In this document: positions 1-22,390 of the stretch, in pieces
How positions within the stretch are numbered: position 1 is the stretch's first letter
Layout of the letters: the number at the start of each line of letters is the position of its first letter
Origin: a virus
Length of the DNA: 22,390 nt
Virus record (IMG/VR): IMGVR_UViG_3300027637_000005
Coordinates: 1-22,390 of that record
Strand: one strand, 5' to 3'
Program-made: the position numbers and the translations under genes
The notes under the pieces: model-generated
Database searches by the model: none
What the model saw: the letters and a program-made list of their open reading frames with translations, nothing else
Told to the model about the DNA's origin: nothing

Positions 1-414
1 AGCGGCGCACGCCTGCCCGGGGATGCCGGTCCACAGCTCCAGGGCGAAGTTGGCCGTACCGGTCAGCTCCGAGTCGATGCGCCAGCCCACGGTGTCGGGG
101 GTCGGGGTGGCGTCGTTCACGACCAGCGGGTCACCGGTGACCATGTTCACGAAGAACGGGTCGGTGGTGCACAGCGTGATCGTGAGGTCAATCCACCGGA
201 ACGCCGGGTCTCCCTGGTCGTCGATGCAGAGGTCCCCGTTGGCGTCCGCCTGCTGGATCTCCTCGGGATCGAGGTAGTTCGGGGCGTTGGCCACGGTCAC
301 GAACGACTTGGTGACAAGCGTGGACGTGGGCCCTTCCACGGGCGCGCCACACTCGTCAAGACGCGTGATCCGCATCATCTTGCCCCGCGCCTGGGGGCGG
401 CAGAACGTAGCCAT
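1..414 (-). CDS. Probable major tail protein (3' end beyond window)
   Basis: Open frame of 138 codons that starts with ATG at 414 and runs off the left edge without a stop. The N-terminus reads MATFCRPQARGKMMRITRLD and the frame later carries alternating hydrophobic stretches of beta-rich character, such as FRWIDLTITLC and FALELWTG, with no membrane segment. The start is supported by AAGGAGGGG about 7 nt upstream, which lies in the last codons of the preceding gene. Position is the main functional clue: it is the third gene after the major capsid gene, where siphophages of actinomycetes usually encode connector proteins and then the tail-tube subunit. The beta-rich composition fits a tail tube protein. 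No decisive motif is visible, so a head-tail connector remains possible. Confidence 0.5.
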   Translation of the reverse strand, partial: MATFCRPQARGKMMRITRLDECGAPVEGPTSTLVTKSFVTVANAPNYLDPEEIQQADANGDLCIDDQGDPAFRWIDLTITLCTTDPFFVNMVTGDPLVVNDATPTPDTVGWRIDSELTGTANFALELWTGIPGQACAA

Positions 415-417
415 GGG

Positions 418-630
418 CTACCCCTCCTTCTTGTTCCGGGTGCGCCGGGTCGGCTTGGGGTCGGGCTGGGTGAAGCGTTCGGCGACGTACGGGGCCACGA
501 GGAATTCGGCCCCGCCGTGCGTCGTGCGGACGTGGTGCGGGTCGTCCGCCAGGGCGAGCAGCAGGATGGCCACCGCTCGCCTCTCGCCGGCCCCGGGGAT
601 GACCGGGACCCAGTCGGCTACCCCGCTCAT
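418..630 (-). CDS. Small head-tail connector-position protein (70 aa), unknown
   Basis: A 70-residue protein beginning MSGVADWVPVIPGAGERRAV. Its ATG overlaps the TGA of the upstream gene as ATGA (627-630), so it is probably translationally coupled. The middle is moderately hydrophobic (AVAILLLALADD) but contains acidic residues and is too short for a convincing membrane helix. The C-terminus is basic and ends NKKEG, whose codons supply the ribosome binding site of the next gene. Three bases separate its stop from the next start. I do not recognise the family. Its place between capsid and putative tail genes suggests a virion assembly role, as inference only. Confidence 0.7.
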   Translation of the reverse strand: MSGVADWVPVIPGAGERRAVAILLLALADDPHHVRTTHGGAEFLVAPYVAERFTQPDPKPTRRTRNKKEG

Positions 631-1496
631 ACCGGTACCGCCGGAGCCGTGGCCACGGCCGGAGCCGCCACCGGGATCTGAACGGCGAACACGGTGTCGC
701 ACAGCCACCGGTGCATCCACACGGTCTCCGCCAGCCCGTACCACTGGTTCAGGGTGCGGTCGAGCGTGGCCGCCGGATCGGGCTGGTCCACGGACGTCGA
801 CCACAGGTGCACGGCAGGCGTCATGAACGCCCACACGAACCCTGCGGCGGGCGCCACGTCGGCGGGGCCGGTGATGTCGTACCCGGCGCCGAAGGACCAG
901 ACGGAGCCGAGGGGCGTACGGAGCTGTCCCGCACCGCCCTGCCCCTCCACCATCTGCGCGTACTCCACAGCGCCCTGGGCCACGGTGGAGACGTGGATGG
1001 TGCCGACGTAGCCGTGAGCGCCGTAGAACGCGTTCTCCAGGGCGGAGACAGCGGCTCCGGCCCCGGGGGCCAGCGGAGTCACGACAGACGCCCCTGCGCC
1101 CGTGAGCGTGGGCGTGATGGCCAGACCGCCGCCGTCCCACACCACCGCTTCGAGTTGGTTCTGCACGCCGGCCCGGTAGCGGGCCTGCACCCGCCGCCGG
1201 ACGTCCGCCTGGGTGGTGCCGACTGTCCCGCACTTGTACGTGGCGACGAGCCAGTACGGGTCAGCCTCTACGTACTCGGTCCCCTCGGGGAATTCCTTCT
1301 CGGCGTGCGGCGGGGCGCACGTCGGGTCGTACGGGACCACGGACATGCCACAGTCCGGTGCCTCGAACTGGTAGCCCGAGGAGACGCCCCGTCCGTCGAG
1401 CGTGCCCACCGATGCGGCAGCCGTGAGCAGACCGTAGCGGCGTGCGGGCGGTGCCGGAGCGGTGATCTCCTGGTAGTTGCTCAGGATCCTTGCCAT
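627..1496 (-). CDS. Virion structural protein, possibly a second (pentamer-type) capsid protein
   Basis: 289 residues starting MARILSNYQEITAPAPPARR, with AGAAGGGAGGG upstream of the ATG. It follows the major capsid gene directly, after a hairpin. The protein is soluble and rich in Ala, Gly, Val and Pro. The C-terminal third (around WYGLAETVWMHRWLCDTVFA) ends in a hydrophobic beta-like segment that recalls the C-terminal strand of HK97-fold capsid proteins. Some actinophages encode separate capsid hexamer and pentamer proteins next to each other, and a 289-aa gene right after a 587-aa capsid gene fits that plan. No catalytic motif is seen. Structural role is likely from position; the pentamer assignment is a guess that a structure prediction could test. 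Confidence 0.5.
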   Translation of the reverse strand: MARILSNYQEITAPAPPARRYGLLTAAASVGTLDGRGVSSGYQFEAPDCGMSVVPYDPTCAPPHAEKEFPEGTEYVEADPYWLVATYKCGTVGTTQADVRRRVQARYRAGVQNQLEAVVWDGGGLAITPTLTGAGASVVTPLAPGAGAAVSALENAFYGAHGYVGTIHVSTVAQGAVEYAQMVEGQGGAGQLRTPLGSVWSFGAGYDITGPADVAPAAGFVWAFMTPAVHLWSTSVDQPDPAATLDRTLNQWYGLAETVWMHRWLCDTVFAVQIPVAAPAVATAPAVPV

Positions 1497-1525
1497 GTGT
1501 CCGTCCCTCCCTTCTGTTCCTGGGT

Positions 1526-1559
1526 GGCGCCCCCGTCAAGGACGAGGGACGGGGGCGCC
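1526..1559 (-). terminator. Hairpin after the major capsid gene (partial terminator)
   Basis: Perfect 12-bp inverted repeat GGCGCCCCCGTC / GACGGGGGCGCC (1526-1537 with 1548-1559) and a 10-nt loop, 14 bp beyond the capsid stop codon on the leftward transcript. There is no clear U-tract, which is common in high-GC actinomycete terminators. It probably stops part of the transcription, or protects the 3' end, so that capsid mRNA exceeds mRNA of the genes beyond. Confidence 0.65.
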
Positions 1560-1573
1560 GGATCAGGGGTGGG

Positions 1574-3337
1574 TTACGCCGCCGGAGCTGCGCAGGACGT
1601 GTAGACCTGGTGACCGGTGGCGCCCGAGGGGCAGGCGTTGGCGGTGTAGAGGCGGACCTCACCGCACGGGAAGATCGGGGCGTAGCCCTCCTCCATGAAC
1701 AGCGCCGTGTAGAGGTTCTGGCGCAGGTTCGTGGAGTCGTACACGTTGGTCAGGGTCACGACGTCCTGACGCGCCAGGACGATGGCGCCCGCCGGGTAGA
1801 TCAGGAACTGCACGGTGGTCGGCAGGCCGGTGATCGGGACGATGGGGGCCGTGATGTCGCCGGGGCCCGCAGGCAGGTTGGACTGGGCGTCCTGCCAGCC
1901 ACGGATGAACTGCGGGCGGACGTTGCGGACGGAGAACCAGTTCATGATCGTGGCGTTCGCCAGGGCGAAGGGGTCGGCGTGCCACGCGTTGCGGCGGCCG
2001 ATGTCGGCGCGCCACTGCGCCAGCACCCACTGCGGGAGGATCACCTCCAGCACCCGGTTCTCGCTCATCTGCTCGCGGTAGCGCATGTCGATGGCGGCGA
2101 TGTCGACGGCGGCCAGGATGGAGGAGACGGCCGAGGTGTCGGCGGTCTCGCCCACACCACCCGCGCCCTGGGCGGGGATGACGATGGCGGCACCGGCCTG
2201 GGTCAGGATCTGGTTGATGACGTCCTCGTTCACCTCCCGCTCGTGCTTCAGGGTGAGGCCGTCGATGAGGGCGGCGACGTTCTCCCGGTAGCCCACGTCC
2301 TGAAGGAAGGAGCCGGTGATGCAGGTCACGGCCACGTCGAGACGGCGGTCCGTGAAGGTGGGGCACGGAAGCTCGGTGCAGTTCTTCGGGGTGTCCGCGA
2401 TGACCTGGGCCTCAGTGAGGCGCGTGAACGACGTCAGGGACGCGTCCATGATCTGCGCCCAGGACCAGTCGTTGGTGTAGTTGATGCCGCCACGCGGGGC
2501 CGTGGTCGTGGGCAGGTCGAGAAGGCCGTCCGACTCCCAGAGGGAGCACAGCTCGTAGCGGTTCTCCGACGGGGCGCACCAGCCGGCGGCGGCGGTGAGG
2601 GCACCCATGCTGTCCCCGCCTCGCTTGACGGAGTCCTGCCAGGACTTCATCAGGGAGCCGCCCGTGAGCCGCTCCTGCGAGCGGGCGTGGCTGAGGACGC
2701 CAGCGTCGTGCTCCCGATCGCCGGTCAGGGTCAGCTCGGCGCCACGGTCACGGGAGAAGGTGGCGAGGGCCCGCTCCGCCTTGATGCCGCCGCCGACCCG
2801 GGACGTGCCGAACTGGCCGAAGAGCCGGGCGGACGCCTCACCGATCTGGCGGACCGTGGTGGGCGTGCCCGCCTGGTGACCGAGGACGCCAGCGGCGTCG
2901 GCGGAGAGCTGCACCGTGATTCGGTCGCCCTTCGGCTCCGCCTTGGTGGGCTCCGGACGGGCCTGTGCGGCCATCTGGGACACGCTGGGAACAGGGGCCG
3001 CCGGGGCGACCGGCTCCGCCTGCGGGGCAACCACAGGCTCCGCCGGGGCCACGGGGGCCGGCTCCGCGAGCGGGGTCACGGAGGAGAACACGTCCTTGGC
3101 CGCCTGCACCGCCTGAGCGGCGCTCTCACGGCTCGCCAGCTCCGCCTGGAGGGTGGGGAGCGCAGCGGAGAGTTCGAGCAGCTCCGCAGCGGCTCCGGGC
3201 TCCTCGGAGGCGGAGAGTTCCTGACCCCGGGTCGCCACGCGGTTGAACTCGGCGCGCAGCTCCGCGTCAGTGGCCGTGGCGGCGTTGAACGCCTGCGGCT
3301 CCGCAGCGGGGGTCTCGGGGGTGGTCGGGTCTGCCAT
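1574..3337 (-). CDS. Major capsid protein with N-terminal scaffold-like domain
   Basis: 587 residues, start ATG at 3337 behind GAGAGGAG. Three parts are visible. Residues about 1-95 are Ala/Glu-rich and predicted helical or coiled coil, resembling the delta or scaffolding domain of HK97-type capsid precursors. Residues about 93-135 form a low-complexity Ala/Pro/Val linker. The remainder, best ordered from about residue 230, is the capsid body, with conserved-looking pieces such as LPTTTAPRGGINYTNDW and ERYLA-like helix-rich segments. Fusion of the scaffold explains the length; HK97-fold subunits without it are usually 300-400 residues. The capsid protease encoded upstream would remove the N-terminal part after shell assembly. 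The gene sits behind its own 432-bp control region and is followed by a hairpin, so it is probably expressed as a strong late unit. Confidence 0.85.
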   Translation of the reverse strand: MADPTTPETPAAEPQAFNAATATDAELRAEFNRVATRGQELSASEEPGAAAELLELSAALPTLQAELASRESAAQAVQAAKDVFSSVTPLAEPAPVAPAEPVVAPQAEPVAPAAPVPSVSQMAAQARPEPTKAEPKGDRITVQLSADAAGVLGHQAGTPTTVRQIGEASARLFGQFGTSRVGGGIKAERALATFSRDRGAELTLTGDREHDAGVLSHARSQERLTGGSLMKSWQDSVKRGGDSMGALTAAAGWCAPSENRYELCSLWESDGLLDLPTTTAPRGGINYTNDWSWAQIMDASLTSFTRLTEAQVIADTPKNCTELPCPTFTDRRLDVAVTCITGSFLQDVGYRENVAALIDGLTLKHEREVNEDVINQILTQAGAAIVIPAQGAGGVGETADTSAVSSILAAVDIAAIDMRYREQMSENRVLEVILPQWVLAQWRADIGRRNAWHADPFALANATIMNWFSVRNVRPQFIRGWQDAQSNLPAGPGDITAPIVPITGLPTTVQFLIYPAGAIVLARQDVVTLTNVYDSTNLRQNLYTALFMEEGYAPIFPCGEVRLYTANACPSGATGHQVYTSCAAPAA

Positions 3338-3475
3338 GGCGGGGCTCCTCTCGATCGGCAGACGGACAGTTCACGTCGCACGGATCGGCCCACAGCCAGC
3401 ACCCAAGCTGACCCCAAGACTACGCCCTCGCGGATTGTCACGCTAGGTAGTGGTTGAAAGCTGTACGGAATAGGC

Positions 3476-3586
3476 GTGTGCCGGGTTGTGCCGGATGTGC
3501 CGGGACCTCCGGATCATCTCTCACGTAAGGCTCTAACACTCTGATGATCGGAGCTTCCCGGCACATCCGGCACAGTGACTGCACAC
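3476..3586 (-). promoter_or_regulatory. Copy A of the 111-bp facing-tandem element (TGTGCCGGR units)
   Basis: Two tandems of a 9-bp unit face each other. TGTGCCGGG, TGTGCCGGA and TGTGCCGGG lie at 3477-3485, 3487-3495 and 3496-3504; their reverse complements CCCGGCACA and TCCGGCACA lie at 3557-3565 and 3566-3574. The inner edges are 52 bp apart. Each arm continues inward with a CTCCG-ATCATC-like extension, and a CTGCACAC box lies 4 bp outside the right arm. Read leftward, the element aligns with copy B read rightward, so both point the same way relative to the gene they precede. It lies 139 bp from the capsid start and is probably an operator or activator region. Confidence 0.8.
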
Positions 3587-3712
3587 TTTGCGTTTCCGCA
3601 GGTCAGGGCGTTTTGGGCAGAAGTCGATTTGTGACGGTTCCTCCTCTTAGGCTGTCTAACGATTAGCGATCGCAACCAGAATGCAAACCTCCGCTCCTCC
3701 CCGGACACACCT

Positions 3713-3753
3713 CGGGCCCCGAAGCGGCACGCAGAGTGCACACCCGGGGCCCG
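3713..3753 (-). terminator. Terminator-like hairpin before the capsid control region
   Basis: Inverted repeat CGGGCCCCG / CGGGGCCCG (3713-3721 with 3745-3753), with a smaller GCAC/GTGC stem inside the 23-nt loop. It follows the tandem TAG stops of the gene ending at 3770 in the leftward direction. It would end transcription from the packaging and head operon and separate it from the capsid promoter region. Confidence 0.6.
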
Positions 3754-3769
3754 TCACCCTTGGCCACTA

Positions 3770-3931
3770 CTACTTCTTCGGCGCCACCATCCGGAAGGTC
3801 CCGCCGCCCTTGGCGATGATCCTGCGGCGAACCTCCATGACCCCCGACGTGGCCGGGAGCTGCTCGGTGGACCCGTCCTTGTAGGTGATCAGATAGTCCT
3901 GCTTCGGCTTGGCCGCTCCACAGCAGGCCAT
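3770..3931 (-). CDS. Small Cys-start phage protein (53 aa)
   Basis: Begins MACCGAAKPKQDYLITYKDG and ends in a basic tail, followed by two adjacent TAG stops. The start at 3931 is chosen over an upstream in-frame start because AGAGGAGAG sits just before it and because the longer form would overlap the Acb2-like gene. A CC pair near the N-terminus, a YKDGS turn, and a later KGGGTFRMV segment give the look of small actinophage proteins with a Cys-rich start and an xGGT motif (possibly the DUF7196-type family, from memory). It follows the Acb2-like gene after 1 base and is the last gene before the terminator. Function unknown. Confidence 0.8.
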   Translation of the reverse strand: MACCGAAKPKQDYLITYKDGSTEQLPATSGVMEVRRRIIAKGGGTFRMVAPKK

Positions 3932-3932
3932 G

Positions 3933-4151
3933 TCAGCTCTCCTCTCGTGCGATGGCGGCGTTCGCCCAGAACACCGCTTCTTCGATCTTCGTGAGTGCCA
4001 GGGACCGTTCACGACTATCCGGCGCCACCTGGAGCACCTTGACCGTCATGGCGTACCCCGCGTCCCGTACCGCTTCGTGGCACGACTCCGCGTCCTCGTC
4101 CGGCTGGTAGGCCGAGAACCGTCCTCGCAGGCCTTCGTAGTCGATGGTCAC
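3933..4151 (-). CDS. acb2: Acb2-like anti-CBASS cyclic-nucleotide sponge (72 aa)
   Basis: The C-terminal half carries the signature of the Acb2 family (DUF7681 / Acb2-Tad1 annotations in phages): P44-D-S-R-E, then SLALTKIEEAVFWANAAIAR at residues 50-69. Acb2 proteins are small helical proteins that form hexamers and bind cyclic di- and trinucleotides, blocking activation of CBASS effectors. The start is GTG at 4151, which makes a GTGA overlap with the protease stop and has GGAAGG 6 nt upstream; an ATG at 4187 is in frame but has a poorer site. Length fits the family. Its place between head genes means it would be made with virion proteins, a position reported for acb2 genes in other phages. 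The assignment rests on motif recall, not a search. Confidence 0.8.
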   Translation of the reverse strand: MTIDYEGLRGRFSAYQPDEDAESCHEAVRDAGYAMTVKVLQVAPDSRERSLALTKIEEAVFWANAAIAREES

Positions 4152-5332
4152 GCTCGTCCTTCCGTTGTCGCCTGCGCCCATGCCCACCTGGCACGAGCCG
4201 TCTCAAGGCCCCCAGTACGTGTGACGGAGGCGTACGGCCGTGTGGCGTCCTTCCATGACCCCTCCACGGGCGTGATGCCGAACGACGCGATCAGCGTCCG
4301 TTGCGCTCCGTGGGCGAACGCCACGCGCGCCCGTGGCACCGGGAAGCCTGGGGTGTTCACGGAGCACACGGCGATCAGCTCAAGCTGGCCTCCGATCCAC
4401 CGCCAGTCACCCGAGACGGGCGAGGACTTGAACACCTCCACCGCCTCCGGCTTGGCGTCTGGGAGGATCCAGCCCGCCACCCAGATGCCGAACTCGTCCT
4501 CTCCCGCCACGACCTTGGCCACGCGTGCGTCCACGTCGTCGTAGTGGTCCTGGGCGGCCCGGAAGGCAAGCTGCGGGTCGGCATGGCGAGGACCCGCCAC
4601 GAGCGTGCCCACGGGCAGCACACCCCCGCCCTGCACCTCCTGCGCCGACACGTGGAAGTGGCTGTAGTCGCTGTGCCCCATCGGAGGCGTGACGCACCCG
4701 GGCAGGCCCACGTGGCAGGTGTCCCTACCCCCGATGTGCCCGAACACCCGGCCCGTGTCGCTGATCGTCAGGGGGGTGAGCTGATCCAGGTCCGGCTGGG
4801 AGAACCACTCCAGCGGCGGGAGCGGGGAAGCTTCGGAGCGCGCCGAAGCCATGAGGAACCCATAGTCCCCCGCCACCCCGACCGGCTCCGCCTCCACGGC
4901 CCCGCCCACGCCCATCGGCTCCGCCGGAACCGGGTCGAGCGTCAGCGACACGTCGGCGAAAGCGGGGATGGCCACGAGCGTGGCGCCAGCCACCCGCCAC
5001 CGCGTGACGACGATGCGCTCCTCGGCGTCCATGACGTACTCGATGTCGTCCAGGTCGACGCTGGGGCCGATGACGCCGGCCTCCAGTTGCTCGATGACCT
5101 CCCAGGGCGCTGACTCCAGCATCGACCCCGTGGCCGTCACCATGCCGTCTGCGATGCGCAGGGTCTCGATGCGGGCCACCACCTGGCTTCCGCCGTGGCC
5201 GTCGTCGGAGAGCTGCTGCCAGCTCAACGGGAGCGGCAGGGTACGGCTGGAGCCTCCCGCCGGGTCGATGATGCGTCCGTCCCCCGTGGGGACTCCCAGC
5301 CGTGCGAGCACGGCCGTCCATGTGCGTGTCAC
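4148..5332 (-). CDS. Capsid maturation protease
   Basis: 394 residues; GTG start overlaps the upstream stop as GTGA (5329-5332). The N-terminal region fits the HK97-type prohead protease pattern: GHGGSQVVARIETL with H46, then GVIGPSVDLDD with S91, a plausible catalytic His/Ser pair. The C-terminal half has a block typical of actinophage capsid proteases: HYDDVDARVAKVV and GIWVAGWILP (residues about 263-291), then SGDWRWIGGQLELIAVCSVN (307-326) and PGFPVPR. The protein should cleave the scaffold-like N-terminus of the capsid subunit inside the prohead. Order after portal and MuF-like genes is standard. The linker between the halves (about 135-200) is unusually Gly/Ala/Pro-rich. Assignment is secure at family level; the catalytic residues are inferred. 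Confidence 0.8.
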   Translation of the reverse strand: MTRTWTAVLARLGVPTGDGRIIDPAGGSSRTLPLPLSWQQLSDDGHGGSQVVARIETLRIADGMVTATGSMLESAPWEVIEQLEAGVIGPSVDLDDIEYVMDAEERIVVTRWRVAGATLVAIPAFADVSLTLDPVPAEPMGVGGAVEAEPVGVAGDYGFLMASARSEASPLPPLEWFSQPDLDQLTPLTISDTGRVFGHIGGRDTCHVGLPGCVTPPMGHSDYSHFHVSAQEVQGGGVLPVGTLVAGPRHADPQLAFRAAQDHYDDVDARVAKVVAGEDEFGIWVAGWILPDAKPEAVEVFKSSPVSGDWRWIGGQLELIAVCSVNTPGFPVPRARVAFAHGAQRTLIASFGITPVEGSWKDATRPYASVTRTGGLETARARWAWAQATTEGRA

Positions 5333-6126
5333 GGTCTCTGCCTCTCTGTCCAGTCGATCGTCTCACCGAGGACCACCGGCAGCATGGTGCAACGACAGTT
5401 GATCACCTCGGCCGCAGGGCCCCGGGGGTCTCCCGGGAACAGAAGCTGCGCCCCGCCCACCCGGAACGGCTCCCGCAGGAGTGTGCGTTGCTGGTCGGCC
5501 ACCGTGTGGGTGGGGCGGGTCCGGCTGTCCTCGGTGGCGATCCACTGCTTGAACGGGGCCGGGTCGCCCCGCTGTTCGGCCTCCAGCTCCGCCGCCCGGA
5601 ACACCCCCGCGTTGACGGCTCCGATCGTCTCGGTGCGCGCCACGGTCACCGCCCGGTGGGGCCAGCGCTCGCTGCCGGTGGCGGTGAGGACCACATTGAC
5701 CCGCTGTGCAATGTCGGGGATCGACTCCTGGTCACGGATGCCCCGCTCGATCTCGGCGACGACCAAGGCGTACACCTCATCCGGCAGACGGACCAGCCGG
5801 TTGCCGGACTCGTTCAGGTAATTGGCTACCCAAGGATCCCCAGACGGGTCACTTGTCCCGTTAACACGTCGCCATGCGTCACCGAGAATCCCACCGATAA
5901 CGGGCATAACCTCCACGTTGACCTGGTCCGTCCAGTACTCCGTGTGGTCGCTCACCCGGGACGGCTCCACGCCTCCGTCCCGTACGACGGAGGAGCGCAC
6001 CCGGTCGAGCCACCGGGTCAGGGACCGGAACCAGGTGCGCGCCACCCGCTCCTCCCCCTCCCGGATGAACGCCTGCGCCCGCAGGCGCCTGGGGAGCCCC
6101 TCGTCGTCAAGGGGTGGCGTGGTCAC
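5329..6126 (-). CDS. MuF-like minor capsid protein
   Basis: 265 residues starting at GTG 6126, overlapping the portal stop as GTGA (6123-6126). A longer in-frame reading extends inside the portal gene but has no family-like content, so the short form is chosen. The C-terminal part is a Mu gpF-type domain (about 160-252): VARTETIGAVNAG, FKQWIATEDSRTRPTH at 192-207, and NCRCTMLP at 243-250. MuF proteins sit at the portal vertex, help assembly and may be injected. Here the MuF domain is terminal and no toxin or ADP-ribosyltransferase domain is fused. The N-terminal 150 residues are helical and probably bind portal. The neighbours (portal before, protease after) confirm the call. Confidence 0.85.
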   Translation of the reverse strand: MTTPPLDDEGLPRRLRAQAFIREGEERVARTWFRSLTRWLDRVRSSVVRDGGVEPSRVSDHTEYWTDQVNVEVMPVIGGILGDAWRRVNGTSDPSGDPWVANYLNESGNRLVRLPDEVYALVVAEIERGIRDQESIPDIAQRVNVVLTATGSERWPHRAVTVARTETIGAVNAGVFRAAELEAEQRGDPAPFKQWIATEDSRTRPTHTVADQQRTLLREPFRVGGAQLLFPGDPRGPAAEVINCRCTMLPVVLGETIDWTERQRP

Positions 6127-7955
6127 CGCAGGAACCGCTTCAGGTGGTCCCGGCTGTGCGGACGTTGCGCCACGATGCGCCCCGCCGCGTAGCCGTACAG
6201 GGCTTCCTTCAGCTCGTCCCGGCCCCACCCGAAGGCGTCCGCCACCGCGTCGGAGAACTGGAAGGAGTCGGTGAGGAGAGCGTCCGTACGCCCCGCCCCG
6301 GCGATTACCGTGTGCAGCTCGTGCTTGGGCGTGGAGGCGAACTGGCCCCTGTTCTCCCGGGTGAGGAGCCGGCCTCCGGCACGCGACAGGGCGTCGTACA
6401 CAAGCAGCTCGGCAGCGGCCACGAGCCCTTCGGGGACGTCCTCCGCCTCCGGTTCCTCGCCCTCCGTGGCGGGCAGCGCACGGGGCTCCGAGGGTGCCGG
6501 GGCGCTGGGCTCCAGCTCCCCGCCCTCGATCTCTCCACTGACCCCGGTGGCGGCAGGGGCGATGACGATGTCCAGGCCCAGGGCGCGCGCCACGTTGGGG
6601 TCGGACAGGAGCGTGGGGGCCCCGATGACGATGCGCTCCAGGAAGCGCTGCGTGTACTCGGTCTCGTCCGGCGCCGCGTCCTCGGGTACGCCGTTCTCGT
6701 CCAGCATGTACTTGTTGGAGATGAGGATGCGGTCGTGGAGGTCCCGCAGGTTCTCGGTGTCGTCGGGGCGCGCCACGATGGCCGTGGTGTCCCACCCGAT
6801 CTCGTAGCCCAGGGCGTCATCCGGAGACATGCCCATGGCCACGAGCGCCGGACGGAACCACTGCTCCGTGATCGCGTCGCCCAACTCTTTCAGGAGCGGT
6901 TCAATGTAGATCTTGTAGGTGGACTCCTCCACCTGCCACGCGGACCAGTGGTTCGACTCGCCCTGGGTTCCCGCCGCCACGTCCCGGGGCATGTCGAGCG
7001 TGGCCGCCAGACGGCGCAGGGCGTCCTGACGCAGCTCCACCACCGACGTCACGAACTCCGACGCGGTGTCGATGTACGCCGCCGCACCCCCGGAAGCGAT
7101 GAGTTCGCCGGGGGCGTTGAACGCCATCGGCACCACGGCGGACGGCGTGCCGGGCTGTTGAATGCCGATCTCGGCCACGGACAGCAGCTCATCCATGAAC
7201 GCGAGCGCCGTGGTCTCGTGCTCGCCCTTGGGGAAGTCCAGCTCGTTGGCGAGGGCCAGCAGGCCCGCCGTGGAGAGGCGGGAGTCGAGCCGTGCGGCGA
7301 TGTTCTGGGAGGTCTTCTCGATCTCCCGGCAGATGGGCAGCGCAGGCCGGGCCGCCGAGTCGGGCTGGAGCGGCTCCGCCGGGTGGGGGCACCAGACCCG
7401 GAACAGACGGGCCTTCGGGTCCAACGTGACGTCCATCCCCGTCTTGGGGTGGGCGTACTCCCAGTGCGCGTCGGGCCCGGTGCCCTTCGCCTTGACCTTC
7501 GACGGGGGCAGCACGATCCACTCGTCGGGCTGGGGGACACCACGGATTGCGGGCTGGGGGTTGACGATGACCCAGGCCTCACCGGGCACCTGCCAGCACA
7601 GGGCGAGGACGCGCAGCAGGCCGGCGCGCTTGGCCGCACCGCCCAGGACCTGTGCCGCCGCTGAGACCGCCTTGGCGTTGTCGGTGGGGCCGGTGGGCTT
7701 CCCGGTCTCCCTGTCCAGCTCGGTGGCGTGGATGTCGGCCTGACTGATCGCGTTGGCGATCCAGACCAGCGGGGACCGGAACTCTCCGATGACGTCGAAG
7801 AAGTACCAGCCCTCCCGCTGCCAGTCGGAGTTGGAGTGCGTGCGCCGCATCCGGTTGGCCTTGACGACCCCCGGACCGCTCATGGGCATGGCAGCCGCCG
7901 TGACGGCACGCCCCGGGGGCGCTGCCTCCGACCGCTTGTTGCGGAAGATCGCCAC
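6123..7955 (-). CDS. Portal protein
   Basis: 610 residues, GTG start at 7955 with AGAGGTAG upstream. It forms the dodecameric ring at the packaging vertex through which DNA is pumped and to which the tail connector attaches. Visible pieces typical of actinophage portals include an N-terminal basic leader, the motif SDWQREGWYFFDVIGEFRSP (about 43-62), PGEAWVIVNP (about 124-133), a central helical stem with DALRRLAATLDMPRDVAAG, and an acidic, Pro/Glu-rich C-terminal region (about 480-520) before a last helical part. It lies between the TerL/DUF1360 pair and the MuF-like gene, the usual order. Size is at the upper end of the family range. No frameshift is seen. Confidence 0.85.
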   Translation of the reverse strand: MAIFRNKRSEAAPPGRAVTAAAMPMSGPGVVKANRMRRTHSNSDWQREGWYFFDVIGEFRSPLVWIANAISQADIHATELDRETGKPTGPTDNAKAVSAAAQVLGGAAKRAGLLRVLALCWQVPGEAWVIVNPQPAIRGVPQPDEWIVLPPSKVKAKGTGPDAHWEYAHPKTGMDVTLDPKARLFRVWCPHPAEPLQPDSAARPALPICREIEKTSQNIAARLDSRLSTAGLLALANELDFPKGEHETTALAFMDELLSVAEIGIQQPGTPSAVVPMAFNAPGELIASGGAAAYIDTASEFVTSVVELRQDALRRLAATLDMPRDVAAGTQGESNHWSAWQVEESTYKIYIEPLLKELGDAITEQWFRPALVAMGMSPDDALGYEIGWDTTAIVARPDDTENLRDLHDRILISNKYMLDENGVPEDAAPDETEYTQRFLERIVIGAPTLLSDPNVARALGLDIVIAPAATGVSGEIEGGELEPSAPAPSEPRALPATEGEEPEAEDVPEGLVAAAELLVYDALSRAGGRLLTRENRGQFASTPKHELHTVIAGAGRTDALLTDSFQFSDAVADAFGWGRDELKEALYGYAAGRIVAQRPHSRDHLKRFLR

Positions 7956-7959
7956 CGCT

Positions 7960-8268
7960 CTACCTCTCTTCCCGGGTGGCGAGCCACCCCGTGATGTGGC
8001 TGAACGCCAGCGCTGCCGCTGCGGCCATGAACCACCGGGTGTCGCCCCAGGCCCACCACGCCGCTCCTACGCCCGCACCGACGTACACCGACGCGCACCA
8101 GTCGCAGGTGAGCAGATAGGCGAGGGGGTCGAGCCTGGGGGGCAGGGCGACGATGAGCCGGTCCCGGGGCAAGGTGAAGATCACGTCCCGTGTCACGAGA
8201 CGCGTCAACCGTGCGGTGGCCAGTGCCGCGAGGGCCAGAGTGATCACGTCCATAGGTGCACCCATCAT
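7960..8268 (-). CDS. DUF1360-like small membrane protein
   Basis: 102 residues, coupled to terminase by an ATGA overlap (8265-8268), with GAGAGGAAGG upstream. N-terminal helix ITLALAALATARLTRLVTRD, a short basic loop, then the segment LAYLLTCDWCASVYVGAGVG with a C-D-W-C motif, and a last hydrophobic helix (WFMAAAAALAFSHITGWLA). This layout (R-L-T-R-L near the first helix, CxWC before the next) is that of DUF1360 proteins, which occur in spore formers and in actinophages. Two or three membrane helices are likely. It ends 4 bp before the portal start. Role unknown; it could act in lysis or membrane modification, and the Cys pair could bind metal or be redox active. Confidence 0.75.
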   Translation of the reverse strand: MMGAPMDVITLALAALATARLTRLVTRDVIFTLPRDRLIVALPPRLDPLAYLLTCDWCASVYVGAGVGAAWWAWGDTRWFMAAAAALAFSHITGWLATREER

Positions 8269-9707
8269 GACGCCTTCCTCTCTGCTGCGGCACGCCGTGC
8301 GGCGATGGCCGGGTGGACGGCGGGACCCAGGCGTACCGCCTTGTGCGGACTGATCAGACTCGACTGCGACCGGTCCCGCAGCATGTGGTACGTGACGGCG
8401 TGCACGAGCGCGTCGATGCGGTCCGGCGACACGGTCGTCTCCTCGGGGATCCAGGTCGTCAACTGGTCCTCCAGCTCGGGCAGTACGCCGACGTGGTGAA
8501 CGCGTCCCTGTTCGTAGAGCATGGCCACGGGCTGGGCCCTCAGCCTCTTGCCCTGGGAGGCGTTGACGCGCTGGATCGGTGCGGGCCCCGCGTCGTCCCC
8601 GTGCAGGTCCCGCCACACCCGCTGGAGGACGTTCTCGATCCAGTCCTTCCCGCCGTTGTCCTCCACCACGATGCGTGCGGCGCCGTACTGCTCACGCAGG
8701 GCGTAGGCAGCCCGTGCGGTCTCGTCCGGGCTCCGCCTGCGGGAGGCGTCCGCCAGGACGTAGTGGTGCCGGTCGACGCCCCACCCGGCGACGGAGAGGC
8801 CCGTCTCGTCACCCTTGGCCGTGCCGGCGGGGTCGAGACCGACGACGATGGAGACCAGCTCGGGGACCTGATCGGGGTTCACCCGGTGCGTGTCGATGTG
8901 GACCCGGGCCACGAGGGCGCCGGGCAGGTCCTCCAGGACCTCGGCGTTCAGCTCTTGGCGTCCCAGCGTGGTGCCCTCGTACTTCGCCACCACGGAGCGC
9001 TGAAACGTCTTGGCCAGGTTGTGCAGGTTGTCGTACGTGGAGCCCCGCACGGTGACGCACTCGGGGTCCTTCAGCAGTTCCTTGATCAGGGTGAGCGGGC
9101 GGGGTGTGGTCGTGATGCAGATCTGGGGGTGGTCGCCCAGGCGCATACCGAGCTGCGCCATGTCCCAGGCGTTCTGCATGTACCGCCACGCCGCCAGCTC
9201 GTCGAACCAGCCGTAGTGATGCTGAGGTCCTCGCAGGCGGTCCGGCTCGTCGGCCGAGTACAGCGTCTGGATCGCCCCGTTGGGGTAGACCAGGCGCCGC
9301 TTCGACGGCTGGTACTCGGGCCGGAACATGGCCGACGCGCACGCCAGGATGCCGGACTCACCTTCCACGAGGATGTCCCGGACGTCGGCGGCGGTGGGCC
9401 CGATGAGGGCCCCTCGCTCCTGGGTGCGCGCCTTGTCGATGGACCACTCGGCGCCCGTACGGGTCTTGCCCCAGCCACGCCCCGCCAGGGCCATCCACGT
9501 GTCCCAATTGCCCGGGGGTGGATGCTGAGAGGCGCGTGCGTGGACGCCCATGCGTCCCGGGTGGGGTCGGCCGTCGCAGTCCGGGACGTCACAGAGCCAC
9601 GGGACGCGGCCGGCCTCCCGTTCCGACACGACCTGTTCAAGCAGGGTCTCCAGCCGCTCCAGCTCGGAGGCACCCAGACGCTTGAGCTCCGCCCGGGACA
9701 GGCCCAA
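8265..9707 (-). CDS. terL: Terminase large subunit
   Basis: 480 residues. ATPase half: Walker A GRGWGKT at about 76-82, Walker B YGWFDE (acid residues 169-170), coupling motif TTTPRP near 199-204. Nuclease half of RNase H fold: GLDPAG with D292, VVEDNGG near 347-353, and a late PDRIDALVHA. These identify the motor that packages DNA and cuts concatemers. Before the ATPase there is a small Cys/His cluster (CDVPDCDG with later His residues, 39-62) that may bind zinc. The start appears to be TTG at 9707 directly after the TAG of the small subunit, with GGGGGTGG upstream. No intein or frameshift is seen. Confidence 0.92.
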   Translation of the reverse strand: MGLSRAELKRLGASELERLETLLEQVVSEREAGRVPWLCDVPDCDGRPHPGRMGVHARASQHPPPGNWDTWMALAGRGWGKTRTGAEWSIDKARTQERGALIGPTAADVRDILVEGESGILACASAMFRPEYQPSKRRLVYPNGAIQTLYSADEPDRLRGPQHHYGWFDELAAWRYMQNAWDMAQLGMRLGDHPQICITTTPRPLTLIKELLKDPECVTVRGSTYDNLHNLAKTFQRSVVAKYEGTTLGRQELNAEVLEDLPGALVARVHIDTHRVNPDQVPELVSIVVGLDPAGTAKGDETGLSVAGWGVDRHHYVLADASRRRSPDETARAAYALREQYGAARIVVEDNGGKDWIENVLQRVWRDLHGDDAGPAPIQRVNASQGKRLRAQPVAMLYEQGRVHHVGVLPELEDQLTTWIPEETTVSPDRIDALVHAVTYHMLRDRSQSSLISPHKAVRLGPAVHPAIAARRAAAERKAS

Positions 9708-10211
9708 CTACTCCACCCCCGTATCAAGGCTGAGTGCCCGCTCGACCAGCTCTTCGATGCGGGTCACACGCTCCGCCGTCTTGGCGTCGTCCTTGATCAG
9801 GAAGGCGTTCGCCTCCAGCTTGGCCATGGCCGTCAGAGCCTGGTTCCACCGGATCGTGGGGTCCTGGTTCTTGTCGATGAACTCATCGAGCCGGGCGGAG
9901 AGGTGACCCCGAAGCTTGCGGACCAGCTCCAGGTTCTCGTCCCGGGACTCCGTCATCTGGAAGGCCAGATCCTCGGTGTCCGCCAGCATGACGTAGTTGT
10001 CGTGGGCGGTGACCCGGTCCACCCACTGGTGACGGACGGACCAGACCTCCAGGCACTGCGGGGTCTTGCCCACCTTGGCCGCCGCCTTGGCGATGGACCG
10101 GTCCTTGCCCAGGCGCAGGTAGGTCTGGAAGGCCTCCCATGCCGGGTCGGTCTCGGTGTCCCGGCGGAGCCAGGGGTAGGGCTCCGGGCGCCCCTTCCGT
10201 CCGTATGCCAT
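9708..10211 (-). CDS. terS: Terminase small subunit
   Basis: 167 residues, ATG at 10211. An N-terminal helix-turn-helix (about 35-68: LGKDRSIAKAAAKVGKTPQC followed by LEVWSVRHQWVDRV) is the usual DNA-binding part of small terminases, and the rest (about 75-160) is helical and charged, suited to ring oligomerisation. It recognises the packaging site and passes DNA to TerL, encoded immediately downstream with no spacer. The packaging start site itself was not identified. The call rests on the HTH pattern, length and position. Confidence 0.85.
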   Translation of the reverse strand: MAYGRKGRPEPYPWLRRDTETDPAWEAFQTYLRLGKDRSIAKAAAKVGKTPQCLEVWSVRHQWVDRVTAHDNYVMLADTEDLAFQMTESRDENLELVRKLRGHLSARLDEFIDKNQDPTIRWNQALTAMAKLEANAFLIKDDAKTAERVTRIEELVERALSLDTGVE

Positions 10212-10224
10212 GGCGGTGCTCCTC

Positions 10225-10479
10225 TCAGCGGATGATGAACAGGGCGGCCACGGCGCCGAACCCTGCCGCTACCGTGGCGTACAGACCCAGTGTCGCGCGT
10301 GGCCACCGGTTGGCCTCGTCGGCACGTATGCGGGTCTCGTGGTCCTGGAGCTGCGTCGTGACTTCCTTGCGGAAGTCGTTCAGCGTGGTGTCGACACGGC
10401 CGACTGTCTTGGCCATGTCCCGCACCTCGGCGTATATCTCCGTCAACGTGATGACAATGCCGGCCTGGGGCGTGGTCAC
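10225..10479 (-). CDS. Holin-like protein with one C-terminal membrane helix
   Basis: 84 residues, GTG start overlapping the endolysin stop as GTGA (10476-10479). Residues about 10-58 are charged and helical (YAEVRDMAKTVGRVDTTLND and onward), consistent with a coiled coil; residues about 62-82 form a single membrane helix (ATLGLYATVAAGFGAVAALF), ending IIR. This XhlA-like layout (soluble coiled coil plus C-terminal anchor) is common for holins or holin partners next to amidases. It would permeabilise the membrane or control endolysin release. It lies 13 bp before the small terminase gene. Holin function is inferred from topology and neighbour. Confidence 0.7.
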   Translation of the reverse strand: MTTPQAGIVITLTEIYAEVRDMAKTVGRVDTTLNDFRKEVTTQLQDHETRIRADEANRWPRATLGLYATVAAGFGAVAALFIIR

Positions 10480-11375
10480 CGCTCCGCGTCCCCTGCCTGG
10501 GAACGGGCGAGCGCGTTGACGGCGGTGCGCAGCTCGGCCACTTCGGCACGCAGCTTCACGAGAAGCTGGTGCGTGAGGACCAGGTAGCCGTACGCGTCGG
10601 GGATGCGTCCGTGTCCAGCGTCCTGGGACGCCTTGTCGGCGTTGGCGTTGCGGTAGTTCCAGAAGTCGATCGGTTCCATGGAGGTACCTCCGGGAGTCGG
10701 CCTGGGTACGGGGGCCGGCGAGGGGGTCGTACCGGGCCGGCTCCACGACGGTTCATGGTTCAACCGTTCGGCGATCCTACGGCGCAGATCGGGCATGGCG
10801 ACCCCCACCCCCTTGGGGTCCGACTTCCAGTCGGACCACTCCAGGTGGCCGATGACGGACTTGGCGCCCCAGTCGTGGACGCGGCAGAGGGCGGCGGACG
10901 CCCTTACGATGGCCTCCACCTGCACGGCGGGCCAGGGGTCCTTTCCGTCTCCCAGGTTGGCGCACTCGAATCCGTAGAACGCCCGGTTCCCGTCGGAGGT
11001 GCCTGCGAACCCGTCGTGCACGTTCGGCGCCGGGGGCCGATTCTCGTAGTCCTCGTTCTTCACCGCAGCGAGAACGTCCGGGTCCCCGCCGCCGGCGTGG
11101 TTCGCCCTGCCGCTGGAGATCAGGTAAACCGTTCCGTCACGCTCGATCACGCCGTGGCACAGCGGCCCGGGGAGCGTGGCGAATCCGTCGTGGCAGATCT
11201 TCACCGCGTCGACCATGTCACTCGTGACCGTGTGGTGGATCATCACGCCGTGGACCTCGCCCCACGCGCCCTTGTGGTTCCGGTTGTGGGTGAGCCAGCC
11301 CGGGTGCTCCACGACCTTCACCCCCTCGGCCCGGAGCGCGTCCGCCAGAGTCCTGCCGTTCATGGGTGAGGCCAT
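10476..11375 (-). CDS. Endolysin, PGRP-type N-acetylmuramoyl-L-alanine amidase
   Basis: 299 residues. The start at 11375 has GGAAGGAC just upstream; a longer in-frame form would run through a terminator hairpin. The Amidase_2/PGRP domain spans about 25-205, with the zinc-ligand pattern VMIHHT (H47) and IGHLEWSDWKSDPKG (H177, D186). It cuts the amide bond between N-acetylmuramic acid and the stem peptide. A Pro-rich linker (about 214-231) leads to a short C-terminal part (about 233-299) with a helical coiled-coil end (KLRAEVAELRTAVNALARS). That part may bind the wall or mediate oligomerisation; no LysM or SH3 repeat is seen. There is no signal peptide, so release needs the holin. Confidence 0.88.
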   Translation of the reverse strand: MASPMNGRTLADALRAEGVKVVEHPGWLTHNRNHKGAWGEVHGVMIHHTVTSDMVDAVKICHDGFATLPGPLCHGVIERDGTVYLISSGRANHAGGGDPDVLAAVKNEDYENRPPAPNVHDGFAGTSDGNRAFYGFECANLGDGKDPWPAVQVEAIVRASAALCRVHDWGAKSVIGHLEWSDWKSDPKGVGVAMPDLRRRIAERLNHEPSWSRPGTTPSPAPVPRPTPGGTSMEPIDFWNYRNANADKASQDAGHGRIPDAYGYLVLTHQLLVKLRAEVAELRTAVNALARSQAGDAER

Positions 11376-11415
11376 GGGTTCGTCCTTCCGTTCGTCCTGC
11401 GTCCCAGAATACGGA

Positions 11416-11441
11416 AGGACCCCCGCCGCAGCAGGGGTCCT
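11416..11441 (-). terminator. Hairpin between fibre-like gene and endolysin
   Basis: Inverted repeat AGGACCCC / GGGGTCCT (11416-11423 with 11434-11441), loop 10 nt, 17 bp after the stop of the gene at 11458 in the leftward direction and 41 bp before the endolysin start. It probably acts as a terminator or attenuator. Confidence 0.6.
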
Positions 11442-11457
11442 GTGGGTACCGCTTCGG

Positions 11458-11754
11458 TCAGAGGGACTGACCCGCCAGGGCCATGGCGGTGAGGCGGACG
11501 GCACCCTGGGCCGGGGCCGTGGTGAAGGTGAGGACGGAGGTGTCGGCGTCCAGCGAACGCACGGTGACCGGGAACCGGTTGACCTCGCCGTTGTTCAGGT
11601 TCCTCAGGTTGAGAAACACGTCTCGGCTGTCAAGGTTGTGCTCGACGTTGAACGTGGTCGTGGTGCCGTCGCCCAGCGTGGTGGCGTAGTGCCGGACGCT
11701 GGGGGTCGGCGTCCCGCCGCCGTTCTCGTCGAACTCGATGCATACCTTCGGCAT
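11458..11754 (-). CDS. Small fibre-tip-like beta protein (98 aa)
   Basis: Begins MPKVCIEFDENGGGTPTPSV; the start is set by CAGGAGAG directly upstream. Residues about 20-95 read like a domain often found at the C-terminus of phage tail fibres and minor tail proteins: YATTLGDGTTTTFNVEHNLD, then RDVFLNLRNL, and SVLTFTTAPAQGAVRLTAMA. It is predicted to be an all-beta sandwich. As a free 98-aa protein it could be a decoration, adhesin or fibre-tip protein. It sits alone between two hairpins, apart from the tail genes, so it may be a separate transcription unit. The domain resemblance is from memory and needs a profile search. Confidence 0.7.
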   Translation of the reverse strand: MPKVCIEFDENGGGTPTPSVRHYATTLGDGTTTTFNVEHNLDSRDVFLNLRNLNNGEVNRFPVTVRSLDADTSVLTFTTAPAQGAVRLTAMALAGQSL

Positions 11755-11798
11755 GGTCTCTCCTGGTGTGGGGGTTTGTACCTCTACGGTACCCAGAC

Positions 11799-11832
11799 CG
11801 CCGGACACCTGACCGAGTGCAGGTGTCCGGCG
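11799..11832 (-). terminator. Strong hairpin ending the small-gene operon
   Basis: Perfect 13-bp stem CGCCGGACACCTG / CAGGTGTCCGGCG (11799-11811 with 11820-11832), 8-nt loop, 12 bp after the TAG of the gene ending at 11845. It is the best terminator candidate in the window for the long leftward operon. Confidence 0.75.
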
Positions 11833-11844
11833 AGTCGTGAGCGG

Positions 11845-12252
11845 CTACCCCCAGATGGAGGCGAGGAGCCAGCGTGGCTTTTTGGGCCCCTGTCCCAGGA
11901 CCGTGAGCGCCCGTCGGATCGCTTCGGTCTCCTCCTCCGGCACCGTCAGGACGTTCAGGGGGACGTCCGTGGGACTGCCCCGGTACGCCCGGAAACGGTG
12001 GGTCCCCAGGATCCACATCGGGTACTCGTACGAACAGTGCATGATCAGGCTGACGCCCGTGATGCCCGCCTTCTTCAGGACGGCGCTCACGTACTCATCG
12101 AGCCCCTCGAAGCACTCGCCGCACCGCTTCTGCCAGTCGGTGGCCGCACACGCGTCGCACTCGTCGGCGTCCCGGTAGTCGGGGAAGTCGCTGGAGTCCA
12201 GTTCCTGGAGATCCACTCCGTAGGCGAGGATGCCGTCGGTCGACGTACCCAC
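11845..12252 (-). CDS. Hypothetical protein with paired CxxC motifs (135 aa)
   Basis: Starts at GTG 12252 behind GAGGAGAA; the longer form from an upstream ATG would overlap the 41-aa gene before it. A cysteine cluster at about 31-47 (DECDACAATDWQKRCGECFE) has C-x2-C, ten residues, then C-x2-C, suggesting a zinc site. The rest is mixed alpha/beta, with EEETEAIRRALTVLG near the C-terminus. It is the last gene of a long chain of small genes and is followed by the strong hairpin. Family not recognised; a zinc-binding regulator or host-interaction protein is possible. Confidence 0.75.
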   Translation of the reverse strand: MGTSTDGILAYGVDLQELDSSDFPDYRDADECDACAATDWQKRCGECFEGLDEYVSAVLKKAGITGVSLIMHCSYEYPMWILGTHRFRAYRGSPTDVPLNVLTVPEEETEAIRRALTVLGQGPKKPRWLLASIWG

Positions 12253-12253
12253 G

Positions 12254-12379
12254 TCAGTTCTCCTCGCGTGCGTCGGGGGTGGGGTGGCCGTTGGCTTCAT
12301 CCCGGTGCATCTGGTCGATGGTCTCCGTGATCTGCTCCACGGTCTGCTCGCTGTCCTCGGACCAGTTCTTCCAGCCCAT
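12254..12379 (-). CDS. Micro-protein, 41 aa, acidic helix
   Basis: Begins MGWKNWSEDSEQTVEQITET and ends REEN. GAGGAGAAC stands 5 nt before the ATG. Its own final codons (GAG GAG AAC TGA) supply the ribosome binding site of the next gene. Strongly acidic and probably one amphipathic helix (residues 5-28). Function unknown. Support comes from the ribosome binding site, close packing and fit between neighbours. Confidence 0.65.
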   Translation of the reverse strand: MGWKNWSEDSEQTVEQITETIDQMHRDEANGHPTPDAREEN

Positions 12380-12381
12380 GA

Positions 12382-12687
12382 TCAGTTCTCCTCGTTCTGC
12401 TCGGTGTAGGTGTGTGCTTCGCCCCGGAGAACCTTGTAGTTCTTCTCCTCACGGGTCACGGCGTAGACGACCCGGTCGAAGATGGCGGAGTCCCTGGGGA
12501 AGGGCTCCTTGCCGTTGCGGAAGTTCATCCGGCCCCACATGGAACCCTGGACGAACCCCATGACAGCGGCGTCACGGACCAGCGAGCGTTCCCGGGGCGT
12601 CAGACGGCTCAGCAGTTCGTCGATCTCCGCCTGCCGCTGGCTGTCACCTTCCAGGAGGATCTGGGCGATCAGCTCGTTCTGGTCCAC
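12382..12687 (-). CDS. Hypothetical helical protein (101 aa)
   Basis: GTG start at 12687 with AGGAG 5 nt upstream, 2 bp after the TAG of the previous gene. Sequence starts with DQNELIAQILLEGDSQRQAE after the initiator and is charged and mostly helical, with an ELLSRLTPRERSLVRDAA stretch. No zinc, nuclease or membrane motif. It ends NEEN, the same end as the following micro-protein, because the last codons double as a ribosome binding site. Unknown role; the packed context suggests a host-modulating accessory gene. Confidence 0.75.
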   Translation of the reverse strand: MDQNELIAQILLEGDSQRQAEIDELLSRLTPRERSLVRDAAVMGFVQGSMWGRMNFRNGKEPFPRDSAIFDRVVYAVTREEKNYKVLRGEAHTYTEQNEEN

Positions 12688-12689
12688 GG

Positions 12690-12866
12690 CTACTCCTGTC
12701 CCGCGTCGCTGGGGATGAGGACCGCGTCGCTGCCGTGGTACAGGGTGAAGTCGGCGTGCTTGTCGGCGGCGTGGAGGATCCTGTCGACCAGCTCCTCCAG
12801 CTTCTCGGGAGGCGTCTGCGCGATCCGGGGGTCGTCGATGTACAGGGTCACCTTGATGCGGTTCAC
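12690..12866 (-). CDS. Hypothetical protein (58 aa)
   Basis: GTG start at 12866 with GGGGAG 5 nt upstream, 2 bp after the previous TAG. An N-terminal beta strand (NRIKVTLYIDD), a helix (PPEKLEELVDRILHAADKHA) and a second beta part (FTLYHGSDAVLI) give a small alpha/beta fold. No known motif. The stop-start spacing is the same as at the next junction (TAG, 2 bp, GTG). Confidence 0.7.
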   Translation of the reverse strand: MNRIKVTLYIDDPRIAQTPPEKLEELVDRILHAADKHADFTLYHGSDAVLIPSDAGQE

Positions 12867-12868
12867 GG

Positions 12869-12991
12869 CTACTCCCCTTCGTGCGAGTCCTGCGGGGACG
12901 TCGTCCCTGCGCTCCCGTTGGACTCGCCGTCGTCGTTGGTCATGTGGTCGGAGTGGTTCTCGTTGCGGTGGTCGTCGTGCTCGCGTGCCAT
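12869..12991 (-). CDS. Micro-protein, 40 aa, His/Asp/Asn-rich
   Basis: Begins MAREHDDHRNENHSDHMTND and ends HEGE. ATG overlaps the upstream stop by one base (TGATG). Composition is extreme (His, Asp, Asn, Ser) and almost no hydrophobic residue is present, so it is probably disordered or metal binding. Coding status is supported mainly by the TGATG coupling, the exact fit between two genes, and the ribosome binding site for the next gene in its last codons. Lower confidence than its neighbours because its own ribosome binding site is weak. Confidence 0.5.
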   Translation of the reverse strand: MAREHDDHRNENHSDHMTNDDGESNGSAGTTSPQDSHEGE

Positions 12992-13188
12992 CAGGCGTAC
13001 CACCGGATGCTGGCATCGCACCGGGTGCTGAGACCGATACGTGCCACGGCGGCCGGGTCTGCGGCCCCTTCGGCGATCAGCCTCAAGGCACGGGACATGA
13101 GAGCGTCCTCTGTGAGGTGAGCCGCCTCATGGTCGTTCTGTGCGTCCTGGCGCCGGACCAGCGCTGCCAGCTCTTTGAGATCGTCCAT
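12991..13188 (-). CDS. Hypothetical helical protein (65 aa)
   Basis: Begins MDDLKELAALVRRQDAQNDH; ATG overlaps the upstream stop by one base (13186-13190). Predicted helical through residue 50, with a short Cys- and Trp-containing end (LSTRCDASIRWYA). A longer upstream reading exists but lies inside the preceding gene. Unknown function. Confidence 0.7.
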   Translation of the reverse strand: MDDLKELAALVRRQDAQNDHEAAHLTEDALMSRALRLIAEGAADPAAVARIGLSTRCDASIRWYA

Positions 13189-13514
13189 CAGCGCTTCCAG
13201 CCTTCCTCGTCCTCCGCCAGCTGCTCCAGCAAGCGCTGGGCGTGGTTCGGGTACTCGCCCCGGGCGACGGCTTCTACGTCCACGTCCAGGATCTGGGGGA
13301 CGTCGTGGAACCGGACCGAGGGTGAGTCGTCCCGGTCCTCCAAGCCGGCCTGCATCCACCCGGTGACGACGTCCCTTAGCTCGTTGTCGTAGTAGTAGTT
13401 GTGGTCGTCCTCGTCCCGGGGCTCCGCCTCCCGGTCGGCGAACGTGATCTCGGCGATGAGGTAGAACCGGCGGACCGGTTCCCCGTCCCGGTAGCGCTCG
13501 ATGCGGATCGTCAT
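13188..13514 (-). CDS. Hypothetical acidic protein (108 aa)
   Basis: Begins MTIRIERYRDGEPVRRFYLI; ATG overlaps the upstream stop by one base (TGATG at 13512-13516). The N-terminal strands are followed by a very acidic, Tyr-rich loop (DEDDHNYYYDNELRD, about 35-49) and a helical C-terminus (AQRLLEQLAEDEEGWKR). No recognised domain. The negative charge clusters could mimic nucleic acid or bind metal, but this is speculation. Confidence 0.72.
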   Translation of the reverse strand: MTIRIERYRDGEPVRRFYLIAEITFADREAEPRDEDDHNYYYDNELRDVVTGWMQAGLEDRDDSPSVRFHDVPQILDVDVEAVARGEYPNHAQRLLEQLAEDEEGWKR

Positions 13515-13684
13515 CAGTACAGGTCCCTCTCCAGGTCGGTCTGCATCTGCTTCAGGGCCGCGACGATGGCGATGCGCTCCGACTGAGTCGTGAGCACGTC
13601 CTGGCGGATCCGCTCATAGGTGCAGCGGACGTAGACGGACATGGCCCCGGTGTCCGGCTCCAGGTCCTCGCAGTACTCGCTCAC
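13514..13684 (-). CDS. Hypothetical protein (56 aa)
   Basis: GTG start at 13684 overlapping the upstream stop as GTGA. Reads SEYCEDLEPDTGAMSVYVRC after the initiator, then a long helix (ERIRQDVLTTQSERIAIVAA and on). The ribosome binding site AAGGTGAAGAAG lies in the end of the upstream gene. Unknown function; the helix could pair with another small protein of this island. Confidence 0.68.
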   Translation of the reverse strand: MSEYCEDLEPDTGAMSVYVRCTYERIRQDVLTTQSERIAIVAALKQMQTDLERDLY

Positions 13685-13890
13685 TTCTTCACCTTCGGGT
13701 CGATCAGGTTGGCGCCGGCCTGGAGCCCGTCCCAGAAGCCTCCGTGAGCGTCGGAGAGTCTGGCCCGGATCTCCTCCGCCAGCTCGTGGGCGTAGTCGTC
13801 GATCAGGTTGCGCGCGTTCTCCTCGGCATCCCCGATCACCCAGGTAACCGACTGGCTGAGAACCTGGAACAGCTCGTCTCGTGCGCTCAC
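13681..13890 (-). CDS. Hypothetical helical protein (69 aa)
   Basis: GTG start at 13890, GTGA overlap with the gene before, and AAGGAGAAGAA in that gene's last codons as ribosome binding site. Starts SARDELFQVLSQSVTWVIGD after the initiator. Amphipathic helices (ARNLIDDYAHELAEEIRARL) and a C-terminus ending IDPKVKK. No membrane segment. Unknown function. Confidence 0.7.
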   Translation of the reverse strand: MSARDELFQVLSQSVTWVIGDAEENARNLIDDYAHELAEEIRARLSDAHGGFWDGLQAGANLIDPKVKK

Positions 13891-14024
13891 TTCTTCTCCT
13901 TCGGGGTGCCGGGTACAGGCTTGGCCGGCGGCGGGAACCACCCGCCACGGGACGCCTGGTAGGTCGTCTCGTGACCCTTGCGGCGGGGGTCGTCCTCGGC
14001 CAGCTTCGGTTGCTTCAGAGCCAT
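13887..14024 (-). CDS. Micro-protein, 45 aa, Pro/Lys-rich
   Basis: Begins MALKQPKLAEDDPRRKGHET, ends PGTPKEKK. AAGGAG stands 7 nt before the ATG, 1 bp after the previous TGA. A GGWFPPP motif in the centre and a basic end suggest a flexible binding peptide. The stop overlaps the next GTG. Unknown function. Confidence 0.65.
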   Translation of the reverse strand: MALKQPKLAEDDPRRKGHETTYQASRGGWFPPPAKPVPGTPKEKK

Positions 14025-14025
14025 C

Positions 14026-14235
14026 TCAGATCTCCTTCACGGAGAGGACGCGGTTGTACGGGATGGAGTACCGGTCACCCTGGGTGTCGGTGAACTCGAA
14101 GTCGGCGCGCAGGGCACTGGCCCGCAGCACGGTCCCGTCCATGTCACCGGCTTTCAGAGAGCTGTAGAACTCCCGGTGCTGGCGGACACCGCCACGGTCG
14201 TTGTACTGAATCGAGTACAGGTACGGCTTCCTCAT
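14026..14235 (-). CDS. Hypothetical beta-rich protein (69 aa)
   Basis: Begins MRKPYLYSIQYNDRGGVRQH; ATGA overlap with the previous gene (14232-14235). Alternating strands, including DFEFTDTQGDRYSIPYNRVL, suggest a small beta fold, perhaps SH3- or PH-like. No known family recognised. Confidence 0.72.
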   Translation of the reverse strand: MRKPYLYSIQYNDRGGVRQHREFYSSLKAGDMDGTVLRASALRADFEFTDTQGDRYSIPYNRVLSVKEI

Positions 14236-14441
14236 CCCTGCACCACCGATACAGCTTCGATGCGGCGCCCCGGGATCGCGGCGATGATCCGGCCGTTCGC
14301 GTCCTTGACGATGTACAGGCTGCCCATGGCAGTCACACGGCCGATGTCCTCCAGCGTGTTGTCCACGGAGCCAGGGGCGTCGAACTCGATGAACTTGCTG
14401 TAGCCCATGGCTCCGGTGAAGTCGATTCGGATGCGGTCCAT
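14232..14441 (-). CDS. Hypothetical beta-rich protein (69 aa)
   Basis: Begins MDRIRIDFTGAMGYSKFIEF; start overlaps the upstream stop by one base (TGATG). Strand-turn pattern with GSLYIVKDANGRIIAAIPG and a C-terminal strand ending VSVVQG. Same length as its downstream neighbour and similarly built, though I see no clear sequence identity between them. Unknown function. Confidence 0.72.
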   Translation of the reverse strand: MDRIRIDFTGAMGYSKFIEFDAPGSVDNTLEDIGRVTAMGSLYIVKDANGRIIAAIPGRRIEAVSVVQG

Positions 14442-14620
14442 CACGCACCGCCCCGGAACAGCACTACGGCGATGGCAGCGATGACGGCGCCGTTGGCAGC
14501 CGTGACGATGGCCACGGTCTTGGGGGTGAGCACCGCACGGGGCTTCCCGATCTGGGCGATGTTGATGAACGTCGACAGGACGTGCATCACCAGGAGGAAC
14601 CACAGGAGGATGTTGGTCAT
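14441..14620 (-). CDS. Small two-helix membrane protein (59 aa)
   Basis: Begins MTNILLWFLLVMHVLSTFIN, a clear first membrane helix; a short polar loop (IGKPRAVLTPKT) precedes a second helix (VAIVTAANGAVIAAIAVVLF). ATGA overlap with the gene before (14617-14620). With its two upstream neighbours it forms a block of consecutive membrane proteins. Could affect host membrane or superinfection; no family recognised. Confidence 0.75.
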   Translation of the reverse strand: MTNILLWFLLVMHVLSTFINIAQIGKPRAVLTPKTVAIVTAANGAVIAAIAVVLFRGGA

Positions 14621-14916
14621 GATTGATCTTCCGTCTCGGTGGACCACACGATGATCGTGCGGTGGTCGTTGTCCGGATCGGGCACCGCTGTGAACTGCGG
14701 TTTTCCTTCCGGAGAGGGGTCGGAGAGTGGGGGAGGGGAGGGGTCGTCTGTATCCTGCACGGACTTGAGAGGGCGCCCGATGTACCAGGGGAGCCAGACA
14801 GCCGCCCCGCCCCAGAGGAGGAGCCTCCCGGCGGTGGGGAAGGCGGCCAGCAGCACCGCCAGGATCCCCACCGCCAGCACCACCAGGAAGCACCCGGCGG
14901 CCAGCTTGCTGGGCAT
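14617..14916 (-). CDS. Membrane protein with Pro-rich cytoplasmic tail (99 aa)
   Basis: Two hydrophobic helices (residues about 4-27 and 31-46, reading AAGCFLVVLAVGILAVLLAA and RLLLWGGAAVWLPWYIG) are followed by a polar, Pro/Asp-rich tail (about 52-99) ending TEDQS. Start ATG overlaps the upstream stop by one base. Two segments plus a soluble tail suggest a hairpin anchor. Unknown function. Confidence 0.75.
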   Translation of the reverse strand: MPSKLAAGCFLVVLAVGILAVLLAAFPTAGRLLLWGGAAVWLPWYIGRPLKSVQDTDDPSPPPLSDPSPEGKPQFTAVPDPDNDHRTIIVWSTETEDQS

Positions 14917-15419
14917 CACAGGGCCCCGTACACGGTCTCGCCAAGCCAGTTGGCCGCCTGGGCGAGCGGTACCGCCGTGAGGCCTGCGATCCCGGCGGAG
15001 GTGCCCAGGCAGGCACCACACCAGACGCCCGTCTTCACGTCCGGACCGCACTTGCGGAACTTGATCACCGCCAGGACGATGCCGGTCAGCAGTAGGACCA
15101 TGGCTGTTCCCTGGGTGGTGAGCGGCAGGTAGTTGCCCCGGCTGCTCACCCCCGCGTCGGCCCCGACGCCGATCCACAGAGCCGCGTCACCGAGCCAGTT
15201 CGAGACCCAGAGAACCGCGTCGAAGAGCCACCCGATGAGACCCGCCACTGACAGGGTGGCGAGGGCTCCGTACGCCCACCCGAAGGCGAACGGGATGAGA
15301 CCCACGATCGCGTCCTGGGGGCTGTTCCGGATGGAGCCGACACCCGGGTACCAGCGGATCAGGAAACGGGACAACAGCAGCAGTCCCACGGTCACCCCGC
15401 CCATCGTCGCGACGATCAC
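14916..15419 (-). CDS. Multi-pass membrane protein (167 aa)
   Basis: GTG start at 15419, GTGA overlap with the gene before. At least four hydrophobic segments: about 3-20, 37-70 (including FAFGWAYGALATLSVAGLIG), about 103-120, and about 130-165, the last with a WCGAC motif and Gly/Ala packing. Overlapping placement with the next membrane proteins suggests co-translation of one membrane assembly. No known family; a role like the small Spd spread proteins of Streptomyces plasmids is possible but only by analogy of context. Confidence 0.75.
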   Translation of the reverse strand: MIVATMGGVTVGLLLLSRFLIRWYPGVGSIRNSPQDAIVGLIPFAFGWAYGALATLSVAGLIGWLFDAVLWVSNWLGDAALWIGVGADAGVSSRGNYLPLTTQGTAMVLLLTGIVLAVIKFRKCGPDVKTGVWCGACLGTSAGIAGLTAVPLAQAANWLGETVYGAL

Positions 15420-16126
15420 GGTCCTACCCCCTTCTGCGCCTTGTCGACGTCACGCCGGGCGTTCGTGGCCCGGTCCTGCCCCCAGCCGTACTCGGCCCGG
15501 AGTGCACGCATGGAGGTACGCCCCCCGTTGCGCCGGTCGGAGTCGAGTACGCACTCGGCGTCCGCACTCAGCCGCACCGGCTCTTCGAATGCGGGTGCAC
15601 TCGGGGGAAGTGCGGGTGCACTCGGCACCGCACTCTCCTTGGAGTACACCGTGCAGTCGGGTGCACCTGCGCACTCCGGGTGGGCCCAGACGCACCCCGG
15701 AGGGAGTGCACCCGCACTCGGCTCCTCGGGTGCACCGGGTACGTCCTCGGGTGCGGGTGCACTCGGCTCCGGGTGCGGCTTCACCGACTGCACCTGGGTC
15801 CGGAACAGGTAGTGGATGCGCCACAGTACGAGGGGTGCGAGTGCACCCACCGCACTGATCAGGCCCCAGTGCACCGGGAGTACGCCGGCCGTCACCAGAT
15901 GCGAAGCCACGTTCATGACGACCATGGCGACCACGGCGGCCAGTACGTCCCGGTGCACCTGGAGTGCACGGATCACGTACAGGTCGAGTGCACCCGGTAC
16001 GGATGCGGCGACGAACCAGTGCACCCCGGTCGCCGTGGCGAGGGTGTACTCCGCGTGGGCGGTCCCGATGAGGGTGCACCCGAGTGCACCCCACAGGATC
16101 CAGTCGGTCCGGGTGCGCGCACTCAT
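15416..16126 (-). CDS. Multi-pass membrane protein, SpdB/DUF2637-like layout (236 aa)
   Basis: Start at ATG 16126 by ATGA overlap with the previous gene. Four membrane segments fill residues about 8-125, with ASVPGALDLYVIRALQVHRD after the second; this resembles the P-x-x-x-D-x-x-V pattern of DUF2637-type proteins in Streptomyces plasmids and integrative elements. Residues about 127-190 are a low-complexity Pro/Ala/Glu region with SAPA repeats; residues about 195-236 look like a small basic HTH-type tail (GGRTSMRALRAEYGWGQDRA). Half of the GTGCAC array lies in this gene. Spread proteins bind DNA and membrane during mycelial plasmid transfer. Family call is tentative. Confidence 0.6.
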   Translation of the reverse strand: MSARTRTDWILWGALGCTLIGTAHAEYTLATATGVHWFVAASVPGALDLYVIRALQVHRDVLAAVVAMVVMNVASHLVTAGVLPVHWGLISAVGALAPLVLWRIHYLFRTQVQSVKPHPEPSAPAPEDVPGAPEEPSAGALPPGCVWAHPECAGAPDCTVYSKESAVPSAPALPPSAPAFEEPVRLSADAECVLDSDRRNGGRTSMRALRAEYGWGQDRATNARRDVDKAQKGVGP

Positions 16127-16428
16127 GGCGCACTCGGCAGGGTGATCCGGGGGGTGCGCGTCCGGGTGCAGGTGCACCTGTACTCGGTGCACCCGTCTTC
16201 ATCGTGCACTCCAGCCGGGTGCGCGCACCTGATGCACTTCACCCCGGACGCACTCGCCTCCCGCTCGCTCCGGGTGCAGGTGCATCCGTCGTGAGTGCAC
16301 CCAGAGTGCAGGTGCACTCCGGCGGAGTGCGTGCACTCGGTGCACTGCGGTCCCCAGACCGACTCCACGGTCTCACCGGGTGCGGGTGCACTCGTCACAG
16401 GTGCGGGTGCACTCGTCGGCGGGTGCAC
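15502..16428. repeat. Array of 25 GTGCAC sites (GGGTGCACTC / GAGTGCACCC)
   Basis: GTGCAC starts at 15502, 15595, 15616, 15661, 15706, 15730, 15757, 15841, 15869, 15953, 15964, 15988, 16019, 16074, 16084, 16172, 16187, 16204, 16295, 16312, 16331, 16340, 16386, 16407 and 16423. The usual context is GGGTGCACTCG or its complement, in both orientations, with irregular spacing. Many partial sites (GTGCGGGTGC, CGCACTC) lie between. By eye only a handful of GTGCAC occur in the other 21 kb. The sites are read in all three codon frames of the two host genes, including inside a membrane helix, so a codon or peptide repeat alone does not explain them. Confidence 0.9.
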
Positions 16429-16560
16429 CGGGTCGCCGGCGATGTACCGGGCGAACACCTTCGCCAAGGCGATGACGTCGGGTGCCGACTCCATCTGCCA
16501 GCCGACACCCCAGCGGGCGGCGGCGTTCAGGGCGTGGGCCCTGATCTCTTCGGGGGTCAT
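16123..16560 (-). CDS. Protein with two tandem Cys/His-rich repeats (145 aa)
   Basis: Residues 1-45 are a helical domain (MTPEEIRAHALNAAARWGVG and ALAKVFARYI), followed by a SAPAP-rich linker (about 48-62). Then two 25-residue repeats occur at 73-97 and 109-133 of the form C-x2-C-x-H-x2-A-G-V-H-x3-G-C-x4-C-x-C-x-R. The Cys and His spacing suggests each repeat binds zinc. ATGA overlap with the nuclease gene before (16557-16560). Ten of the GTGCAC sites lie in this gene, so part of the peptide repetition may come from the DNA array. A DNA-binding role, perhaps at the array, is an attractive but untested idea. Not a family I can name. Confidence 0.75.
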   Translation of the reverse strand: MTPEEIRAHALNAAARWGVGWQMESAPDVIALAKVFARYIAGDPVHPPTSAPAPVTSAPAPGETVESVWGPQCTECTHSAGVHLHSGCTHDGCTCTRSEREASASGVKCIRCAHPAGVHDEDGCTEYRCTCTRTRTPRITLPSAP

Positions 16561-16967
16561 GACTCGTTCCTCTCAGGCTCCCAGGCAACCCAGTCCTTAG
16601 GACCGGGTCCGGTGAGCATGCGGAAATGAGGCCGGACGCGTCCGGTGTCCTCGTCCGTCGCCCGGAAGGCGACCAGCGGTACGGCACCGGCCCGCGTGGC
16701 CAGGTCCTGTACGCGCTGGCGGTCCGCCGGGCTGATGTTGGGGCGGGAGATCTTGCACTGGATGAACAGCAGGACGGGCCATTCATCCTCCGGCACCCGA
16801 GGGCCCACGGCCACGATGTCGACGGCACCCCGGGACCCGGAGGACCGCAGACACTCGTAGCCGAACCCGGAACCCCACCGCTCCGGCCGGGTACCCGCCA
16901 GGTAGTGCATGACGTCGAGTTCGAAGTTGGCGCCCTGGCGGGTCGTGTTCCTAGCCACGGCTGCCAC
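16557..16967 (-). CDS. Hjc-like PD-(D/E)XK nuclease
   Basis: 136 residues from GTG 16967; GTG 16958 (133 aa) is an equally possible start because neither has a strong ribosome binding site. Motifs of the Holliday-junction resolvase (Hjc) type: GANFELDVMHYL with E16, then ECLRSSGSRGAVDIVAV with R41, S43-S44 and D50, and LLFIQCKIS with Q70-C-K72, followed by a helix that packs on the core. The acidic residue usual before x-K is Q here, which occurs in some members. Likely resolves recombination or replication intermediates before packaging. It overlaps the 30-aa gene upstream and is ATGA-coupled to the Cys-rich gene downstream. Confidence 0.75.
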   Translation of the reverse strand: MAAVARNTTRQGANFELDVMHYLAGTRPERWGSGFGYECLRSSGSRGAVDIVAVGPRVPEDEWPVLLFIQCKISRPNISPADRQRVQDLATRAGAVPLVAFRATDEDTGRVRPHFRMLTGPGPKDWVAWEPERNES

Positions 16968-17043
16968 GTCCGAAGTACCAGCCGAACACGGCGCCCAGGA
17001 GGAACGACCACGTTCCGGCCAGGGCCAGGGCGAGGGCGAGCAT
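16951..17043 (-). CDS. Micro-protein with one membrane helix (30 aa)
   Basis: Begins MLALALALAGTWSFLLGAVF and ends GWYFGRGSRG. ATG overlaps the upstream stop by one base (TGATG), with AAGGAGG 10 nt upstream. One hydrophobic helix with a basic C-terminus. It overlaps the first codons of the nuclease in another frame. Very short, so coding status rests on the coupling and on the ribosome binding site. Confidence 0.5.
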   Translation of the reverse strand: MLALALALAGTWSFLLGAVFGWYFGRGSRG

Positions 17044-17168
17044 CACTTGTCGTCCTCCTTCTTGAGCTTGGCGATCCGGTTGGACATCCACGTGAGTGCG
17101 GCGATCGTGAGGAACCCGGTGATCAGGGCTCCGAAGAACGCGCCCACGACGTAGTCGTTGATGTACAT
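17043..17168 (-). CDS. Small single-helix membrane protein (41 aa)
   Basis: Begins MYINDYVVGAFFGALITGFL; one membrane helix (about 7-29) and a charged C-terminal tail ending KLKKEDDK. GGAAGGAGAG lies upstream of the ATG. It is the first gene after the tRNA-like element at 17195-17241 and is followed by another one-helix micro-protein. Unknown function. Confidence 0.7.
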   Translation of the reverse strand: MYINDYVVGAFFGALITGFLTIAALTWMSNRIAKLKKEDDK

Positions 17169-17194
17169 CGCGTTCTCTCCTTCCTTGTCGGGAG

Positions 17195-17241
17195 TGCCCC
17201 GGGCCCGATTCGATCGGGCACCGTCTCGGCGTTGCCGGGGC
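17195..17241 (-). ncRNA. tRNA-like acceptor/T-arm minihelix, copy 1
   Basis: On the minus strand GCCCCGG (17235-17241) pairs perfectly with CCGGGGC (17196-17202). The 17-nt T arm GCCCG-ATCGAAT-CGGGC (17203-17219) abuts the 3' half of that stem as in a tRNA, and an A stands at the discriminator position (17195). A 15-nt linker replaces the D and anticodon arms. There is no encoded CCA. It lies between the TAA of the gene ending at 17261 and the ribosome binding site of the gene starting at 17168. It could be an RNase P/RNase Z processing site or a decayed tRNA; a simple terminator is also possible. Confidence 0.5.
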
Positions 17242-17260
17242 TGTCTGGCTACGTGCTGAG

Positions 17261-17623
17261 TTAGTCCCACTCGTCGACAGTCAGGTTGTCGCCGCTCCAC
17301 AGCCGACCGGGGGCGATACACCCCGTCAGGTACTCCGCGCAGCCGTCGTAGGTTCGCGGACTGGTCAGCACCGCTCCGTACCATCCGGGCCAGTCCCGGA
17401 TGACCGACCAGCCGAAGTAAGCGGCGTAGCCGATGCGGTATACCTCCCGTCCGCCCAAACGCGGGTTGTCCCACGACATACGCAGAACGCGACGTCGGCC
17501 GGAGAGGTCATGGAAGCCGTCACGGGTGAGCGGCAGCATGGCCAACTCGTTACAGTGGACGGACACCGTTCCCGGTACGTCGAGGGGAACCTGACGTCCG
17601 TCTACGGTGATGGTGCGGGTCAT
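17261..17623 (-). CDS. Hypothetical protein (120 aa)
   Basis: Begins MTRTITVDGRQVPLDVPGTV; AAGGAG stands upstream of ATG 17623, and the longer upstream frame would run through the tRNA-like element. Trp/Tyr-rich middle (RIGYAAYFGWSVIRDWPGWY), two cysteines nearby (DGCAEYLTGC), acidic end. No membrane helix and no known motif. It is flanked on both sides by a tRNA-like element. Unknown role. Confidence 0.72.
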   Translation of the reverse strand: MTRTITVDGRQVPLDVPGTVSVHCNELAMLPLTRDGFHDLSGRRRVLRMSWDNPRLGGREVYRIGYAAYFGWSVIRDWPGWYGAVLTSPRTYDGCAEYLTGCIAPGRLWSGDNLTVDEWD

Positions 17624-17650
17624 ATCGTTCTCCTTCAGGTCTTGCGGGAG

Positions 17651-17692
17651 TGCCCCGGACGGGAGTCGAACCCGCCCTGCGACCATCGGGGC
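17651..17692 (-). ncRNA. tRNA-like acceptor/T-arm minihelix, copy 2
   Basis: On the minus strand GCCCCGA (17686-17692) pairs six of seven with CCGGGGC (17652-17658). A 17-nt T arm with the canonical loop, GCGGG-TTCGACT-CCCGT (17659-17675), is directly adjacent, and an A sits at the discriminator place (17651). The linker that replaces the D and anticodon arms is only 10 nt. The 3' flank CTCCCG is shared with copy 1. It begins 9 bp after the TAA of the gene ending at 17702. Its T loop matches every conserved tRNA position (G53, T54, T55, C56, A58, C61). Confidence 0.55.
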
Positions 17693-17701
17693 TGTTGTGC
17701 G

Positions 17702-17926
17702 TTAGGGGTTGATCACCCGCGCAACCCAAGCAGGGGCGTCGTCCAGGCTGAACCACAGCTTCTGCGTGCGTCCCTCCAGGCGCGCCACGTAGGTGACACC
17801 TACACCTGTAGGTACCACCAGAACTTCATCTACGAGACGACGTTCCGTGTCGGTGCCGCCCTCGAAGTTACGGAAACGGAGTGTCAGCCTGTGCAAGGCT
17901 TCGGTCTTGTAGCTCTTGACGGGCAT
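17702..17926 (-). CDS. Hypothetical protein (74 aa)
   Basis: Begins MPVKSYKTEALHRLTLRFRN; GAGGAGAAC precedes the ATG. Beta-rich with basic N-terminus and VVPTGVGVTYVARL in the middle. It is the first gene after the leftward promoter at 17976-18005, with a leader of about 45 nt. No known family. Being first after a strong promoter and just before the tRNA-like element, it may be produced early or constitutively. Confidence 0.72.
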   Translation of the reverse strand: MPVKSYKTEALHRLTLRFRNFEGGTDTERRLVDEVLVVPTGVGVTYVARLEGRTQKLWFSLDDAPAWVARVINP

Positions 17927-17975
17927 GTCGTTCTCCTCAGGTCTCCCGGACTACCGAACTTCACCTTGATGACTT

Positions 17976-18014
17976 ATCTAAACATCAAGGGGTGTGGACT
18001 GTCAACCCGAGACA
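17976..18014 (-). promoter_or_regulatory. Leftward promoter P1 with TGTC-N7-GACA operator
   Basis: Perfect -35 TTGACA (18000-18005 on the minus strand), 18-nt spacer, -10-like TTAGAT (17976-17981). The palindrome TGTC-AACCCGA-GACA (18000-18014) covers the -35. The sequence matches promoter P2 near 21.87 kb across the -35, the palindrome and the region TTTAnnTAAGTCATCAAG. Arms CTTGATG / CATCAAG also flank the -10. The -35 lies across the helicase stop codon, so this is an internal promoter for the genes at 17.9 kb and leftward. Confidence 0.75.
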
Positions 18015-19657
18015 CGCCGGTCGAAGAACTTCGCCCCGAAGTGCAGGTCCAACGCCTGGGACAGCTCCCCCTTCGACATCTTGTCGGCGCCCGGGATCCT
18101 CAGCCGCTCCGCCAGCGCTACCTGCGCATCGGACGGCGGCCCCTTCCGCCACGCCGCCGTCTTGCGGGTGGAGAAGCCCCCGTAGAAGTCCTCCGAGACG
18201 GCCTCACCCCACGCCATGGCGGAGCCGAGATCCAGGCCGACGTAGTCGGAACGCTGCCACGGCTCCCGCCCCTTGGTGTCGGCGTGGCAGACGTCCCAGA
18301 GACCAGGTTCCCTGGACGGCCACAGGAACACGTAGCGCTCACCGCAGGAGATGTAGAGCACGCCCTTGGGTGTGGTCACCCACGCGTGGTCGCTGCCCGC
18401 GAAGAGGTCGACGTCCTTCACCTTCAGGGTGAAGGAGCCGGCCGTTCCCGGAACCAGGGAGTTGGACTCCGCTTCCTCCCGCTCCTGCGCTTCTGCCAGA
18501 GTCTCTCCCTCCTTCACCTCCTGAACGACGCCCGGCTCCAGGTCGATGAGGGTGCGCAACTTGTTGCTGGCGGACGCCCCCACGACGTCCAGAACGAGAG
18601 CCTTCGTCTTGCCCGGCCACGGTCGCAGGACCCTGCCCACCATCTGCACGTAGAGCGGCTGGGACTGAGTGGGCCGGGCGATGACAGCCACTTCCGCCCA
18701 CGGCGCGTCGAACCCCTCGGTCAGGACCATGCAGTTGGACAGGACCTGCACCCGGCCCGTACGGAAGTCGTCGAAGATGCGCCTGCGTTCGTCCCGGGGT
18801 GTCTCGCCGGAGATCACGGCCGTCTTCACCCCAGCCGTGTTCAGCTCCCCTGCGGTAGCTTCGGCGGTCTCCACGGTGGGCGTGAAGACGATCCCCCGGC
18901 GGTCCTTCGCGTACTCCTGGTAGGCCGCTGCGATCGGCCGGTGGGCCTCCGACTCCATGAGCGCCCGTCCCAGGTCTCCCGCCTGGTAGTCGCCACGGGA
19001 CGTCTTCACGTCCGCCATGTCGACGCCCCACAGGTTGACCTGCTTCGCCTCCACGTCCGTCAGGTAGTTCTTCGACATCATCCACAGGACCGACTTGGAG
19101 TAGACGACGTCGTCCCACACCTTGCCCAGGCCGACCCGGTCACCACGGGCCATGGTGGCCGTGACACCGAGCTGAAGCACGTCGGGGAAGGCGTTGTAGA
19201 TCTTCTGATAGGACGCGGCGGCAGCGTGGTGGCACTCGTCGGTGATGATCAGGCCGACCTTCGGCCGGTCCGTGCCCTGATCCAGGAGAACCAGGTTGTT
19301 CAGCCGACGCTGAGAGGACAGCGTCTGCACACTGCACACCATGACGTCGGCCGTGATCTCGTTCTGGGTCGCCTTCACCTTCCCCACCGTGACGTCCTGC
19401 GGCAGCACGGCCCGGAGCTTGGCGATCGCCTGGTCCACCAGCTCGTCCCGGTGGGCGAGGATGATGACGCGGGAGCCGTACGCCTTCAGGGCGGCTCCAT
19501 CCCGCTTCCGCCACTCCTTCACGAGGGCCGAGAACACCACGGTCTTGCCAGCGCCCGTGGGCAGCACGATGGCGGGCCGGCGCACACCCTCGGCCCACGC
19601 GCTGAACACCGCGTCGATCGCCTCGCGCTGGTAGTCACGCAGCTTGATCTCAGTCAT
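18002..19657 (-). CDS. DECH-box SF2 DNA helicase
   Basis: 551 residues. Motif I PTGAGKT (33-39), motif II DECH (140-143), motif III TAT (166-168), motif IV-V region VLSNCMVLTEGFDAPW, motif VI QMVGRVLRPWPGK. The layout is of the RecG/UvrB-like, Type III Res-related SF2 helicases common in phages. The N-terminal RDYQREAID is the usual start of such proteins. After the helicase core (about 370 residues) there is a long C-terminal region (about 380-551) with an acidic linker and a Lsr2/SAP-like end (VALAERLRIPGADKMSKGEL). It probably remodels replication forks or recombination intermediates. Start chosen at ATG 19657, which overlaps the upstream stop by 8 bp. Confidence 0.88.
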   Translation of the reverse strand: MTEIKLRDYQREAIDAVFSAWAEGVRRPAIVLPTGAGKTVVFSALVKEWRKRDGAALKAYGSRVIILAHRDELVDQAIAKLRAVLPQDVTVGKVKATQNEITADVMVCSVQTLSSQRRLNNLVLLDQGTDRPKVGLIITDECHHAAAASYQKIYNAFPDVLQLGVTATMARGDRVGLGKVWDDVVYSKSVLWMMSKNYLTDVEAKQVNLWGVDMADVKTSRGDYQAGDLGRALMESEAHRPIAAAYQEYAKDRRGIVFTPTVETAEATAGELNTAGVKTAVISGETPRDERRRIFDDFRTGRVQVLSNCMVLTEGFDAPWAEVAVIARPTQSQPLYVQMVGRVLRPWPGKTKALVLDVVGASASNKLRTLIDLEPGVVQEVKEGETLAEAQEREEAESNSLVPGTAGSFTLKVKDVDLFAGSDHAWVTTPKGVLYISCGERYVFLWPSREPGLWDVCHADTKGREPWQRSDYVGLDLGSAMAWGEAVSEDFYGGFSTRKTAAWRKGPPSDAQVALAERLRIPGADKMSKGELSQALDLHFGAKFFDRRVSG

Positions 19658-19874
19658 CGGTCGTCTCGTCTCCGGTCGGTACGTCGTAGGGCGGACCGAA
19701 CCCGCCCTGGGGGCTGCATGCGGACGGGTGCTGACGCCGGAACTGCGTCCACAGATCGGCAATCAGGGTGTCCTGAACAGCCTGGGGGGCGTCGGCCGGC
19801 ATCGTGATGAAGCTGTACGCCACGTCCCCGCCCGGCAGCAGACCGGTGATCGCGTAGTCCTTGAGCCGGATCAC
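19650..19874 (-). CDS. Hypothetical protein (74 aa)
   Basis: GTG start at 19874 by GTGA overlap (19871-19874); its end overlaps the helicase start by 8 bp. Starts IRLKDYAITGLLPGGDVAYS after the initiator, followed by a helix (AVQDTLIADLWTQFRRQHP) and an acidic disordered tail ending DETTDD. Tight overlap with the helicase suggests joint expression. Unknown function. Confidence 0.7.
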   Translation of the reverse strand: MIRLKDYAITGLLPGGDVAYSFITMPADAPQAVQDTLIADLWTQFRRQHPSACSPQGGFGPPYDVPTGDETTDD

Positions 19875-20236
19875 AGCGGGTCCAGCCCCAGCAGGGCGCG
19901 CACGGCGTTCGCCAGTTCAAGACGTCGGTTCACCCACGGTCCCGGGTAGATGTTGATCCCCTGCTCCCTCAGGAACTGGAACGCGGCGCCCTCCCGAACG
20001 CTCCAGGCGTACTGAGCCTCGGTCTCGAAGCGGTCCGCCGTTGTGTAGTCGCTCTCCCGCTGCGTGTCCTTACGGAACCGCAGCGGTCGAAGGCTTGCCG
20101 TGTGCTCCATCTCGATCCACACCCGGTTGATCTTCACCACGCGGGCCATGTAGTCGGGCGAGTAGCCGGAGTAGGTACGGATGTGGACGACATCGCCCAC
20201 CTTCAAGTCATCGAGACCCGGTCGCTGGTCGCTCAT
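19871..20236 (-). CDS. Hypothetical protein with KOW/SH3-like start (121 aa)
   Basis: Begins MSDQRPGLDDLKVGDVVHIR, and the strand pattern DLKVGDVVHIR...DYMARVVKINRVWIEME suggests a small beta barrel at residues 9-50. The C-terminal half (AAFQFLREQGINIYPGPWVN) is helical and basic. TGATG overlap with the Cys-motif gene before it. Could be a nucleic-acid-associated protein, but no family is recognised. Confidence 0.72.
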   Translation of the reverse strand: MSDQRPGLDDLKVGDVVHIRTYSGYSPDYMARVVKINRVWIEMEHTASLRPLRFRKDTQRESDYTTADRFETEAQYAWSVREGAAFQFLREQGINIYPGPWVNRRLELANAVRALLGLDPL

Positions 20237-20367
20237 CACTTCTTCTCCTGCTTCGGGAACGGGTACTTCGCCAGGTGCTTCTTCAGCTCCGCCGTCTGCG
20301 CCGACATGGCCGGGTGTCGGCCCATGCCGCACAGATTGCACGTCTTGGGGTCGTGGGACTGGGTCAT
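20236..20367 (-). CDS. Micro-protein with CxxC-H motif (43 aa)
   Basis: Begins MTQSHDPKTCNLCGMGRHPA; ATGA overlap with the gene before (20364-20367). One C-x2-C followed by H (C10, C13, H18) with an upstream H5 gives a plausible small zinc site. The rest is a Lys-rich helix ending FPKQEKK; those last codons form a ribosome binding site for the next gene. Unknown function. Confidence 0.65.
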   Translation of the reverse strand: MTQSHDPKTCNLCGMGRHPAMSAQTAELKKHLAKYPFPKQEKK

Positions 20368-20693
20368 GAGCGGGTACCTTTCGGCTTGATCCAGTAAGAC
20401 AGGTCGTCGTTGAAGTACTGGGCCACGAGGCGGGCCAGATTCCGGGAGTTCTTGCGGAAGGGGCCGGGGCCAACGAGCTGGATACCCCGGCTCGCCAGGT
20501 AATCCCGGTAGCCGTCCCGCTCACGCACCACGGTCGCGTACCGCCGGGCATCCTTGGCCCTGCCGTACAGGCGGGACCACGTCACGCAGTACTTGCAACG
20601 GCACTTGTAGACGTTGTAGGCCTGGGGCCCGCAGTGGTCCACGGTCGGGGGGAGTTCCACCGGATCGGCGAACACTTCCTTCGACCGGTTCAC
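20364..20693 (-). CDS. Hypothetical zinc-motif protein (109 aa)
   Basis: GTG start at 20693, GTGA overlap with the LuxR-type gene. Residues 19-40 read DHCGPQAYNVYKCRCKYCVT plus WSRLYGRAK; C21, C31, C33 and C36 have the pattern of the small HCG-x-Y-x-C-R-C-x2-C proteins common in actinophages and actinomycetes. The remainder is basic and helical (ARLVAQYFNDDL). A DNA-binding or nuclease-accessory role is likely by analogy, not proven. Confidence 0.75.
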   Translation of the reverse strand: MNRSKEVFADPVELPPTVDHCGPQAYNVYKCRCKYCVTWSRLYGRAKDARRYATVVRERDGYRDYLASRGIQLVGPGPFRKNSRNLARLVAQYFNDDLSYWIKPKGTRS

Positions 20694-20995
20694 GGCAGCA
20701 GCCGCTTGGCCCGGTCCCGCAGGTAGAGCGCGTCGGAGTCCATCCCGTTGGACTCCAGGTACTCCGCCGCCTCCAGGAAACCCTGCGCACGGCCGTACAA
20801 GGCACACGCCTCATACGTCCGGCGGACGTTCAGCTTGGGCAGGATCGACTTGATGAGCATGTTGCCCACCATCGTCCGGCCGATGCCGAGTTCATCAGCG
20901 ATCTGGGTGTGCGTGCGCCCGTCGCAGATGCCCTTCAGGACGATCCGCTGCCGACCGCTGAGGGGGCCGGTGGTGTCTCTGGTGTCGTCGGCCAT
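20690..20995 (-). CDS. Solitary LuxR-type HTH protein (101 aa)
   Basis: Begins MADDTRDTTGPLSGRQRIVL; AAAGGAAC upstream of ATG 20995. Residues 12-65 match the GerE/LuxR C-terminal HTH: LSGRQRIVLKGICDGRTHTQ, then IADELGIGRTMVGNMLIKSI and LPKLNVRR. There is no receiver or autoinducer domain; instead a helical C-terminus (about 66-101) probably dimerises. Phage regulators of this type control middle or late genes. It lies just after the hairpin at 21016-21044 and is coupled to the zinc-motif gene. It is one of two DNA-binding candidates for the repeat elements of this window. Confidence 0.8.
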   Translation of the reverse strand: MADDTRDTTGPLSGRQRIVLKGICDGRTHTQIADELGIGRTMVGNMLIKSILPKLNVRRTYEACALYGRAQGFLEAAEYLESNGMDSDALYLRDRAKRLLP

Positions 20996-21015
20996 GCCGA
21001 GTTCCTTTCAAGAGG

Positions 21016-21044
21016 GCAGGAGCGGCCCGGGTGGCCGCTCCTGC
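21016..21044 (-). terminator. Hairpin between first early gene and LuxR-type gene
   Basis: Perfect 12-bp stem GCAGGAGCGGCC / GGCCGCTCCTGC (21016-21027 with 21033-21044), 5-nt loop, 14 bp after the stop of the 246-aa gene in the leftward direction. It is terminator-like, with only a few Ts after it. It may let transcription partly through, making the first gene more abundant than the rest. Confidence 0.7.
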
Positions 21045-21058
21045 GAGGTCGTACGGGG

Positions 21059-21799
21059 TCAGTTGAGCGGGGTCAGGATGAGGTCGTGGATGTAGGTGCC
21101 GTCCGTCTTGTGGGCGTTGCGCACCTCATACAGGGCCCTCAGGCGGGTGGGGGCCGTCACGTAGCCGCCGACGCGGGAGACGGAGCCGTCCGCCTTCAGA
21201 TCGGCGGTGTACCGCCACCGCTGCGGGGTGGACGGCTCGACCGGGGCGGGGGTCCCCTTCGCCGTCTCCTCGGCGTCCGTCTCCAGCGCTTCGGCGTGGA
21301 GCGCGTCCAGGTTGGTCAGCTCTTCGACGAAGAGCCTGGAGCGGCGGGGAAGCCGGGTGCCCACCCCGTCCAAGAGCACGGAGACATACGCCAGACCGTA
21401 GTTCGGGTGGTTCTTCGTGGTGACGCGCCCCCGCTGCCCCTCGGTCACCGTGCCGAACTCACCGTTCCGCGCCACGATGCGGGCGCCCACCGGAAGCTCG
21501 GGCGCCGGGTCGGTCTCGTCGGCCGGGGTCTCGGCCACCGAAGCGACGTGGCCCAGGTCGTGCGCCTCCGTGGCGGGCGCCATGGAGGCCTCCGCCCGGT
21601 CGTACATGGCGCCGGCCAGGGTGGCGCAGCGGGTGCAGGTGCCGACCAGGTCGGTCTTGCGGTGGAAGATGGCCGACTCGGAACGGACGATCGTCGCCCG
21701 GCACATCGCCCGGCGGTTGCCGTTGTCGTCGGTCTGGACGAACGCGTGGGCCTTGGTGCCGGTGTTGCTGTAGGCCCAGATGCCTTCGTTGCGGTCCAT
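21059..21799 (-). CDS. First leftward early gene, zinc-motif protein (246 aa)
   Basis: Begins MDRNEGIWAYSNTGTKAHAF; CTGAGGAGA upstream of ATG 21799. N-terminal part (1-75) has C33, C55 and C58 (the last two in GTCTRC) near a helix (ATLAGAMYDRAEAS). The middle (about 90-110) is acidic and disordered; then a beta domain with VGARIVARNGEFGTVTEGQR and GRVTTKNHPNYGLAYVSVLL (about 102-145), SH3/KOW-like; and a C-terminal beta part (WRYTADLKADGSVSRVGGYV). It is driven by promoter P2. It resembles modular early regulatory or nucleic-acid-binding phage proteins, but I do not recognise a family. It is separated from later genes by a hairpin. Confidence 0.75.
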   Translation of the reverse strand: MDRNEGIWAYSNTGTKAHAFVQTDDNGNRRAMCRATIVRSESAIFHRKTDLVGTCTRCATLAGAMYDRAEASMAPATEAHDLGHVASVAETPADETDPAPELPVGARIVARNGEFGTVTEGQRGRVTTKNHPNYGLAYVSVLLDGVGTRLPRRSRLFVEELTNLDALHAEALETDAEETAKGTPAPVEPSTPQRWRYTADLKADGSVSRVGGYVTAPTRLRALYEVRNAHKTDGTYIHDLILTPLN

Positions 21800-21819
21800 G
21801 TCTGTCTCCTCAGGTCGTT

Positions 21820-21837
21820 GGAGCGTCCCCACGCTCC
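21820..21837 (-). promoter_or_regulatory. Small leader hairpin under promoter P2
   Basis: GGAGCGT / ACGCTCC stem (21820-21826 with 21831-21837) with a CCCC loop, in the predicted 5' leader of the 246-aa gene, 20 bp before its start. It may stabilise the mRNA or tune translation. The corresponding position under P1 has no such stem. Confidence 0.4.
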
Positions 21838-21847
21838 TTGATGACTT

Positions 21848-21886
21848 AAGTAAACATGGCGGGGGTCCAGGTGTCAACCCGGGACA
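21848..21886 (-). promoter_or_regulatory. Leftward promoter P2 with TGTC-N7-GACA operator
   Basis: Perfect -35 TTGACA (21872-21877, minus strand), 18-nt spacer and TTACTT (21848-21853) as -10-like box. The palindrome TGTC-AACCCGG-GACA (21872-21886) overlaps the -35. It is almost identical to P1 at 18.0 kb, with one base differing in the palindrome. It drives the leftward early genes starting at 21799. Confidence 0.78.
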
Positions 21887-21899
21887 CGCGGCGTAGTCT
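21871..21899 (+). promoter_or_regulatory. Rightward, probably leaderless promoter of the BldC-like gene
   Basis: TAGTCT (21894-21899) ends 6 nt before the ATG at 21906, the distance expected for a -10 box of a leaderless mRNA. Seventeen bases upstream stands GTGTCA (21871-21876), a weak -35 that overlaps the -35 of P2 on the other strand. The TGTC-N7-GACA palindrome thus covers both promoters. There is no well-placed ribosome binding site, which also fits a leaderless message. Confidence 0.55.
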
Positions 21900-21905
21900 G
21901 AGGAC

Positions 21906-22118
21906 ATGGAAGAAGAGCAGATCAGCCGTATCGAGACCGCCCGGATCCTGGGCGTCTCCACACGCACCGTGAACCGCTACGTGGCCCGGAAGTACCTGGA
22001 GTGCACCTACGCGCGCCTGCCCCAGGGAGGATGGGCACCTCGCTTCAGCCGACAGGAAGTGGAAGGGCTGGCCCGACGTCGGGCGGAATCCCTGGTTCCG
22101 AAGGGGGTGTGCAGCTAG
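21906..22118 (+). CDS. BldC/Xis-like MerR-type DNA-binding protein (70 aa)
   Basis: Begins MEEEQISRIETARILGVSTR; residues 8-27 form the helix-turn-helix (RIETARILGVSTRTVNRYVA), and residues 35-58 the wing and following helix (ARLPQGGWAPRFSRQEVEGL). Such single-domain MerR-like proteins include BldC of Streptomyces, which binds DNA head-to-tail as a cooperative filament on direct repeats, and phage excisionases. It is the first rightward gene, diverging from P2, and its last codons overlap the start of repeat element B, whose 9-bp head-to-tail units look like candidate targets. It could be a repressor of P1/P2, an activator of late and rightward genes, or a recombination directionality factor. 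Confidence 0.8.
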   Translation: MEEEQISRIETARILGVSTRTVNRYVARKYLECTYARLPQGGWAPRFSRQEVEGLARRRAESLVPKGVCS

Positions 22119-22217
22119 TGTGCCGGATGTGCCGGGTACTCCTGTTAACCTCAGAATCCTGACCTCACACGAGAGATGATCGGAGCCTCCCGGCACATCC
22201 GGCACACACCCGGTACA
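22107..22217 (+). promoter_or_regulatory. Copy B of the 111-bp facing-tandem element
   Basis: TGTGCCGGA and TGTGCCGGG (22119-22127, 22128-22136) face CCCGGCACA, TCCGGCACA and the degenerate CCCGGTACA (22189-22197, 22198-22206, 22209-22217). The inner edges are 52 bp apart, exactly as in copy A. The upstream box GTGTGCAG (22107-22114) lies 4 bp from the first unit, also as in A. The right arm carries the same GAGAGATGATC-GGAG extension as A. The element starts inside the last codons of the BldC-like gene and lies 98 bp before the ATG at 22316. Confidence 0.82.
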
Positions 22218-22240
22218 TCGCAGGTCAGAGCACTGAACGC

Positions 22241-22278
22241 GGGAAGTCCCGGACCGTGGACGGATCCCGGGACTTCCC
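22241..22278 (+). terminator. Hairpin between element B and the next rightward gene
   Basis: 12-bp perfect stem GGGAAGTCCCGG / CCGGGACTTCCC (22241-22252 with 22267-22278), 14-nt loop, 37 bp before the ATG at 22316. If transcription starts in element B, it lies in the 5' leader and could attenuate. If it comes from the BldC-like gene, it is that gene's terminator. Confidence 0.55.
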
Positions 22279-22315
22279 TGTACGCGACTCCCACGTACGC
22301 CTGAAAGGCTACCGA

Positions 22316-22390
22316 ATGGCCCTCACCGAAAGCCTCTCCCCCGATCACTACACGGAGATCGTCATCGACTCCGCCGTCTCCCCCGTCGTC
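22316..22390 (+). CDS. Start of a rightward gene (25 codons, cut by window end)
   Basis: ATG at 22316 with GAAAGG 7 nt upstream. The visible part begins MALTESLSPDHYTEIVIDSA and continues open to the last base. Too short to identify. It is the first gene after element B and shows that a second, rightward operon begins here. Confidence 0.6.
   Translation, partial: MALTESLSPDHYTEIVIDSAVSPVV

Follow-up and report, generated by a model that had tools for sequence, protein, structure and literature searches.

A dense array of short DNA words in a membrane-protein gene of a Streptomyces phage, a putative binding platform for the protein it encodes

The nearest precedent for the locus described here is the SpdA2/sps system of the Streptomyces plasmid pIJ101, from which self-binding sites that lie inside a gene and affect stability are already known. 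SpdA2 is a 135-aa DNA-binding protein, purified with a His tag, that has an N-terminal DNA-binding region and binds sps palindromes inside its own coding region, at two or three sites (PMC4170104). Synonymous removal of sps, or deletion of the gene, lowers the segregational stability of pIJ101, and sps is nearly one palindrome in all plasmids (PMC4170104). We confirmed the 12-bp sps palindrome, CGTCACGTGACG, in pIJ101. The phage gene that is the subject of this work, gene A, resembles this system in that a Streptomyces mobile element, an Spd protein and sites within the gene are involved, binding by the gene A protein being a prediction. It differs from SpdA2, which is a soluble protein with two sites in its gene, in its transmembrane (TM) anchor and in the C-terminal position of its helix-turn-helix (HTH); across genes of its kind there are about 10-60 sites, and the word varies with the HTH.

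In both TraB/clt (TRS) and FtsK/KOPS short repeated words are read by the winged helix of a membrane protein, whereas no motor domain or FtsK gene is found here. The phi29 protein p16.7 is a membrane-anchored phage DNA-binding protein tied to replication; it is like the gene A protein in its membrane anchoring and in the DNA binding proposed for the latter, but it is not known to bind with sequence specificity or to have an array of sites in its gene. Sites that lie within the gene of their binder are found in the lambda O iterons and in parS inside B. subtilis spo0J. In contrast to the gene A system these comprise few sites and soluble proteins, and we know of no co-diversification of word and HTH of the gene A kind among them. 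Lastly, the Spd membrane proteins of Streptomyces plasmids (SpdB) and the DUF2637 (PF10935) family share with gene A a TM domain, a linker and a C-terminal tail. However, pIJ101 SpdB has no array and neither do 29 of the top 30 DUF2637 genes of whole Streptomyces genomes; the array is therefore not general to the protein family. Several of the array carriers described below are DUF2637 proteins by Pfam.

The window, by which we mean the whole stretch of DNA analysed, is the 22.4-kb IMG/VR record IMGVR_UViG_3300027637_000005, whose closest DNA matches are Streptomyces phages only. It contains an endolysin gene and, at 8265-9707, a terminase large subunit gene that is also present in 22/30 related records and places the window among the tailed phages (Caudoviricetes). 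A tRNA-Gly (acc) is predicted on the minus strand at 1312-1407. An earlier note on this DNA had reported 25 GTGCAC sites at 15502-16428, read in all three codon phases and even within a membrane helix, and each of these observations was borne out. The whole window contains 32 GTGCAC, against 12.1 ± 3.3 (maximum 26) in dinucleotide shuffles of the whole window, or about 0.5 per 927 bp. The three phases are used 3/11/1 times in gene A and 3/2/5 times in gene B, and the membrane-helix sites at 16074-16089 are read as Gly-Ala-Leu-Gly-Cys-Thr. By k-mer analysis GTGCAC is one form of a wider enriched word, GRGTRC, which occurs in either orientation and is often fused into the palindrome GRGTGCACYC; following this analysis and the comparison of homologues, GTGCAC was dropped as the conserved word in favour of GRGTRC. 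The 60 GRGTRC of the array (Table 1) occupy 34% of the bases there, a further 75 lie in the other 21 kb, and no full palindrome of the window lies outside the array, which has 11. GRGTRC is about equally frequent on either strand in the gene A family of the window, and this word is not the sps palindrome.

Table 1. Position of the array and of the genes that carry or adjoin it (coordinates of the window).
Feature	Position	Strand	Basis or remark
Array: 60 GRGTRC, including 25 GTGCAC and 11 GRGTGCACYC	15488..16485	both orientations	site counts
Gene A, 236 aa, main array carrier	15416..16126	-	four TM helices, linker, C-terminal HTH
Part of gene A that codes for the linker (aa 115-187), most site-dense	15566..15784	-	site counts, AlphaFold2 model
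Part of gene A that codes for the HTH (aa 188-236), of type I (GQDRA), proposed GRGTRC reader	15419..15565	-	
Gene B, 145 aa, carries upstream part of array (22 GRGTRC, z 6.9)	16123..16560	-	
Gene C, 167-aa membrane protein, phrog_16379	14916..15419	-	without array

The density of sites in gene A is 8.2 per 100 bp in the linker-coding part, 4.4 in the TM-coding part and 2.7 in the HTH-coding part. In the AlphaFold2 model four helices (aa 4-114) are followed by a linker of low confidence and, at the C-terminus, by three more helices (aa 188-233, pLDDT ~90); the C-terminal part modelled alone again forms three helices (pLDDT 96). Fold searches with gene A returned no significant match; the weak matches of its C-terminal part were mainly HTH or winged-helix DNA-binding domains. 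The window gene A does not match the DUF2637 Pfam model. Profile-profile comparison with DUF2637 gave 13.7% with Pfam-positive members and 99.2% once L212 and L197, two intermediates, were added. The TM part connects to DUF2637 through intermediates, which falls short of established membership. The gene B protein has two Cys/His-rich repeats (CxxCxHxAGVHxxxGCTxxxCxCTR), and in many phages and prophages of Streptomyces gene C lies beside a TM-HTH gene. A weakly Hjc/RusA-like resolvase gene adjoins the array at 16557-16967 and is conserved in three relatives.

Enrichment of the array goes beyond what protein composition explains. Gene A contains 38 GRGTRC, against 14.9 ± 2.6 when its own codons are shuffled (z ~9) and 7.1 with background codons, and the 22 of gene B compare with 9.0 ± 1.9 in codon shuffles, which hold the protein sequence and the codon counts fixed. 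Control genes (the helicase gene and genes C and D) showed no excess of GRGTRC in codon shuffles. Moreover, AGT, GCA and GTA, rare codons from which the word is built, are used at about 6 to 14 times their rate in background genes. It is thus exceedingly improbable that the array has no function as DNA and is a by-product of codon bias, or of the expansion of repeats, in a linker of low complexity. The linker is indeed rich in Pro, Ala and Glu, and two arrays described below, in phage VWB and in L271, resemble peptide repeats, but against this stand the codon shuffles, the use of three phases, the presence of sites even in TM helices, the sites in non-coding DNA of phage StarPlatinum and the link of word to HTH.

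Profile searches placed gene A homologues in 14 viral loci, at 44-66% identity, and the homologue search found none in bacterial genomes; four of the homologous loci came from a DNA scan that was blind to protein. An array is present in 14/14 of these loci, with its peak on gene A. The codon-shuffle z for GRGTRC is 7.6-12.9 in the window gene A and its homologues, save for L137, in which the word has switched to GRGAGC (z 6.6) and the HTH residues GQxRA have become GWPRA as well. L141 favours GRGTAC. GTGCAC itself is not enriched in L141 or L137, an outcome that the earlier note had named as counting against its reading; it arises only because GTGCAC is narrower than the word that is conserved, and both loci have an array. 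Pairs of loci share 55% of their site positions in the TM-coding part, compared with 23% after codon shuffling, so that both retention and turnover have occurred. The recent expansion of a short repeat, which the earlier note had offered as an option, does not accord with these shared positions, with the persistence of the array in 14 diverged loci or with the substitution of other words in other lineages.

No integrase was detected in nine contigs of the window family, which are probably virulent or incomplete. A role in prophages only was rejected on this ground, and partition of the classical prophage kind is therefore doubtful there. Partition by ParA was also rejected, a ParA-type ATPase (AAA_31, PF13614 model) being found in 0/18 related records. 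No result pointed to a phage DNA-modifying enzyme, a further suggestion of the earlier note.

The wider comparison spans about a hundred relatives, and a search with gene C brought in 61 loci. In many of the loci linked to gene C, an array of a different word lies in a TM protein gene just upstream of gene C. The word follows the class of HTH. Type I (IGQxRAxR) is found with GRGTRC or GTAC-cored variants, type II with CCGGAC/CGGACA, type III with CGGAAC, type IV with GGCTCA, type V (MerR-like) with GCGTCC or CGTTGC, and type VI with CGAACA and others; in 16 loci of type VII there is no comparable array. We recorded the pairings before bacterial genomes were scanned. Among the new, non-duplicate loci from that scan, type III occurred with CGGAAC in 10/10 and type VII without an array in 4/4, and loci of types I, II and VI were less numerous and in part had weak arrays, several of types II and VI among them. 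For weak arrays automatic PWM discovery in coding DNA was swamped by codon periodicity and was not used.

A partial Mantel analysis of 31 arrays, run with the HTH-coding DNA removed, gave 0.65 for the HTH (p 3e-4), 0.32 for the TM part and 0.02 for gene C; as the permutation leaves some shared ancestry, the link between word and HTH is strong but short of proof. The mean word correlation was 0.12 in the 116 pairs with similar TM and dissimilar HTH, compared with 0.63 where both were similar. Pairs with dissimilar TM and similar HTH were set aside because all of them include L220, the TM segment of which is probably mis-cut. The window and L212 have TM parts that align over 88 residues at ~50% identity, and their HTH and word differ. 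Gene C was rejected as the cause of the arrays, given its partial Mantel value and the existence of arrays without it. The clearest exception to the pairing of HTH and word is L168 (457-1272), where a type I-like HTH (IGQRRAQRI) is found with GCAGCC. The CGGCAA repeats of L193 and L194 were rejected as members of the TM-HTH array system, since they belong to peptide-repeat genes. Those at 150-570 of L194 code for a hexapeptide-repeat-like protein near gene C and bear no relation to the HTH arrays.

Taken together, the excess over codon shuffles, the conservation of the array in homologues and the co-variation of word and HTH support selection at the DNA level, as the earlier note had argued from the use of three frames. 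The same three lines of evidence, all of them from sequence, make the HTH of gene A very probably the reader of the array, and we strongly infer that the gene A protein binds it.

Further cases come from a plasmid and from phage isolates. A gene of plasmid NZ_CP108470, found by type III HTH similarity alone, contains 26 CGGTAC, against 1.0 expected, with no gene C nearby. Kromp gp82 has a type II HTH and 20 copies of CGGACA, matching L190, and StarPlatinum gp32 has 18 copies of GTGACA. The word of StarPlatinum is retained in LukeCage, JimJam, Targaryen and Coruscant, and the gp32-type proteins of StarPlatinum, Targaryen and Coruscant are 67-71% identical. In StarPlatinum the sites are located in the linker-coding part and downstream of gp32, rather than upstream, and the word runs on into the non-coding DNA that follows (4 sites in 70 bp, against a background of 0.2 per 100 bp). 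The TM-HTH proteins of phiSASD1, Dubu and Gilgamesh have no array, and OnionKnight has none either. In VWB gp24 a type I-like HTH is accompanied by repeats of GCACCC/GAACCC, which may be peptide repeats. In types I and III the sites are spaced in helical phase, with a period of 10.7 (z 10.6 and 14.5 against jitter that preserves codon phase), a signal that is often weak in single loci and that comes from homologues that are not independent. Such phasing is not seen in Kromp, StarPlatinum, L190 or the NZ_CP108470 plasmid gene.

Kromp has CGGACA sites at a second place, 30228-30738 (L298:1729-2239), in the divergent immunity region, where some lie within the immunity repressor gene and others between it and an HTH gene, and where another regulator may bind. 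Moreover, the array of the window starts in gene B, upstream of gene A. Both observations would suit operators, at which the gene A product, or another regulator that shares its specificity, for example an immunity repressor, controls transcription of the locus. We consider this unlikely, however, in view of the dozens of sites across the coding region, the position of the StarPlatinum sites and the lack of significant similarity between Kromp gp37-39 and the gp82 HTH. Moreover, no integrase was detected in the window-family contigs, and hence an immunity repressor is not expected there.

A second cluster in StarPlatinum, of 13 GTGAC sites, is intergenic (NC_048721 79679-79813; L296:2180-2314), and JimJam has a counterpart with 11 GTGAC sites (79186-79519; L297:3187-3520). 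This cluster is a candidate origin or centromere. The sps core (CGTCACGTGACG) resembles the StarPlatinum word, and TGTCACGTGACA occurs once in the non-coding cluster of StarPlatinum. The cluster, which in StarPlatinum is followed by a slightly AT-rich stretch (57% vs 52%), also favours a reading of the arrays as a replication origin or iterons like those in lambda O, to which the membrane protein would recruit the replisome. We regard that as decidedly improbable. Gene A has no initiator-like domain that we could find, the array itself is GC-rich, and in G001 and G002 there is neither a second cluster nor a cumulative GC-skew extreme at the array.

The earlier note had also likened the locus to the TraB repeats of Streptomyces plasmids. 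Its view of a binding-site array in an Spd-like gene is supported, but the TraB/clt part is not. Transfer sites read by an FtsK-type DNA pump would fit an Spd-like gene with clustered short repeats (60 GRGTRC). FtsK gamma (PF09397) is weakly matched by the type I HTH profile and by 7/20 type I members (best E 0.0052), and JimJam, a relative of StarPlatinum, carries an annotated FtsK-like translocase. However, an FtsK/SpoIIIE domain was found in 0/30 related records, a set that included nine window-family contigs of 26-44 kb and excluded the window itself, a 22-kb fragment. No type I HTH exceeded the Pfam cut-off for FtsK gamma, and the HTH of the window gene A did not match that model. There is thus very little to be said for a pump of this kind.

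We therefore return to gene A as a reader of its own gene. We propose that the array is a cluster of binding sites for the protein of gene A, whose C-terminal HTH, joined to the TM helices by a flexible linker, would read GRGTRC and GRGTGCACYC. If the HTH lies in the cytoplasm, as we assume, many membrane copies of the protein could bind the locus at once and moor the phage DNA to the membrane, in the manner of a centromere or a membrane attachment site. The outcome might be local capture of DNA, its positioning in replication, or maintenance and spread within the multi-compartment hyphae of Streptomyces. As a joint claim, an HTH that reads the array together with some linkage of DNA to the membrane is likely. 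A role in mooring or segregation is put forward tentatively, its chances falling a little below even.

We consider the odds evenly balanced as to whether self-addressed membrane tethers, each consisting of a TM protein, an exchangeable HTH and an array of its own word within the gene, are widespread, occurring in phages and prophages of Streptomyces as well as on at least one plasmid. If they are, anchor and address would be inherited and swapped as a unit, and elements that share a hypha would avoid cross-reaction. This would assign a candidate job to the DUF2637/Spd-like membrane proteins, which occur commonly on mobile elements of Streptomyces without an assigned function; a search of open-access papers found DUF2637 named in one. 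It would also show that the DNA of a gene can serve both as the code for a protein and as the binding platform of that protein. The HTHs would moreover form a natural series with readable words (GRGTRC, GRGAGC, CGGAAC, CGGTAC, CGGACA, GGCTCA and GTGACA), useful for studies of specificity. More broadly, these loci prompt one to ask how phage DNA is organised within hyphae of many compartments.

Several observations concern the annotation of related genes and repeats. PHROG 733 is labelled excisionase, but its members L173 (71-826) and OnionKnight gp57 (L142:37093-37908) are membrane proteins of the DUF2637 kind; Dubu gp38 and phiSASD1 gp15, annotated as excisionase, are relatives. In L271 (reverse complement, 2100-2760), a DUF2637 gene taken from a whole genome, CGAAGC occurs 22 times in forward and once in reverse orientation, in a Glu-Ala-rich linker; this is either an array or a codon repeat. 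Finally, GTGAGTGCAC repeats at 5046-5268 of L006, from a different phage, are apparently non-coding, lie near an integrase-like gene and are possibly arm or regulatory sites.

Follow-up and report, generated by a model that had tools for sequence, protein, structure and literature searches.

Intercistronic elements resembling the top half of tRNA in phage and integrative-element operons, and their possible role in mRNA processing

A family of RNA elements, each the 12-bp top half of a tRNA without an anticodon arm, occupies gaps between genes in phages and integrative elements. Its members are built from a 5-bp acceptor stem, a 10-nt bridge (GATGGTCGYA), a 7-bp T stem, the loop TTCGAYT and N73-C74, with no CCA. 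The analyses below establish the structure and its length of 12 bp, the selection on the RNA of the sense strand, the placement and the confinement to mobile elements. We consider it most likely, at somewhat better than even chances, that host RNase P and a 3' tRNA enzyme process operon mRNA at these elements. The starting observation, a pair of tRNA-like minihelices in one viral window (the whole stretch of 22,390 nucleotides that was analysed), is partly confirmed and proves wider than first noted.

The two elements of the window and their flanking genes

The positions at which the preliminary description had placed two elements hold, and their strand is minus, that of the flanking genes (Table 1). 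On this strand genes B, A and C are consecutive. Element 2 lies 9 nt past the gene B stop and 27 nt ahead of the gene A ATG, while element 1 lies 19 nt past the gene A stop and 26 nt ahead of the gene C ATG. The measured spacers bear out the earlier statement that each element is preceded by a TAA stop and followed by a ribosome-binding site and that the two flank a single gene. Gene A has 73% DNA identity in Streptomyces phage BabyGotBac; a search for gene B orthologues found none. Both elements carry CTCCCG directly after A73 and have a common trailer, CACTCCCG.

Table 1. Coordinates of the two elements, their parts and the neighbouring genes in the window
Feature	Position	Strand	Sequence or product	Remarks
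Element 2	17692..17651	minus	GCCCC GATGGTCGCA GGGCGGG TTCGACT CCCGTCC GGGGC A, then C	
Element 2, acceptor 5' strand	17688..17692	minus	GCCCC	Partner 17652-17656; five pairs covary (58 sequences)
Element 2, bridge	17678..17687	minus	GATGGTCGCA	GG sited like D-loop G18G19 of tRNA
Element 2, T arm	17657..17677	minus	7-bp stem GGGCGGG/CCCGTCC, loop TTCGACT	Covariation and fold
Element 2, discriminator	17650..17651	minus	A73 and C74	Next base T, hence no CCA
Element 1	17241..17195	minus	GCCCCGG CAACGCCGAGACGGT GCCCG ATCGAAT CGGGC CCGGGGC A	A73, C74
Element 1, anatomy	17195..17241	minus	7+5 bp; 15-nt bridge with hairpin GCCG-AGA-CGGT	Loop ATCGAAT instead of TTCGANT
Gene B	17926-17702	minus	74 aa, no family	ORF by reading; upstream of element 2
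Gene A	17623-17261	minus	120 aa, phrog_26751, function not assigned by PHROG match	Between both elements; PHROG E 1.1e-50
Gene C	17168-17043	minus	41 aa, no family	ORF by reading; downstream of element 1

Element 2 is a canonical family member (model R1, 66.9 bits, E 4.7e-20 to 4.4e-19). It had been read as a 7-bp acceptor stem on an exact 17-nt T arm; pair 7 of that reading is an A.C mismatch, and the minimum-energy fold agrees with the covariation on 5+7 pairs instead, leaving the total of 12 bp intact. For element 1 the described anatomy of 7+5 pairs and A73 stands, while the T loop is not exact, having A at T54. Model R1 gives no match to element 1. Its fold has a z of -2.5, and the best fold is a plain hairpin because the self-complementary loop AUCGAAU can close as AU-CGA-AU. 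Element 1 may have diverged or decayed from the family, or may be kept for its helix only; its trailer, its arms and its place are the sole basis on which it is assigned there. Fully paired elements were absent from 496 of 500 first-order Markov shuffles of the window, appeared once in four and twice in none; two such elements in the window are not a chance expectation.

Neither element was scored as a tRNA by ARAGORN or Rfam, as had been predicted, and across the family a short bridge, 10 nt long in 125 of 207 elements, replaces the anticodon arm; a full tRNA was rejected. A tmRNA was rejected as well, with no call in the window and CCA in only 6 of 207 elements. Rho-independent termination, for which a GC-rich helix past a stop codon would be fitting, has next to no probability: base counts after the elements show no T run, a scan for intrinsic terminators found none near the window elements, and a terminator does not call for a T-loop consensus.

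Three other features of the window were noted. Positions 15695-15773 hold a long, near-perfect GC-rich inverted repeat with a chance match to a microRNA model. ARAGORN reports a 96-nt tRNA-Gly at 1312-1407 (minus strand) that overlaps long ORFs and is probably false. Upstream of gene B, at about 17969-18009 (minus strand), hexamers resembling TTGACA and TAGATA were seen by eye about 19 nt apart; a promoter scan did not report the pair.

RNA structure and covariation

Covariation was assessed on 58 sequences picked by the core GATGGTCGNA and the loop GGTTCRANTCC alone, pairing not being demanded. In the 5+7 structure 97.0% of the predicted pairs form, compared with 58.2% in shuffles, and the covariation score is 0.954 against 0.185, a value reached by none of 500 shuffles. 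Changes on both sides of a pair fill 242 cells (66.5 in shuffles), and controls in which the structure was slid were no better than shuffle level. A 6+6 reading scores lower (0.900) because G6 is invariant and does not covary. The shuffle controls take no account of relatedness, but descent alone is an insufficient account of the signal, since 45 more types of pair were seen and every variable pair showed changes.

In more than 50 unrelated sequences, changes in the 5' acceptor strand are matched by changes in the 3' strand. This finding bears on the proposal that the elements are decayed tRNA genes or attachment-site remnants derived from tRNA 3' halves. The attP sites of P22 and HF2 do contain tRNA 3' parts (PMC8022706, PMC8707807), and element 1 may be a decayed copy. 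With a covarying 5' strand, several copies per genome and 207 distinct members, however, such an origin is ruled out for the family as a whole, and we regard it as extremely improbable; the suggestion of decayed tRNAs made in the preliminary description survives only as a possible account of element 1.

On the coding strand G.U pairs outnumber A.C pairs by 34 to 1 (p 2e-9), and by 75 to 9 in a larger set; therefore the sense transcript is the folded and selected molecule. An alternative at the DNA level would have folded single-stranded DNA serve as a recombination site, like integron attC between cassettes, in modular gene exchange. One element per ORF end, a shared orientation and the replacement of elements with retention of the trailer (seen in Cafasso and Morgana, below) would suit it. 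Integron attC uses the bottom strand, whereas the G.U to A.C comparison shows that the coding strand folds here, which rules against an attC-like site; together with the tRNA-type loop this makes recombination a very unlikely function.

Helix length is compensated, a T stem of 7 bp going with an acceptor of 5 and a T stem of 6 with an acceptor of 6, so that the total remains 12 (Fisher p 4.8e-4). Conservation of the T loop in relatives had been proposed as a test of the first description; the loop is conserved, with the consensus TTCRANY in the collected elements, and element 2 withstands the test. Two kinds of exception were found. One subclass, in cluster H mycobacteriophages (loci L129, L383 and L384), with several copies per genome, has the bridge ACTGGCAGACA, the T loop TTCRAGT (nucleotide 59 is G) and 11 pairs rather than 12. 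Other elements have longer bridges holding a small hairpin.

The bridge is 10 nt long in 125 of the 207 collected elements and contains GG in 203. Its second nucleotide after the GG covaries with T-loop nucleotide 59 (mutual information 0.414, null maximum 0.078), the combinations being GGTC with C59, GGTT with T59 and GGCA with G59. This pattern suggests a tertiary contact between the bridge GG and the T loop like that at the tRNA elbow; shared ancestry contributes to the signal. Alternatively, the GG may derive from a variable loop (GGUC) and not mimic a D loop.

At the 3' end, C74 is present in 180 of the 206 elements that have a base there and C75 in about 9%. Among tRNA genes at the same loci 93% have C74, and about half of those in GC-rich loci have C75. 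The 3' style of the elements is that of CCA-less phage tRNAs, because tRNA genes there share C74, often without C75. A occupies position -1 in 52% of the elements and U in 11%, while in tRNA genes of the same loci U accounts for 54%.

Distribution and placement in operons

A search of related phages for the same elements had been suggested in the preliminary description, and many intergenic members were found. Using blastn with the window region, an intergenic match in Gordonia phage VanLee was obtained that spans exactly element 2 (93% identical); VanLee has 17 elements, every one on the minus strand. Members also lie in gaps of Mycobacterium phages SWU2, Phlei, Sheen and MyraDee and of cluster-H phages, of Streptomyces phages Dagobah, Endor1 and Vanseggelen, of Gordonia phages Cafasso, Morgana and MakoManhole, and of Microbacterium phage Appa and its kin. 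A copy in Mycobacterium phage Journey13 begins directly after the gp75 stop, yet within the annotated gp74 start region.

Pattern scans of IMG/VR returned at least 120 stretches and at least 207 distinct elements outside ARAGORN tRNAs; these counts are lower bounds from pattern-based scans, biased toward the GATGGTCG type and toward GC-rich phages. Slices of ordinary tRNA arrays that the first such scan returned along with true elements were removed using ARAGORN. In a scan of 84,980 bacterial genomes, the matches listed came mostly from Streptomyces, Nonomuraea and other Actinomycetes, and in the 13 genomes searched whole the matches group at one locus. With an even draw and strict filters, a match was found in 4 of 395 other Actinomycetota genomes and in 0 of 394 other Bacteroidota genomes. 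In Nonomuraea, five elements lie within 1.6 kb at a locus that is an integrative element encoding GntR, NUDIX, WhiB, DNA polymerase A, Prim-Pol and integrase. Bacteroidota members occur in Bacteroides phage BF1-TP2, a Parabacteroides plasmid and Hymenobacter. The family is confined to mobile elements and occurs in phages and integrative elements of Actinomycetota and Bacteroidota. Many matches to the bare pattern outside the actinobacteria lack the pairing and were set aside as chance or Ser-type tRNAs, as was a plasmid match inside erm(55) of Mycobacteroides chelonae, which runs antisense to the gene and appears fortuitous.

At gathering score, no Rfam 15 family matches the window elements or 11 element-rich loci, apart from one true tRNA (at L171). 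No description of these elements was found in Rfam or in the open-access papers searched.

The elements have a characteristic position with respect to genes. A stop codon of an open frame lies no more than 80 nt upstream on the gene strand in 87% of 193 elements, with a mode of 5-10 nt. Where Shine-Dalgarno-led starts were detected in the same set, their median distance downstream is 45 nt. Antisense and random positions differ from the elements in this stop and start context. At each of the 34 loci that hold two or more elements, these share a single strand and are codirectional with the genes. The VanLee leftward operon has an element in 16 of its 17 gaps of at least 60 nt and in none of 14 shorter junctions; therefore the elements separate groups of closely spaced genes. 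The rightward operons of VanLee have none.

This placement is also what could be expected of a stability module, in which the fold, left uncut or cut on one side, would block exoribonucleases and protect the 3' end of the upstream mRNA, or shield one unit from the next. The site 5-10 nt past a stop codon, the very GC-rich helix and the scarcity of U-tract terminators in GC-rich hosts (none near the window elements) all favor such a module. Any hairpin would suffice for it, however, and the T loop, the GG bridge, C74 and the compensated 12 bp are left unexplained; we consider it unlikely, if the first alternative to keep in mind. Less probable is a decoy, also raised in the preliminary description, or a trans regulator, an element that, excised or embedded, titrates RNase P, the CCA enzyme, T-loop modifying enzymes or a defence nuclease. 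True tRNA top-half geometry and up to 17 copies per genome (in VanLee) agree with a decoy, but it needs neither the strict siting of one per gap after stops, nor codirectionality, nor absence from the VanLee rightward operons; moreover, many genomes have only 1-3 copies, and there is no anticodon for anticodon nucleases.

A third alternative acts on transcription: the nascent RNA would modify or pause RNA polymerase, as the HK022 put antiterminators do, at repeated points along the operon. Repetition in operons, a sense-strand RNA structure and restriction to mobile elements are compatible with this. The put RNAs consist of two stem-loops close to promoters and have no tRNA T loop; given this different build and a fold that is the same across two phyla, we rate the idea a shade below the decoy. 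Gene-specific regulation was rejected, since relatives of gene A at L365 and L366 have no family element (a scan there found only stretches resembling ordinary tRNA sequence) and the VanLee elements flank unrelated genes.

Orthologous gaps of Cafasso and Morgana retain an element, which in some cases differs although its trailer is kept, as if elements had been exchanged or evolved quickly on their own. For example, the gap at 2835-2935 in Cafasso (L132) and that at 5361-5460 in Morgana (L385) have different elements and an identical trailer. In the L132 gaps at 748-3861 and in VanLee (L006, 72158-81458), many elements are trailed by a small hairpin and then by a conserved GGCACCCAAC ahead of the ribosome-binding site. 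This stretch would form the 5' end region of the downstream mRNA if cleavage occurred.

Possible processing by RNase P and tRNA 3' enzymes

Binding of bacterial RNase P to a substrate involves the T stem-loop, from which the enzyme measures 12 bp to the cleavage site, and pairing with positions 73-75; the enzyme also cuts model hairpins consisting of acceptor and T arm only (PMC11143913). Recognition of the elements by RNase P and RNase Z, cleavage and an effect on expression are steps that we infer from the 12-bp ruler, the T loop and C74. The family keeps the published RNase P features except C75, and RNase P processing is therefore held to be the most likely reading. The equation with a minimal RNase P substrate made in the preliminary description is apt for element 2 and the family, which have a 12-bp coaxial helix and a T loop, and not for element 1, which lacks the loop. 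Its proposal of putative processing sites at which the operon mRNA would be cut fits the sense-strand structure, the T-loop consensus, the compensated 12 bp, C74 and the operon placement. The host phyla, Actinomycetota and Bacteroidota, share only general machinery such as RNase P, which we count in favor of processing.

In the proposed mechanism, the polycistronic transcript of a phage or integrative element would form a 12-bp acceptor/T-arm helix in each gap that follows a translational unit. The T loop would probably pack on the bridge GG, so that the fold presents the acceptor end and elbow of a tRNA. The 5' cut, a few nucleotides past the stop codon, would be made by host RNase P and the 3' cut, at N73|C74, by RNase Z or another tRNA 3' enzyme, splitting the operon into separate mRNAs with the 42-nt element freed or left on.

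Several observations speak against RNase P. Position -1 is A in about half of the elements, so the leader is not typical of its substrates; without an encoded CCA the contact with RNase P RNA is incomplete; an 11-bp subclass exists, and element 1 has no T loop; and the conserved GATGGTCGNA letters beyond GG exceed known RNase P needs. The broader proposition, that these are an undescribed and very widespread class of minimal elbow-type tRNA mimics forming a general punctuation code for operon mRNA in DNA phages and integrative elements of at least two phyla, read by host RNase P and RNase Z, is in our judgment as apt to prove wrong as right.

In mitochondria, tRNAs punctuate transcripts as cutting points. 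The likeness lies in tRNA structures between polycistronic genes, proposed here as RNase P and RNase Z cut points, and in the same-strand elements found between genes in most gaps of at least 60 nt in the VanLee leftward operon. Unlike the mitochondrial structures, those described here are not tRNAs (they have no anticodon arm, a compressed D region and no CCA), and they belong to phages and integrative elements. RNase P model minihelices such as AT1 have the same acceptor stem, T stem and T loop with 12 bp and are cleaved in vitro by bacterial RNase P RNA (PMC11143913), while the elements are natural, repeated and CCA-less, with strands joined by a conserved 10-nt GG bridge. The tRNA-like domain of tmRNA also combines acceptor and T arm with a reduced, GG-containing D region and no anticodon arm; the elements differ in having no CCA or mRNA-like part, in lying in mRNA gaps and in their many copies. 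Among other non-tRNA RNase P substrates, the phage C4 antisense RNA (P1/P7) is cut by RNase P, a step only proposed here, and C4 is a single regulatory RNA whereas the elements are serial, intercistronic and equipped with a T loop. Viral tRNA-like structures of the TYMV type share the acceptor/T-arm fold in viral RNA, but those are at the 3' genome ends of RNA viruses with a pseudoknotted acceptor, and the elements are in DNA phages, inside operon mRNA.

If the processing reading is true, bacterial viruses would make independent use of the mitochondrial punctuation trick by means of a stripped natural tRNA mimic some 42 nt long. The division of leftward small-gene accessory operons of actinobacteriophages into units would then be accounted for, and a large natural set would join the non-tRNA substrates of RNase P. 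A compact processing element would become available for GC-rich hosts, and annotators would gain a recognisable feature in gaps presently marked empty. Should cleavage prove wrong, a strongly covarying RNA family that has hundreds of members and is absent from Rfam still demands explanation.

Bacterial Ro proteins bind Y RNAs, some of which have tRNA-like parts. In VanLee (NC_073474, 65454-67367) a tRNA-Arg adjoins a gene for a Ro-like RNA-binding protein, and a link to the elements is conceivable.
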